A stretch of 64,000 nt of DNA from NCBI RefSeq assembly GCF_000730605.1, contig NZ_BBIS01000019.1, forward strand, positions 62,001 to 126,000, given 5' to 3'. Numbering within the stretch: the first letter of the stretch is position 1; each line of letters starts with the position of its first letter. The position numbers were made by a program, and so were the translations under genes. The DNA comes from Pseudomonas monteilii NBRC 103158 = DSM 14164. GTDB taxonomy: Bacteria > Pseudomonadota > Gammaproteobacteria > Pseudomonadales > Pseudomonadaceae. Below, one piece after another: positions 1 to 64,000 of the stretch. The notes below the pieces were generated by a model, which saw only the letters and a program-made list of their open reading frames with translations, ran no database searches and had not been told where the DNA came from.

Positions 1-737
1 CCGACTATGCCCCAGGGCATGGCATGAATATCCGCCAGCACCCGCATATCGGCTTGTCGACCCTTACCTACCTGTTCGAGGGGGCGATCCTGCACAAGGA
101 CAGCCTCGGCTCAGCACAGCGGGTACTGCCCGGTGATGTCAGCTGGATGACGGCTGGCAGCGGCGTGGCCCATGTGGAGCGCACGCCCGAAGACGCCTTG
201 GCTCATGGCTCGCGCCTGCATGGCTTGCAGGTATGGCTGGCATCGCCGCGTGAACATGAACAAGGCGCGGCAAGCTATAGCCATCACCCGGCGGCGAGCC
301 TGCCAGTCAGTGAAAACCTGGGGGTGCGCATTTGCATGATTGCCGGTAGCGGGTTCTGCCTGGAATCACCGGTGCCGGTGCTGTCCCCTACCCTTTATGC
401 GCATGTGCGGATGCAGCCGGCAACCACCTTGCAGGTACCGAACGAGCATGCGCAACGAGCGCTGTATCTGCTGGATGGTGAGCTGCTGTTGAACGATGAA
501 GACGTGGAGCCGTGCAGCCTGGTGGTGCTGCCGGAAGGCGAAGAGGCGGTGCTCTATGCAGAGGAAGAGTGCCAGCTGGTGCTGATTGGCGGCGAGCCTT
601 TGGATGGACCGCGGCGAATGAACTGGAATTTCGTGGCCAGTGACCCGGAGCTGATCGAGCGGGCCAGGGCAAGGTGGGCGGCGGGGGATTGGCCCATGGT
701 GCCAGGGGAAACCTCCAGGATCGAGTTGCCGAGGTAA
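1..737 (+). CDS. Pirin family protein (5' end outside window)
   Basis: This is a cupin-fold pirin, a metal-binding protein that in some bacteria has quercetinase or regulatory activity. The reading frame is open from base 3, and the residues before the first ATG at 24 (DYAPGHG) continue the family pattern, so the true start lies upstream of the window. The metal-site motif is RQHPHIGLSTLTYLFEG, and GSGVAHVE supplies the later His and Glu. The C-terminal half shows the second cupin domain. The gene converges with the hydrolase that follows. The fold is secure but the substrate is unknown. Confidence 0.85.
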   Translation, partial: DYAPGHGMNIRQHPHIGLSTLTYLFEGAILHKDSLGSAQRVLPGDVSWMTAGSGVAHVERTPEDALAHGSRLHGLQVWLASPREHEQGAASYSHHPAASLPVSENLGVRICMIAGSGFCLESPVPVLSPTLYAHVRMQPATTLQVPNEHAQRALYLLDGELLLNDEDVEPCSLVVLPEGEEAVLYAEEECQLVLIGGEPLDGPRRMNWNFVASDPELIERARARWAAGDWPMVPGETSRIELPR

Positions 738-767
738 TTGGGGCCGCTTTGCGACCCCAAATCACAG

Positions 768-1493
768 TCAGCGCTGGAACACTTCTGTCAGCAGGTTATG
801 CATCGAGCGGAACGCCCGCTCCGAGGTGCGCCGGTCATACTGCATCTTGCCCGGCACATTGGCACTCGGGTCGGTAAACGAGTGCACCGCCCCGCCATAG
901 CTCAACAACTGCCAATCCACCTTGGCCGCGTTCATCTCGTCTTCAAATGCTGGCAACTGTTCCTTTGGCACCAGCGGGTCGCAAGCCCCATGCAACACCA
1001 GCACCGAGCCCTTGATGCGCTTGGCATCCTCCGGGTTTGGCGTATCCAGCGTGCCATGGAACGACACCGCCGCACGCAGATCGGCACCGGCACGGGCCAG
1101 CTCCAGTGCACAGCAGCCACCAAAGCAGAAGCCAAACGTGCCGACCTTGCCTGGCTCCAGCAGCGCCTTCGACTGCCCCAACAGCTGCGCCAGGGCTTCC
1201 TGCATGCGCCTGCGCAGTTCGCCCCGGTCGTTCTTCAATGGCATCATCGCCGCGCCAGCCTCGTCGGCGTTAGACGGGCGCACCGACTGCCCGTACAGGT
1301 CGGCAATCAGCACCACATAGCCCTTCTCAGCCACTTCCTTGGCAATGCGCTCAGCCCCTTCGCCAATGCCCATCCAGTTCGGCGCCATCACCAGGCCTGG
1401 ACGGCCCAGCGCCCCTGGTTCATAGACCAAGCGGCTTTCGTAGGTTTTGCCGGACAGGTGATAAACCAGCGATTCGACGATTACCTTGCTCAT
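768..1493 (-). CDS. Dienelactone hydrolase family protein
   Basis: This cytoplasmic alpha/beta hydrolase of the dienelactone hydrolase family has 241 residues. The Cys-Asp-His triad is visible: Cys in GFCFGGCCALE near residue 122, Asp in HGACDPLVP and His in AVHSFTDP. I chose the ATG at 1493 because AAGGAG lies seven bases upstream of it; the longer frame begins at a GTG that lies upstream of this ribosome binding site. The gene is followed by pirin on the other strand and is not in a chlorocatechol operon, so dienelactone is probably not its physiological substrate. Confidence 0.85.
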   Translation of the reverse strand: MSKVIVESLVYHLSGKTYESRLVYEPGALGRPGLVMAPNWMGIGEGAERIAKEVAEKGYVVLIADLYGQSVRPSNADEAGAAMMPLKNDRGELRRRMQEALAQLLGQSKALLEPGKVGTFGFCFGGCCALELARAGADLRAAVSFHGTLDTPNPEDAKRIKGSVLVLHGACDPLVPKEQLPAFEDEMNAAKVDWQLLSYGGAVHSFTDPSANVPGKMQYDRRTSERAFRSMHNLLTEVFQR

Positions 1494-1533
1494 CAAGCAC
1501 TCCTTAGGCACTTATTCTAAAAAGCCCGCCATG

Positions 1534-1560
1534 AAAAAAGCCCGCCGAAGCGGGCTTTCC
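1534..1560 (-). terminator. Rho-independent terminator of htpG
   Basis: Arms AAAGCCCGC and GCGGGCTTT enclose a four-base loop. Read on the minus strand the stem ends in a T run just after the htpG stop codon. Confidence 0.85.
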
Positions 1561-1571
1561 TAAGCATCAAC

Positions 1572-3476
1572 TCAAGCAGACAGCTCGACCAGCAGCTTGT
1601 TCAGGCGACGAACGTAGGCCGCCGGGTCCTTCAGGCTATCACCGGCCGCCAGGGCCGCTTGATCGAACAGGATGTGCGACAGCTCGGCGAAGCGGTCTTC
1701 GCTCTGCTCGTTGTCCAGCTTTTCAATCAGCGGGTGGGTCGGGTTGAACTCGAAGATCGGCTTGGATTCCGGCACCTTCTGCCCGCTGGCCTCCAGAATC
1801 TGACGCATCTGCAGGCCCAGGTCCTGCTCGCCAATGGCCAGAATCGCCGGGGAGTCGGTCAGGCGGTGCGACACGCGCACTTCGGCCACGCTGTCACCCA
1901 GCGCGCCTTTCAGGCGCTCGACCAGGCCTTCCTTGTCCTTGGCCACTTCTTCCTGGGCTTTCTTGTCTTCTTCCGAATCCAGCTTGCCCAGGTCCAGGTC
2001 GCCACGGGCGACGTCGACAAACGCCTTGCCGTCGAACTCGTTGAGGTAGCTCATCAGCCACTCGTCAATGCGGTCGGTCAGCAGCAGCACTTCGATGCCT
2101 TTCTTGCGGAAGACTTCCAGGTGCGGGCTGTTCTTGACCTGCGCATACGACTCGCCGGTGAGGTAGTAGATCTTGTCCTGACCTTCCTTGGCGCGGGCCA
2201 CGTAGTCGGCCAGGGCGACGCTCTGCTCGCCACTGTCGTCCTGGGTGGAGGCAAAGCGCAACAGGCCGGCGATTTTCTCCTTGTTGGCGAAGTCTTCGGC
2301 CGGGCCTTCCTTCAGCACCTGGCCGAAGTTCTTCCAGAAGCCCTTGTACTGCTCGGGCTCGTTCTTCGCCAGTTTTTCCAGCATGTCGAGCACGCGCTTG
2401 GTCAGCGCGGTCTTCATCGAGTCGATGATCGGGTCTTTCTGCAGGATTTCACGCGACACGTTCAGCGACAGGTCGTTGGAGTCGACCACGCCCTTGATGA
2501 AGCGCAGGTACAGCGGCAGGAACGACTCGGCCTGGTCCATGATGAACACGCGCTGCACGTACAGCTTCAGGCCGCGCGGTGCTTCGCGCTGGTACAGGTC
2601 GAATGGCGCGCGGGCCGGCACATACAGCAGCGAGTTGTATTCGAGCTTGCCTTCAACCTTGTTGTGGCTCCAGGCCAGCGGGTTTTCGAAGTCATGGCCG
2701 ATGTGCTTGTAGAACTCCTGGTATTCCTCGTCCTTCACCTCGGTGCGCGAACGGGTCCACAGGGCGCTGGCACGGTTGACGGTTTCCCACTCTTCGGCCG
2801 GCTGTTCTTCGCCTTCGGCGGCTGCTTGTTCTTTCGGCAGCTGGATAGGCAGGGCGATGTGGTCGGAGTACTTCTTGACCACGTTGCGCAGGCGCCAGCC
2901 ATCGGCAAACTCTTTTTCTTCCTGCTTCAGGTGCAGGACGATGCGGGTACCGCGCTGAGGCTTGTCGATAGTGGCGACTTCGAACTCACCCTCACCTTTC
3001 GACGACCAGTGCACGCCTTCGGCGGCTGGCTGGCCGGCACGGCGGCTGTAAACGTCGACCTTGTCGGCCACGATGAACGCGGAGTAGAAGCCCACGCCGA
3101 ACTGACCGATCAGGTGCGAGTCCTTCTTCTGGTCACCGGTGAGGTTCTTCATGAAGTCGGCAGTGCCGGACTTGGCAATGGTACCCAGGTGGGCGATGAC
3201 GTCTTCACGGCTCATGCCGATGCCGTTGTCTTCGAGGGTGACGGTACCGGCGTCCTTGTCGAAGCTCAGGCGAATCTTCAGGTCGGCGTCGCCTTCAAGC
3301 AGTTCTGGCTTGGCCAGGGCCTCGAAGCGCAGCTTGTCGGCCGCGTCGGAGGCGTTGGAAATCAGCTCCCGCAGGAAGATTTCCTTGTTCGAATACAGCG
3401 AATGAATCATGAGGTGCAGCAGTTGCTTTACCTCGGTCTGGAAGCCCAACGTTTCCTTTTGTGTTTCCACAGTCAT
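1572..3476 (-). CDS. htpG: Molecular chaperone HtpG (Hsp90)
   Basis: This is bacterial Hsp90, an ATP-dependent cytoplasmic chaperone of 634 residues, the normal family length. The N-terminal GHKL ATPase motifs are present: [12 protein letters not shown] (about residues 40-51), [10 protein letters not shown] and [11 protein letters not shown]. The middle domain and the C-terminal dimerisation domain are complete. The start ATG at 3476 gives the standard [17 protein letters not shown]-terminus. A sigma32-like promoter lies about 75 bases upstream, inside the end of the preceding thioesterase gene, and a strong terminator follows. It is probably its own heat-shock transcription unit. Confidence 0.97.
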
Positions 3477-3546
3477 GGTCTTCGAAACTCCGATCTGATG
3501 GCAGTGGGCGCCTGGCGGCCAGTTCGGCCTGCCTTAGCGGCGGATG

Positions 3547-4029
3547 TCATTCAGATGGGGGCTGCCCGGATGATTTCAAGGGCTTTTCCGGTTCGATCTT
3601 GAAATGCGCGCGGGCCGTGGCAATAGGTGATTGCCTGTCGCCCTGCCAGGCGGTAATGGCGACATTCGTCACCCGTCGCCCCTGGCGCCACAGCTGGCAC
3701 TGGGCGTAGGTATCGCGAAAATGCCCGGCGCGCAGGTAGTCAATCGAGAAATCGATGATCTTCGGGATGCTCGCACTTTCGCTGTAGATCAACAGGTACA
3801 AGGCCGCGGACAGCTCCATGAACCCCGCAATCACACCACCGTGGATGGCGGGCAGCAACGGGTTGCCGATGTTGTCCGAGCTGGCCGGCAGGCGGAACAG
3901 CAGGTCGTCGCCCTGACGTTCGCATTCGATACCAATCAGCCCGGCATAAGGGATCAGCGCCAGCAATGGCCCGTAGTCGCCCACCGCGTGGGCGGCGTTG
4001 AGCTGTTGACGAACCGCGTGTGGAATCAT
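3547..4029 (-). CDS. PaaI-type hotdog thioesterase (second of a pair)
   Basis: This 160-residue protein is a hotdog-fold acyl-CoA thioesterase of the PaaI/YigI group. The motif HGGVIAGFMELSAALYLL carries the glycine-rich active-site helix. Its ATG overlaps the stop of the preceding thioesterase gene by four bases (ATGA), which indicates translational coupling. The two proteins probably form a hetero- or homotetrameric pair acting on fatty or aryl acyl-CoA, but no substrate can be read from the sequence. The 3' end carries the htpG promoter. Confidence 0.8.
   Translation of the reverse strand: MIPHAVRQQLNAAHAVGDYGPLLALIPYAGLIGIECERQGDDLLFRLPASSDNIGNPLLPAIHGGVIAGFMELSAALYLLIYSESASIPKIIDFSIDYLRAGHFRDTYAQCQLWRQGRRVTNVAITAWQGDRQSPIATARAHFKIEPEKPLKSSGQPPSE
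3553..3580 (-). promoter_or_regulatory. Sigma32-type heat-shock promoter for htpG
   Basis: On the minus strand the sequence reads CTTGAAA (3580-3574), 13 bases, then CCCCATCT (3560-3553). This matches the RpoH consensus CTTGAAA-N11-16-CCCCATNT. The promoter overlaps the 3' end of the upstream thioesterase gene and points at htpG. Confidence 0.8.
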
Positions 4030-4502
4030 GCCCCGCCCTCCTTCAGGCTATTGCCGAAACGGATACCGCCCCTGATCTCCTGCCCCAGGCGCATGAACGT
4101 GCCCACCACCTGGCAAATCGGCTGTTCGGGATCGTCCTGGTAGGCGGTACCACGGGTAAAGATCACGTCGCGGGTCACCCGGTAGCACTGGGCATGGCCG
4201 TAGATGTCCTTGCCGGCTTCGGCCGGGTGCATGTAGTCGATGCGCAGGTCCAGTGTCGGGCACACCTCGAAGCGCGGCAGCACGCACAGCGTGGCCATGC
4301 CGCAGGTGGTGTCCATCAGCGTGGTCAGGGCGCCACCATGCACAGCCCCGGTCTGCGGGTTGCCGACAATGGCTGCCGACCAGGGCATGACCAGGGTCAT
4401 GCCATCGGCATCGGCTTTCGCCACACGCATCTGCAGTAACTGACAATGTTTAAGCGCCGAGAGAAAACGCTCGGCCATGGCCATCAAGGTTGAATCGCTC
4501 AT
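4026..4502 (-). CDS. PaaI-type hotdog thioesterase (first of a pair)
   Basis: This protein of 158 residues is a second hotdog-fold thioesterase with the motif HGGALTTLMDTTCGMAT. I chose the ATG at 4502 (MSDSTLMAMAERF) because GGTGGA precedes it at normal spacing; the frame extends eleven codons further upstream without a good ribosome binding site. It overlaps the next gene by four bases. The pair arrangement and the shared family suggest a two-subunit acyl-CoA thioesterase; the substrate is unknown. Confidence 0.8.
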   Translation of the reverse strand: MSDSTLMAMAERFLSALKHCQLLQMRVAKADADGMTLVMPWSAAIVGNPQTGAVHGGALTTLMDTTCGMATLCVLPRFEVCPTLDLRIDYMHPAEAGKDIYGHAQCYRVTRDVIFTRGTAYQDDPEQPICQVVGTFMRLGQEIRGGIRFGNSLKEGGA

Positions 4503-4656
4503 TCGCTGTTTCCACCCGTACTGCCTCAGCGGCATAAAATCGATAAAAAGTCTATCTAGAACGGGGCGTTATATATCTGTAATCTTCGCGGAACTTATTC
4601 CGCGTAGTTGCACTCGAAGGAACAAGTCACTTATTCCACCAAGGAGAAACACCCCC

Positions 4657-4968
4657 ATGCGTAAACCTTTTGCTTTTGCTCTGATGCTGGCCGCTGCCAT
4701 GGGCCTGGCCGCTTGCGATAAAGCGAGCGAAGACAAAGCCCAGGACGCACAGCAACACGCCGAGCAAGCCCAGGAAAAAATGGGTGAAGCTCAGGATAAA
4801 ATGAACGAGGCCGCCAAGGAAAACGCCGAAGCCGCCAAAGATCAGGCTGAAGCCGAGCAGAAGGCTGCCGAAGAAGCCGCTCCGGCTACTCCGGCTCCAG
4901 AAGCCGCCCCAGCCGCTCCGGCGACAGAAGCTGCTCCTGCTGCTCCGGCAGAACCAGCCAAGCAGTAA
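4657..4968 (+). CDS. Small Ala/Glu-rich lipoprotein
   Basis: This 103-residue protein has a signal peptide ending in the lipobox LAAC (Cys near residue 20), so it is predicted to be lipidated. The mature part is a charged Ala/Glu/Lys/Gln helix with repeated AQEKMGEAQDKMNEAAK-like units, followed by an Ala-Pro-rich tail. AAGGAG lies eleven bases before the ATG. The composition resembles small Lpp-like or spacer lipoproteins of pseudomonads. It is monocistronic, with its own terminator. The function is not known. Confidence 0.8.
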   Translation: MRKPFAFALMLAAAMGLAACDKASEDKAQDAQQHAEQAQEKMGEAQDKMNEAAKENAEAAKDQAEAEQKAAEEAAPATPAPEAAPAAPATEAAPAAPAEPAKQ

Positions 4969-4979
4969 TTGGCTAAAAC

Positions 4980-5010
4980 AAAAAAACCCGACGCTGTCGG
5001 GTTTTTTTGT
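4980..5010 (+). terminator. Rho-independent terminator
   Basis: The stem AAACCCGAC/GTCGGGTTT with a three-base loop is followed by a T run, directly after the lipoprotein gene. Confidence 0.85.
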
Positions 5011-5035
5011 GCCTTCAATTTAAAGATTAAACGTT

Positions 5036-5785
5036 TCAGTTACCTGCTACGGTACTTTCCCTGCCCGGTTCGTTAGGCACACTTTCCGTGGGTGTGAACA
5101 CCATCACATCCAGCACATCCGAATGGAACTCGCGGCGATACAAAATCAAGACGACACCGACACTCATGACCATGAACAACCACGGGCTGATGAACCAGCT
5201 CAACATGGCCATGCCGAAGTAGTAAGAGCGCAACCCCAGGTTGAACTGGTTGGCCGCCAGCGACAGCACACGCGCGGCCCGCAAGGCGAAGGCCTTGCGC
5301 TCCAGCTCATTGACCAACCGTTCACCGATCATCGGTGCAGAACCCACCAGCACGGCGGCAAAGTTGTACTGGCGCATGCACCAGCTAAAAGTGAAGAAGG
5401 CATAGACGAAGACCGTGGCCAGGCACAGCAGCTTGATCTCCGACATGCCCTGGGAGGTCTGTTGCACCAACGGCAGGTCGGCCAGCAGCGACAGCGCCCG
5501 GTCAGAGGCACCCAGCACGGTAAGGATGCCGGCAAGAATGATCAGCGTGCTGGACGCAAAGAACGATGCGTTGCGCTCAAGGTTGCCGATTACGCTGGCA
5601 TCGGCGATTCGGTTGTCGCGCAACAGCATGCGGCGCATCCAGTCTTCACGGTACAAGTGCAGCACGCTGGCCAGGCACGCGGTGTCACGCCCCTTCCAGA
5701 TGGCATAACGGGTATAACCGCCCCAGCACAGGGCAAACCAGGCGATGGCCAGCAGGTTGTTGAAGTTGCTTTGGATGAAGTTCAT
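5036..5785 (-). CDS. DUF599 family membrane protein
   Basis: This inner-membrane protein of 249 residues belongs to the DUF599 family. It has about four hydrophobic segments: LLAIAWFALCWGGY at the N-terminus, one around SSTLIILAGILTVLGA, one around LLCLATVFVYAFFTFSW and a C-terminal one around PWLFMVMSVGVVLILY. The ATG at 5785 starts immediately before the first membrane segment; the longer frame adds a non-homologous Cys/Pro-rich stretch. No biochemical role is known for the family. Confidence 0.8.
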   Translation of the reverse strand: MNFIQSNFNNLLAIAWFALCWGGYTRYAIWKGRDTACLASVLHLYREDWMRRMLLRDNRIADASVIGNLERNASFFASSTLIILAGILTVLGASDRALSLLADLPLVQQTSQGMSEIKLLCLATVFVYAFFTFSWCMRQYNFAAVLVGSAPMIGERLVNELERKAFALRAARVLSLAANQFNLGLRSYYFGMAMLSWFISPWLFMVMSVGVVLILYRREFHSDVLDVMVFTPTESVPNEPGRESTVAGN

Positions 5786-5897
5786 GCAGGGTTCCCGAAT
5801 GGGCCAGATGCTTAGAGGATAGGGGCCGGGTTTCGACGCTGGCAAGCGGCAAAAGGCACAAGTCCACCCTGAAAAACGCACCGATCATGCCGCCAAT

Positions 5898-5930
5898 AAA
5901 AAACCCCGCATCCTTGCGGATACGGGGCTT
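5898..5930 (-). terminator. Rho-independent terminator of brnQ
   Basis: CCCCGCATCC and GGATACGGGG form the stem around TTGC; on the minus strand it ends in a T run after brnQ. Confidence 0.8.
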
Positions 5931-5996
5931 TCGAGTCTGGGCCGTTGGCGAGCACCCTTTTGGCTTGTGGCCGGTGCCGCCCTCAGGCTTCGACTA

Positions 5997-7310
5997 TCAG
6001 GCCAGCGCTTCGCGCGGCTTGCCGAGCATGCGGTCGCAGGCCACGGCACCCACCAGGGTCACCACCGAAGGCACCAGCCAGGCCAGGCCTTGGTCGCTCA
6101 GCGGCAGGTGCGCCATGAAGTCCGGCAGCACATGGGCAATGCTGCTGCCCTTGATCGCATCAACCATGCCGAACACCAGCGACACCAGCATCACCGGCGC
6201 CAGAATGCGGGTCGGCGAGTTCCACAGGTCCTTCACGAAGCTCAGGCCAACCACCACGATGCAAGGCGGGTAGATGGCGGTAAGCACCGGGATCGAGAAC
6301 ATGATCAGCTTGGTCAGGCCCAGGTTGGAGATCAACAGCGAGAAGCCCGCCAGGATCACCACCAGTGCCCGGTACGACAGCGGCAGAATCTGGCTGAAGT
6401 ACTCGGCGCAGGCGCAGGTCAGGCCGACAGCGGTCACCAGGCAGGCCAGCGCAATCAGCACGGCCAGGAAGCCGCTACCCAACGAACCGAAGGTGTGCTG
6501 CACGTAGGCATGCAGAACCGCTGCACCGTTGGTGGCGTCAGCCGCGATATCATGGCTGGTGGCGCCCAGGCGGAACAGGCTGATGTACACCAAAGCCAGG
6601 CCGACACCGGCGATCAGGCCGGCGATGATGGCGTAGCGGGTGATCAGCTTCGGCGACTCGACACCGCGCGAACGGATGGCGTTGACGATGACAATACCGA
6701 ACACCAGGGCACCCAGGGTATCCATGGTCAGATAGCCATCGGAGAAGCCCTTGGAGAACGCAGCGGCAGCATAGGCAGGCTGTGCTTCGCCAATGGTGCC
6801 AGCTGGCAGCGCGAAGGCAGCAATGCCCAGCACGGCCAAGGCGATGATCTTCAACGGTGCCAGGAAGCGACCCACGGTATCGAGCAGTTTGCCCGGGTAC
6901 ATGGACACTGCCAGCACCACGATGAAGTAGACCAGGCTGTAGATAAACAGCGCCAACGGGCTTTCACCGGTCAGCGGCGCCACACCCACTTCGAACGACA
7001 CGGTCGCCGTACGCGGCGTCGCGAACAGCGGGCCGACCGAGAGGTAGCACACAGCCGCCAGCAGGCCGCCGAAGAACTTGCCGATCGGGCTGCTCAACGC
7101 ATCCATACCGCCGCCGACCTTGGCCAGGGCGACCACGGTGATGACCGGCAGGCCCACGGCGGTCACCAGGAAGCCCAGTGCAGCCATCCATACGTGCGGG
7201 CCAGACTGCAGACCGACGATAGGCGGGAAGATGATATTGCCTGCACCTACGAAAAGCGCAAACGTCATAAAGCCAAGCGCCAGGATGTCCTGGCCTTTGA
7301 GAACTTTCAT
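5997..7310 (-). CDS. brnQ: Branched-chain amino acid carrier BrnQ
   Basis: This 437-residue cation-coupled carrier of the LIVCS family imports leucine, isoleucine and valine. About twelve membrane segments are visible. The N-terminal signature [21 protein letters not shown] is typical of the family. The gene stands alone between a terminator and a 375-bp intergenic region. Confidence 0.92.
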
Positions 7311-7685
7311 TTAAGGTAGTACCACACTGCTGAAATCGGGATTCGATAGGGGATTTCCCTATGGGTGAGGGAAATGCTGCCCGGCCTTATAGGCCAGACC
7401 CGTTTAGCGTGTCGTTCCCTTTTGGGGAGCGGGCACAAAGTGAACGCGTAGACTAACCGTTTTACCCGACAAACGCACTGTTACAGTGCTGCTTGTCCGA
7501 TGTGCGTACATGTTTGTCGTCTGGTTATCTGTGTCGGGCGATAATTTATTGCCAATTAGTGCGAATGTCTGGTGGAAAAACCTGATGAGGGCCATCGAAT
7601 TTTCCACCTTTACAAAAATACCCAACGCTAAAACGACAAAGGCCACCCGAAGGTGGCCTCTGTGCGCGTGGGGGGTGTAGCAGTA
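7311..7685. other. Intergenic region upstream of brnQ and downstream of sucD
   Basis: This 375-bp stretch holds the brnQ 5' region and the sucD terminator (7632-7660). It is less GC-rich than its surroundings between about 7480 and 7630. Short open frames on both strands have no ribosome binding site or recognisable product. I see no RNA gene. Confidence 0.6.
7632..7660 (-). terminator. Terminator of the suc operon
   Basis: GGCCACC and GGTGGCC enclose CGAA; on the minus strand the stem is followed by a short T-rich run downstream of sucD. Confidence 0.75.
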
Positions 7686-8570
7686 TTACTTCTTGGCTTC
7701 CCAGCCAGTCAGCTCGGCCAGGGCCTTGCCGATGTCTGCCAGGGAACGCACGGTCTTCACACCCGCGTCCTGCAGAGCAGCGAACTTCTCGTCCGCAGTG
7801 CCCTTGCCGCCGGAGATGATGGCGCCAGCGTGGCCCATGCGCTTGCCCGCAGGTGCGGTAACACCGGCGATGTAGGAAACGACTGGCTTGGTCACGTGGG
7901 CCTTGATGTAGGCCGCAGCTTCTTCTTCAGCCGAACCGCCGATCTCACCGATCATGACGATCGCTTCGGTCTTCGGGTCTTCCTGGAACAGCTTCAGGAT
8001 GTCGATGAAGTTGGAGCCCGGGATCGGGTCACCGCCGATGCCGACGCAGGTCGACTGGCCGAAGCCGGCGTCGGTGGTCTGCTTCACAGCTTCGTAAGTC
8101 AGGGTGCCGGAACGCGAAACGATACCGACCTTGCCTGGCAGGTGGATGTGGCCTGGCATGATGCCGATCTTGCACTCGCCCGGGGTGATGACACCTGGGC
8201 AGTTAGGGCCGATCAGGGTAACGCCCAGCTCGTCGCACTTGACCTTGGCATCCAGCATGTCCAGGGTAGGAATGCCTTCGGTGATGCAGACGATCAGCTT
8301 GATGCCGCCGAAAGCAGCTTCCAGGATCGAGTCTTTGCAGAACGGAGCCGGTACGTAGATGACCGAAGCGTCAGCGCCGGTAGCTTCCACGGCTTCCTTG
8401 ACGGTGTTGAACACCGGCAGGCCCAGGTGGGTGGTGCCACCCTTGCCTGGGGTTACGCCGCCGACCATCTTGGTGCCGTAGGCGATGGCTTGTTCGGAGT
8501 GGAAAGTACCCTGCGAGCCGGTGAAGCCCTGGCAGATGACTTTGGTGTCTTTATTGATCAGGACGCTCAT
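7686..8570 (-). CDS. sucD: Succinyl-CoA synthetase, alpha subunit
   Basis: This 294-residue subunit binds CoA and carries the phosphohistidine intermediate that links succinyl-CoA hydrolysis to NTP formation in the TCA cycle. The N-terminal CoA-binding Rossmann domain contains [10 protein letters not shown]. The phosphorylated His is at about residue 247 in [17 protein letters not shown]. The start codon overlaps the sucC stop by one base (TAATG), consistent with coupled translation of the two subunits. Confidence 0.97.
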
Positions 8571-9736
8571 TACTTGCCCTCCGCAGCTTTGACAACTTGT
8601 TGAGCAGCGTCGGTCAGGCTTGTTGCCGCAATGATGTTCAAACCGCTTTCTGCCAGTACTTTAGCGCCCAGTTCGGCGTTGTTACCTTCAAGGCGAACAA
8701 CAACCGGAACTTTAACGCCGACTTCTTTCACTGCACCGATGATGCCTTCGGCAATCATGTCGCAGCGAACGATGCCGCCGAAGATGTTGACCAGAACGGC
8801 CGCGACGTTGCTGTCGGACAGAATGATCTTGAACGCTTCGGTAACGCGCTCTTTGGTAGCACCGCCGCCAACGTCGAGGAAGTTGGCCGGCTTGCCGCCG
8901 TGCAGGTTGACGATGTCCATGGTACCCATGGCCAGGCCGGCACCGTTGACCATGCAGCCGATGTTGCCTTCGAGGGCAACGTAGTTCAGTTCGAACTTGG
9001 CAGCGTGGGCTTCACGGGCGTCGTCCTGCGACGGGTCGTGGAAGGTTTTCAGCTTAGGCTGACGGTACATGGCGTTGGCGTCGATGTTGATCTTGGCATC
9101 GAGGCAGTGCAGGTCGCCGTCGGCCTTGATCACCAGCGGGTTCACTTCCAGCAGCGCCAGGTCGTGATCCTTGAACAGCTTGGCCAGGCCCACGAAGATC
9201 TTGGCGAACTGTTGAACTTGCTTGCCTTCCAGACCCAGCTGGAATGCCAGCTCGCGACCCTGGAACGGCTGAGCGCCGACCAGTGGGTCGATGGTGGCCT
9301 TGAGGATTTTCTCAGGCGTTTCGTGAGCGACTTTCTCGATGTCCACGCCACCTTCGGTGGAGGCCATGAACACGATACGGCGGCTCGAACGATCGACTAC
9401 AGCGCCCAGGTACAGCTCTTTGGCGATGTCAGTGCAGGATTCGACCAGAATCTTGGAGACGGGTTGACCGTTGGCATCAGTCTGGTAGGTAACCAGATTT
9501 TTGCCCAACCACTGTGCAGCGAACGCCTTGGCGTCTTCCTTGCTGCGAACCAGCTTGACGCCGCCCGCTTTACCGCGACCACCCGCGTGAACCTGGGCTT
9601 TTACCACCCACTCGTTCCCGCCGATCTTGTCGCAGGCTTCTGCAGCTTGCTCAGGGGTATCGACTGCGAAACCCTTGGAAACTGGCAGGCCGTATTCAGC
9701 GAACAGCTGCTTACCCTGATACTCGTGAAGATTCAT
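8570..9736 (-). CDS. sucC: Succinyl-CoA synthetase, beta subunit
   Basis: This ATP-grasp beta subunit has 388 residues, the usual length. The start [19 protein letters not shown] is characteristic. The ATP-grasp domain is followed by the C-terminal ligase domain with [16 protein letters not shown]. It forms the heterotetramer with SucD and generates ATP or GTP from succinyl-CoA. It lies 172 bp downstream of lpdG in the same orientation. Confidence 0.97.
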
Positions 9737-9908
9737 GCTTTTTACCGTCTTCGTTAGGTACTGCGCTTCGGCGCTGCGCCATTACTGGCGCCGCACCACC
9801 TATGACCGTTGACCCCGGGTTTTCCCATGTGATCCGGTCCGGCGGACGTTCCGCGGTGAGTCATGCACGCAAGACTCACGACGGGCTGCCCGCCGTGGTT
9901 TCTTATAA

Positions 9909-11369
<1,461 letters not shown>

Positions 11370-11438
11370 CTACAAGCCGCGAACCGCGCGGCAGGGCTTC
11401 TCGCGAAGCCAGGGCCGGCACGGTACGCAGCCAGAGGG

Positions 11439-12662
11439 TTAGATGTCCAGCAGCAGGCGAGACGGATCTTCCAGCAGGTTCTTGATGGTGACCAGGAAGG
11501 TTACCGCTTCCTTGCCGTCGATCAGGCGGTGATCGTACGACAGCGCCAGGTACATCATCGGGCGAATCACGACCTGGCCATTGATGGCCATCGGACGCTG
11601 GATGATGTTGTGCATGCCGAGGATGGCGGCCTGCGGCGGGTTGACGATCGGGGTCGACATCATCGAACCGAAGGTACCACCGTTGGTGATGGTGAAGGTG
11701 CCACCGGTCATCTCTTCGATGGCCAGCTTGCCGTCACGGGCCTTCTTGCCGAAGGTGGCGATGCCGTTCTCGATTTCAGCCAGGCTCATCGACTCGGCGT
11801 TGCGCAGTACCGGTACCACCAGGCCACGGTCGCTGGACACGGCAACACCAACGTCGGCGTAGCCGTGGTAGACGATGTCGTTGCCGTCGATCGAGGCGTT
11901 GACAGCCGGGAAGCGCTTCAGGGCTTCGGTGGCCGCCTTGACGAAGAACGACATGAAGCCCAGGCGTACGCCGTTGTGGGTCTTCTCGAACAGGTCCTTG
12001 TACTTCGAACGCAGAGCCATGACTTCGGTCATGTCCACTTCGTTGAAGGTGGTCAGCATGGCCATGCTCGACTGGGCTTCGACCAGACGCTCAGCGATCT
12101 TGGCACGCAGGCGGGTCATCGGCACACGCTTCTCGGTGCGGTCGCCAGCAGCGACGACAACCGGGGCAGCCGCAGCGGCAGCAGGCTTGGCAGCCGGGGC
12201 TGCGGCAGGCGCCGACTTCTTGTTGGCGACGGCAGCTACGACGTCTTCCTTGGTGATGCGGCCACCTTTGCCAGTGCCGGCAACGGCAGCCAGGTCGATG
12301 CCGTTTTCTTCAGCCAGCTTGCGCGCGGCCGGGGCAGCGATCGGGTCGTCTTCGCCAGCGTCGGCAGCAGCGGCAGCCGGAGCAGCAGCGGCCGGGGCAG
12401 CAGCAGGTGCAGCGGCGGCAGCGCCGCCTTCAACGATCGAACCCAGCACTTCGTCGGACAGGACAGTGTCGCCCTCGCCCTTGACGATGGCGCCCAGCAC
12501 GCCGTCGGCGGTGGCCAGCACTTCCAGGACGACCTTGTCGGTCTCGATGTCGACGATCAGCTCGTCACGCTTGACGGCTTCGCCCGGCTTCTTGTGCCAG
12601 GTGGCAACGGTGCCATCGGCAACCGATTCCGGGAAGGTTGGGGCTTTGATCTCGATAGCCAT
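11439..12662 (-). CDS. sucB: Dihydrolipoyl succinyltransferase (E2 of OGDH)
   Basis: This 407-residue E2 subunit transfers succinyl from E1 to CoA. The single lipoyl domain carries the lipoyl-lysine at about residue 43 ([11 protein letters not shown]). Next come a long Ala/Pro linker, the peripheral subunit-binding domain ([14 protein letters not shown]) and the catalytic domain ending with [15 protein letters not shown], where His378 and Asp382 are the catalytic pair. The order E1-E2-E3 in the operon supports the assignment. Confidence 0.96.
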
Positions 12663-12704
12663 TATCAGTGTTTCCTTAAATTCGGTTTCAGGTGCGCGAA
12701 GGCG

Positions 12705-15536
12705 TTAGACAGTGAAGGCGTCTTGCAGCAGTTTTTCCTGCTGTTCGGCGTGCTTCGAAGCGTAACCACAGGCTGGCGCGGCAGAAGCGTCGCGGCCGGC
12801 GTATTCCAGGACCAGCGCCTTGTTGTGGCGGCCCAGGATACGGCGCATGTGGTGCTGGCTGCTGTACCAGGCGCCCTGGTTCATCGGCTCTTCCTGACAC
12901 CAGACCGCATGCTTGAGGTTGGTGTACGGCGCCAGGATTTCGACCAGGTCGTCTTCCGGGAACGGATACAGCTGCTCGATACGCACGATGGCGATGTCTT
13001 CGCGGCCTTCGGCACGGCGTTTTTCCAGCAGGTCGTAGTAAACCTTGCCACCGCACAAGACCAGGCGTTCGACCTTGGCCGGATCGAGGGTGTCGATTTC
13101 CGGGATCACGGTCTGGAACGAGCCTTCGGCCAGGTCTTCCAGGGTCGAGATGGCCAGCTTGTGGCGCAGCAGCGACTTTGGCGTCAGCACGATCAGCGGC
13201 TTGCGCAGCGGACGGATGACCTGACGACGCAGCAGGTGGTAGATCTGAGCCGGGGTGGTCGGTACGCACACCTGGATGTTGTGCTCGGCGCACAGCTGCA
13301 GGTAACGCTCCAGACGCGCGGAGGAGTGCTCCGGGCCCTGCCCTTCATAACCGTGTGGCAGCAGCATGGTCAGGCCACACAGACGGCCCCACTTGTGCTC
13401 GCCGCTGGTGATGAACTGGTCGATCACCACTTGCGCACCGTTGGCGAAGTCGCCGAACTGGGCTTCCCAGATCACCAGCGCGTTCGGCGTGGTGGTCGAG
13501 TAGCCGTATTCGAAGGCCAGTACCGCTTCTTCCGACAGGAAGGAGTCGTACAGCTCGAACATCGGCTGGCCCGGGAACAGGTTCTTCAGCGGTACGTAGG
13601 TGCTGGCGTCCTTCTGGTTGTGCAGCACCGCGTGACGGTGCGAGAAGGTGCCACGGCCGATGTCCTGGCCGGTCATGCGGATCGGGTGACCTTCGAACTG
13701 CAGGGTGGCGTAAGCCATGGTCTCTGCATAGCCCCAGTTGATCGGCAAGCCACCGGCCTGCATCTTCTGGCGGTCTTCGTAGATCTTCGCGACCTGACGC
13801 TGAACGACGAAGCCTTCCGGGATTTCCAGCAGCTTGGCCGACAGGTCTTGCAGGGTCTTGAGGTCGAAACGGGTGTCGTGACGTGCGGTCCAGGCATGGC
13901 CCAGGTACGGGCGCCAGTCGACGAACAGCTCGCGGTTCGGCTCCTTGACCAGGCTCTTCACAACGTGCAGGCCGTTGTCCAGCGCGTTGCGGTACTCGTC
14001 GATCTTGGCCTGGGCGCGCTCGGCATCGATGCGGCCAGCCTGGATCAGTGCCTCGGCGTACAGCTCACGGGTAGTGCGCTGCTTGCTGATTTGCTGATAC
14101 ATCAGCGGCTGAGTACCGTTTGGCTCGTCGGCCTCGTTGTGGCCGCGACGACGGTAGCAGACCAGGTCGATCACCACGTCACGCTTGAACTGCATGCGGT
14201 AGTCGATCGCCAGCTGGGTGACGAACAGCACCGCTTCCGGGTCATCGCCGTTCACGTGCAGGATCGGCGCCTGGATCATCTTGGCAACGTCGGTGGCGTA
14301 CTCGGTAGAGCGCGCGTCCAGCGGGTTGCTGATGGTGAAACCCACCTGGTTGTTGATCACGATGTGCACGGTGCCGCCGGTCTTGAAACCGCGGGTCTGC
14401 GACATCTGGAAGGTTTCCATGACCACGCCCTGGCCGGCGAACGCTGCGTCGCCGTGGATCGAGATCGGCAGTACCTTGTCGCCAACGGTGTCGTTGCGGC
14501 GGTCCTGACGGGCGCGCACCGAACCTTCGACCACTGGCGATACGATTTCCAGGTGGGACGGGTTGAACGCCATGGCCAGGTGCACTTCGCCACCGGCGGT
14601 CATCACGTTCGAGGAGAAGCCCTGGTGATACTTCACGTCACCGGAGCCCAGCTCGTTCATCTTCTTGCCTTCGAACTCGTCGAACAGCTCGCGCGGGTTC
14701 TTGCCGAAGGTGTTCACCAGGACGTTCAGACGGCCACGGTGGGCCATGCCGATCACGACTTCCTTGGTGCCGTAGGAGCCGGAACGCTGAATCATCTCGT
14801 CCAGCATCGGGATCAGGCTTTCGCCGCCCTCAAGGCCGAAACGCTTGGTGCCTGGGTACTTGGTGCCCAGGTATTTCTCAAGGCCTTCACCGGCCGTCAC
14901 GCGCTCGAGCAGGTGAGCCTGCACGTCAGCGGAAAACTCCGGACGGCCGCGCACGCTTTCCAGGCGCTGCTGGAACCAGCTGCGCTGCTCGGAATCGACG
15001 ATGTGGGTGAACTCGGCGCCAATGGTGCGACAATATGTCTTCTGGAGCGCCTCGAAGATCTCGCGTAGGCTCGCCTCCTCTTTGCCGATGAACAGGTCGC
15101 CGGCACGGAAGGTCGTATCAAGATCGGCATTGGTCAAGCCGTAGTGATTGATCGACAGGTCTACGGGCGCAGGACGCTGCCACAACCCCAACGGGTCGAG
15201 CTTGGCAGCCTGATGGCCGCGCATACGATAGGCCTGGATCAGTCGCAGAACTTCAACCTGCTTCTTCTCGTGTTCACTGCTCACGCTCCCGGCGGATACC
15301 GGTTGGGCGCGGCGCTGGTTCTTTGCCAGCAGTACGAAATGGTCGCGGATTGTCGAGTGCGATACATCGGTAGCGGTGCTGCCGTCGGCGGGCAACTTCT
15401 GGAAGTAGGTGCGCCACTCTTCTGGCACAGCGTTAGGGTCGTGCAGGTAGAGCTCGTAGAGCTCTTCCACATATGCAGCGTTACCACCTGAAAGGTGGGC
15501 GCTTTCCCACATGCGCTGCATCACGCTTTCTTGCAT
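12705..15536 (-). CDS. sucA: 2-oxoglutarate dehydrogenase E1
   Basis: This 943-residue thiamine-diphosphate enzyme decarboxylates 2-oxoglutarate. The N-terminal WESAHLSGGNAAYVEELYE segment binds the E2 core. The thiamine-binding segment IHGDAAFAGQGVVMETFQMS and the C-terminal transketolase domain (VLAFEYGYSTT) are intact. The gene is the first of the suc block, 246 bp after sdhB; sdh and suc may form one long transcript or have a separate sucA promoter. Confidence 0.97.
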   Translation of the reverse strand: MQESVMQRMWESAHLSGGNAAYVEELYELYLHDPNAVPEEWRTYFQKLPADGSTATDVSHSTIRDHFVLLAKNQRRAQPVSAGSVSSEHEKKQVEVLRLIQAYRMRGHQAAKLDPLGLWQRPAPVDLSINHYGLTNADLDTTFRAGDLFIGKEEASLREIFEALQKTYCRTIGAEFTHIVDSEQRSWFQQRLESVRGRPEFSADVQAHLLERVTAGEGLEKYLGTKYPGTKRFGLEGGESLIPMLDEMIQRSGSYGTKEVVIGMAHRGRLNVLVNTFGKNPRELFDEFEGKKMNELGSGDVKYHQGFSSNVMTAGGEVHLAMAFNPSHLEIVSPVVEGSVRARQDRRNDTVGDKVLPISIHGDAAFAGQGVVMETFQMSQTRGFKTGGTVHIVINNQVGFTISNPLDARSTEYATDVAKMIQAPILHVNGDDPEAVLFVTQLAIDYRMQFKRDVVIDLVCYRRRGHNEADEPNGTQPLMYQQISKQRTTRELYAEALIQAGRIDAERAQAKIDEYRNALDNGLHVVKSLVKEPNRELFVDWRPYLGHAWTARHDTRFDLKTLQDLSAKLLEIPEGFVVQRQVAKIYEDRQKMQAGGLPINWGYAETMAYATLQFEGHPIRMTGQDIGRGTFSHRHAVLHNQKDASTYVPLKNLFPGQPMFELYDSFLSEEAVLAFEYGYSTTTPNALVIWEAQFGDFANGAQVVIDQFITSGEHKWGRLCGLTMLLPHGYEGQGPEHSSARLERYLQLCAEHNIQVCVPTTPAQIYHLLRRQVIRPLRKPLIVLTPKSLLRHKLAISTLEDLAEGSFQTVIPEIDTLDPAKVERLVLCGGKVYYDLLEKRRAEGREDIAIVRIEQLYPFPEDDLVEILAPYTNLKHAVWCQEEPMNQGAWYSSQHHMRRILGRHNKALVLEYAGRDASAAPACGYASKHAEQQEKLLQDAFTV

Positions 15537-15782
15537 GCTTGGTCACCCTCGATTAGGGGACTGATCGGCGAGAGCCACAGCAAACCTGGAAAAGTCCGAA
15601 TACAGCGACTGAACCACGCCACTTGGATCCTGCTGATTTTCCGGGTACCAGCCCGGAAAGCCCCTGCTGGTCTCATATCTTCATAGGTAATGAACGCAGG
15701 CTTTGTGGGCCCTTGTTCGGGTTTTACCTCAGTGCGGGCTCACCACCCGCACCTCGGCTTACTGCAGGTACAACACTTTGTA

Positions 15783-16487
15783 TCAGGTGCCGCTTTGCAG
15801 CAGCATGTTACGTACGTGACCGATTGCCTTGGTCGGGTTCAGACCTTTCGGGCAAACGTTTACGCAGTTCATGATCCCGCGGCAGCGGAATACGCTGAAC
15901 GGGTCATCCAGGGACGCCAGGCGCTCCTGAGTCTTGGTATCGCGGCTGTCAGCCAGGAAGCGGTAGGCTTGCAGCAGTGCAGCCGGGCCCAGGAACTTGT
16001 CCGGGTTCCACCAGAACGACGGGCAGGACGTCGAGCAGCACGCGCACAGGATGCACTCGTACAGGCCGTCCAGCTTGTCACGGTCTTCCGGCGACTGCAG
16101 GCGCTCGATGGCCGGTGCTGGGGTATCGTTCTGCAGGAACGGCTTCACCTTCTCGTACTGCTTGTAGAAGATGCTCATGTCGACCACCAGGTCACGAATG
16201 ACCGGCAGGCCTGGCAGCGGACGCAGCACCAGCTTGTTGCCCTTCACCACCGCCGACAGCGGGGTGATGCAGGCCAGGCCGTTCTTGCCGTTCATGTTCA
16301 TGCCGTCGGAACCGCACACGCCTTCACGGCAGGAGCGACGGTACGAGAAACCTTCGTCCTTTTCCTTGATCAGCGCCAATACATCGAGAACCATCAGGTC
16401 CTTGCCGCCGGTATCGACGTCGAACGACTCCATTTTGGGCGCCGAGTCGGTGTCCGGGTTGTAACGATAAACTTCGACTTTCAACAT
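15783..16487 (-). CDS. sdhB: Succinate dehydrogenase iron-sulfur subunit
   Basis: This 234-residue subunit carries the [2Fe-2S], [4Fe-4S] and [3Fe-4S] clusters of complex II. The cysteine sets are visible: SCREGVCGSDGMN with the later Cys, CILCACCSTSCPS, and CRGIMNCVNVCPKG. I chose the ATG at 16487 (MLKVEVYRYNP) with AAGGGTGG just upstream; the longer frame begins at a GTG inside that ribosome binding site. It follows sdhA directly. Confidence 0.96.
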   Translation of the reverse strand: MLKVEVYRYNPDTDSAPKMESFDVDTGGKDLMVLDVLALIKEKDEGFSYRRSCREGVCGSDGMNMNGKNGLACITPLSAVVKGNKLVLRPLPGLPVIRDLVVDMSIFYKQYEKVKPFLQNDTPAPAIERLQSPEDRDKLDGLYECILCACCSTSCPSFWWNPDKFLGPAALLQAYRFLADSRDTKTQERLASLDDPFSVFRCRGIMNCVNVCPKGLNPTKAIGHVRNMLLQSGT

Positions 16488-16498
16488 AGCAGCCACCC

Positions 16499-18271
16499 TT
16501 AGTAAGTCCGGACTTTTGGTTCGAAGGCTGGAACAGTCTTCGGCGCAAAGTTGACGCCACGCTTGGCAACGCGCTTCTCACCCGGGTAGTACAGGGTGTG
16601 GCACAGCCAGTTTTCGTCGTCACGGTCTTCGAAGTCTTCACGGGCGTGAGCGCCGCGGGACTCTTTACGGGCTTCGGCCGCGATGGCGGTAGCTTCGGCG
16701 ACTTCCAGCAGGTTCTGCAGCTCCAGCGCTTCGATACGCGCGGTGTTGAAGGCCTGGGACTTGTCGTTGATCTTGACGTTGGCGATGCGGTCACGCAGGC
16801 CGGCCAGCTGCTCGATACCCTTCTGCATGTATTCGCCGGTACGGAATACACCGAAGTAGTTCTGCATGCAGCTCTGCAGCTCGCGCTTCAGGCTGGCAAC
16901 GTCTTCGCCAGAAGTACGCTCGTTGAGCTTGTTCAGGCGGTTCAGGGCCACATCGATATCGGTGTCGCTGGCGTCGCGGTATTCCACGCCGTCGGACAGC
17001 GATTTTTCCAGGTGCAGGCCAGCGGCGCGACCGAATACCACCAGGTCGAGCAGCGAGTTGCCGCCCAGGCGGTTGGCACCGTGTACCGATACGCACGCCA
17101 CTTCACCCACGGCGAACAGACCCGGGATGATCTGGTCCTTGCCTTCGGCGTCCATGGTGATGGCCTGGCCATGAATGTTGGTGGCAACGCCGCCCATCAT
17201 GTAGTGGCAGGTCGGTACGACCGGAACTGGCGCGACCACAGGGTCGACGTGAGCGAAGGTCTTGGACAGTTCGCAGATACCTGGCAGGCGGCTGTGCAGC
17301 ACTTCCTCGCCCAGGTGGTCCAGCTTCAGCAGTACGTGGTCCTTGTTCGGGCCCACGCCGTTGCCGGCGATGATTTCCTTGACCATGGAACGGGCAACCA
17401 CGTCGCGGCCGGCCAGGTCTTTCGCGTTCGGCGCGTAACGCTCCATGAAGCGCTCGCCGTGGGCGTTGATCAGGTAGCCACCTTCACCACGGCAACCTTC
17501 GGTTACCAGTACACCGGCGCCGGCGATACCGGTCGGGTGGAACTGCCACATCTCGATGTCCTGCACCGGTACGCCTGCACGCAGGGCCATGCCGATACCG
17601 TCACCGGTGTTGATCAGGGCATTGGTGGTGGAGGCGTAGATACGACCGGCACCGCCAGTGGCCAGAACGGTGGCCTTGGACTTGATGTACATGGTTTCGC
17701 CGGTTTCGATGCAGATTGCGATCACACCGACGAACGCGCCGTCCTGGTTTTTCACCAGGTCAACCGCGTAGTACTCGTTGAGGAAGGTAGTGCCTGCTTT
17801 CAGGTTGCCCTGGTACAGGGTGTGCAGCAGCGCGTGACCGGTACGGTCGGAAGCGGCACAGGTACGGGCAGCCTGGCCACCTTTCCCGAAGTCCTTGGAC
17901 TGGCCACCGAACGGACGCTGGTAGATACGACCGGTTTCGGTACGCGAGAACGGCAGGCCCATGTGGTCCAGCTCGAAGACCGCAGCCGGGCCTTCCTGAC
18001 ACATGTATTCGATAGCGTCCTGGTCACCGATGTAGTCGGAACCCTTGACGGTATCGTACATGTGCCAGCGCCAGTCGTCGTTCGGGTCGGCCGAAGCGAT
18101 GGCACAGGTGATGCCGCCCTGGGCGGATACAGTGTGCGAACGGGTCGGGAAGACCTTGGTAACTACGGCAGTCTTGTGGCCGCCTTGAGCCAGTTGCAGC
18201 GCGGCGCGCATGCCGGCGCCGCCGCCACCGATGATGATGGCGTCGAAGGAAATGGTTGGAATGCTAGCCAT
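16499..18271 (-). CDS. sdhA: Succinate dehydrogenase flavoprotein subunit
   Basis: This 590-residue flavoprotein oxidises succinate to fumarate. The covalent FAD site is His46 in [11 protein letters not shown], after the dinucleotide motif [14 protein letters not shown]. The substrate-binding segments around [16 protein letters not shown] and [12 protein letters not shown] are present. It lies three bases after sdhD, in the order sdhC-sdhD-sdhA-sdhB. Confidence 0.97.
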
Positions 18272-18274
18272 GGA

Positions 18275-18643
18275 TCAGATACCCCAGAGAATCTGCACAC
18301 CCCAGACGAAGTAAGCGAACATCGCAACGCCGCATACCGCCTGGAACAGGAAACGAATCGCAGTTGCCGACTTGCCGAACGACATAGGCGTCAGGTAGTC
18401 GGTTGCAATGGTCCACATGCCGACCCAGGCGTGAGCGCCCAGGGCAACGAGGGCCAGCAGACTGAAGATCCGCATCGCGTTGTTGGAGAACAGACCATGC
18501 CACTGGGTGTAGTCGATGCCTGGGTGGGCGACCACGTAGCCGATCAGGAAGAGGAAGTAAGCCGCGAGAACGACCGCAGAAACGCGCTGCGCCATCCAGT
18601 CATAGAGGCCCGAACGCGACAGGTTCGTGACATTGGTTACCAT
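18275..18643 (-). CDS. sdhD: Succinate dehydrogenase membrane anchor SdhD
   Basis: This 122-residue hydrophobic anchor has three membrane segments. The start ATG at 18643 (MVTNVTNLSRSGLYDWMAQR) has GGGAG upstream; the longer frame begins at a TTG that lies after that site. The gene overlaps sdhC by seven bases. With SdhC it forms the quinone site and binds haem b. Confidence 0.93.
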   Translation of the reverse strand: MVTNVTNLSRSGLYDWMAQRVSAVVLAAYFLFLIGYVVAHPGIDYTQWHGLFSNNAMRIFSLLALVALGAHAWVGMWTIATDYLTPMSFGKSATAIRFLFQAVCGVAMFAYFVWGVQILWGI

Positions 18644-19023
18644 ACCCAAACTCCCACCAGAACGATCAGCACCACGGAGATGACGATCACGATTTTCGAG
18701 CCCAGCTTGCCGCCTTCCAGCGTCTCACCGATACCCATGTCCATGATCAGGTGACGAACACCTGCCACGAGGTGATAAAGCAGGGCAGACAGCAGGCCCC
18801 AGGTCACAAATTTGGCCAGCGGGCTGGTCAGACACGCCTTCACCTCACCGAAGCCTTCCTCGGAACCCAGCGACTTGCCCAGTGCATAAAGCATGATGGC
18901 AAGGCCGAGGAACAAGATGACGCCGGAGATACGGTGCAGGATGGACGTGTACGCAGTGACGGGGAGCTTGATGGTCCTTAGGTCTAGGTTTACAGGTCGT
19001 TGGCTTTTCACGGCTTTTTTCAC
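18637..19023 (-). CDS. sdhC: Succinate dehydrogenase cytochrome b556 subunit SdhC
   Basis: This 128-residue membrane anchor begins at a GTG codon (19021-19023), giving MKKAVKSQRPVNLDL. Three membrane segments follow. SILHRISGVILF and LVAGVRHLIMDMG are the family signatures, the second carrying the haem-ligand His. It is the first gene of the sdh-suc block and is divergent from gltA across a 352-bp promoter region. Confidence 0.93.
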   Translation of the reverse strand: MKKAVKSQRPVNLDLRTIKLPVTAYTSILHRISGVILFLGLAIMLYALGKSLGSEEGFGEVKACLTSPLAKFVTWGLLSALLYHLVAGVRHLIMDMGIGETLEGGKLGSKIVIVISVVLIVLVGVWVW

Positions 19024-19375
19024 ACTGAAGAGCCCCTAGCGAATCAGGGCAAAGTTGTTGGTAAGTGTACTGGTCAGGTACCCACCACCCAGGGAACGGC
19101 GACCCCCAGCAGTTCGGGCTTGCAAGCCCCTGGCGGTCGGGTGCCGAGTATAGACAGTTAGGCTGCTTATGACAACGTGACGGGGTAGCCCAAATAGCGC
19201 ATTGCCTTTAGCGAACAAAAGGCGTAAATGGGCGAGAATTTCGGGAAAAATCAGGCTTGAATGCTTGATTCAACAAGCCTTTAGGCAAATTGACATCTGA
19301 ATTTATCCCTCTATAGTGGTGCGGGCCCTGCGTGGGGGGTCTGTCTGATGATTTCTAGCATTAATAGGAGGCCAC
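19024..19375. other. Divergent promoter region between sdhC and gltA
   Basis: This 352-bp region separates two divergent TCA-cycle units. It contains the gltA promoter described separately. Around 19190-19290 it is AT-richer than the coding flanks. I saw no RNA gene and no clear operator palindrome. Confidence 0.6.
19290..19317 (+). promoter_or_regulatory. Sigma70 promoter of gltA
   Basis: TTGACA (19290-19295) and TATAGT (19312-19317) are separated by 16 bases, about 60 bp upstream of the gltA start. The -35 element is a full consensus match. Confidence 0.7.
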
Positions 19376-20665
19376 ATGGCTGACAAAAAAGCGCAGTTGG
19401 TCATCGAGGGCGCTGCCCCCGTCGAGCTGCCCATTTTAACCGGCACCGTTGGTCCTGATGTAATCGACGTCCGCGGGTTGGGGGCCACTGGTCACTTCAC
19501 CTTCGACCCTGGTTTCATGGCGACTGCCTCGTGCGAGTCGAAGATCACCTACATTGACGGCGACAAAGGGATCCTGCTGCACCGCGGCTACCCGATCGAA
19601 CAACTCGCCGAACAATCCGACTACCTCGAAACCTGCTACCTGCTGCTCAACGGCGAACTGCCGAATGCCGAGCAGAAGGCCCAGTTCGTCAGCACCGTCA
19701 AGAACCACACCATGGTTCACGAGCAGCTGAAGTCCTTCTTCAACGGTTTCCGTCGCGACGCTCACCCGATGGCGGTGATGTGTGGCGTGGTCGGCGCCCT
19801 GTCGGCGTTCTATCACGACTCCCTGGACATCAATAACCCGCAACACCGCGAAATTTCCGCGGTGCGCCTGGTCGCCAAGATGCCGACCCTGGCCGCGATG
19901 GTTTACAAGTACTCCATGGGCCAGCCGATGATGTACCCGCGCAACGACCTGTCGTACGCGGAAAACTTCCTGCACATGATGTTCAACACCCCGTGCGAGA
20001 TCAAACCGATCAGCCCGGTACTGGCCAAGGCAATGGACCGGATCTTCATCCTCCATGCCGACCACGAACAGAATGCCTCCACCTCCACCGTTCGCCTGGC
20101 CGGCTCGTCGGGTGCCAACCCGTTCGCCTGTATCGCCGCCGGTATCGCCGCACTGTGGGGCCCAGCCCACGGCGGTGCGAACGAAGCCGTACTGACCATG
20201 CTCGATGAAATCGGCGATGTTTCGAACATCGACAAGTTCATCGCCAAGGCCAAGGACAAGAACGACCCGTTCAAGCTGATGGGCTTCGGTCACCGCGTGT
20301 ACAAGAACCGCGACCCGCGCGCCACCGTGATGAAGCAGACCTGCGACGAAGTCCTGCGCGAGCTGGGCATCAAGAACGACCCGCAGCTGGAACTGGCCAT
20401 GCGCCTGGAAGAGATCGCCCTCACCGATCCTTACTTCATCGAGCGCTCGCTGTACCCGAACGTCGACTTCTACTCGGGGATCATCCTCAAGGCGATCGGC
20501 ATTCCGACCAGCATGTTCACCGTGATCTTCGCCCTGGCACGTACCGTGGGCTGGATCTCGCACTGGAAAGAAATGCTCTCCAGCCCGTACAAGATTGGCC
20601 GCCCGCGCCAGCTGTACACCGGCGAGCAGAAGCGCGACATCGTTGCGCTACAGGACCGCAAGTAA
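19376..20665 (+). CDS. gltA: Citrate synthase (type II)
   Basis: This 429-residue hexameric, NADH-sensitive type of citrate synthase condenses acetyl-CoA with oxaloacetate. Active-site segments are [34 protein letters not shown] and [14 protein letters not shown] with the catalytic Asp. AGGAGG lies just upstream of the ATG. A strong terminator follows the stop codon, so it is monocistronic. Confidence 0.97.
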
Positions 20666-20683
20666 GCTTTACTGGCCGAACGC

Positions 20684-20713
20684 AAAAAGGCTGCCCTTGG
20701 GCAGCCTTTTTTT
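20684..20713 (+). terminator. Rho-independent terminator of gltA
   Basis: The stem AAAGGCTGCCC/GGGCAGCCTTT is followed by a T run, 20 bp after the gltA stop. Confidence 0.9.
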
Positions 20714-20726
20714 ATTGGCTTTTTCC

Positions 20727-20755
20727 TGTGCCAGCGAAGAGGCCGGCACAGGCAA
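20727..20755. repeat. REP-like hairpin remnant
   Basis: CCTGTGCC...GGCCGGCACAGG around AGCGAAGA resembles the Pseudomonas putida REP sequence, which carries CCGGCCTCTTCGC and ends in CACAGG. It is a single shortened copy between convergent genes. Confidence 0.4.
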
Positions 20756-20764
20756 CACCAAACC

Positions 20765-21373
20765 TCAGTTCTTCTCAGCCCGCTCCCGCAGCCCTTTCAG
20801 GGTATTGAACGGCGCATCCACCACGAACTTGTTGGCCACCATCGCCGGCACGCTACCACCCGGCTCGGTGTGCACCTGGTAGGTCACTTCGGTGCTGTCA
20901 CCCTTGGGCACCAGTTTCCAGAAGCCTTCCACTTTCGCCACCCGCACAAAGCCCTTCTCTTCCGGGACATAGGTCGGCTCTTCGACCAGATTACGGGTCA
21001 AGCTGCCATCAGCCCCCTTGACCGTGGTGATATGCAACACCGAATCACGCGGCGTCACTGGCCACGGCGTGTTGAACTGGGTGTAGGTCCAGCTCTGGTC
21101 GCCTTCATGCTTGAGCAGCTTTTGCGACTTGCACTCGTGAATCCATGCACAGGCGCCGACCACGTCTTCCTGCAACGCCTGCACCTTGGCCAGCGGCGCC
21201 TTGATCACGGTAACGCCTTGATAGGCCTTGTACTTGGAACCGGCTACTTCACTGAGAGATACCTTGATCCCCTCCTCGTCCTTGGCCACTTGCCAGTTTT
21301 CGGCCCAGGCCACCGGCGACAGCAAAACACCCATGCCACACAGCAGTGCAATACGCTTGAACGATCTCATCAT
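20765..21373 (-). CDS. Periplasmic START-domain protein
   Basis: This protein of about 200 residues has a signal peptide ending in PVAWA, followed by a START/Bet v 1-like lipid-binding domain. Recognisable parts are the opening WQVAKDEEGIKVSL and the C-terminal helix VVDAPFNTLKGLRERAE. Bacterial members with this form are exported and of unknown ligand. It converges with gltA. Confidence 0.75.
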   Translation of the reverse strand: MMRSFKRIALLCGMGVLLSPVAWAENWQVAKDEEGIKVSLSEVAGSKYKAYQGVTVIKAPLAKVQALQEDVVGACAWIHECKSQKLLKHEGDQSWTYTQFNTPWPVTPRDSVLHITTVKGADGSLTRNLVEEPTYVPEEKGFVRVAKVEGFWKLVPKGDSTEVTYQVHTEPGGSVPAMVANKFVVDAPFNTLKGLRERAEKN

Positions 21374-21403
21374 GTTTATCCTTGTTGTCGAAGATCCAGC
21401 CTC

Positions 21404-21658
21404 TCACGCCGCCGTCATCTGCTCCCACCAACCCAGAATCCTGATTGCCTCGTCACGGTCGCTGCCGCACACCTCGACATCCGCCTTGAAGCCACCGCAC
21501 ACCGCCGGCCGCTCGGGCTTGCCAAACAGGTCGCAGAGGTTGGCAGCCGTCAGGTGCAGGCAGCGCTCGCCCGCCGGCTTGCCATTGGGCATGCGCGGCA
21601 TCGCAGAAGTGATGGACGGGGCGATGCAGCAGGCACCGCAGCCCTCACGGCAATTCAT
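21404..21658 (-). CDS. YkgJ-type cysteine cluster protein
   Basis: This short protein of 84 residues has the pattern CREGCGACCIAPSI, then CLHL, CDLF, and CGGF, typical of the YkgJ/CxxCxxCC family, a putative zinc- or iron-sulfur-binding group. It stands 30 bp upstream of the START-domain gene on the same strand and may be co-transcribed. The function is unknown. Confidence 0.75.
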   Translation of the reverse strand: MNCREGCGACCIAPSITSAMPRMPNGKPAGERCLHLTAANLCDLFGKPERPAVCGGFKADVEVCGSDRDEAIRILGWWEQMTAA

Positions 21659-21788
21659 GGCTATTCACCAAAATCAGGACTCCCTGGAACAAAACGGGAC
21701 GAACGTCCCTGGATAGTAACCGCTCAAACAGGCGTTTGAAATTACTGGCACGATGAAATGTGCAGTGACCCGGCAGTCAGTTTGACTG

Positions 21789-22262
21789 CTACTGCCGGTA
21801 CTCGAAATCGATGGCCGCCCCTTCAACGTCATGACGGCTGTCGTTGCGCAATTGCAACTGCATTTCGTTGTTGATCAGCCGGCCATTGAGCTGGAACGGG
21901 CTGTCGTTGGTTTCTGGTTTCTCGGTGAACATGGGCGGCAGCAAGGGTTTGCGTCGCTGAATCGGCGACGGGGTGCCAACGTTCGGCTCAAGTGAGTTGA
22001 CCATATCGACCGGCAGGCTGAGGTCAAGCTTTGCCTTTGGCAGCGGCTTGGCCACCGCCTTGCTGACCGGCTTGCGCGCCTTGGCCTTGCTGTTGGCGGC
22101 TTTTTTTACCGCCTGCTTCTGGACAGGCTTGGCTGCCGCCTTCTTCTGCACTGGCTTGCCCTGGGTGACCGGAGCCTGACTGGCCGGCTGCGCAGCCATG
22201 GCTGGCGCACAGCAGAACGGTGCAAGGCACAAGATCAGGGCAAAACGGCGTAAAGCATTCAT
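21789..22262 (-). CDS. Exported Lys/Ala-rich protein, function unknown
   Basis: This 157-residue protein has a signal peptide (MNALRRFALILCLAPF, cleavage after AMA). A Lys/Ala/Pro-rich low-complexity segment (about residues 30-85) follows, with repeated KPVQK and KAAAK-like units. The C-terminal part ends DFEYRQ and contains the pattern LNGRLINNEMQLQLRND. I chose the ATG at 22262 because it begins the signal peptide. The basic low-complexity part could bind cell wall or nucleic acid; this is a guess. Confidence 0.65.
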   Translation of the reverse strand: MNALRRFALILCLAPFCCAPAMAAQPASQAPVTQGKPVQKKAAAKPVQKQAVKKAANSKAKARKPVSKAVAKPLPKAKLDLSLPVDMVNSLEPNVGTPSPIQRRKPLLPPMFTEKPETNDSPFQLNGRLINNEMQLQLRNDSRHDVEGAAIDFEYRQ

Positions 22263-22326
22263 GGCAAATGGACAGACTGGCAGGAAAAGTGCGTATGCTC
22301 CCTGTTCCACAGGCAGCTGGCAAGCC

Positions 22327-23769
22327 TTACAAAAGGGTGAGCGCAGGCTCCCGGCACAACTGCTGAGCCAGCAAGCCGAGGGTAATCACGGCACGCTCGG
22401 CCTCCTTGTTCCACGGAATACCGCAATTAAGGCGGATGCAGTGGTTGAACTGCTCTGTATTACTGAATATTAACCCCGGCGCAATGCTGATGCCCTGCTC
22501 CAGCGCCCGCACATGCAGCTCTTGGGTGTTGACCCGCCCGGGCAGGCTCACCCACAGAATGAAACCGCCCGTAGGCCGGGTCATCTGGGTGCCTTCGGGG
22601 AAGTGCTGCTGCACTGCCAACTGGTAGGCGCTGAGGTTCTTGCGATACTCCTGACGGATGTAGCGCAGGTGCCGGTCGTAGCCGCCATTCTCCAGGTAGG
22701 CTGCCACACCCATTTGCGTGACACTGCACGCCGAGTGGGTAGTGAAGGTTTGCAGCCGCTGGATTTCGTCCTGGTAGCGCCCGGCAATCATCCAGCCAAC
22801 ACGTACGCCGGGGGACAGCGTCTTGGAGAAGCTTGAGCAATAGATTACCCGGTCCAGCCGGTCGAACGCCTTCAGCGCCTTGGTCTTGCCCTGCTCGAAC
22901 ATCAGCTCGCCATAGATATCGTCCTCGATGATCTGGATATCGAAGTCCGATGCCAGGCGCAGCAGTTGTTTCTGCCGCTCTTCCGGGACGGTGCCACCCA
23001 ACGGGTTGCTCAGCCGCGCGGTGAGCACCAGGGCCTTGATCGACCACTGGTTGGCCGCCAGCTGCAAAGCTTCAAGGCTGATGCCCGTGGACGGGTCGCT
23101 GGGGATTTCGATCACCTTCAGGCCCAGCAGGTCCGCCAGCTGCAGCAAGCCGTAATACGTCGGCGACTCGGCGGCGATCAAGTCCCCCGGACGCGTCAGC
23201 ACACGCAATGACATTTGCAGCGCATCGACGCAACCGTGGGTCACGATCACTTCACGCGGGTCGACCAGTACACCGGCATCGCGCATGCGAATGGCAATCT
23301 GCCGGCGCAACGGCTCGAAACCCGGGCTGAACATGTAACTGAACGCGCGCGGGCTGTGAAAGCGGGTGACCTTGGCAATTTGCTGGTGCAGGGCACGCAC
23401 CGGCAGGTAGTCGACATGCGGCACCGCAGCGCCGAACGGAAATACACCATCGCGGCGCGCTTCGGTGAGCACTTGCTGGATGATGCTGGCACGGGTCACA
23501 AGACCAGGGCGCTCCACCCGGGCGATGTCGGGGGTTTGCGCAGTCAGGGCCGGCGTCTGGTGCACATAGTAGCCAGACTGCGGCCGCGCACGGATCAGCC
23601 CTTGATCTTCGAGATTGGCATAGGCCTGCAGCACCGTGGCATGGCTGACATTGAGCTGGGCGCTCATCTTGCGCACGGAGGGTACCCGCTCGCCTGGCTG
23701 GTAGACACCACGGCGGATGTCATCGGCCAGTTGCTGGGCGATACGCTGGTACAGCAGCAGGTTGGTCAT
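22327..23769 (-). CDS. MocR-type GntR/aminotransferase regulator
   Basis: This 480-residue protein fuses an N-terminal GntR winged helix (about residues 1-75, with GERVPSVRKMSAQLNVSHATV) to a fold-type I aminotransferase domain. The PLP-lysine is in SSFSKTLSPGVRVGW. The start ATG at 23769 is chosen because it begins the HTH domain; the longer frame adds non-homologous sequence. MocR proteins usually regulate adjacent amino-acid or vitamin B6 genes; no such gene is next to it, so the target is unknown. Confidence 0.85.
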   Translation of the reverse strand: MTNLLLYQRIAQQLADDIRRGVYQPGERVPSVRKMSAQLNVSHATVLQAYANLEDQGLIRARPQSGYYVHQTPALTAQTPDIARVERPGLVTRASIIQQVLTEARRDGVFPFGAAVPHVDYLPVRALHQQIAKVTRFHSPRAFSYMFSPGFEPLRRQIAIRMRDAGVLVDPREVIVTHGCVDALQMSLRVLTRPGDLIAAESPTYYGLLQLADLLGLKVIEIPSDPSTGISLEALQLAANQWSIKALVLTARLSNPLGGTVPEERQKQLLRLASDFDIQIIEDDIYGELMFEQGKTKALKAFDRLDRVIYCSSFSKTLSPGVRVGWMIAGRYQDEIQRLQTFTTHSACSVTQMGVAAYLENGGYDRHLRYIRQEYRKNLSAYQLAVQQHFPEGTQMTRPTGGFILWVSLPGRVNTQELHVRALEQGISIAPGLIFSNTEQFNHCIRLNCGIPWNKEAERAVITLGLLAQQLCREPALTLL

Positions 23770-23903
23770 GGCGGCAGGCTCGTTGTTCTTGTGCGGCTCG
23801 ATGACGGTAAAGGATACCGTAACAGTTGCAAAGTGTACTGGGACAGAATGCAACATAGTCGACAATACAACAGCGTGATAACTATCGAAACGATTAAACC
23901 GAC

Positions 23904-23934
23904 AAAAAGAAGGGCCGCATGGCGGCCCTTCTTT
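23904..23934 (-). terminator. Rho-independent terminator
   Basis: A 13-bp perfect stem (AAAGAAGGGCCGC with its complement) and a T run on the minus strand lie just after the OmpA lipoprotein gene. Confidence 0.85.
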
Positions 23935-23943
23935 GAGTCGAAC

Positions 23944-24756
23944 TCAGCGCGCAGGCGCGAGCCTGCCCTTGTCGTCGGAAAACACGATTTCTACCCGACG
24001 GTTCTGCGCCCTGCCCCGCTCAGAGGCGTTGGCCTCGATCGGGTACTGGTCGCCATAGCCCTCGACCTGCAAACGCTTTTCGTCGATGCCCAGGTCCACC
24101 AGCATGTCAGCCACGGCCTGCGCCCGATCGCGAGACAGTTTCAGGTTGTCCTCGGCCGCACCGGTGCTGTCGGTATAGCCTTCGATACGTACCACCCGAC
24201 GCGGGTTAAGCTGAAGGAACTGCACCAGCTTGAGTACGGTGCGGCTGGCCGAGTTCTTCAGGTCGGCACGGCCGGTATCGAACAGCACGTCGCCCAAGGT
24301 CATCACCAAGCCACGGTCGGTCTGCTCGGAGGCCAGTGCCGCAATTTGCGACTCGACCCACTTGCCCTGCTGCTGCACGCTGGCCAGCTTGGCCTCGCGC
24401 AAGGCCAGCTGCAGGCGCTGGCGCTCCAGATCGAGCTTGGTCTGGCGCTCCTGGTTCAGCGCCAGCTTGGCATGCTCACGGGCAATCTCGCTGTAGCGCT
24501 GGCTGAGGTAAGCGTAATGGCGCACATCGGAACCGGTGCCGATGTAGCTGGACAAACGCTCGGCACGGGCCAGCGACTCGCCCGCGCGGATCACATCGCG
24601 CGGCGCACTGCGCAGCACATCGGAATCATCCTTGACCTTGGCGAAGGCGGCACTGGCTTCATCCAGCGCTGCAGAACTGCGCTGGCTGGCACAGCCTTGC
24701 AAGCCTGCGGCCAGCGCCAGCACTACCAGCGCAGCCAACGGTGTGCGGCGGCTCAT
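23944..24756 (-). CDS. OmpA-family lipoprotein with N-terminal DUF4398
   Basis: This 270-residue envelope lipoprotein has the lipobox LQGC (Cys near residue 22). A helical DUF4398 region (about 25-140, many Ala/Glu/Arg) precedes the peptidoglycan-binding OmpA domain (about 150-260), with VLFDTGRADL, EGYTDSTGAAEDN and NRRVEI. It overlaps the upstream DUF4398 gene by four bases (ATGA), so the two products are probably made together. It likely ties the outer membrane to peptidoglycan. Confidence 0.85.
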   Translation of the reverse strand: MSRRTPLAALVVLALAAGLQGCASQRSSAALDEASAAFAKVKDDSDVLRSAPRDVIRAGESLARAERLSSYIGTGSDVRHYAYLSQRYSEIAREHAKLALNQERQTKLDLERQRLQLALREAKLASVQQQGKWVESQIAALASEQTDRGLVMTLGDVLFDTGRADLKNSASRTVLKLVQFLQLNPRRVVRIEGYTDSTGAAEDNLKLSRDRAQAVADMLVDLGIDEKRLQVEGYGDQYPIEANASERGRAQNRRVEIVFSDDKGRLAPAR

Positions 24757-25106
24757 GGCTGTACCTCCAGTTGCTTGCGCAGACGCTTGACCCGCGACTG
24801 CAACAGCTGGAGCTGCTCTTCGCTCTTCTGGTTCAGCACCTGCGCCTCAGCCAGGCGCGCATCCAGCTCGGCCTGCTCGGCACGCATGCGCGCATCGCGG
24901 TAGTCTTCGGTCAGCATGTTGGCCTTGGCCCGGGCCAGCTTGTCTTCAGCCAGCTTCAGCGTTTCGACCTGCTCGGTGGCACCTACGGCCCTGGCCTGCT
25001 CCAGGGCCTGTTCGGAAATGCGCATCTGCTCGTCAGGGGCCGGATCATTGGCGCAGCCAGCCAGGCCAAGCATGGCCAAGGCAAGGATTAGTGGTTGGGT
25101 TCTCAC
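24753..25106 (-). CDS. DUF4398 lipoprotein
   Basis: This 117-residue lipoprotein starts at a GTG (25104-25106) with AGGAAG upstream. The lipobox is LAGC (Cys near residue 18). The mature part is one long helix rich in Ala, Glu, Gln and Leu with the DUF4398 pattern. It overlaps the next gene, which holds the same domain joined to OmpA, by four bases. The function is unknown. Confidence 0.8.
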   Translation of the reverse strand: MRTQPLILALAMLGLAGCANDPAPDEQMRISEQALEQARAVGATEQVETLKLAEDKLARAKANMLTEDYRDARMRAEQAELDARLAEAQVLNQKSEEQLQLLQSRVKRLRKQLEVQP

Positions 25107-25115
25107 GCAATCTTC

Positions 25116-25937
25116 CTAGTGTTTGGGGGCGTCCGCCGGCACCTGCAACTGCGCTTTCCAGCGCTCGACATTTCGTTGCAGGACCGCCTCGGACGCACCG
25201 GAGATCGGCAATTCTGTCAGTTTTTTCGCCAATTGCCCACGCAACCAGCTGTCATTGCAGGCCGAGTTGTGTGAAAGGGCCAGGTACAGGCCTGGCCGGT
25301 CCACCGGCAGGCCACGGGCGATCAGGTCATTGCTCATACCCAGGCTCTGGGCCATGGCCATGCCTGAATAGCGGCCAGCCAGCACATAGTCCACTTGGCC
25401 GAGCACCAGTTTCTGGAAGGCCTGGGTAAGGTTCTGCGCCGACACCAGCTTGAGCTGGGCCTTGGCAAAGGCGGTGAAGGCCGGTGTCAGCCGTGCGCGC
25501 TCGGACAAGCTGCCCTGATACCTGGCCAGGTCCGCCGGGCCATCGAAGGTCAGCTGGGCATCATGACGCGTCCACACCAGGTACTCGTTGAGCTGCAACG
25601 GCGGGTGGATGTAGTCCAGCGCGGTCAATTGCTCCACCTGCATGGGGGTGTCGAGTAGCAGATCCATGCGGCCACTGCGCACTTCCTCCAGTGCCTGGTC
25701 GCGACGACCTGCGCTCAGTACTTCAACTTTTACACCCAACTCGCCAGCCACCTGACGCAACAGGTCGACGTTGGCGCCAATCAGGTGTTCAGGGTCTTGT
25801 GGGTCTTGCCACGAATAGGGCGGCGCATCAGGGCTGCCGGTTGCCACCAGGCGTTCGCACTTGCCTGCCGCCATGACCAGCGGCGAGAACAGCGCCGCCA
25901 TGCATGCCAGCGCCCTGCCCGTTTCACGCAACGTCAT
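25116..25937 (-). CDS. Periplasmic substrate-binding protein (family 3)
   Basis: This 273-residue exported protein has a signal peptide ending PLVMAAG. It has the two-lobed SBP_bac_3 fold; recognisable parts are PDAPPYSWQDP, LIGANVDLLRQVAGELG and GRMDLLLDTPM. Such proteins bind amino acids or act as sensors. There are no transporter permease genes beside it; it lies nine bases before the DUF4398 lipoprotein gene, so it may serve an envelope-sensing role with them. Confidence 0.75.
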   Translation of the reverse strand: MTLRETGRALACMAALFSPLVMAAGKCERLVATGSPDAPPYSWQDPQDPEHLIGANVDLLRQVAGELGVKVEVLSAGRRDQALEEVRSGRMDLLLDTPMQVEQLTALDYIHPPLQLNEYLVWTRHDAQLTFDGPADLARYQGSLSERARLTPAFTAFAKAQLKLVSAQNLTQAFQKLVLGQVDYVLAGRYSGMAMAQSLGMSNDLIARGLPVDRPGLYLALSHNSACNDSWLRGQLAKKLTELPISGASEAVLQRNVERWKAQLQVPADAPKH

Positions 25938-25956
25938 CCCTCACTCCTCACCCCAT

Positions 25957-25993
25957 AAAAAAACCCGACCCTCGAAACGAGGGCCGGGTTCTT
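25957..25993 (-). terminator. Terminator of etfBA
   Basis: A stem of AACCCGACCCTCG with its near complement around AAA ends in a T run on the minus strand, after etfA. Confidence 0.85.
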
Positions 25994-26012
25994 TATAAGT
26001 GAAGCAGGCGGA

Positions 26013-26942
26013 TCAGACCAGCTTTTCCAGCTCCGGAACCGCTTCGAACAGGTCTGCGACCAGGCCGTAGTCGGCTACCTGGAAGATCGGCGCTTCTTCG
26101 TCCTTGTTGATCGCAACGATCACTTTGGAGTCTTTCATGCCGGCCAGGTGCTGGATCGCGCCGGAGATACCGACGGCGATGTACAGCTGTGGCGCAACGA
26201 TCTTGCCGGTCTGGCCGACCTGCATGTCGTTCGGCACGAAGCCGGCGTCGACTGCGGCGCGCGAGGCACCGACGGCAGCGCCGAGCTTGTCGGCCAGGCT
26301 GTACAGGTGCTTGAAGTTGTCACCGTTGCCCATGCCACGGCCGCCGGATACGACGATCTTGGCAGCGGTCAGCTCTGGGCGGTCGGACTTGGCCAGCTCT
26401 TCGCCAACGAAGGCCGAAATGCCAGCGTTGTGCGCAGCACCAACAGCCTCAACAGCGGCCGAGCCACCTTCGGCGGCGACAGGGTCGAAGCCGGTGGTAC
26501 GCACGGTGATGACCTTGACCGAAGCGCTCGACTGCACGGTGGCAATGGCGTTACCGGCGTAGATCGGGCGCTTGAAGGTGTCAGCGGACTCGACCGAGAT
26601 GATCTCGGAAATCTGGTCCACGTCCAGCAGCGCGGCAACGCGCGGCAGGATATTCTTGCCGTTGGTGGTGGCCGGAGCCAGCACGTGGCTGTAACCCTTG
26701 GCCAGCTCGACGATCAGTGGCGCGACGTTCTCTGGCAGCACATGGGCGTAGGCAGCGTTATCGGCAACCAGCACCTTGGCCACGCCAGCGATCTTGGCAG
26801 CAGATTCGGCAATGCTGCCGACGTTCTGGCCAGCGACCAGTACGTGCACATCCCCACCGATCTTGGCGGCAGCGGCAACAGTGTTCAGGGTGGCCGGAGC
26901 TACGGCACCGGCTTCGTATTCAGCGACAACCAGGATAGTCAT
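26013..26942 (-). CDS. etfA: Electron transfer flavoprotein, alpha subunit
   Basis: This 309-residue subunit holds the FAD of ETF and takes electrons from acyl-CoA dehydrogenases. The C-terminal FAD domain shows [37 protein letters not shown] and [13 protein letters not shown]. The gene begins immediately after the etfB stop and ends at a strong terminator. It cooperates with the etfQO product encoded on the opposite strand. Confidence 0.96.
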
Positions 26943-27692
26943 TTAGATTACCTTCGCTTCGTTCTTCAGCTTCTCGACCAGTTCGGCCACCGATTTGACC
27001 TTGATGCCAGCGCTGCGGGCAGCCGGGGCTTCAACCTTCAGGGTCTTGTTGGTGGAGGCGAGGGAAACGCCCAGCGCGTCCGGAGTAACGGTCTCCAGCG
27101 GCTTCTTCTTGGCCTTCATGATGTTCGGCAGCGACGCGTAGCGCGGCTCGTTCAGGCGCAGGTCGGTGGTGACGATGGCTGGCAGGTTCAGCGATACGGT
27201 CTGCAGACCGCCATCGATTTCACGGGTGACGTTCAGCTTGTCGCCAGCCACTTCGACCTTGGAGGCGAAGGTGCCTTGCGCGTAACCGGTCAGCGCAGCC
27301 AGCATCTGGCCGGTCTGGTTGTTGTCGCTGTCGATGGCCTGCTTGCCGAGGATGACCAGCTGTGGCTGCTCCTTGTCGACAACGGCTTTCAGCGCCTTGG
27401 CCACAGCCAGGGAGTTCAGTTCGTCAGCGGCTTCTACCAGGATGGCGCGGTCGGCACCCAGGGCCAGGGCGGTACGCAGTTGCTCCTGGGCAGTGGTCGG
27501 GCCGACGGAAACGACGACGATCTCGGTCGCAACGCCCTTTTCCTTCAAGCGGACAGCCTCTTCCACAGCGATTTCGCAGAAGGGGTTCATGGACATCTTG
27601 ACGTTAGCAAGGTCGACGCCGGAGTTGTCCGCCTTGACGCGAACCTTGACGTTGTAGTCGACCACTCGTTTGACAGCTACAAGAACCTTCAT
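26943..27692 (-). CDS. etfB: Electron transfer flavoprotein, beta subunit
   Basis: This 249-residue subunit of ETF binds AMP and pairs with EtfA. The start [19 protein letters not shown] and the segment [17 protein letters not shown] are typical. No bases separate it from etfA. It is divergent from etfQO across a 550-bp region that contains a PsrA-like operator. Confidence 0.96.
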
Positions 27693-28242
27693 GGATTCCT
27701 CGTTACTCTCCGGTGAATAGATAGTCGCCTGGGACTGAGCCCTGCGATGCGCGTGGGTACAAGGGCACCTCTAAAAACGTATCGGGAGGCAACAACTTCA
27801 CAGTGACCGAACAGTCTTGTTCGGACCATTGCGACAAATACTCACGGGTCATTTTCTGTCGTGGCGTGTAAACTCCACTACAAACCGGCCAAAGGCCGCA
27901 AAACCCTGCTCCACACCTGGTCTTTAGAGGTGTACCTGCGCCCGGCTGCAAGCCTACGGCGAACGTAAAACCGCTCGTATCTTGACCGTAACACCCCATC
28001 CGGTCAATACGGCAAATCGGTCACCCTCCAGCCGCGCTCCTGTGATTTTACTGGCCTGCGGCAAATTCAAACAAACGTTTGTATTGGACCCACCAAGTGG
28101 TGTAGATATAATGCGCGGCCAAGACAAAACGGTGTAGTCCGTCATTTGCGCAGCTACAGTTCCGCTCCCGTGATGAGCCACTGCGCGCAAGCACCCATAA
28201 GACAAAGCAACAGCACGAGCCTTGATGAGTAGGAGAGAACCA
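27693..28242. other. Divergent regulatory region between etfB and etfQO
   Basis: This 550-bp region serves both electron-transfer units. It holds the PsrA-like palindrome at 28071-28082. Short frames on both strands have no ribosome binding site. I saw no RNA gene. Confidence 0.6.
28068..28085. promoter_or_regulatory. PsrA/FadR-like operator
   Basis: The perfect palindrome ACAAACGTTTGT (28071-28082) lies inside CAAACAAACGTTTG, which fits the Pseudomonas PsrA pattern (G/C)AAAC-N2-4-GTTT(G/C). PsrA is the fatty-acid-responsive TetR regulator of beta-oxidation genes, a sensible controller of ETF genes. It lies about 160 bp upstream of etfQO. Confidence 0.55.
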
Positions 28243-29907
28243 GTGGAACGCGAATACATGGAATTCGACGTGGTCATCGTCGGCGCCGGCCCGGCGGGCC
28301 TGTCCGCCGCCTGCCGCCTGAAGCAGAAGGCCGCCGAAGCCGGTAGCGAAATCAGCGTCTGCGTGGTGGAAAAAGGCTCTGAAGTGGGCGCCCACATCCT
28401 CTCCGGCGCAGTGTTCGAGCCCCGCGCCCTGAACGAGCTGTTCCCCGACTGGAAGGAACTCGGCGCGCCCCTGAACACCGAAGTGAAGCGTGACGACATC
28501 TACGTGCTCAAGGATGCCGGCAGCGCCACCAAGGTGCCTGACCTGTTCGTGCCCAAAACCATGCACAACGAAGGCAACTACATCATCTCGCTGGGCAACC
28601 TGTGCCGCTGGCTGGCCCAGCAGGCCGAGAACCTGGGCGTGGAAGTCTACCCGGGCTTCGCTGCCCAGGAAGCGCTGTTCGATGAAAACGGCGTGGTGCG
28701 CGGCATCGTCACCGGCGACATGGGTGTGGACCGTGAAGGCAACCCGAAGGACGGCATGTACACCCCAGGCATGGAGCTGCGTGGCAAATACACCCTGTTC
28801 GCCGAAGGTTGCCGTGGCCACATCGGCAAGCAGCTGATCAAGCGCTTCAACCTGGACAGCGAGTCCGATGTGCAGCACTACGGCATCGGCCTGAAGGAAA
28901 TCTGGGAAATCGACCCTGCCAAGCACGAGCAGGGCCTGGTGGTGCACACCGCCGGCTGGCCGCTGGACGTGATGGCCAAGGACAACACCGGGGGTTCGTT
29001 CCTTTATCACCTGGAAAACAACCAGGTGGTGGTCGGCCTGATCGTCGACCTGTCCTACGCCAACCCGTACCTGTCGCCATTCGACGAGTTCCAGCGCCTG
29101 AAGCACCATCCGGTGATCAGCCAGTATCTCGAAGGCGGCAAACGCATCAGCTACGGCGCCCGCGCCCTGGCCAAGGGCGGCATCAACTCGCTGCCAAAAA
29201 TGGTGTTCAACGGCGGCGCACTTATCGGCTGTGACCTGGGCACCATGAACGTGGCCAAGATCAAAGGCAGCCACACGGCGATGAAGTCCGGCATGCTCGC
29301 CGCCGAGGCGGTGGCCGACGCGCTGCTCGCCGGCAGCGAGGGCGGTGACCAGCTGAACGGCTACGTCAGTGCCTTCAAAGCCAGCTGGTTGTATGAAGAA
29401 CTGTTCGCCAGCCGTAACTTCGGCCCGGCCATGCACAAGTTCGGCCCACTGCTGGGCGCTGCGTTCAACTATGTGGACCAGAACTGGTTCGGCGGCAAGC
29501 TGCCGTTCACCCTGCACGACACCAAGCCGGACTACGCCTGCCTCAAGCTCGCGGCCGACTCGAAGAAGATCGACTACCCGAAACCGGACGGCAAGCTCAG
29601 CTTCGACAAGCTCAGCTCGGTATTCCTCTCCAGCACCAACCACGAAGAGGAACAACCCTGCCACCTGAAGTTGACCGACCCGAACGTGCCGATCGCCAGC
29701 AACCTGCCGCTGTACGACGAGCCGGCACAACGCTACTGCCCGGCCGGCGTGTACGAAGTGGTCACCCAGGAAGACGGCAACAAGCGCTTCCAGATCAACG
29801 CGCAGAACTGCGTGCACTGCAAGACCTGCGACATCAAGGACCCGGCCCAGAACATCACCTGGGTTACCCCTGAGGGCGCAGGCGGGCCGAACTACCCGAA
29901 CATGTAA
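28243..29907 (+). CDS. etfQO: ETF:ubiquinone oxidoreductase
   Basis: This membrane-associated iron-sulfur flavoprotein of 554 residues passes electrons from ETF to ubiquinone. It has the FAD motif VVIVGAGPAGLSAA near the N-terminus and the [4Fe-4S] set near the C-terminus (CPAGVYE..., NCVHCKTCDIKDP). I chose GTG at 28243 (VEREYMEFD) because AGGAGAG lies six to eight bases upstream; the TTG/ATG starts further up lie before that site. Confidence 0.95.
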   Translation: MEREYMEFDVVIVGAGPAGLSAACRLKQKAAEAGSEISVCVVEKGSEVGAHILSGAVFEPRALNELFPDWKELGAPLNTEVKRDDIYVLKDAGSATKVPDLFVPKTMHNEGNYIISLGNLCRWLAQQAENLGVEVYPGFAAQEALFDENGVVRGIVTGDMGVDREGNPKDGMYTPGMELRGKYTLFAEGCRGHIGKQLIKRFNLDSESDVQHYGIGLKEIWEIDPAKHEQGLVVHTAGWPLDVMAKDNTGGSFLYHLENNQVVVGLIVDLSYANPYLSPFDEFQRLKHHPVISQYLEGGKRISYGARALAKGGINSLPKMVFNGGALIGCDLGTMNVAKIKGSHTAMKSGMLAAEAVADALLAGSEGGDQLNGYVSAFKASWLYEELFASRNFGPAMHKFGPLLGAAFNYVDQNWFGGKLPFTLHDTKPDYACLKLAADSKKIDYPKPDGKLSFDKLSSVFLSSTNHEEEQPCHLKLTDPNVPIASNLPLYDEPAQRYCPAGVYEVVTQEDGNKRFQINAQNCVHCKTCDIKDPAQNITWVTPEGAGGPNYPNM

Positions 29908-29927
29908 GGCCCCGGCCCTGCCGTAAC

Positions 29928-29963
29928 AAAAAGCCCCCGGCTCTCACGAGCCGGGGGCTTTTT
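29928..29963 (+). terminator. Rho-independent terminator of etfQO
   Basis: A perfect 16-bp stem (AAAAAGCCCCCGGCTC and its complement) around TCAC ends in a T run. Confidence 0.9.
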
Positions 29964-30084
29964 GTTGTGAATTGCGTCTGGGCTGCGAGGTGTTCGCCGT
30001 GAGAGGCTCAGCGCTTATCAGATCGAGCGCCGCGCGGGCGGCGCTCGGTTTATGCCCTGCTGCACAACCAAGACATGCACCGGC

Positions 30085-31410
30085 TCATTTGTCACCGCAC
30101 ATGATCGGCATCGGCTCCGCCGCGAACGCCAATGGCTCACGACGCCCAAAATACCAGGCCGTCAGCAGCCCCACCGTGCCCATGACCAGACAAAACCCGA
30201 CACACACCCACGGGCTCCACGGCATCAGCGCAATCAGCGCCAGCGGCGTGGTACTGGCCCACAGCGCGTAGGCCACGTTGTAGGTGAAGGAAATCCCCGA
30301 CACACGGATCTCGGCCGGGAACAATCCAACCATCACCGACGGCACCACACCGACCACGCCGCAGGACAGCCCCGCCAGCGCATAAGCCAGCCAGGTCATC
30401 TCCCACTGCCCCACCAGGCTGGCGTAAAGCGCACCGATCCCCAGCGGCAGCAACACGCTGTAGAGCATCAGCGCACGCCAAGCCCCTACGCGGTCGACCA
30501 GCAACCCGGCCAGCACGCAGCCGATGTTGAGGAAAACAATGCCCACGCTGCTCAGGGCGAAGGTGTGCCCGGCGCTCATGCCAAAGCGTTGCTGCATTAC
30601 CGTGGGGGTGATCACCACCAGCACCACCACGGCCGAGGTCAGCACACAGGTCAGCAACGCCGCCGGAATCAACGCCCGACGGTGCTCGCCCAGCACCCGC
30701 CGCAGCGGGAATTTCACCGGCTGTTCCTGGCGCGCACGCAGGGCAAGGAACACTGGTGTTTCGCTGAGCCAGCGGCGCAGCCACACGCCAATCACACCAA
30801 ACACTCCACCCAGCAGGAACGGGTAGCGCCAGGCGTAATCAAGGATTTCCTGCGGCGTGAACACCTGCGCCAGCAACGTCGCGGTCAGTGCCCCCAGCAG
30901 GTAGCCGAAGGTCAGCCCCGCCTGCAAGAAGCCCAAGGCATACCCGCGCCGCCCGGCAGGCGCGTGCTCAGCGACGAAGGTCCAGGCACTTGGCACCTCG
31001 CCCCCCACGGCCGCGCCCTGGAGGATGCGCAGCGCCAGCAGGATCAACGGTGCGGCATAGCCGATGTCGGCATAGGTCGGCATTACCCCGATCAGCAGGC
31101 ATGGCAGGGCCATCATCAGGATGCTCAGGCTGAACACCCGCTTGCGCCCCAGGTGGTCGGCGAAGTGCGCCATCAGAATGCCGCCCAGCGGCCGCGCCAG
31201 GTAGCCGGTGACGAAGATCCCGAAGCTTTGCAGCAGGCGCAGCCACTCTGGCATCTCGGGCGGGAAGAACAGCTGGCTGAGGGTCAGCGCAAAAAATACG
31301 AAAATGATGAAGTCGTAGATTTCCAGCGCGCCGCCCAGTGCCGCCAGGCCCAGGGTCCGATGGTCGCCGCGGCTGAACCGGGGCGGGCGAGCGGTATCGA
31401 TGGCAGTCAT
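30085..31410 (-). CDS. MFS metabolite:proton symporter
   Basis: This 441-residue carrier has twelve membrane segments and belongs to the metabolite:H+ symporter family (ShiA/ProP/citrate type). Signatures are GGALEIYDFIIFVFFA in segment 1, the loop ADHLGRKRVFSLS after segment 2 and LRILQGAAVGGEVPSAWTFV in segment 4. The substrate is probably an organic acid or similar solute. It is monocistronic, and nothing nearby points to a pathway. Confidence 0.85.
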   Translation of the reverse strand: MTAIDTARPPRFSRGDHRTLGLAALGGALEIYDFIIFVFFALTLSQLFFPPEMPEWLRLLQSFGIFVTGYLARPLGGILMAHFADHLGRKRVFSLSILMMALPCLLIGVMPTYADIGYAAPLILLALRILQGAAVGGEVPSAWTFVAEHAPAGRRGYALGFLQAGLTFGYLLGALTATLLAQVFTPQEILDYAWRYPFLLGGVFGVIGVWLRRWLSETPVFLALRARQEQPVKFPLRRVLGEHRRALIPAALLTCVLTSAVVVLVVITPTVMQQRFGMSAGHTFALSSVGIVFLNIGCVLAGLLVDRVGAWRALMLYSVLLPLGIGALYASLVGQWEMTWLAYALAGLSCGVVGVVPSVMVGLFPAEIRVSGISFTYNVAYALWASTTPLALIALMPWSPWVCVGFCLVMGTVGLLTAWYFGRREPLAFAAEPMPIMCGDK

Positions 31411-31482
31411 GGCAGGGTCCGCAAATCGGCAAAGGGCAAGAGGATAGCAAATAGCTGCCCCGTTGCCCCGCCTGCTGCGCGG

Positions 31483-31962
31483 CTAGCGGTTGAACACCGT
31501 ATGCGCGAAGTTGGCGCGCGGCCGTGGCCTGGCCGTAGCCGCCGGCATGGCGCCCGGCAGCGGCAATTTGCCGACCAGCACCGGTCCGTCGATGATCGCC
31601 ATGAATGACTCCAGCGCCTCGTTATCGGGCACCTGCGGCAGGCTCAGGCTGACCGCCTGGCGCTCGGCCTGCGGCACCGCAGGCACTTTCAACTGGCTGG
31701 AATGGTAAAGCAGGGCGTGCTGGATCTGGGTACTGACGCGACAAAAACGCTCCAGGTCAACCCCGGCATGGCTGGCCAGTTCGATATTGCCCAGCAGCAA
31801 GTGAAAAGGCTGCAAGGCGCACTGCACCAAACGCTGCAGCTCCTCGAAACTGTCAACGGGGGCGATCCGATAGTAGCCCAGGCCATTGAGCAGCCGCTCC
31901 AACTGCAGCCGCTGGCAGGGGTGGGTGTCGGCAATGAGAATGCGCAGGGTCTTGTTTGCCAT
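31483..31962 (-). CDS. Degenerate response-regulator receiver protein
   Basis: This 159-residue protein starts at the ATG at 31962. The N-terminal part looks like a CheY receiver: LRILIADTHPCQRLQLERLL matches the acidic start and first helix. At the expected phosphorylation site the sequence is LLLGNIELASHAGVD, where an Asp would be expected in the pattern LLDIELPG. It therefore appears unable to be phosphorylated in the normal way. There is no output domain and no kinase beside it. Confidence 0.6.
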   Translation of the reverse strand: MANKTLRILIADTHPCQRLQLERLLNGLGYYRIAPVDSFEELQRLVQCALQPFHLLLGNIELASHAGVDLERFCRVSTQIQHALLYHSSQLKVPAVPQAERQAVSLSLPQVPDNEALESFMAIIDGPVLVGKLPLPGAMPAATARPRPRANFAHTVFNR

Positions 31963-32261
31963 GGTCGGGCCTGGGCAGCTGGGTAATGGGTACATTCCAT
32001 GACCTTACTGCGCCCGTTATGGCGACTGCCAAGGCCATGCCTGGCAGCGGTCTACTTTGATAGAAGTCGGGAAAGCCGCATAAATCAAGTGATTGACTGA
32101 CGGAATTTGCATTTGCCTTTAGCCCGGTACTCCGGTTTGCCACTTGCGCTCACCCCGTCAAGCCGTTCAGGTAACCGCGCGCCTAAACCCAGACGCTCGC
32201 ACTTCGTTTAAAGGAGGCTCATGCCCCAAGGCATTGCCTCTTACATTCGCGGAGAACCCAG

Positions 32262-32723
32262 ATGTTTCGCCCGGCCCTAGCCTTTTTCGCCCTGACCCTG
32301 TCCAGCCTCGCATGGTCCGCCGAGCCCTGTTCGGTAGACATTCACAGTACTGACCAGATGACCTACGACCTGAAAACGATCACCGTACCGCAGACCTGCC
32401 AACGCTTTACCGTTAACTTGCTGCACACCGGCACACTGCCCAGGTACATCATGGGCCACAACTGGGTGCTGGCCAAAAAGGACGACATCAAAGGCGTGAC
32501 CACCGATGGCGCTGCGGCAGGTGAGGCCGATAACTACCTCCAGCCGGGCGACAAGCGCGTGCTCGCCCATACCCGACTGATCGGGGGTGGCGAAAAAGAT
32601 TCGGTCACTTTCGACACCGGCATGCTGCAGGCAGGCCAGGCGTACGCGTTTTTCTGCTCCTACCCTTTCCACTCCACCATGATGAAGGGCACCCTCACAT
32701 TCGGTACCTCGTCAGGCAGCTGA
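32262..32723 (+). CDS. azu: Azurin
   Basis: This is a periplasmic type-1 blue copper protein of 153 residues with a signal peptide ending SLAWSA. Copper ligands are visible: His in MGHNWVL, and Cys, His and Met in FFCSYPFHSTMMKGTL. The disulfide cysteines (CSVDI and PQTCQRF) are also present. Azurin accepts electrons from cytochrome c and passes them to nitrite reductase or peroxidase. GGAG precedes the ATG. It lies beside the pyoverdine locus but has no known part in it. Confidence 0.9.
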   Translation: MFRPALAFFALTLSSLAWSAEPCSVDIHSTDQMTYDLKTITVPQTCQRFTVNLLHTGTLPRYIMGHNWVLAKKDDIKGVTTDGAAAGEADNYLQPGDKRVLAHTRLIGGGEKDSVTFDTGMLQAGQAYAFFCSYPFHSTMMKGTLTFGTSSGS

Positions 32724-32760
32724 CGCTATCGGAAAGTGGGCCGCACAGCCGAACGTGCGC

Positions 32761-33261
32761 TCAGGCCTCGGCCCACTCGCGCATACGCAGCCGGCAATGC
32801 TTCATGGCGTTGACGATGTGCTTCTCCACCATGGCCTTGGACAGGCCCAGACGCGCGGCAATCTCCCCATGTGACAGGCCTTCGAGCTTGCGCAGCAAGA
32901 AGCACGCCCGGCAGGTTTCGCTCAGCTCCGCCACTGCACGCTGCAGCAACTCCAGGCGCTCTTCCTGGCGACAGGCGCCGTGCACGGGGGCGACGAAGAA
33001 TCGCTCATCGGTTTCCAGAACCTCCAGAGGCTCGGCGCGACGAAGCTGGTTGCGCCGATGACCATCGGTGACCAGGTTCAGGGCGGTGCGATAAAGGAAA
33101 GCGCGCGGATGGGAGATCTGCGTGTCATCACACCGCTCGAGTACCCGCAGATACGCCTCCTGCGCGATATCTTCGGCAGCATGGCGGCTACCCAGACGCG
33201 AACGAAGGAACCCGACCAGTTCACGGTAGTAATGCTCGAGCAGTACACCCGAAGACGGCAT
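32761..33261 (-). CDS. fpvI: ECF sigma factor of the iron-starvation type (FpvI-like)
   Basis: This 166-residue ECF sigma factor has region 2 (RHAAEDIAQEAYLRVLE, then HPRAFLYRTALNLVTDGHRR) and region 4 (LEGLSHGEIAARLGLSKAMVEKHIVNAMKHCR). I chose the ATG at 33261 (MPSSGVLLEHYYREL). A Fur-box-like sequence lies about 75 bp upstream, as expected for an iron-starvation sigma factor. Its place next to pvdR and near fpvA fits FpvI, which drives fpvA transcription. No FpvR anti-sigma gene lies beside it, unlike P. aeruginosa. Confidence 0.75.
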   Translation of the reverse strand: MPSSGVLLEHYYRELVGFLRSRLGSRHAAEDIAQEAYLRVLERCDDTQISHPRAFLYRTALNLVTDGHRRNQLRRAEPLEVLETDERFFVAPVHGACRQEERLELLQRAVAELSETCRACFLLRKLEGLSHGEIAARLGLSKAMVEKHIVNAMKHCRLRMREWAEA

Positions 33262-33333
33262 CGAAGCGCTTTCCCTGTTGTCCGATGATGGTAGAAGACC
33301 GCTGCAGGCCAACTAATGGCACCGCGAGCGCAT

Positions 33334-33357
33334 AAAATATAATAATTCTCATCAAGC
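33334..33357. promoter_or_regulatory. Fur box
   Basis: The stretch around AATATAATAATTCTCATCAA resembles the Fur 19-mer built on GATAAT repeats, with the frequent AATTCTCAT core. It lies in the AT-rich region between fpvI and pvdR. Fur-Fe would block the sigma-factor gene in iron-replete cells. Confidence 0.6.
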
Positions 33358-33403
33358 TTAAAGACGTTGTTACATTTCCACGCCCGCAACGCGCGCTCCC
33401 CGC

Positions 33404-33427
33404 TAAATCCGCCCTGATCGCTTTCGT
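33404..33427 (+). promoter_or_regulatory. PvdS iron-starvation box upstream of pvdR
   Basis: TAAAT (33404-33408), 16 bases, CGT (33425-33427). This is the exact PvdS box and lies 65 bp before the pvdR start. Confidence 0.85.
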
Positions 33428-33491
33428 TTAATCGGCAGCCTCCCTAGCTGATCCTTGGTGACAGCGGCCCTCTCATGGTCGGAAATCCTGC

Positions 33492-34673
33492 ATGATCCCT
33501 CAACGCCTTACCCGTCGTGCCGTAACGCTCGCGCTGTGCCTGATCCCCGTGGCCGCATTCGCCACCTGGCAACTGTTGCCCGGCGAGGCCGAGCAGCGGC
33601 CGTTCGTCAGCGTCAGCCGTGGCAACATCGAATCCAGTGTCACCGCGCTGGGCACCCTGCAGCCCCGTCAGTACGTCGACGTGGGCGCACAGGCCTCCGG
33701 GCAGATCCGCACGTTGCACGTAGAAGTCGGTGACACCGTCGAGCAGGGGCAGTTGCTGGTGGAAATCGACCCTGCCACGCAACAGGCCCAGCTGGATGCC
33801 GAGCGCTATGCCATCCAGACCCTGAAAGCGCAGGTCAAGGAGCAGCGTGCCGAGCATGTCCTGGCCGAACAACAGTTGCGTCGCCAGCAGCGGATGGCCA
33901 GCGACGGCGCCACGCGTGAAGAGGATGTGCAGACCGCCCAGGCCAAGGTGCTGACTACCCAGGCGCGCATCGACATGTATGAGGCGCAGATTCTCCAGGC
34001 GCAGGCTACGCTGCGCAGCGCGCAGGCTCAGTTGGGCTACACCCGCATCTACGCCCCGATCGGCGGTACCGTGGTGGCTGTCGATGCACGAGAAGGGCAA
34101 ACCCTGAACGCGCAGCAGCGCACCCCGCTGATTCTGCGGATCGCCAAGCTGTCGCCGATGACGGTATGGGCCGAGGTCTCGGAAGCCGACATCGGCCAGG
34201 TCAAGACCGGCATGCAAGCCTACTTCACCACCCTGGGCAGCGGCGGCAGGCGCTGGACCAGCACTGTCAGGCAGATTCTGCCGATCCCGCCCAAACCGCT
34301 GGATCAGCTCAGCCAGGGCGGCGGCAGCCCGGTTGCCGCCGGTACGGCAAGCGGCAGCGGGACCGGCCGCGTGGTGCTCTACACCGTGCTGCTGGATGTC
34401 GACAACGATGACAACGCGCTGATGGCCGACATGACTGCCCAAGTGTTCTTCGTCGCCGGGTCTGCCAAGGATGTGTTGACCGTGCCCATCGCGGCGCTTC
34501 AGGGACGGGGCCAGGGCGAGGGGCTGCAGACTGCCCATGTGCTGACCGGCAAAGGCGACGTACAGACGCGCCAGGTACGTACCGGGCTCAGTGACCGCCT
34601 GCGCGTGCAGATACTCGACGGGCTTGCGGAAGGTGACAAACTGCTGATCGGCCCTGTTGGCGGTGAGGGTTGA
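33492..34673 (+). CDS. pvdR: Pyoverdine efflux periplasmic adaptor PvdR
   Basis: This 393-residue MacA-like membrane-fusion protein has an N-terminal membrane anchor, a lipoyl/HlyD domain (residues about 45-75 and 175-210), a long coiled coil (about 90-170) and a beta-barrel domain. With PvdT and OpmQ it forms the tripartite pump that exports or recycles pyoverdine. It is the first gene of an operon headed by a PvdS box, with pvdT starting two bases after its stop codon. Confidence 0.92.
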
Positions 34674-34674
34674 C

Positions 34675-36642
34675 ATGAGCACTCCGCTGATAGAGCTGGT
34701 CGGCATCCGCAAATCCTACGGGGGCGGCGACAGCCCCCAGGTCGATGTGTTGCGCGGCATCGACCTGAAAGTCCATGCCGGAGAGTTCATCGCCATCGTC
34801 GGCACCTCGGGCTCTGGCAAGTCGACCCTGATGAACATCCTGGGTTGCCTCGACCGCCCAAGCGCCGGGCAGTATCGCTTCGCCGGCCAGGATGTTGCCG
34901 GCCTGAGCAATGACGAACTGGCCTGGTTGCGCCGCGAAGCGTTCGGGTTCGTGTTTCAGGGCTATCACCTGATCCCCTCCGCCTCGGCGCAGGAAAACGT
35001 GGAGATGCCGGCGATATACGCCGGAACCACGGCGGCCCCGCGCGCCGAACGGGCCAAGGCCCTGCTGCAACGCCTGGGCCTGGGCGAGCGCACCGGCAAT
35101 CGCCCGCGCCAGCTTTCAGGCGGCCAGCAACAACGGGTGTCCATCGCCCGGGCATTGATGAACGGCGGCCACATCATCCTGGCGGATGAGCCCACCGGTG
35201 CGCTGGACAGCCACAGTGGCACCGAGGTCATGCGCCTGCTGGATGAACTGGCCGAGCAAGGCCATGTGGTGATCCTGATCACCCACGACCGCGATGTGGC
35301 CGCCCGGGCCCAGCGCATCATCGAGATCCGCGACGGCGAAGTGATCAGTGACAGCGGCGCCGACCAGGCGCCGCCACCGCGTCGCCCTGGTGCGCTGCAA
35401 GCCGTCGATCTGGCCGGGCGCCTGGTGCGTGCCGACAGCCAGGGCAGCCCCTGGCTGGGCGAAACCCGGGACGCCCTGCAGGCCGCCTGGCGGGTCATGT
35501 GGAGCAACCGCACACGCACCGCGCTGACCCTGCTGGGGATCATCATCGGCGTCGCGTCGGTGGTCGTCATGCTGGCAGTGGGTGAAGGCAGCAAGCGCCA
35601 GGTCATGGCCCAGATGGGCGCGTTCGGCTCGAACATCATCTTCATGAACGGTGCCCCTCCAACACCGCGCGCTCCGCCCGGCAACGTTCGCCTCAGCGAC
35701 GTGCAGGCGCTGGCCGAGCTACCGCAAGTGAAGTCCATCATGCCGGCCATGACAGTGGAAGCGCAGGTGCGCTTCGGCAATCGCGACCTGGAATCGACCA
35801 TCGGCGGCTATTCGCCTGTGTTCCCGACGCTGATGAGCTGGCCCGTCAGCGAAGGCAGCTTCTTTACCGACAACGACCTGGCCACGGCTGCGACCGTGGC
35901 GGTGATCGGCTCGGAGGTGCGCAAGAAGCTGTTCGTCGACGGCCAGGACCCGATCGGCCAGTACATCCTCATCGAGAACGTGCCCTTCCAGGTGATCGGC
36001 GTGCTCGCCAGCAAAGGTTCAAGTGGCGCCAACCAGCGAAACGACCTGCGCATCGCCGTGCCGTACTCAGCGATATCCATACGTCTTTCCGGCACGCAAC
36101 ACCCGGAATACGTGATCATCGGCGCCGCGGACAGTACCCAGGTGCATGACACCGAACGCGCGATACGCCAACTGATGCTGAGCCTGCACGGTGGCATCGA
36201 AGACTTCGAGATCGACAACAGCGCGGCGATGATCCAGGCCGAGGCGGCGACACGCAACGGGTTGTCCCTGATGCTTGGCGCCATTGCCGCCATTTCGCTG
36301 CTGGTCGGCGGGATCGGTGTGATGAACGTGATGCTCATGACCGTCCGCGAACGCACCCGCGAAATCGGCATCCGCATTGCCATTGGCGCCCGACAGCGCG
36401 ACATCCTGCGCCAGTTCCTGACTGAAGCCGTGGTGCTTTCGCTGACCGGCGGCCTGATCGGCGTCTGCCTGGCGTTGCTGATCGGCGTGGTACTCAGCCT
36501 GGCCAAGGTGGCCGTGGCGTTTTCTGCCCTGGCGATAGTGGGCGCCTTCGCCTGCTCGGTAGCCACGGGCGTCATCTTCGGTTTCATGCCCGCGCGCAAA
36601 GCCGCCGCCCTCGACCCTGTCGCCGCCCTGACCAGTGAATGA
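34675..36642 (+). CDS. pvdT: Pyoverdine efflux ABC transporter PvdT
   Basis: This 655-residue MacB-type transporter has an N-terminal ATPase and a C-terminal FtsX-like permease. Walker A is [11 protein letters not shown], the signature is LSGGQQQR and Walker B is HIILADEPT. Four membrane segments flank a large periplasmic domain (about residues 300-520). The start ATG at 34675 follows the pvdR stop by one base. It pairs with PvdR and OpmQ. Confidence 0.93.
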
Positions 36643-38057
36643 CCATGACCAGAACCCCGTTTTTACTGCTACCGCTGCTGACCATCCTGGGTGCTTGCAG
36701 CCACACCCCTGCGCCATTGGACAGCGGTATCGCTGCACCTGCCAGCTGGCAAAGTCCGGCTGGCGGCACGGCGGCCTCCGCGCAATGGTGGACAACGTTC
36801 AATAGCGCTCAACTGAGCCAACTGATCGAGCAGGCGCGCCAGGGCAGCCATGACCTGCGCGCCGCCATGGCCAGGGTCAGGCAGGCACAGGCCGACCTGC
36901 GTATTGCCGGCGGCCCCCTGCTACCGCGCCTCGACGCCAGCGCCAACGCCTATCACCAGCGCTTGCTACGAGGCCAAGGGTACAGCGAGCAGGACACGTC
37001 GAACCGCGAGCGGACCTACCGCTACTTCAACACGGCCCTGACGACCAGCTACGAGCTGGACTTCTGGGGTAAAAATGCCGCTGCGCGTGACAGTGCCCGC
37101 CTTGGCCTGCAAGCCACTGCACGTGACCGTGACACGCTCGAACTGAGCCTGACGAGCAGCGTTGCCGATACCTACCTGAGCGCCCTCGCCGCTCGCGAGC
37201 AGGCACGCATCGCCGCGCTTAACCTGGAAAACGCCGACAAGGTCCTGAGCCTTGTGCGAACGCGATTCCAGGCCGGGTCGTCGACTGCCCTGGAACTGGC
37301 CCAGCAAGAGAGCCTTGTGGCCAACCAGCGACAACAGTTGCCGCTCTACCAACAAGAGGCCCGCGATGCGCAGATCACCCTGGCAACCCTGCTTGGCGTG
37401 CCGGTCCAGGCGCTGGAACTGGCCGATCAGCCTTTCGATCAACTGAGCGGCCCGAGCATTGCCGCCGGCATTCCCAGCCAACTGCTGACGCGCCGCCCGG
37501 ATATCGCTGGCGCAGAGGCGCGCCTGGCTGCGGCTCAGGCGGATGTCAGCGTTGCGCGGGCAGCACTGTTCCCCACGGTGAGCTTGACGGCCAGCCTGGC
37601 CACTGGCGACAGAAAAGCCATCGACCTGCTGCGCAATCCGGCGCTCAACCTCGGTGCCGGTCTGACGGCGCCCATTTTCAATAATGGCGCCTTGCGCGCC
37701 GAGCGTGATCGCGCCATCGCTCGCCAGGACGAGCTGCTCGAGGCCTATCGCAACGTGCTGATCACCAGTTTCGGCGAAGTCGAGAAGGCCTTGAACAGCG
37801 TCGACGGCCTGGACCGCCAGACACAGTGGCAGCATGAAGCGCTCACCCAAGCGCAACGCGCGTTCGATCTGGCCGAGAACCGCTACCGGGCCGGGGCCGA
37901 AGACCTGCTCAGCGTGCTGGAAGCGCAACGCAGCCTGTTTACAGCACAGGCCGAACGGGTACGGCTGCGCAAGGCACGTTTGCAGGCCAGTGTTGCGCTT
38001 TACAAGGCATTGGGCGGTGGCTGGACGGCATCGGACACACTGATGACAGCGAGGTAG
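36639..38057 (+). CDS. opmQ: Pyoverdine efflux outer-membrane channel OpmQ
   Basis: This 472-residue TolC-like outer-membrane factor of the NodT family has the lipobox LGAC near residue 20. Its two repeated halves of long helices are visible, with [20 protein letters not shown] in the middle. The start ATG overlaps the pvdT stop by four bases, which indicates translational coupling. It is the last gene of the pvdRT-opmQ operon and converges with pvdP. Confidence 0.92.
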
Positions 38058-38113
38058 GCAAGCCCCCCGACGGGAGCCCTACCTGCTGCAACACCGGCCA
38101 AAAATCGTCAACG

Positions 38114-39724
38114 CTACAAACCGTCACGTCGCGGGCCGGGTGCCAGATGGCGGGCATACCAAGGCCGCTGAGGCACCCTGTCGGCCAGGCGATCGCCGTC
38201 TTCTTCAGGGCTGAAAATGACCTGCAAGGCCAGCTTCATGGTCTCGATGTCCAGTTTCCCGGTGCCGCCGCCATTGCCCAGCCCCCAGGCACCGCAACCT
38301 TCACGCGAAGGCCCCAGCCAAGGCTCGGCCACACGCACCCAGCGCCCTGGCGCAAACCACGGAATGCCATCGATCATCTTCGGCTTCACTTCCCCCGGGT
38401 GCGCCTGCTGGTGGGCCAGGTACCAATCGTTCAGGCGGTCGTCGATCCAGCCATGAAAGGCCCAGAACACCGGGTTGACGTGGGAGGAAAACGGATCGCC
38501 GAGGAAGTCGTTCTCGGCGCGGAACCAGCGTTCGGAAAAATCGTAGTTGCGACGCCCGTAAGGCATCGGGTAATCCGAGTTCGGGTCACGCCCCAGGGAT
38601 GCCCAACGCATGTGCAGCCAATCGTGGATCCCCAATTCGATGCGTGAACCCAACTCTCCCAGACACAGGGTGCTGAGGTATTGCGGATCATGCAGCTGGG
38701 CCTCCCACAGTTGGAAGTTGGCGTGCAGCCCTTGGCTGCTCTTGACGTAGTACAGCCACTGGCTGAAGGCTTCATCGCCGGCCGCCTGCCAGTTGGGCGG
38801 GACGCTGTAGCCGTCGCGATTGTCGAGGTAATCGAAAAACGCCTGAACACCCTGCCCGATCGATGGACGAGCCGCAGGCAGGCTTGCCCAGGAACGCAGG
38901 TCCTGGACCTCGCGCACGCCATGCAGCATGTGCCGATGCATGAACAGAAAATCCTCGCCGGAGCCGTTGCGATGGCGATCATGCCCGCGTGCGTTGCGCT
39001 CCTTGCCCAATGGGCCGACCTGCCAACCCAGCGCACGCACCATCTGCCGCCGGGATTCATCGATGCGGTGCCAGCGATCGCGGCTGGCGTGCCAGAGCTG
39101 GTGATAGTAGCGACGCTGCGGTGAAATCAGGTCCTCGTGCAGGGCCGCCACGTATGGCAGCCGCTCACGCGCCAGAACGAACGGTCGGCGGACGGCGACA
39201 AAGCTCGCTTGCGCCCCGGAATGCCCCGCCTGCGTCCCTGCCAGGCGTAGGTGCCCACTCAGGGTTGCGCTGCCTCCACCCTCGCTCCAGTCGCCCCATA
39301 TTTCATCCAGCACGGCATCGCAATCATAGGCCTCGCCAGAACCCGCCATCATCTTCAGTTGCACCTTCGGCAGCCGGTCGGCAGCCAGCGGGCCGTATAC
39401 CTGCAAACCCTGACCGCCATAGGGCGCAGTACCCAGGTAGCCGCGCACGGCACGGGCACCCTGCCCTACGTCGAGCAGCAGCTGCTGCGGCCGGGCCAGC
39501 TCGGCCAGTGCCGGGTGATCGCTCGTCATGCGCCAGTCCCAGATCCCGACCAGGCGTTCACCTAACAGCGCATTGGGCAGGTCATCGACCGGCACCGCAG
39601 GCTCGTCACTGCTCAGCTCCGCTTCCTCGGCCCGCTGCCACGCCTGCCGTGCGTAATAGCCGGCAGGCAGTGCTACACCGGCGGCCACCAGGCCCGCCAG
39701 GATCTTACGACGTGACACTTTCAT
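38114..39724 (-). CDS. pvdP: Pyoverdine maturation tyrosinase PvdP
   Basis: This 536-residue periplasmic copper enzyme converts ferribactin to dihydropyoverdine by oxidising the D-Tyr/Dab-derived part of the chromophore. The Tat motif is SRRKILAG near residue 5. The C-terminal part carries the tyrosinase His clusters (LFMHRHMLHGVRE and GIHDWLHMRW, then VFWAFHGWID). Its own PvdS box lies 35 bp upstream. It is transcribed opposite to pvdM, whereas pvdP points the same way as pvdR in some other pseudomonads. Confidence 0.9.
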   Translation of the reverse strand: MKVSRRKILAGLVAAGVALPAGYYARQAWQRAEEAELSSDEPAVPVDDLPNALLGERLVGIWDWRMTSDHPALAELARPQQLLLDVGQGARAVRGYLGTAPYGGQGLQVYGPLAADRLPKVQLKMMAGSGEAYDCDAVLDEIWGDWSEGGGSATLSGHLRLAGTQAGHSGAQASFVAVRRPFVLARERLPYVAALHEDLISPQRRYYHQLWHASRDRWHRIDESRRQMVRALGWQVGPLGKERNARGHDRHRNGSGEDFLFMHRHMLHGVREVQDLRSWASLPAARPSIGQGVQAFFDYLDNRDGYSVPPNWQAAGDEAFSQWLYYVKSSQGLHANFQLWEAQLHDPQYLSTLCLGELGSRIELGIHDWLHMRWASLGRDPNSDYPMPYGRRNYDFSERWFRAENDFLGDPFSSHVNPVFWAFHGWIDDRLNDWYLAHQQAHPGEVKPKMIDGIPWFAPGRWVRVAEPWLGPSREGCGAWGLGNGGGTGKLDIETMKLALQVIFSPEEDGDRLADRVPQRPWYARHLAPGPRRDGL

Positions 39725-39758
39725 CCACTGTACTCATGACGTGACTCCTGCTGCGAAA

Positions 39759-39782
39759 ACGAATGGTTGAGGGAGCGATTTA
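39759..39782 (-). promoter_or_regulatory. PvdS iron-starvation box upstream of pvdP
   Basis: On the minus strand TAAAT (39782-39778), 16 bases, CGT (39761-39759). It lies 35 bp from the pvdP start. Confidence 0.85.
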
Positions 39783-39791
39783 GAGGGTTGC

Positions 39792-39815
39792 TAAATTCTC
39801 TTGGGCTCGGCTCGT
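39792..39815 (+). promoter_or_regulatory. PvdS iron-starvation box upstream of pvdM
   Basis: TAAAT (39792-39796), 16 bases, CGT (39813-39815). It lies 56 bp from the pvdM start and back to back with the pvdP box. Confidence 0.85.
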
Positions 39816-39870
39816 TTCACCCAGCAAGTTCGAACGGCATGGGGCCGTCGTGCAGGCGGTCGAGTACGCA

Positions 39871-41235
39871 ATGAAGAAACAGGCTTTTTTTTCACGCAGA
39901 TGGCCATGGGCTTTGGCAGTTCTGCTCTTGCTCCTGGTGGCCGCAGGCGCCTGGTGGTATTGGGTCTACCTTGCCAAACACTCCTACGGCCGGGAAATCG
40001 AACAGCGGGCCAACGCCCTGCAGGCGCGCATCCCGGCCCTGGATGCGCACCTTGACGTGCCGCTGAGCTATGGCACCGATGGCGAGGAAGCAAACCGTGA
40101 CGGCCCGACCCAGTTCGACCTGGTGAAAGCCGCCAAAGGCCGCCTGAGCGGCGCCTCGATCGCAATCTGGTCATGGCCGGAGTTCTGGAGTGGGCCCAAT
40201 TGGCCGCACCGCCCCACACCCGGGTTCGAGGCGGCGATGGCCAACGAACTGGAAGTTCGCTATCGGATCATCACCAGCATCGCCAAAGACTACCCTGCGC
40301 AGGCCGGCATCGCCTACACCCCTGCCGACTTCCGCCGGCTGGTCAGTGAAGGCAAGTTCGCCATCATCATCAGCCTGCTCAACGCCGCCCCCCTTGGCGA
40401 CGACATCGACAAGCTGGACCACTGGGCCGCACGCGGCATGCGGGTATTCGGGCCAGGCTACGTCGGCAACAACAGCTGGGTCGACTCGGCGCGCCCACTG
40501 CCCTTCCTGGGCGATTCGGTCGACCCGCTGGGCGGTCTTTCCGACATCGGTCGTCGCGCCATCACCCGGCTCAACGACCTTGGCGTGGTCATCGACGTCT
40601 CGCAGATGTCCAGCCAGGCCCTGACCCAGGTCACCCAGCTGAGCCGCGCACCGGTCATGGCCTCGCACACGGGGGTGCAAGGCATGATGGACATTCGCCG
40701 CAACCTCAGCGACGCGGACCTGGCACACATCAAGGCCACCGACGGGCTGGTCAACATCGTGGCCTACTCCCACTACCTCAAGCCGTTCTCGCGCCCGACC
40801 ATCGAAAAGATGAACGCGTTACGCGCCAAACACGGCCTGCCAGACGTACAGAACCAAACCCAGATGGGCACCACCACCGACCCGGTGTTCTCGATCTGGT
40901 CGGAGAAAAAGTTCGGTGAATACCTCACGCCGTTCTACGACATCCTCGGCGCCGAGCCCGAAGCGACCCTCGCCGACTACGTCGACTCGATCGACTACGC
41001 GGTGAAGAAGATCGGTATCGACCATGTCGGCATCAGTTCCGACTTCAACGACGGCGGCGGTGTGGTTGGCTGGGAAAATGTCAGCCAGAGCCGCAACGTC
41101 ACTGCCGAACTGATGCAGCGCGGCTACTCCGACGAAGACATCGCCAAGCTCTGGGGCGCCAACTTCCTGCGTGTGTGGGAAGCCGCCCAGAAGGCCGCCA
41201 GGCCGACCCCTCCTCCCGTTGCCCACTACCCGTAA
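39871..41235 (+). CDS. pvdM: Pyoverdine maturation protein PvdM (dipeptidase family)
   Basis: This 454-residue protein of the membrane (renal) dipeptidase family has one N-terminal membrane segment (about residues 10-30), so its body is periplasmic. Family segments DAHLDVPLSYG and VMASHTGVQGMMD are visible. PvdM is needed for chromophore maturation in the periplasm, apparently with PvdP. The ATG at 39871 is chosen because it precedes the membrane segment; the ribosome binding site is weak. It begins the pvdM-pvdO-ptaA operon. Confidence 0.9.
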   Translation: MKKQAFFSRRWPWALAVLLLLLVAAGAWWYWVYLAKHSYGREIEQRANALQARIPALDAHLDVPLSYGTDGEEANRDGPTQFDLVKAAKGRLSGASIAIWSWPEFWSGPNWPHRPTPGFEAAMANELEVRYRIITSIAKDYPAQAGIAYTPADFRRLVSEGKFAIIISLLNAAPLGDDIDKLDHWAARGMRVFGPGYVGNNSWVDSARPLPFLGDSVDPLGGLSDIGRRAITRLNDLGVVIDVSQMSSQALTQVTQLSRAPVMASHTGVQGMMDIRRNLSDADLAHIKATDGLVNIVAYSHYLKPFSRPTIEKMNALRAKHGLPDVQNQTQMGTTTDPVFSIWSEKKFGEYLTPFYDILGAEPEATLADYVDSIDYAVKKIGIDHVGISSDFNDGGGVVGWENVSQSRNVTAELMQRGYSDEDIAKLWGANFLRVWEAAQKAARPTPPPVAHYP

Positions 41236-41243
41236 GGAAACCC

Positions 41244-42119
41244 ATGAAACGGCTGACCTCACTGATTGCCCTCGGTTGTCTCTCACTGTCGCTCGAAGCC
41301 CTCGCTGCCGACCCTGCTGCACCGGGCAAGGTTTTCAAAGACTGCAAGGATTGCCCGGAAATGGTCGTGCTGCCTGCCGGCAGCTACGTGATGGGTACCC
41401 CCGATGACGAACTGGGCAAACAGGACGATGAAGGGCCGTTGCACACTGTGACATTCGCCAAGGCGTTCGCCATGAGTCGCTTCCATGTGACTGCCGGGCA
41501 ATGGCAGGCCTATGCCAAGGAAACCCACACGGTGCTGCCCGACGGCGACGACCGCCCGGGGCGGCTGTGCAAGAACGGCAAGCCCAGCTACCCGCAAGGC
41601 CCGACGCAGCCTGCGGTCTGCATGACCTGGGATGAGGCGCGCGGCTACATCGCCTGGCTCGCCAAGAAGACCGGCAAGCCCTACCGCATGGTCAGCGAGG
41701 CCGAACGCGAGTACGCCGGCCGCGCCGGCTCCACCGACCCCTTCCCGTTCCCCTTCGACCAGGAAGGGGAATATCAGATCAGCAAGCATGCCAACACCTA
41801 CGGGCCGCGCGATGGCTTCACCTACACGGCACCGGTCGGCAGCTTCCCTGCCAATGCATTCGGCATGTACGACATGCATGGCAACGTCTACGAGTGGGTC
41901 GAGGACTGCTGGCATACCGATTATGTCGGCGCGCCCACCGACGGCAGCGCCTGGACCACCGGTGCTACCTGCACACACCGGCAGATTCGCGGCAACGACT
42001 ACCTGGAACCGCCCATCTTCTCCCGCTCGGGCAACCGCAACGAGCGCGAACCCGACGTGCGCGGCGACTGGCTGGGCTTTCGGGTAGCCCGCGCCCTTCA
42101 GGACGGTGAACCCAACTGA
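41244..42119 (+). CDS. pvdO: Pyoverdine maturation protein PvdO (FGE-sulfatase family)
   Basis: This 291-residue exported protein has a signal peptide ending SLEALAA. It belongs to the formylglycine-generating-enzyme family (VLPAGSYVMGTPDDE, FGMYDMHGNVYEWVEDCW, WLGFRVAR). PvdO oxidises dihydropyoverdine to pyoverdine in the periplasm. The ATG at 41244 has AAGGAAAC upstream and lies eight bases after pvdM. Confidence 0.9.
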   Translation: MKRLTSLIALGCLSLSLEALAADPAAPGKVFKDCKDCPEMVVLPAGSYVMGTPDDELGKQDDEGPLHTVTFAKAFAMSRFHVTAGQWQAYAKETHTVLPDGDDRPGRLCKNGKPSYPQGPTQPAVCMTWDEARGYIAWLAKKTGKPYRMVSEAEREYAGRAGSTDPFPFPFDQEGEYQISKHANTYGPRDGFTYTAPVGSFPANAFGMYDMHGNVYEWVEDCWHTDYVGAPTDGSAWTTGATCTHRQIRGNDYLEPPIFSRSGNRNEREPDVRGDWLGFRVARALQDGEPN

Positions 42120-42140
42120 CAATCCACAGGGAGAGTGACC

Positions 42141-43235
42141 ATGCCCACCTTGAGCAGACGCCGTTTCGTCGCCGCCGCTACCTTGACCGGCCTCGCCCCC
42201 GCCATGCCCGCCTGGGCGGCAGGCGCCGCGAGCGACCCACCGGCGGACGATGCCATCATCCGCCTGGATTACAACGAGAGCCCGTATGGCCCCTGCCCTT
42301 CGGCACTCGAAGCAATGCACCAGGGTGCTCGCCAGAGCGGCCACTACTTTCCGGAACACGAATACCGCCTGGCTGAGCTGTTCGCCCGGCAAAACCAGGT
42401 ACCCGAAGACCATGTGGCCGTCTTCTGCGGCTCCCGCTCGCCGTTGCAGTACGCCTTGGCTCGCCACGCCGACAAGCGCAGCGTGGTCATCGCCGCGCCG
42501 ACCTATGACTCGGTGGCCAATGGCGCCAGGGCTGTCGGCGCAACCGTGCATGAGGTGCCGCTCGATGCCCGTCACGCCCATGACGTACGCGGCATGCTTG
42601 CCGCCACCCGGCAACCCGGGGTGCTGTACCTGTGCAACCCCAACAATCCCACGGGCACGCTGACCCCACGCGCCGACATCGAGCACCTGGTCACCCACAA
42701 GCCGGCAGGCAGCCTGGCGATCATCGATGAAGCCTATATCCACTTTACCGACGCGCCCTCCTGCCTGGACCTGGCGGTCAGCCATGACAACGTCATGGTC
42801 CTGAGAACGTTCTCCAAGCTCTATGGCATGGCCGGTGCCCGCCTGGGGCTAGTGGTCGGCAAACCGGCATTGCTCGCCGACCTGCAACGCCTGAACGGCT
42901 ACAACTTCGTGCCACTTGCCGCCGCCATGGGCGGCATCGCCAGCCTGCAACAAGAAGGCCTGGTCAGTGAACGAAAACACATCAATCGAAGCATTCTGCG
43001 GAACACTATCGAGGCCCTGCAAAAGGCCGGCTACCGCTGCACCGACGCCCAGGCCAACTGCTTCATGGTGGCCCTCGGCCGCCCCGCCAAACCTGTGATC
43101 GAGGCACTCGCGCAACGCAACATCCGGGTCGGGCGGGTATTCGAGGCGTGGCCGCAGTGGATGCGTGTCAGTGTGGGTACGCCGGCGCAGATGCAGGCCT
43201 TCCTGAAGGCGTTTCTTGAAGTCATGCACGGCTGA
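42141..43235 (+). CDS. ptaA: Periplasmic PLP aminotransferase (PtaA-like)
   Basis: This 364-residue protein carries a Tat motif (SRRRFVAAATLTG) and a class I/II aminotransferase fold of the HisC type, with LDYNESPYGP, CNPNNPTGTL, IIDEAYIHF and the PLP-lysine in RTFSKLYGMAGARLG. In the pyoverdine locus this fits PtaA, which converts the glutamate side chain on the chromophore to 2-oxoglutarate. It may have been annotated pvdN elsewhere, but PvdN belongs to a different class (class V). The start at 42141 has GGGAGAG upstream. Confidence 0.75.
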   Translation: MPTLSRRRFVAAATLTGLAPAMPAWAAGAASDPPADDAIIRLDYNESPYGPCPSALEAMHQGARQSGHYFPEHEYRLAELFARQNQVPEDHVAVFCGSRSPLQYALARHADKRSVVIAAPTYDSVANGARAVGATVHEVPLDARHAHDVRGMLAATRQPGVLYLCNPNNPTGTLTPRADIEHLVTHKPAGSLAIIDEAYIHFTDAPSCLDLAVSHDNVMVLRTFSKLYGMAGARLGLVVGKPALLADLQRLNGYNFVPLAAAMGGIASLQQEGLVSERKHINRSILRNTIEALQKAGYRCTDAQANCFMVALGRPAKPVIEALAQRNIRVGRVFEAWPQWMRVSVGTPAQMQAFLKAFLEVMHG

Positions 43236-43246
43236 GGTCAGCCGCC

Positions 43247-43270
43247 TAAATCCACCCTCCCTGGCTTCGT
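43247..43270 (+). promoter_or_regulatory. PvdS iron-starvation box upstream of pvdE
   Basis: TAAAT (43247-43251), 16 bases, CGT (43268-43270), 79 bp before the pvdE start. Confidence 0.85.
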
Positions 43271-43348
43271 TTAACACCTACCCAACAGCAGCGCACACAA
43301 GGCGCTGCTCCCCCCGCCAGTGTCGGCTGATCTACTCAGGAGCACATC

Positions 43349-44998
43349 ATGTCCCAGCCCACCCGCGGCGCCGTGCAGGACCTCTTCGCCCTGCTCAAGC
43401 CGTTTAAATACACCGTCGCGCTTTCCGTCATCCTGGGCATGGTCGGCGGCCTCAGCATCACCTTTCTGCTGGCCACCATCAACCGGGCCCTGCACGACGA
43501 TTCCGGCCTGACCCAAGGCGTGGTCTGGGGCTTCGCCGGGCTTTGCCTGGTGGCCCTCGCCAGCTCGGTGTTTTCCGACATCGGTAGCAACCGAGTGGGC
43601 CAGCACATCATTGCCGCCTTGCGCAAAACGCTGGGCGAGAAGGTGCTGTCGGCCCCCATCGAACAAATCGAGCGCTATCGCAGCCATCGGCTGATCCCGG
43701 TGTTGACGCACGACGTAGACACCATCAGCGATTTCGCCTTCGCCTTCGCGCCCCTGGCGATCGCCCTGACCGTCACCCTGGGCTGCCTGAGCTACCTGGC
43801 CATGCTGTCCTTGCCCATGTTCCTGCTGATCCTGACCGCTATCGCCCTCGGCACCGTCGTCCAGTACATCGCACGGGCCCGTGGCATGCAGGGGTTCGTC
43901 GCGGCGCGTGATGCCGAGGATGAGCTGCAAAGACACTACAATGCGATCGCCGGTGGCGCCAAGGAGCTGCGCATCCACCGCGCTCGCCGCCAACGCATGT
44001 TCAGCCGCAACATCCAGGGCACGGCCGACCTGATTCGTGATACCCAGATCCGCTCCATCAATACCTTCGTCATCGCCAAGACCTTCGGCTCGATGCTGTT
44101 CTTCGTGGTCATCGGCCTGGCGCTCGCCTTGCAATCGTTATGGCCCAACAGCGACAAAGCGGTAATGAGCGGTTTCGTCCTGGTGCTGCTGTACATGAAA
44201 GGCCCACTGGAATACCTGATAGGCACACTGCCAATCATCAGCCGCGCCCAGATCGCCTTGCGCCGGGTTGCCGAGCTCTCCGAACGGTTCTCCTCGCCAG
44301 AGCCGCACCTGCTGCTCGAAGACAAGGCCAGCCAGCTGCCCGCCTTGCGCACCCTCGAGCTGCGTGATGTGCGCTTTGCCTTCCCCCCGGTCGACGGCAA
44401 CGCACCGTTTACCCTGGGACCGGTAAACCTGCAGATCCGCCAGGGCGATATCGTTTTCATCGTCGGCGAGAACGGCTGTGGCAAGACCACCCTGATCAAG
44501 CTGCTGCTCGGCCTGTACCCGCCGCAACAGGGCGAGATTCGTATCAACGACCAGCCCATCACCGCGCAGGATCGCGACGATTATCGCCAGCTCTTCACCA
44601 CCATCTTTTCCGATTACTACCTGTTCGACGACCCCTTCCTGGGCGCCAAGCAGGTGCCAGACAGCGCCGAGGTCTATCTCAAGAGGCTTGAAATCGCACA
44701 CAAGGTCAGCATCCGCGACGGCAGCTTCACCACCACCGACCTCTCGACCGGGCAACGCAAGCGGCTGGCGCTGATCAATGCCTGGCTCGAAGAACGCCCG
44801 GTGCTGGTGTTCGATGAGTGGGCTGCAGACCAGGACCCGACCTTCCGGCGCATCTTCTACACCGAACTGCTGCCCGAACTGAAACGCCTGGGCAAGACAA
44901 TCATCGTCATCAGCCACGATGACCGCTATTTCGATGTCGCCGACCAATTGGTGCGCATGGCGGCCGGCAAGGTGGTCGTCGAGGCGTGCGTCGCCTGA
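43349..44998 (+). CDS. pvdE: Pyoverdine precursor ABC exporter PvdE
   Basis: This 549-residue inner-membrane exporter (cyclic-peptide type) carries the acylated ferribactin precursor to the periplasm. Six membrane segments occupy about residues 15-310. The ATPase half has Walker A GENGCGKTTLIKLL, signature STGQRKRLALI and Walker B PVLVFDEWAADQD. Its length equals that of the P. aeruginosa protein. It has its own PvdS box and lies upstream of fpvA on the same strand. Confidence 0.93.
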   Translation: MSQPTRGAVQDLFALLKPFKYTVALSVILGMVGGLSITFLLATINRALHDDSGLTQGVVWGFAGLCLVALASSVFSDIGSNRVGQHIIAALRKTLGEKVLSAPIEQIERYRSHRLIPVLTHDVDTISDFAFAFAPLAIALTVTLGCLSYLAMLSLPMFLLILTAIALGTVVQYIARARGMQGFVAARDAEDELQRHYNAIAGGAKELRIHRARRQRMFSRNIQGTADLIRDTQIRSINTFVIAKTFGSMLFFVVIGLALALQSLWPNSDKAVMSGFVLVLLYMKGPLEYLIGTLPIISRAQIALRRVAELSERFSSPEPHLLLEDKASQLPALRTLELRDVRFAFPPVDGNAPFTLGPVNLQIRQGDIVFIVGENGCGKTTLIKLLLGLYPPQQGEIRINDQPITAQDRDDYRQLFTTIFSDYYLFDDPFLGAKQVPDSAEVYLKRLEIAHKVSIRDGSFTTTDLSTGQRKRLALINAWLEERPVLVFDEWAADQDPTFRRIFYTELLPELKRLGKTIIVISHDDRYFDVADQLVRMAAGKVVVEACVA

Positions 44999-45116
44999 TG
45001 CAATAAAAGCGAAACATTTGCATTCCGGTTTGTCATCAGCCGTGCGTCATACCCCTAGTCACCCTAAAAAAAGATCTGCCCAGCCTATCCACTCAACATC
45101 TACAACGAGCACCGAA

Positions 45117-47531
45117 ATGCCCACCCACCTTCGATTGAATCACCTGACCCGGGCGCTTGGCCTTCGACGCGCATTCAACGCCCAACTGCCAGCACTGGCC
45201 CTGAGCCTGGCCCTGCCCTTGGCTGCCCAGGCGCAAGATCAGCAACTGACCTTGAATATCCCGGCACAGCCCTTGAGCTCGGCGCTGAAGGCATTTGCGG
45301 AGCAGACCGACGTGCAGGTGTTGTATGAGCCCGATGCCGTACAGAACCTGCGCTCAGGTGCGTTGAGCGGCCGCTACAGTCTGGATGAGTCGGTACGCGT
45401 GCTGCTTAGGGAAAGTGGCTTGCGCTATCAGCTGCGCGACAACACCTTGACCTTGCAGGCGGCCTACGAAGGTGGCAGCGCGATGCTACTCGACGCCACG
45501 AGTATCCAGTCCAGAACCCTGGGTGCCACGACCGAGGGAACAGGGTCTTACATCACCGGTTCCACCAATACCGCAACGAAGCTGGCGCTGTCGCCTCGCG
45601 AAACCCCACAGTCGGTCAGTGTGGTGACGCGTCGCCAAATGGACGACCAGAACATGCAGTCACTCGACGATGTCGCGCGCGCTGCCACCGGTATCAATAC
45701 CGTGAAAGACTTCGGTACCGAGCGTTCGCGTTACTTCTCACGGGGTTTCCAGGTCAACGACCTGCAGTACGACGGTGTGCCAAGCAGCATCTCGGAAAGT
45801 TTCTCCATGGACGTCACTTCGGTGAACAACATGGCGATCTATGATCGGGTCGAGATCGTTCGCGGCGCGAACGGCCTGATGCAAGGCGCCGGCTCGCCCT
45901 CGGCAGCGATCAATCTGGTGCGCAAGCGCCCGGGCGATACCTACCAGATGAAGGCCGAGATCGGCGCAGGGTCCTGGGACAACTACCGCGGCCAGATCGA
46001 CGTTGGTGGCCCGCTCAATGCCGAAGGAACCCTTCGCGGGCGCACGGTCATGCTCTACAGTGCCGGCAACAGTTTCGTGGACAGGGCCAACAAGGACAAC
46101 CAGCTGTTCTATGCGATCGGCGAAGCCGACCTGAGCGACTGGACAACGGTCAGCCTGGGTACTGTGTTGCAGAAGGACAACAATGGCGGATATGACTGGG
46201 GCGGCTTGCCAACTCAGAAAAGCGGCAGCTTTTACCCCTTCTCCCGATCGACTTCCTTCGCGCCGGGCTGGGCACACCTGAACAAGATCAACCGCACCGT
46301 GTTCGGCGACGTTCGCCACGAATTCAACGAGGACTGGAAGCTGACCGTGAACGGCAGCATGACCTGGTCCAATGCTGACTTCCTGGCCTTGTACGGCACC
46401 AACGTGGGCAACGACCAGCTCCAACTGCGTACCAACGATACCAAGTACGACGACGAGCAGATCAGCCTCGATGCGGCGCTCAATGGTGCGTTCGACCTGT
46501 TCGGTCGCAAGCACGAGCTGGTCTTCGGTGCTACGGCACGCAAGGATCGCTTCATTAACGAATCGCGTTACAACAACAACCCCACGACCGTCGACATTCT
46601 CGATTTCGACCCTCACCTGGTCGCCACCCCTACCTACAGTGGCGAGCGCGAGCAGTACCGGGCGGTGCGCAAGGACAAGGGGGTTTATGCCGCGACGCGC
46701 CTGAACGCTACCGACGATCTGCACGTGATCCTGGGCAGCCGCCTGAGCTCGGTGAAGTACGAGTCACCGGATGAGATGGAACCGTTCGAGGAAAAGAACA
46801 AGATCATCCCGTATGGCGGCATCGTCTACGATGTCACCGACAACACCTCGGTCTATGCCAGCTACACCGAAATCTACCAACTGCAGGCCAACTATGGCCT
46901 GGATAACAAGTTGCTCAGCCCGATCACCGGCACCAACTACGAAGTCGGGATCAAGAACGAGTTTCTGGGTGGCCGCGTCAACACCGCCATCGCGCTCTTC
47001 CAGGTAGACCAGAGCCACATGCCTCAGGTGATCAGCGGGGCACAGCGCGTCTGCGGGCCAACCCGTGCCTCCAGTTGCTATGAGGAAGGCGGCAAGGTAC
47101 GCAACCGTGGTTTCGACATCGAGGTCGGGGGTGAGGTCCTGCCGCAGTGGAACGTGATGGCGGGGTACACCTACAGCCATCCCGAGTATGTCGCCGGCGC
47201 CAGGAAGGGTACTGACTACTCGACCGAAACGGCCCCGCAACGACTGTTCAAGGTCGCGACCAACTATCAGTTGCCTGGCCGCTTCCAGGACTGGAGAGTC
47301 GGTGGCAACGTCTACCACCAGAGCAAGATCTACCTGGGCGATGTGAAGCAGAGCGCCTACAACCTTGTCGATCTCAACACGCAGTACAAGATCAACAACA
47401 ACTTGAGCGTGCAACTCAACCTGAACAACGTGTTCGACAAGAAGTACTATTCGTCTGTCTTTAACAGCAACCTGGGCAACTACTTCGGCGCACCGCGTAA
47501 CTTTGGCCTTACCCTGCGCTACGAAAACTGA
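45117..47531 (+). CDS. fpvA: TonB-dependent ferripyoverdine receptor FpvA
   Basis: This 804-residue outer-membrane receptor imports ferripyoverdine. A signal peptide ending PLAAQAQ precedes the N-terminal STN signalling domain (about residues 45-120; LNIPAQPLSSALKAFAEQ), the plug (SPRETPQSVSVVTRRQMDDQ) and a 22-strand barrel. The STN domain implies control of an ECF sigma factor through an anti-sigma protein. The ATG at 45117 begins the signal peptide. No exact PvdS box was found upstream, so FpvI-dependent transcription is likely. The peptide specificity of this receptor should match the NRPS product of the strain. Confidence 0.92.
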   Translation: MPTHLRLNHLTRALGLRRAFNAQLPALALSLALPLAAQAQDQQLTLNIPAQPLSSALKAFAEQTDVQVLYEPDAVQNLRSGALSGRYSLDESVRVLLRESGLRYQLRDNTLTLQAAYEGGSAMLLDATSIQSRTLGATTEGTGSYITGSTNTATKLALSPRETPQSVSVVTRRQMDDQNMQSLDDVARAATGINTVKDFGTERSRYFSRGFQVNDLQYDGVPSSISESFSMDVTSVNNMAIYDRVEIVRGANGLMQGAGSPSAAINLVRKRPGDTYQMKAEIGAGSWDNYRGQIDVGGPLNAEGTLRGRTVMLYSAGNSFVDRANKDNQLFYAIGEADLSDWTTVSLGTVLQKDNNGGYDWGGLPTQKSGSFYPFSRSTSFAPGWAHLNKINRTVFGDVRHEFNEDWKLTVNGSMTWSNADFLALYGTNVGNDQLQLRTNDTKYDDEQISLDAALNGAFDLFGRKHELVFGATARKDRFINESRYNNNPTTVDILDFDPHLVATPTYSGEREQYRAVRKDKGVYAATRLNATDDLHVILGSRLSSVKYESPDEMEPFEEKNKIIPYGGIVYDVTDNTSVYASYTEIYQLQANYGLDNKLLSPITGTNYEVGIKNEFLGGRVNTAIALFQVDQSHMPQVISGAQRVCGPTRASSCYEEGGKVRNRGFDIEVGGEVLPQWNVMAGYTYSHPEYVAGARKGTDYSTETAPQRLFKVATNYQLPGRFQDWRVGGNVYHQSKIYLGDVKQSAYNLVDLNTQYKINNNLSVQLNLNNVFDKKYYSSVFNSNLGNYFGAPRNFGLTLRYEN

Positions 47532-47561
47532 AGCCGCTGGGCTGACCTTAGCCCGGAATGC

Positions 47562-47598
47562 AAAAATCCGATGCCCGGAAACGAGCATCGGATTTTTT
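47562..47598. terminator. Bidirectional terminator between fpvA and esterase gene
   Basis: AAAAATCCGATGC and GCATCGGATTTTT form a stem with A and T runs on opposite sides, so it can serve both convergent genes. Confidence 0.85.
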
Positions 47599-47613
47599 GC
47601 GTCCCGGCCAACG

Positions 47614-48585
47614 TTATCGGCTGCCGATACCTTCGGCCTGCAACCAACGGCGCACGCCGTCGGCCAGCTGGTCGTAGACCTCCGTGACTTCCGGCACGAT
47701 GGACAGTGTTCGCAGCAGATCGTGAGTCAGGCCCTCTGCCACGATACATTCAACGTCCACCCCGGCCTGCTCAAGCCGCGCCGCGTAGGCCTTGCCTTCA
47801 TCCAGCAGCGGGTCCAGGCCTGCCAACAGAATGATCGCAGGTGCAAGCCCCGCAAGCTCATCCGCCAGCAACGGTGAGAAACGCCAATCCCGGCGGTCTT
47901 CGTCGGACTGCGCGTACTGCGCGTAGAACCAGTCGAGTGTCTCGTCTTCCAACAAATACCCTTCACCGAACACCGTGTGCGACGAACGCTTGCAGCTTGC
48001 ATCCGTTATCGGGTAGCACAGCAGCTGGCCAACAGGCGTTATCGCCGCCTGCGGGCCCTGCCTTGCAGCTTCGATCGCCAGCGCAGTGGCCAAGGTGGCA
48101 CCTGCGCTGTCGCCGGCGAACACGACCCGGGCCGGGTCGAGCCCCAGGCGGCGACCCTGGGTCGCCAGCCACTGCACGGCATCTGCGCAGTCCTCGTGGG
48201 CCGTCGGAAACCGGTGTTCCGGGGCAAGCCGGTAACCGACCGAAAGCACCGCGCAACGGGTACGCCCGGCAAGCTCTCGGCATACGCCGTCGTGCGAATC
48301 CAGGCTGCCCACCACGTAGCCCCCACCGTGGAAATACAGCACCACTGGCAAGTTCGCGCCCGCGTCAACCGAGGGTCGGTAAAGCCGTAACGCAAGCGAA
48401 CTGCCATCGCGCACGACAGCCGACAGGTCTTCGACCCGCAGATCCCAAGGCACGGGCCAGCGCAGTCGTTGCGAAGACGACTCGAAGGTTGCCCGTGCCT
48501 GGGCCGGAGAAAGCGTGTGCAGCGGTTTGATATCCAGGTTCAAGCCAGCCAGGTCGAGGAAGGCTTCCAACGCGTTATTCAACAT
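47614..48585 (-). CDS. HSL-family esterase of the pyoverdine locus
   Basis: This 323-residue alpha/beta hydrolase of the hormone-sensitive lipase family has the oxyanion motif YFHGGGYVVGS, nucleophile GDSAG, acid in LAGLDPLLDEG and His in EGLTHDLL. The ATG at 48585 has GGGAG five bases upstream. It begins 38 bp after the NRPS stop codon and is probably in its transcript. The NRPS lacks a thioesterase domain, so this enzyme could help release or edit the peptide; that is inference. The insertion upstream may reduce its expression. Confidence 0.85.
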   Translation of the reverse strand: MLNNALEAFLDLAGLNLDIKPLHTLSPAQARATFESSSQRLRWPVPWDLRVEDLSAVVRDGSSLALRLYRPSVDAGANLPVVLYFHGGGYVVGSLDSHDGVCRELAGRTRCAVLSVGYRLAPEHRFPTAHEDCADAVQWLATQGRRLGLDPARVVFAGDSAGATLATALAIEAARQGPQAAITPVGQLLCYPITDASCKRSSHTVFGEGYLLEDETLDWFYAQYAQSDEDRRDWRFSPLLADELAGLAPAIILLAGLDPLLDEGKAYAARLEQAGVDVECIVAEGLTHDLLRTLSIVPEVTEVYDQLADGVRRWLQAEGIGSR

Positions 48586-48623
48586 GAAACTCCCTAAATG
48601 TTCGGCGCTGCTGTTCCCGGCCG

Positions 48624-51600
48624 TCAGGCCGGGACAGTCACGTCCACACAATGTTCGATCAGTGCCACCAGCTCGCGCTGGAACTGTTCCATCAGCCGCT
48701 CTATCGTCTCGGCTCTGTAGCGGCGTTTGCTGTAGATGCAGCGGAACGAGAGCACCCCGTCGTAGACCTGCCCTACCATCTGCAGCTGGTTCACCAGGTT
48801 GGCATCGGCGTGGTAGCAATCGCCCGGATCGTCGGCGGCTGGCTCCAGCAACGCATGCTCGTCGAAGTGCTGATCGAACTGCCCGAAGTAGTTGAAGGTG
48901 ACCTCGGCCTGGGCACCTTCAAGCAGTTGCCGACGCATCTCACCCGAACCGAACTGGCGCAAGACCGCGTAGCCGATACCCTTTTCGGGGATGGCTGCCA
49001 GCTGCCGCTGCGTGCTGCGAATGGCTTGCGCTGCCGTGTCGTCCAGGCGTGATGTGAGGCGGACCGGGAACAGGCTGTTGAACCAGCCGAGGGTACGCGA
49101 GACATCGACGCCCTCGAACAGGTCCTCGCGGCCATGGCCTTCCAGTTGCACCATCACCGCCTCTTGGCCGGTCCAGCGGCCCAGTGCACGCCCGAGCGCC
49201 GTCAACAAGATGTCATTGACCTGCGTGCCATAGGCAGCCGGCGCCTGCTTCAGGAGCTGCGTCGTTTGTTGCGGCGTCAGCCGGAAATGGCTCACCGCCT
49301 GTTGGCTGGAGTGATTGCGACCGCGCGGGTTGTCGCAGGGCAGCTTCCCGGCGCAAGGACGAACCTGATCAAGCCACCAGGCGCCCTGCTGCGCTTCAAT
49401 GGATGTTGCCTCGGCCTGCAGGCGCTCGACCCATGATCGGTAGCTGCTGGTCCGTGCAGGCAGCACAGGGTCTGTTCCAAGGCAGCACGCCGCATAGGCA
49501 GTCTGCAGGTCCTCGAGGAGAATGCGCCATGACACACCGTCCATGACCAAGTGGTGAAGGATCAACAGCAACCGCGCCTGCCCATCCGGCAGCTGGATAT
49601 GCAGGGTGCGCCAGAGTGGGCCTTGCGCCAGATCGAGGCTGCGTTGCGCCTGGTTGGCCAGTGCCGTCATCGCCTCCATGCTCTCGACACGGTGCAGGTT
49701 CAGCCTGGGCGTCGTGCTACCGGAAGGCTCGCCATAGCACTGCATCCACTGCCCGTGCGGCTGGGAGAAACGCAGCCGCAGCGCGTCGTGATGCAGTTCG
49801 ATATGCTGCAGCGCCTGCTCAAGGGCGACGAGGTCCAGGGCCGCCCGGGGCCTGAGCATCAATGCCTGGTTGAAATGGGCCGGATCGGGCAGCTGCTGCT
49901 CGAACATCCACTGCTGGATAGGCAGCAGGTTGAAAAGGCGCTGGTCGACCTCTGTCGACAGCTGCGCCTCAACCACCGCAGGCGCGGCCTCCCAATGGGC
50001 AACGATCGCCTCGATCGTCTGATAACGCATCAAGTCGCGCAGCTTGAGGTCCAGGTCAAGCTGCGGATGGTTTCTGACACGAGAGACGACTTGCAGGCTG
50101 AGGATGGAGTCCCCTCCCCGCTCGAAGAAATTATCGGTGATGCTCAAATCGTCGACCTGCAGAACCTGCTCCCAGATATCCACCAGGATCGATTCCCGCT
50201 GGTTTCTCGCTGGCTGGAACTGCGTCGAAACGAACTCGGGTTCGGGCAATCGCAGGCGGTCGATCTTTCCATTGGGCGTGACAGGGAATTGCGCCAACTC
50301 GATCAGGTAGGCAGGCACCATGTAATCGGGCAAGTGGTCGGCCAGGCGCGCCTTCAGTTCGCCAGCGATACCCGCCTGCTCACTGACAACGTAGCCTACA
50401 AGCTGTTTGCCTACCGGGCTTTCTCTAACCACCACCAGGGCATTGCGGATGCCTGGCTGCGCCCGCAGGCATGCTTCGATTTCACCAAGCTCGACCCGGA
50501 AGCCACGCAGCTTGACCTGATGGTCGGCACGCCCCACGTAATCGACCAGCCCATCCAGGCGCTGTCGGACTACGTCGCCACTGCGGTACATGCGCCCGCC
50601 CTCGCCAGCCGGATCAGGCACGAAACGTTCCGCCGTCAGGCCCGCACGGCCATGGTAACCACGGGCGATGCCATCACCGCCGATCATCAGTTCACCGGCA
50701 AATCCAATACCAGACGGATTGAGGTCATTGTCGAGGATGTGCAGCGTACGGCAGCCGACCGCATGGCCGATGGGGGCATAGGCAGCCTCGCAACGTGCGC
50801 CGCCGCCCGCCTTCCATAGCAACGGCGTGACCACAGTCTCGGTCGGGCCATAGCCATTGGTGAACAGCCGTGGCCTGAGTGCAGCCTTGACCTGCTCGAA
50901 GGTCTGCTCGGGCACAGCATCGCCGCCAAAGCAGTAGATATCCACTGGCGGTGGCTCGTGCCCCGCGTCATGCACTGCTTCTGCCAGCTGTTTCAGGTAG
51001 GCGGGAGGGAAGCAGGCGATCGTGATTTCATGCTGCCAAAGTGCCTGAAGTGTCTGTTCGGCGGTCCACAACTCGCCATCGCGAATAACCAGAGCGCCCC
51101 CGCTCGCAAGTACGCTGAGCCAGCGCTCCTGGGCCCCATCGAAGGCGAAGGACATGAAGTGCAGTTCTCGCGTCGCAGGCCCCATTTCATAGAGCCGCAT
51201 GATCGCCTGGCAATGCCGGCTCAGAGGGCCTTGAGACACCGCCACGGCCTTGGGCCTGCCGGTCGATCCCGATGTATAGATCAGATAGGCCAGGCAACGC
51301 TCATCCACGGCAATGTCGACGAACGCCGGGCCTGCATCGGCAGGCTGCGCATCAGGCGCGAGAACGGGCAGGTGGCCATGCTCCGGCAGAGCGTCGCGGC
51401 ACGCTGGCCGGGTGATCATCAACGACATGCCTGAATCCTGGATCATCCAGGCCAGGCGCTCCATCGGATACTCCAGGTCCAATGGCACATAGGCAGCGCC
51501 TGTGCGCATTACGGCGAGCAGCGCGACCACCAGCTCCGCCGAGCGTTGCAATGCCACCCCAACCACCGTTTCAGGTCCGGCACCGCTTGCCTGCAAGGCA

Positions 51601-54600
51601 AGCGCCAGGCGCCCCGAACGGCGGTCCAGCTCGGCATAGCTGATGCGCTCATCCCCGCAGACCAGGGCGATGGCATCGGGGCGATCGTGGGCGTGCTCGA
51701 TGATCAGCTCTGCCATCCGTTCCGGGCGGTAGCTTGCCAGCGCTTGCGTGGCAGTGTCGGCGACAGGGGCGCGCTGCGCAGCGGGCACAATGTCCAGGTT
51801 GCCAAGGCGTGCCTGCGCATCCTGCAGCAGGGTTTCAAGCACCGACTCCATGGTCTGGCGAATACCGTCGACCGCCTGTTCGCTGAACGCATTGCGCAGG
51901 TAAAGGTACTCGATCATCAGCGTATCGTTGAGGTGAACCGCAAGGTCCATGGGGAAGTTGGTGACCCCCACGTCATTGGAATCACCAAACTCCAGACCTG
52001 CCTCGGGCGCCTCACGCAAACCTTCGTCGATGGGGTAGTTCTCGAAGACGATGATGCTGTCGAAGAGTTTCTGCCCCGGCACGGCCGACCAGCGTTGAAC
52101 CTCGTTCAACGGCGTATGCGACCAGTTGCGCAGCTCGACGTTGTAGGCCTGCAAGGCCTGCAGCCAGTCCGCCAGGCGCATCCGAGGGTCCAGCGTCTGC
52201 GACACAGGCAAGGTATTGATGAACAGGCCCAAGGTGGTATCGGCATCCTGCAGCGACTCTGGGCGCCCGGCCACGGTCGCGCCGAACGTGACGTTGCGCT
52301 TGCCCGTGTAGCGCTGCAGCAGCAGAAGCCAGGCGCCCTGGATCAAGGTGTTAGGGGTAATACGCAACGTTCGGCAGTACTGCTGAAGACGTTTGGTCCA
52401 TGCGGCGTCACGCCGGGTATACAGCGCGTGGTGGCCCGGTTCATCCGAAGTGTGCCGTGGGTACACGGCCTGACTGAGCGAGGTCACCTCGCTGTGCGCC
52501 AGGCTGTCGCGCCAGAACGCTTCCTGACGAGATTTGTCCTGCGCCTGCAACCAGGCGATGAAATCGCCGTAGCGGCCGCTGGTGCCAGTGACCGGTTGGC
52601 CGGCGTAATGCTGCATCAGTTCGGCAAACAGCCTGGACTTGCTCCAGCCATCCATCAACAGGTGATGGCTCGTCCATATCATCTGGTAACTCGAAGACGT
52701 CAGTCGAACCAGAACCATGCGGTGTAACGGCGCCTGCGTCAGGTCAAAACCTGCCACCAGCTCCTCACGCGCGACCTCACCGGCCAACCTGTCCGGCGCT
52801 GCATCCGCCCGGGCGTCGATTTCGCGCATCGGCATGTTTGCCTGGGCGTGTACGATCTGTACCGGCTCATCCAGCCCGACCCAGTGGAAACTGGTGCGCA
52901 ATACCTCGTGCCGTGCGATGACCGCTGCCCATGCGCCGACGAACGCCTCAATATCGAGCCCGCTGATTGGCAGGCTGACCTGGTTGATGTACAGATCATT
53001 GCCGCTGTCTTCGATCGAATGGAACAGCATGCCCTTCTGCGCAGGCGACAGTGGGTACATGTCTGCGATCTCGGCGATCGGAACCGGCAGCTCGTCCAGT
53101 TGCGTCTGGCTGAGCGAACACAGCGGGAAGTCGGACGGGGTGGCGCCTGCGACACCTGGCAGGGTGCAGTGCTCGATCAGCGCCAGAAGCTCCAGATGGA
53201 ACGCTTCAGCCAGGCCTTGAATGGTGGACTCGCTGAAACGCCGTGAGCTGAAGCGCCAGTCGATGCGCAACCCCTCCGGCCATACCCGAGCATCGACCGA
53301 CAGACCGTTGCCGCACGACGATTCACGCCCTTCCCCGCTCTTCAATGGCTCGAACAGCACGTTGGCCAGCGCCTTGCGGTAGCTGAATGAGCACTGCGGC
53401 ACCGGCAATGCGGCCAAGGTTTCCCTGCTGGCTTCGTCTCCCAGATAGCGTAACGCGGCGAACGACAGGCGCCTGTCGGCAGCCGTACGCAACTGTTGCT
53501 TGAGCCCCTTGATCGCGCCATCCAGCGTGGTCTTGTCAATGTCGAGCACGACAGGGAACGGATAATCCAGGCAGCCAACCGTGCGGCCCAGGTCGACACC
53601 CGAGCCTGCCTGGCGACGGGTATCAGCCTGCACGCCAAGGAAGACCCTGTCCTGGCCTGTCCAGCGGGCCAGCACACGCGTCAGCGCGACCAGCAGCAGG
53701 TCGCCGGGCTCGGCGCGGTAGGCTGCGGCGGCCTGCTCTGTCAGGCGTCGGGTCAGGTCGATGTCCAGCCAGGTACCGAACGTTGCACTGTCGGCGGGCG
53801 CCCCTGCTTCTCGTGGGCTGCCAACCAGCTCGTGACTGATCCCGGCCAGTGCCTTCTGCCAATGGATCAATGCGCTCGGGGCATCCTCGAGCGAGGCATG
53901 CACGGAATACGCCCAGCTCTGAACCGAGGTGGACTTGGCAGGAAGCGCCACAGGCTGCCCTGCGTCGAGCTGCTCGCAGGCCAGGCGCAGATCCTGCAGG
54001 ACGATGTCCCGGGATGCCTCGTCCATCGCCAGCGCATGGTTTACCAGCAGCAGCCGTTGGCTGCCATCGGCCAGCGTCGCCAGGACTGCCCGGACCAGGA
54101 TGCCTCTATGCACATCGAGGCTGGCACTCGCCTGCCTGGCCAACGCATCCAACTGTGCCGGGTCCTGCACAGCTGCAAGCCACAGCACGGGCTCCTTCTG
54201 CCAAAGCGCCTGGTGTTCGGAAAGCGGCGCACCGTGCGCCTCCTGCGCCACATTGAACGCCAACCGCAACCCGTCGTGGTGCGCCAATACGGCCTGCAAG
54301 GCCTTTTCCGTCGTGTCGGGGTCAAGCGCACGGGTGGGCCTGAGCGTCATCACCACGCTGCCAGGCGCATCACCGTTGCCCTGCCGTTCGAAAAAGCGTG
54401 CCTGGGCGGGCAGCAAGGGCACCTTGCCGATGATCGGCCCCTGGTCGAGGGTCGACGTGCCGCCGTCATCCTGCTCTGCCACGCACGCCAGCCCCTGGAT
54501 GGTCTGATGCTGGAACAACTGCTTGGGCGTGAAACGTATACCTTCCCGGCGGGCCCGACTGACGACCTGGATCGACACGATCGAGTCGCCTCCAAGCTCG

Positions 54601-56920
54601 AAGAAGTTGTCGGTGATGCCCACTCTTTCAAGCTTCAGCACATCGGCCCAGATGCTCGCGAGCTTCGCTTGCAGCGCGCTCTTCGGCGGCACGTAGGCTT
54701 TCTGCTGCTGGCTCACATCCGGCTTGGGCAGCGCTTTGCGATCCAGCTTGCCATTGGGGGTAAGCGGCAAGGCCTGCAGCGACACCAGGTAGCTCGGCAC
54801 CATGTAGTCGGGCAATGCCGCTTTGAGATGTTGCAGGATTTCCTCATGGCTGGCCGCCCCTTCCTCAAGCACCAGGTACGCAGCCAGCTGCTTGGCATGG
54901 AGCCCGTCGATGTCGATCACTACCGCCTCGCGAACACCCGGATGCTCAAGCAGGCTGGATTCGATCTCGCCCAGCTCGATGCGCAAGCCACGGATCTTCA
55001 CCTGATGATCGATACGCCCCGCGTACTCGATCACGCCCCCTGTTCGATAACGCGCCAGGTCACCGGTGCGGTACAGCCGCCCCCCACCCTGCTGGCTGGC
55101 ATCATGAGGGTCCGGGACGAACCGTTCGGCAGTGAGGCTCGGCCTGCGATGGTAGCCTCGCGCCAAGCCGACACCGCCCAGGTAGAGCTCGCCGTTCGCG
55201 CCATGAGGAAGCGCAAACAGATCGCGGCTGAGAATGTGCGTCTTGAGGTTGTCGATGGGCGTGCCGATCGGGACGCTGCCCGGGCACGATGGCCGGCAGG
55301 TCCAGTGGGTTACGTCGATCGCAGCTTCGGTAGGGCCATAAAGGTTGTACAGGCTGGCGTGTGGCAATCGGGCCAAGGTCTGCTCCGACAGATCGGCAGG
55401 CAACGCCTCGCCACTGCAGACGACACGTCGCAAGGTATCGCAGCGCTCGACATGCTCGCAGGTCATGAAGGCCTGCAACATCGATGGCACGAAATGCAAC
55501 GTCGTCACGCCGTGCCTCTGAATGGTGCTCACCAAGCGCTCAGGGTCGCGGTGGTCACCCGGTTGCGCAAGCGCCAGCCTGGCGCCGGTCAACAGGGGCC
55601 AGAAGAACTCCCACACCGAGACGTCGAAGCTGAAGGGGGTCTTTTGCAGGACCGTATCAGTGGCGCCCAGACCATAGGCCTTCTGCATCCAGACAAGGCG
55701 GTTGACCAATGCCTGGTGCGCGTTGGCCGCACCTTTCGGTCGCCCTGTCGAGCCCGAAGTGTAAATCACGTAGGCAAGGTGTTCGGGGTGGGTGAGGTGC
55801 ACGGGATCGTTGGCGCTGAAAGCCGTCAGCCAACTGTCGTCGTCATCCAGCACGATGCTGCGCACACTGGAAGGGATCGGCAGGTGTTCGAGCAACGCAC
55901 GCTGCGTCAGCAGTAACCCGATACCGCTGTCGTCCATCATGTAAGCAAGCCGATCCCTCGGATACTCAGGGTCGAAGGGAACGTAGGCGCCGCCGGCCTT
56001 GAGGATAGCCAGCAGGCCCACGACCATTTCCAGCGAGCGTTCGACCGCGATGCCGACCAGCACGTCGGGCCCTACCCCCTGCTCGCGCAATGCGTGAGCG
56101 AGGCGGTTGGCGCGCTGATTGAGCTGTCGATAGGTGAGCTGCTGTTCGCCGAACAGAACGGCCAAGGCATCAGGTGTTTCGCCTGCCTGCGCCTCGATCA
56201 ACTGATGCACGCTCCGATCAGCGGGATAAGGTGCCTGGGTGTGGTTCCAGTGTTCGAGAATTTCCTGCTGCTCATCGGCCGCGAGCAGGGGCAGCTCGCC
56301 GATCCGTTGCCGAGGATGGTCGACGATCGATTGCAGCAGGTTGATCCAGTGCCGCGCCATGCGTTGCACGGTTGGCTCATCGAACAGCGCCGTGGCGTAA
56401 TTGAGCTCTGCCGAGATACCTTCGTCGTGCTCGACGGTGTTCAGGGTCAAGTCGAACTGCGCCGTCTTGCGTTGCCAGGCAATGTGCTCGACCAGCAAGC
56501 CAGGCAAGCTACGCCGCGTGCCTGCGGCGACTTTCTGGTGGTTGTACATGACCTGGAACAGCGGGCTATGGCTCAGGCTGCGCTCAGGGTGCAGCGCCTC
56601 GACCAGTTGTTCGAAAGGCAGGTCCTGGTGGGCTTGGGCATCCTGCGTCATCTGACGCGTCTGGGCCAGCAGGTCGCTGAAGTGCACAAGCGAACCGAAC
56701 TCGGCCTTGAGCACCTGGGTGTTGACGAAAAAGCCGATCAGCCGCTCGGTTTCGACACGGTTGCGGTTCGCGACCGGGATGCCGATGCGGATATCATCCT
56801 GCCCACAGTACCGATGCAGCAAGGTCTGGAAGCTGGCCAGCAGCAGCGTGAAGAGTGTCGCACCCTGCTGCTGCGCCAGTTGCTTGAGGGCATCGGCCAG
56901 ACGGCGTTCGACCTCAAGGT
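48624..56920 (-). pseudogene. Pyoverdine NRPS, 3' part (interrupted by mobile element)
   Basis: This is the distal part of the terminal pyoverdine NRPS. With the 5' part at 63061-63885 it would form a 3,038-residue protein with approximate domains: C 45-480, A 500-990, PCP (Ser near 1052), E-type 1100-1540, C 1550-2000, A 2010-2500, PCP (Ser near 2543), E-type 2590-3038. The first A domain has residues D-V-W-H-V-S-L-I-D, the serine code; the second has D-G-E-C-C-G-G-V-T, the N5-hydroxyornithine code. The first E domain has lost its second catalytic His (see findings). There is no thioesterase domain. The first in-frame ATG is at 56822, so a headless fragment could in principle be made but would lack half of the first C domain. 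Confidence 0.95.
56916..56920 (+). repeat. Target-site duplication, left copy
   Basis: AAGGT next to the left end of the element; the same five bases follow the right end at 63061-63065. Confidence 0.85.
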
Positions 56921-56972
56921 GTCAAAAACTAGTTGATATTTCACAGTTTCTGATTAATTGAAATTTCAGTGT
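56921..56972 (+). repeat. Left terminal region with two subterminal sites
   Basis: Two 18-base sites, AACTAGTTGATATTTCAC (56927-56944) and GATTAATTGAAATTTCAG (56952-56969), match the inverted copies of the two right-end sites at 12 and 13 of 18 positions. They are probably transposase-binding sites. Confidence 0.65.
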
Positions 56973-56993
56973 TATGAGGATGGGAGACAAGAT

Positions 56994-57188
56994 ATGGAAG
57001 AACAGTTTAGCAAGTATGATCCAACTGAATACTTGACCAACGAAGCTGAGATCAATGCCTATTTAGATGAAGCCATGACGATTGGAGAACCTAATTTGCT
57101 CTCTGCGGTTCTTAACGACATAACCAAAGCCAAATGCATGGTAAAATCATGTTCAGAAAACGGAAATAACAATAACGCATGCTTATAG
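56994..57188 (+). pseudogene. Truncated HigA-like addiction-module antitoxin
   Basis: This frame encodes 64 residues from the ATG at 56994, with GGGAG upstream. The start KYDPTEYLTNEAEINAYLDE and the following LLSAVLNDITKAKCM match the N-terminus of HigA-family antidote proteins. The DNA-binding C-terminal half is missing and replaced by an Asn-rich tail (NGNNNNACL). No HigB-like toxin gene is present in front of it, where only 73 bp separate it from the element end. It is most probably a remnant. Confidence 0.65.
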
Positions 57189-57290
57189 CGTAGCACCGGA
57201 TACGTCGAGATTCTTGGCTACATCCTGAGGGGGTACTCCGCTGGCTAATAGCTTTTTGGCAGACTCGATCTTGCTGTAGGTCAACCAGCC
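57183..57290 (-). pseudogene. Resolvase C-terminal remnant
   Basis: On the minus strand the frame TYSKIESAKKLLASGVPPQ, then DVAKNLDVSGATL, matches the C-terminal helix-turn-helix of Tn3-type serine resolvases, whose usual form is KIESARKLLASGTPPRDVA. It is bounded by stop codons on both sides and has no catalytic domain. It records an older Tn3-like element in this island. Confidence 0.65.
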
Positions 57291-57319
57291 TTAACGTGTT
57301 AACCACAACGAACATATGC

Positions 57320-57343
57320 ATTCCCACGCTGGCGCGTGGGAAT
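57320..57343. repeat. Hairpin downstream of the araC-like gene
   Basis: ATTCCCACGC, loop TGGC, GCGTGGGAAT: a perfect 10-bp stem 11 bp after the regulator stop codon. It lacks a T run. It looks like the CATTCCCACGC hairpins that are frequent between genes in fluorescent pseudomonads, and could protect the 3' end of the mRNA. Confidence 0.6.
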
Positions 57344-57354
57344 AAATAATTGTA

Positions 57355-58266
57355 TTAAATTCGCTTAACCTGCTGTGGATTCTGCCCATAATAGCGTTTA
57401 AATTCACGACTGAACTGCGACACGCTTTCATAGCCAACTGCATAAGCGGCGCTTTGCACGGTGCAGTTAGTCTGCGTGAGGCGAGCATAAGCGTGGCTGA
57501 GGCGCACTTTTTTTAGATATTGCATGGGTGAATCGGCCGTATAGTGCTTGAATCTACGCTGCAAGGTGGGAATGCTCATGCCCATATGGGACGCCAAATC
57601 ATGCAAAGTGACAGGCTGATCCAATTGACGTAAAAGAAACTCAGAGGCTTGTAAAAATTGAGCAAAGCTACCATCTTGCTCCAGCCACTCGCGGATAAAT
57701 GCACAAACATCGGCTTGTTCTAATGCCGCATATACCAGCGTTTGAATGTGTGTGGGCATAAACAGATCGCACGTGACTGGATTGCCTAGTGCATTCAACA
57801 ACCCGTATAAAGCCGTTTGGATGGCTGGAGTCACTTGAACAGACAAAAAACCCGAGTGCGAATGGGCTGCTGCCATCTGTTCCGATGTGCTGTCTGAATG
57901 CACAGTCAAGTGGTGTAGCAATTGCGCCACTTGTTTGCGTTCAAAACGGATTTGTATCCCAATGACAGGTTCTTGTTCGCTGGCGCGAATGTTGCAGTAC
58001 ACAGGATAAACTCCAGTCAGCAACAAAGCTTTGCTGGGGTTGTATACGTAATAATTTTGCCCAAGCTGTACACTTTTCTCACCTGAAAATAAAAATACCA
58101 ATCCAGGTGCGTACATTGTCGGTCGCAGCTCTTGAGCGCTGGTCTGATAAAAAAGATCTATGTCAGGGCTGCATGTGGGCAATAGCCCTTCAACTATAGA
58201 TGAATTTGAGGCTTGCTGCTGCTTGAGCAATTGGCGTGCGATGGCGCATAGGGTTTCGTTGTTCAT
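57355..58266 (-). CDS. AraC-family regulator carried by the element
   Basis: This 303-residue regulator has an N-terminal AraC_N-type effector domain (about residues 20-180; LRPTMYAPGLVFLFSGEKSV) and a C-terminal double helix-turn-helix (about 205-303; LHDLASHMGMSIPTLQRRFK and AAYAVGYESVSQFSREFKRY). Two starts are possible, ATG at 58272 or 58266; both lie in a 46-bp palindrome that may act as its operator. It is divergent from the hydrolase gene, 190 bp away, the usual arrangement for a regulator and its target. Codon use is AT-rich, unlike Pseudomonas and more like Moraxellaceae. Confidence 0.88.
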   Translation of the reverse strand: MNNETLCAIARQLLKQQQASNSSIVEGLLPTCSPDIDLFYQTSAQELRPTMYAPGLVFLFSGEKSVQLGQNYYVYNPSKALLLTGVYPVYCNIRASEQEPVIGIQIRFERKQVAQLLHHLTVHSDSTSEQMAAAHSHSGFLSVQVTPAIQTALYGLLNALGNPVTCDLFMPTHIQTLVYAALEQADVCAFIREWLEQDGSFAQFLQASEFLLRQLDQPVTLHDLASHMGMSIPTLQRRFKHYTADSPMQYLKKVRLSHAYARLTQTNCTVQSAAYAVGYESVSQFSREFKRYYGQNPQQVKRI

Positions 58267-58303
58267 AACCATATTTTACATGCAAAATATGGTTATGAAC
58301 AAC
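58258..58303. promoter_or_regulatory. 46-bp palindrome over the araC-like start codon
   Basis: Perfect 20-bp arms (58258-58277 and 58284-58303) flank ACATGC. Each arm reads ATGGTTATGAACAAC outward, so the first five codons of the regulator are present on both strands. It may be an autoregulatory operator, a cruciform or an mRNA hairpin hiding the start codon. Confidence 0.7.
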
Positions 58304-58456
58304 ACTTTCATTGATTTGTGACTATTTTAGGCAAGGAATTGATTTTTTTGGGCATCGGAAATTCAGTGCTTAAAACCTAAGCTATGCTTTGAAGACAATG
58401 CGGCCTGCATTAAATGAAATGATGTGGCTACCCCTTATAAAGCATAGGAATCAAAG

Positions 58457-59389
58457 ATGAGCATTCAAAACCAACCCACAGCAGAACAATTTGCGGTCAT
58501 TCAAGCCGTGGCCAATTTTTCTGCTAAGCCGATGCGCACCCCGATTTTAAAAACCCCTGCTGACCACGGCATGGCCTATGAAGATGTGTTCTTCCCTGCT
58601 TTGGATGGCGTGCCGCTTGAGGCTTGGTACATTCCAGCCGTTCAGCCATCTGATTTGTTGATTATTGCCAATCATCCTTTGCCGATGAATCGCTATGGCT
58701 TGGCTGGACATTTATCTCCTTGGGACATGCTTGACCCGACAGAAATTAATTTTTTGTTTGAGTTAAAACACCTGCATGATGCTGGCTACAATATTTTGAC
58801 TTATGACTTACGCAATTTAGGCCGTAGTGGCACAGGAGGCAATGGTGCTTGTGGTGTGGGTCGTTATGAGTGGCGTGATTGCGTTGGTGCACAAAACTAT
58901 GTCAACGCACATCCAGAATTGTCAAAAATGAAAGTGGGTCTGTTAAGCCGTTGCACAGGTGGCAATGCTCAGTACGAGGCAATTTCACGTCATCCTGAAT
59001 TGTTTAAAGATGTAGCGTGCATGGTCAGTCCAATGGTGGTTTCAATGGAAGCGTTCACCAAACATTATGCAAATTCTGTGGTGGCAGGTGCTGGTGATTT
59101 TCCTGAAATTTTGGACTTTGAACAAGTCAAAGCAGGCGGCTTGAAAAACTCAGAAATGACTCCTCACCTCTTTGCACCCGATGTCACTATGCCAACTTTG
59201 GTGGTGCAAGTGCGTGAAGATCGCTGGACTTCAGTGGAAGATGGCGAAAAAACTTTTGAGCTGTTGGGCGCAAAAGAAAAAGAGCTGTTCTGGATTGAAG
59301 GGACACCACGCCGTTGGGTTGGCTACAACTACTTTGGCAGCCATCCTGAAAAGTTAATTGGCTGGTTCGACAAATACATGAAGGTTTAA
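58457..59389 (+). CDS. Alpha/beta hydrolase with cysteine nucleophile
   Basis: This 310-residue alpha/beta hydrolase has AGGA before the ATG. The nucleophile elbow reads GLLSRCTGGNAQ, where the usual Ser of G-x-S-x-G appears to be Cys (S-R-C-T-G). The acid is probably in VQVREDRWTSVEDG and the His in YFGSHPEKL near the C-terminus. An upstream strand-helix region LIIANHPLPMNRYG could supply the oxyanion hole. The gene faces away from the AraC regulator, which probably controls it. The family resembles dienelactone hydrolase-type and acetylxylan-esterase-type enzymes; the substrate is unknown. Low G+C marks it as foreign. Confidence 0.85.
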   Translation: MSIQNQPTAEQFAVIQAVANFSAKPMRTPILKTPADHGMAYEDVFFPALDGVPLEAWYIPAVQPSDLLIIANHPLPMNRYGLAGHLSPWDMLDPTEINFLFELKHLHDAGYNILTYDLRNLGRSGTGGNGACGVGRYEWRDCVGAQNYVNAHPELSKMKVGLLSRCTGGNAQYEAISRHPELFKDVACMVSPMVVSMEAFTKHYANSVVAGAGDFPEILDFEQVKAGGLKNSEMTPHLFAPDVTMPTLVVQVREDRWTSVEDGEKTFELLGAKEKELFWIEGTPRRWVGYNYFGSHPEKLIGWFDKYMKV

Positions 59390-59425
59390 GTTTTGCTAAA
59401 TATATAAGCTGTAGAAGTCGCGATC

Positions 59426-59470
59426 TGATCTGACAGTTACCTGTTTTGTGGATGCATAACTGTCAGATCA
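59426..59470. repeat. Perfect 14-bp inverted repeat with 17-bp spacer
   Basis: TGATCTGACAGTTA (59426-59439) and TAACTGTCAGATCA (59457-59470) lie 37 bp after the hydrolase stop codon. There is no T run. It could be a transcript-end hairpin, an operator for the next gene or the scar of an older element end. Confidence 0.7.
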
Positions 59471-59644
59471 ATTCAAATTAGTTACTTTTTCACTTTATGT
59501 TATCTGTTAGCAGGAGTGTTTATTGTTGAGGCTCAGACTAGCACTTAACATAACCCTCAACTTAAGAGCGGCATGATCCTGAGTTAGCGGGAGGATTACC
59601 GTGGACAAGTTGTTGCTGCTCTATTTTCTTACCCAATAAGGCAA

Positions 59645-60235
59645 ATGAATATGAAGAATGCACTAATTATCAATGCACACCAACGTTGGGAAAATTTTGC
59701 GGAAGGTAAACTGAATCAATCTTTTGCCTCTGTCGCAGAAGATCGTTTAACCATGCTAGGCTATAACGTTCAAACAACAGTTATTGACGAAGAGTATGAT
59801 GTTAATAGTGAAATAGATAAACATCAATGGGCAGATGTGGTTATTGTACAAACGCCACTGTTTTGGATGAGTGCACCATGGCTATTCAAGAAGTACATTG
59901 ATGAAGTATTTACAGCAGGTTTAGGCGGTAAGCTAGCTCATCATGATGGTCGAGTAATCGATGACCCCAGCCAACGTTATGGTTCTGGCGGTGTTGAGAA
60001 AGGTAAAAAATTCATGCTATCCGTAACACTTAATGCGCCTAAGTATGCTTTTGATACTAATGAGTTTTTTGAAGGTAAAGGTGTCGACGGTTTATTTATG
60101 TGGCTACACAAAGTATATCAATTTAATGGCTTTGATTCTTTACCAGGCTTTGCAGCCTATGATGTAATTAAAAACCCAACTATTGAACAAGACTTCGCGA
60201 ATTTTGACAAGCACATTTCCCAACTGTTTGCTTAA
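59645..60235 (+). CDS. MdaB-like NAD(P)H quinone oxidoreductase
   Basis: This 196-residue flavodoxin-fold protein belongs to the NQO/MdaB family. It begins ALIINAHQRWENFAEG (FMN phosphate loop) and continues WADVVIVQTPLFWMSAPWLF and KKYIDEVFTAGLGG, segments that contact FAD and quinone. It would reduce quinones or other electrophiles by two electrons. AAGG precedes the ATG. Its G+C is lower still than the hydrolase gene, with a 255-bp gap between them; it ends in a terminator. Confidence 0.88.
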   Translation: MNMKNALIINAHQRWENFAEGKLNQSFASVAEDRLTMLGYNVQTTVIDEEYDVNSEIDKHQWADVVIVQTPLFWMSAPWLFKKYIDEVFTAGLGGKLAHHDGRVIDDPSQRYGSGGVEKGKKFMLSVTLNAPKYAFDTNEFFEGKGVDGLFMWLHKVYQFNGFDSLPGFAAYDVIKNPTIEQDFANFDKHISQLFA

Positions 60236-60256
60236 AATTTCTCCATACTTAAAAGG

Positions 60257-60288
60257 CAGCAAGACAAAAGCTTTGCTGTCTTTTTTTT
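60257..60288 (+). terminator. Terminator of the quinone reductase gene
   Basis: CAGCAA and TTGCTG form a stem followed by eight T residues, 21 bp after the stop codon. Confidence 0.8.
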
Positions 60289-60352
60289 AATATCACTGTT
60301 CCAGATGCCAACATATGGCACTAAAAAACCGTGAAATGATAGGTCTGCCAAT

Positions 60353-60505
60353 ATGTCAAAGTCGATGATTATTCTAGCTGTCTTTTGCCTTGCGGCAATC
60401 ATTGCAGGTTATCACTACTACAGAACTCAGACTTATTGGATCATCTGGCGTGTACTAACTGACTCGGTTGATTTCAGTATGAACAGAGCTTTTGCAGGAA
60501 GTTAA
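60353..60505 (+). CDS. Putative 50-aa single-span membrane peptide
   Basis: This short frame encodes MSKSMIILAVFCLAAIIAG followed by a basic/aromatic stretch (YHYYRTQTYWIIWRVL) and a short tail ending FAGS. It would make one membrane helix at about residues 5-20. No convincing ribosome binding site is visible and I do not recognise a family. It may be a real small protein of the cargo or chance. Confidence 0.35.
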   Translation: MSKSMIILAVFCLAAIIAGYHYYRTQTYWIIWRVLTDSVDFSMNRAFAGS

Positions 60506-60898
60506 TTTGATATTTGCTTAGAAAATCTACGTTACTGAGTTTGCAGGCACTGATGAAGAAACGGGTCCGTCCTTGTAACAGCCTGAATTAGACCTGGGTA
60601 TGCATATACCGGTGTAGTGATAAGGAAGCAAGGCTCGGATGACATCATGGCGAGGGAGTTAATCCCATCATAACGCCGGATATATGGTCGCAAACCGTAT
60701 CAGTTCAGTTCTTGCACAACCCGGGGGCGTCCATATATGGTTTAATCATCCGGACACCATTTTAGGTGGTACAGTCGCCACCATGACCTGAGGTGTTCAA
60801 TGACAAGATTACGTCGCTCATTTACTGCCGAATGGCGTTGTTGCCCAAATCGATGCAGCTTAAATTGAACTAACTAAGGACTTGGTGATCTGATCAAC
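60506..60898. other. Non-coding scrap region with IS remnants
   Basis: About 390 bp separate the membrane peptide from the transposase remnant. Near 60800 the frame MTRLRRSFTAEWR resembles the start of an IS3-type OrfA (RRSFTAEFR) but stops after 22 codons, and TCCGGACACC near 60750 resembles an IS3-family end. I see no intact gene. Confidence 0.45.
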
Positions 60899-61346
60899 AA
60901 TGAAACGGTACTGCCGTTCTTCGAAGCCCATGAGGCTCGGGTCTATACCATCTTATCGGACAACAGGCGCGAGTTCTGTGGGCGCCCTGACCACTATCCC
61001 TACGAGCTGTTCCTACAACTGGAGGGGATTGAGCACCGGACCACCAAGGGGCGTAGACCGCAGAGCAACGGCTTTATCGAGCGACTACATCACACACAGC
61101 TGGACGAACACTTCCGTTATCAAGGGGAGGACAACCTGGTATGAGTCGGTGGAGCAGATGCAGACAGACCTGGACAGCTACCTGGATCACTACAACACCC
61201 AGCGGCCACATCAGGGCAGGATGATGAAAGGACAGACTCCCTACAGCATGTTCATTAAGGGTCTGAAATTGATACCGAAGGAAGTGCGCACTAAAGTAGC
61301 GCGTAAACAAGACACCGGTTTGAGGCCGGTGTCAGGTGATAACTAG
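60899..61346 (+). pseudogene. Frameshifted IS481-family transposase remnant
   Basis: Only the C-terminal half remains, split over two frames. Bases 60899-61144 give LPFFEAHEARVYTILSDN and RRPQSNGFIERLHHTQLDEH, with the second Asp and the Glu of the DDE core, then a stop. After a frame change near 61130 comes TWYESVEQMQTDLDSYLDHY and NTQRPHQGRMMKGQTPYS. The N-terminal helix-turn-helix and the first Asp are missing. It cannot be active. Confidence 0.8.
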
Positions 61347-61422
61347 ATCTATACAATCAAATCAAGTATGAACTTCTACAAATAAACTCAGCATATGCAG
61401 ACCTTATTTACACAGGCCTAAT

Positions 61423-62937
61423 TTATGATCGTGCTCTCTGCTGCCACAGGTTTATCGCATCTTGAACAACTGGTGACGGAGATTCATCTCTTGGCCCTGT
61501 TATTTGTGGCCTTCCCCGTTTACGTTTTACCGCTGTCTGTGTAGCTTCATTGGCAATATCGGCAAGTTCTAGCCTATCTAATTGTGCCTCCATCCGTTCA
61601 CCACTGACATCCAACAGCGCCTTGTAATACTGTTCTTCCCCCAGTCGATTCGGCTTTACCTTGTCTGGATGTGGCCCACGACGTCGGTTGGCTGTCGGGG
61701 TGTTCGGCAAGCTACGTGAACGCACATCATCCCGCATCGTCTGTACTTCCTGAGCCATCTGCAAAACGTGGCCAAGCCGCTTGTTATCAACAATAGCCCC
61801 CTGATTGACCGGTGCAAGCCGATCATTAATGCAGTAATCCAACAGGTTGCCATCAGGGCCACGTAATTCAACCCGATCATCGCAATAGTGATAAACCACA
61901 ATTTCTCGTCCAATCAGACGGCGTTGGGAAGGCGTATCCATCAACAGATATTGCACCTTGTCATATTGCGTCGTAAGCCGTTTTGAGATCAGCCTTGGCT
62001 CTTTCCAAAGCAGGATATGATCCAGATTATCATGTGGGCTCAAGGGGCGATGTACATCCAGTTCATGCAATGGAGCTTTGCCAAAACGTCGGTTGTAATC
62101 AGCGATAAAGTCCGGTAACCATTTATTAGCATCGTCTATCGAGCTGATGCCAGCTAACCTCAACTCCTTCACCAACCTATCCTGTAAGGTCAGGTGTGCA
62201 CGTTCGACACGTCCCTTGGCTGCACTGCTATGAGCACAGAACCCCTCGATATTGAGTTCGTCCAGGGCTCGCGCAAACTGTGTTTGTCCCTCACCACGGG
62301 AGGACTTGTGATTCACCCTAAAAACGCTGGCCTTGTCGCTGTAAAGGGCCAGTGGCTTGCCATGTGCGCTCAGATGATCGCGCAAGGTACTAAAATAGGC
62401 GAATGTAGACTCGGAATACACAAACCGCAGAGCAGTGATCTGGCTAGTAGCGTCATCCACGAACACGATGGCAGTACATGTAGGCCCTCTTTCCTCAAAC
62501 CATCGATGATCACAACCATCGATCTGGATCAATTCGCCGAAGCAAGCACGCCGGTAGCGAGGCTGTTGGATTCTTGGAGGGCGTTGTCGCCGTGGCACCC
62601 ATAGTCCCATATTGATCATCAGCTGGCGTACCGTAGACACGGCAAGGTGGAGATCGTGTAGCTCGACCAGCTTTTCTGCTGCGAGGGTAGGGCCGAAGTC
62701 GGGGTAATGCTGTAAAATCAGTTGCCCAGCTAGTTCCTTCATGCCGGTCGGCAACTGGTGATTACTGGGCTTACCAACGCGCAGTGATCGTAATCCTAGC
62801 GGCCCCTCCAGCCGATAACGCGCCAACAGGTTGTAGACCTGTCTGGTACTCAGATTAATGCGTTGTGCCGCGATACTGGCAGTCAATCTACCCTCTGCAA
62901 GGGCTTCAATGGTCTTTAACCGATCCACTTCCTTCAT
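61423..62937 (-). CDS. ISNCY/IS1202-family DDE transposase
   Basis: This 504-residue transposase has an N-terminal helix-turn-helix (VDRLKTIEALAEGRLTASIA) and an rve-type catalytic core. The triad is D in ELIQIDGCDHRWFEERG, D in LALYSDKASVF and E in AKGRVERAHLTLQDRL. The C-terminal part has QGAIVDNKRLGHVLQMAQ, typical of ISNCY transposases. I chose the ATG at 62937, which has GAGAG upstream; the frame opens 21 codons earlier (63000) without one. It lies 123 bp from the right end and reads inward. It looks intact. Confidence 0.9.
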   Translation of the reverse strand: MKEVDRLKTIEALAEGRLTASIAAQRINLSTRQVYNLLARYRLEGPLGLRSLRVGKPSNHQLPTGMKELAGQLILQHYPDFGPTLAAEKLVELHDLHLAVSTVRQLMINMGLWVPRRQRPPRIQQPRYRRACFGELIQIDGCDHRWFEERGPTCTAIVFVDDATSQITALRFVYSESTFAYFSTLRDHLSAHGKPLALYSDKASVFRVNHKSSRGEGQTQFARALDELNIEGFCAHSSAAKGRVERAHLTLQDRLVKELRLAGISSIDDANKWLPDFIADYNRRFGKAPLHELDVHRPLSPHDNLDHILLWKEPRLISKRLTTQYDKVQYLLMDTPSQRRLIGREIVVYHYCDDRVELRGPDGNLLDYCINDRLAPVNQGAIVDNKRLGHVLQMAQEVQTMRDDVRSRSLPNTPTANRRRGPHPDKVKPNRLGEEQYYKALLDVSGERMEAQLDRLELADIANEATQTAVKRKRGRPQITGPRDESPSPVVQDAINLWQQRARS

Positions 62938-63009
62938 GGTAAACACTCTCTCACGATGGGGCACAGGCAGTCTCCTTAGTGATGGCGGGTATCCTTCCAT
63001 CAGACCGAT

Positions 63010-63060
63010 TGTGCAATTTCAAATCAACCCAATCGTGAAATTACAACTCAACGCTTACAC
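63010..63060 (-). repeat. Right terminal region with two subterminal sites
   Basis: GTGCAATTTCAAATCAAC (63011-63028) and GTGAAATTACAACTCAAC (63035-63052) are direct repeats matching at 15 of 18 positions, 24 bp apart. Their inverse forms occur at the left end. Confidence 0.7.
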
Positions 63061-63065
63061 AAGGT
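63061..63065 (+). repeat. Target-site duplication, right copy
   Basis: AAGGT, identical to 56916-56920. Confidence 0.85.
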
Positions 63066-63885
63066 ACACGCTGGCGCCCTCGAAACACTGGTTCGCTGGG
63101 CGCGGGCGGTCGCTGGGCAGCTCGAGAACCGGGTGCTCGGTACCCAGGTGCTGCTTCCAGAATGCCAACTGTCGTTCCTGCTCCCCCGCTTCCATCCAGT
63201 GCCTTTGCCAGATGGCATAGTCGGCGTACTGGATCGGCATCTCGGGAAGCGCGAGGGGCTGGCCCATGCAGTGATGCGCGTAGTGCTGGATCAGCTCTTC
63301 GACCATCAGGTGCATCGACGAGCCGTCAGTGGCGATATGGTGCAGCGTAATGATCAGCACATGATCATCTTCTGCTACCTGTAGCAACCTGACTCGAACA
63401 GGCCGTTCGTGCTCAAGATCGAAAGGCGCGCGGGCCTCGGCCTCTACAAGCGCCTGCAGGCGCTGTTCAAGATCGATTGCCGGTTCGCGGTCTACCTGCT
63501 CGACATCGAGCGTGAACACGCTTTGTGGATGAATGATCTGCACCACCTGATCGTCGTTCAGACCAAACGTGGTTCGCAGGGTCTGGTGGCGTGCCTGCAG
63601 TGCCTCGAAGCTCGCGCGTAACGCCTTGCTATCCAGTTCGCCCTTGAGCCTCAAGGCGACTGGCAGGTTGTAGGCAGATCCCTGGGGGTCCATCTGCCAA
63701 AGGAACCACTGGCGCTGCTGGGCAAACGAAACCGGGATGACGTCGAACAGTGTTTGAACGCAGGGCACTGGCAAGTTGGCCGGAGAAATGTTCTCGGCGT
63801 GCATCTTCTGCAGATACAGCTTGCGCTTGGCCAACGGCAGCGTAACAAAACGCTTGGCGATATTCAGCGCGGCATCATTACTCAT
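63061..63885 (-). pseudogene. Pyoverdine NRPS, 5' part (interrupted by mobile element)
   Basis: This part holds the start and the first 275 residues of the NRPS, ending in SVYL at the insertion. It contains the N-terminal half of a condensation domain: VSFAQQRQWFLWQMDP and the catalytic motif LHHIATDGSSMH near residue 180. Beyond the junction the frame enters the element and stops after one extra residue. The ATG overlaps the stop of the preceding NRPS gene by four bases (63882-63885). The product would be a half C domain without function. Confidence 0.95.
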
Positions 63886-64000
63886 TCATTCACCTCGAAC
63901 TCTTCAAAAAGCCTATCCAGACGCTGCAGTTTTTCGTCGAAAGCCGACGCGTCGCCGATGGATTCGATGTATCTGGCGAAATCGCCCAGGACCGGGTGCT
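63882..64000 (-). CDS. C-terminal end of the preceding pyoverdine NRPS (partial)
   Basis: Only the last 38 residues are in the window (HPVLGDFARYIES, then a charged helical end LQRLDRLFEEFEVNE). It is followed by an ATGA overlap with the next NRPS. The short charged helical tail is the sort of C-terminal segment that docks to the next NRPS protein. The substrate cannot be read from this part. Confidence 0.75.
   Translation of the reverse strand, partial: HPVLGDFARYIESIGDASAFDEKLQRLDRLFEEFEVNE

Follow-up and report, generated by a model that had tools for sequence, protein, structure and literature searches.

Inactive epimerization (E) domains are known from glycopeptide synthetases, in which the E domains of modules M3 and M6 are described as inactive and the DCL domains that come next as relaxed (Rausch et al., 2007, PMC1894796). 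The positions behind the relaxation could not be found there (PMC1894796). Within the P. fluorescens complex, NRPS2 of one pyoverdine type is described as having gained or lost an E domain, from which D/L variation of the product is predicted (PMC11366639). A review (PMC11546977) summarises work by Peng et al. (2024) in which a laboratory Glu-to-Leu change in a condensation (C) domain switches donor preference from D to L, and in Pseudomonas lipopeptides the dual E/C domains are described as including cases of idle epimerisation (PMC10531924).

The NRPS locus analysed here, from a Pseudomonas monteilii strain, shares features with each of these systems, as far as the cited accounts of them go. 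Specifically; 1) like the glycopeptide synthetases it has a former E domain that is probably inactive and a D-type C domain following it, L donors being accepted there and proposed here, but those synthetases are from actinomycetes and do not make pyoverdine, and the positions that could not be found there contrast with the single one that follows E status across many pyoverdine-type sequences here; 2) as in the P. fluorescens system, pyoverdine NRPSs differ by an E domain, although there the change concerns the second module of NRPS2 (Orn), is described as presence or absence only and is accompanied by lower identity of the flanking carrier (T) and C domains, whereas here there are dead and shrunken intermediates and the T domain is unchanged; 3) as at the site altered by Peng et al., an acidic residue of a D-accepting C domain is lost, which in that work admits L donors, but here the change is natural, is to Gly and is linked with loss of the E domain; and, 4) as in the lipopeptide dual E/C domains, there are domains which seem able to epimerise yet are probably idle, but here the E domain stands alone and the following C domain lacks the N-terminal His motif of dual domains.

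Dead E domains, relaxed D-type C domains and the gain or loss of a pyoverdine E domain at another module are already known. As far as the open-access literature tells, what is new is a recurrent series of decay at the penultimate module together with a co-change at a single position; no earlier report of the link between this Asp/Gly position and the E domain was found in that literature. We hold it probable that the first E domain of this synthetase is dead, that epimerisation has been given up so that Ser stays L, that a change from Asp to Gly adapted a D-accepting C domain to an L donor, and that this has recurred across Pseudomonas.

The locus and its first epimerization domain

The window, by which we mean the whole stretch of 64,000 nucleotides that was analysed, lies on contig C114 in a genome of 6.3 Mb. 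Its terminal NRPS gene is split, and the features used below are as follows.

63055–63885, minus strand: 5' part of the NRPS gene (start and first half of the first C domain, C1), 276 aa, covering positions 3–226 of the Pfam Condensation profile
56921–63060, no strand: insertion of 6140 bp inside C1, with ACCTT flanking both sides, holding a transposase and other genes
61423–63000: ISNCY-type transposase gene within the insertion
48624–56822, minus strand: 3' remainder of the NRPS gene, encoding 2732 aa with the second half of C1, A1, T1, the dead E domain, C2, A2, T2 and E2
54723–56210, minus strand: adenylation domain A1, code DVWHVSLIDK (Ser), read from an alignment
54468–54680, minus strand: carrier domain T1, motif LGGDSIVSI
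53178–54455, minus strand: dead E domain, with His changed to Ala930, EGHGRE to QADTRR at 1065 and FNYLGQ to FSYRKA at 1146
51771–53072, minus strand: condensation domain C2, subtype found downstream of E domains (LSPAQKGMLFHS...HHLLMDGWS)
51966–51968, minus strand: codon of Gly1619 in C2 (DVGVTNFPM), an aligned column that is Asp in relatives with an intact E domain
50238–51725, minus strand: adenylation domain A2, code DGECCGGVTK, read from an alignment
48678–49955, minus strand: second E domain, C-terminal and intact-looking (HHLVMDGVSWR, EGHGRE, FNYFGQ)
47614–48585, minus strand: alpha/beta hydrolase gene, 323 aa, adjoining the NRPS gene and used as marker for orthologous clusters

The insertion also carries a gene for an AraC-type regulator and encodes a hydrolase resembling UilS lactonase, the score of which lies below the curated cut-off. 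The split copy probably yields no pyoverdine, and because the insertion probably stops its peptide, the fate of Ser in this strain becomes a question for uninterrupted orthologues. Since another NRPS lies upstream on C114 and ends just before the split gene, and a PvdL-like synthetase of 4342 aa is found on contig C100, the NRPS of the window is very probably the final synthetase of the pyoverdine line. Both contigs terminate within NRPS adenylation domains and may adjoin, with one module in between. In the window (47614–48819) and in 74 orthologous loci the terminal synthetase closes with an E domain and has no thioesterase, and in many relatives a hydrolase gene of the hormone-sensitive-lipase type adjoins it; the adjoining hydrolase, named relatives of which are mostly from Pseudomonas, might release or cyclise the peptide.

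The code of A1 is one that we take to be specific for Ser, and on this code the Ser assignment of an earlier note on this DNA stands. The code of A2 is that of the final module in nearly every synthetase whose codes were read, and its residue is probably (hydroxy)ornithine. Lys was considered for A2 and rejected, as the Lys codes given for P. fulva in the relevant part of PMC12195549 are different and the same A2 code is typical of the last module.

In E domains generally, the motifs HHxxxDG and EGHGRE hold the catalytic His and Glu, as established with TycA and GrsA. The first E domain of the window, after the Ser module, reads NHALAMDEASRD, with Ala930 in place of the second His. The motif, VNHALAMDEASRDIVLQDL on the minus strand, falls within 53800–54600, where the earlier note had placed it, with H as residue 929 and A as residue 930 of the 2732-aa frame and the Ala930 codon at 54035–54033; the residue number that was given with it, 'near 1233', does not fit this frame and was probably counted from the gene start upstream of the insertion. 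A gapless alignment to LHHLVMDGVSWRILLEDL of the second E domain sets Ala against the second His, Glu against Gly and Arg against Trp, which confirms what had been noticed about the His and the Gly, and the motif of the second domain, LHHLVMDGVSWR, is indeed intact. Not covered by that note were the losses of EGHGRE and FNYLGQ, the change in C2 and the recurrence of these events.

The HHxxxDG position thus reads HALAMDE, that of EGHGRE, with its catalytic Glu, reads QADTRR, and FNYLGQ has become FSYRKA. HH...D is kept in 132 of 136 aligned E domains, and the four without it (the window, L123, L131 and L142) all occupy this penultimate-module position. From these motifs we infer that epimerase activity is absent from the first E domain. 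By sequence and fold it is an E domain over its full length; of 107 residues shared without exception by 40 intact E domains of the same position, it retains 63. The Pfam condensation profile gives it 129 bits, compared with 243–280 for the four other E domains found in the genome, and a search of PDB sequences returns PvdL (248 bits), TycA (117–125) and GrsA (113). The AlphaFold model of the domain (pLDDT 83.7, pTM 0.83) is matched by Foldseek to the E2 domain of PvdL with a TMq of 0.85–0.86 and to the E domain of TycA with 0.81. Of 298 genomes searched within the genus, 213 matched at 1e-60, but none yielded a close homologue of the dead domain, the best foreign match reaching 45%. None above 42% was present among 57 relatives, and a pattern scan of named genomes found none.

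The Asp/Gly position in the next condensation domain

Orthologous clusters were collected with the hydrolase gene as marker, from 398 genomes, 154 of which matched at 1e-75, and from 63 loci of named genomes, and the terminal synthetases were read in loci L122–L181 and L182–L244. From 96 records ending in T-E, 22 were dropped as duplicates, leaving 74 distinct synthetases, in which E status was judged from motifs; four cut records of this first sample (L159, L227, L229 and L233, all with Asp at the position described below) were dropped as well.

C2 of the window falls into the group that follows E domains: it comes after a T1 reading LGGDSIVSI, members of its family stand after intact E domains, and its best match in the PDB is C3 of PvdL, which follows E2. 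A regular expression for HHxxxxGD, the N-terminal motif of dual E/C domains, had no match in the 74 C2 sequences. At the column of residue 1619, where an acidic residue would be expected of this group, the C2 of the window has Gly. In the first sample this is the one column of 456 aligned C2 columns that separates the two states, being Asp in 40/40 synthetases with an intact E domain and Gly in 34/34 in which the E domain is lost. The same column in 70 other C domains after an intact E domain, a comparison restricted to such rows and to the terminal C2 rows, holds Glu 63 times, Asp six times and Thr once, and is therefore acidic in 69 of the 70.

A second sample comprised 60 stretches from other genomes, taken from among the listed matches to a C2 profile and making up part of these; because it was chosen by the C2 profile, it is independent in genomes and not in domain type. 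E states were entered by hand, L258 (ESHGRE for EGHGRE) was counted as intact, and three stretches in which the upstream region could not be seen (L251, L259 and L274, all with Asp) were dropped. Among the 57 sequences that were kept, those with an intact E domain have Asp (22/22) and those with a dead or missing one have Gly in 33 of 35 cases. Adding the 74 and a further 15 rows from the first sample brings the total to 146 sequences, in which Asp accompanies every intact E domain (68/68) and Gly accompanies 76 of the 78 dead or missing ones, the rule holding in 144. The two exceptions, L269 and L273, have no E domain, carry a linker scar and keep Asp; with one code for Ser and another resembling that for Dab, they are not accounted for by an achiral residue. 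Mutual information between this column and E status reaches 0.907 of 0.997 bits, against 0.551 for the next best column.

It is conceivable, although in our judgement somewhat unlikely, that the E domain is dead and that the Asp/Gly position nonetheless has nothing to do with donor stereochemistry, being a marker of lineage or tied to the T-C interface or to domain spacing. The number of independent switches is indeed small, the two exceptions keep Asp without an E domain, and C2 differs at other columns too within the clade that was sampled best. Where two deletion types occur in one clade, C2 has 37 more fixed differences, so that Asp/Gly has competing candidates in that clade. T1 and A2 show no fixed difference when intact members of the best sampled clade are compared with those that lost the domain. 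Against this reading, E status changes ten times on the tree and Gly nine times, with the nine Gly changes matching E changes, and the branches with support force at least six switches. In independent pairs Gly follows the E domain in 5.5 of 6 and opposes it in none (sign test, median p 0.031, range 0.031–0.0625), which with six pairs on supported branches is the limit of this test, the counts of species not being independent events. Moreover, Gly is also found beside dead E domains of full size (the window, L123, L131, L189, L142, L207, L268 and L270), and since spacing is kept in these, mere distance does not explain it.

Retuning of C2 together with the loss of epimerisation is the reading that we prefer, and a pair of near relatives bears on how the two may be ordered. 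L258 has an intact E domain and Asp, and L268 has Gly; the E domain of L268 keeps HH and ESHGRE (HHLVADDVSWG) but shows VADDVSWG, GRFTS and NYRDQ. Judged by these motifs, L268 is a possible first step of decay, and, should Gly be a sign of idle epimerisation, C2 can switch before the E domain has lost much of its usual appearance. The residue that Peng and colleagues exchanged is reportedly E386. An alignment through the TycB1 chain places the Asp/Gly column at 382–385, and by this analogy the two are likely one site.

A probable decay series and the constraint on the dead domains

The penultimate module of the 74 distinct orthologues has an intact E domain in 40, a degenerate one of nearly full size in six, a remnant of about half size in two and none in 26, and GGDSI of the T domain is retained in all 74. 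Among named strains, the domain is intact in P. lini DSM 16768, P. mandelii and P. iridis and is deleted or reduced to a remnant in P. paraglycinae BML-PP023, P. anatoliensis P141 and P. fontis ID681. An uninterrupted orthologue, L123, has a frame of 3031 aa in which the second His is likewise gone (AHPLVIDAASWP); its identity to the window is 76% in A1, 82% in T1, 76% in C2 and 73% in A2; for the second E domain the figure is 59%, and the dead E domain, at 40%, evolves fast beside the adjoining A1, T1 and C2. When E status is mapped on a tree built from the C-A region downstream, seven changes are needed for the four states and four for intact versus lost.

The order of events is best seen in a clade of 25, in which the E domain is kept by eight, almost gone from L136 and L202, dead in L131 and L189, and lost between other end points in the remaining 13. 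The dead E domain of L131 and L189 is placed between the two deletion types and groups with the intact E domains of its own clade (support 100/99, other long rows left out), and members of the clade without the domain retain the E-C linker (...DYPLAQLDQAQLDALPVP...). For these two reasons activity was probably lost first in this clade and the domain deleted later, at least twice. In the clade of the window, no clear scar was seen in the members that lack the domain.

That the dead E domains arose once and were spread by recombination, and did not decay repeatedly, we regard as unlikely. A quick tree of E domains does unite the eight dead ones in a single group with a support of 77, but this tree carries a warning of joined long branches and for that reason we do not take it as evidence of a single origin; the placement of the window's dead domain among the intact ones is not fixed by the E-domain trees. 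The grouping of L131 and L189 with intact domains of their own clade, and the closeness of L268 to the intact L258, point instead to repeated decay. As a separate observation, the terminal E domains of L150 and L152 have altered motifs (HHLAMDLVSW and HHLAMDLISW, ETHGR, FSYLGQ), which may point to a changed last residue as well.

We also estimated constraint on the dead domains (dN/dS, Nei-Gojobori). The values are 0.38 for L131-L189, 0.30 for L142-L207, 0.37 for the remnants of L217-L234 and 0.40 for the window and L123, the last with dS of 1.6 and hence near saturation. The other domains of the same four pairs give 0–0.24, intact E domains at the same position 0.10–0.25 (12 control pairs), and neutral simulation gives means of 0.77–0.93 with a lowest value of 0.56. 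As the dead domains lie above the controls and below the simulation, constraint on them is relaxed yet still present, as is expected of a dead domain that must fold.

The same residual purifying selection (0.30–0.40, below neutral simulation) could be read as the mark of a new use, in which the dead domain would serve as a docking platform that recruits a tailoring enzyme, like an X or interface domain. In glycopeptide synthetases, P450 enzymes are recruited by an X domain at the end of the line; the dead domain here is internal and precedes C2. Interface domains belong to hydroxy-Asp siderophores, come after an Asp (or His) module and act together with a beta-hydroxylase. C-like domains without activity occur in hydroxy-Asp pyoverdines, and X domains are of that kind as well; Foldseek finds 4tx3 and 4tx2 with a TMq of 0.69–0.73. 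However, the dead domain is best matched by E domains in both sequence and fold, and relatives shrink it or delete it altogether, so that we think this use quite unlikely. An interface domain in particular was rejected: the code of A1 is for Ser, neither Asp nor His, and the seven matches to the TauD profile lie on contigs C95, C124 and C80, with none on the cluster contigs C100 or C114.

It is very improbable that the first E domain still epimerises by means of other residues. GGDSI of T1 is kept and the fold looks intact, but the catalytic His and Glu motifs are both gone, relatives have lost the domain, and the C2 after the dead domain has Gly, as in sequences without an E domain. Barely credible is the notion that the whole gene has been a pseudogene since the 6140-bp insertion split C1 and that the E motif merely decayed along with it, as L123 has the same dead E domain in an uninterrupted frame and, in the window, the 2732 aa run without stop or frameshift and the other domains keep their motifs.

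Proposed course and its meaning

We propose that the first E domain is the catalytically dead relic of an epimerization domain that once worked, and that Ser on T1 would no longer be epimerised, L-seryl being handed on. C2, which would descend from the D-donor type that follows E domains, may have been retuned for an L donor, most visibly at residue 1619, where an otherwise invariant Asp has become Gly. C2 would then take the L-seryl donor and the chain would proceed to A2 and the terminal E2. Across Pseudomonas this module would have followed a recurrent course from loss of activity, through a folded domain under loose constraint, to trimming or deletion in frame, while the T and C domains stay.

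The expectation of the earlier note that Ser stays L gains support from the dead E domain in the uninterrupted L123, from the apparent origin in several lineages and from Gly in C2, and L-Ser would be predicted in the product on these sequence grounds. Likewise, the pattern of co-change suggests a causal role of Asp/Gly in the choice of donor, and outside the clade of 25 the order of the decay steps would be the same by extension. A stronger proposal, which we regard as evenly balanced, is that the donor choice of a D-accepting C domain hinges on one acidic residue, and that a pyoverdine stereocentre is repeatedly inverted in evolution by killing the E domain and changing the acid to Gly, and that the downstream residue predicts the activity of the upstream E domain even where that domain looks intact, as in L268.

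What makes this module informative is that intact, dead, shrunken and deleted stages stand side by side and that the change was repeated several times in nature. How a C domain reads the handedness of its donor can now be tested by one exchange, and the residue offers a means to recognise idle E domains from sequence in the genome-based prediction of peptide structures. For the pseudomonads themselves, it means that pyoverdine diversity can arise without the swapping of modules.
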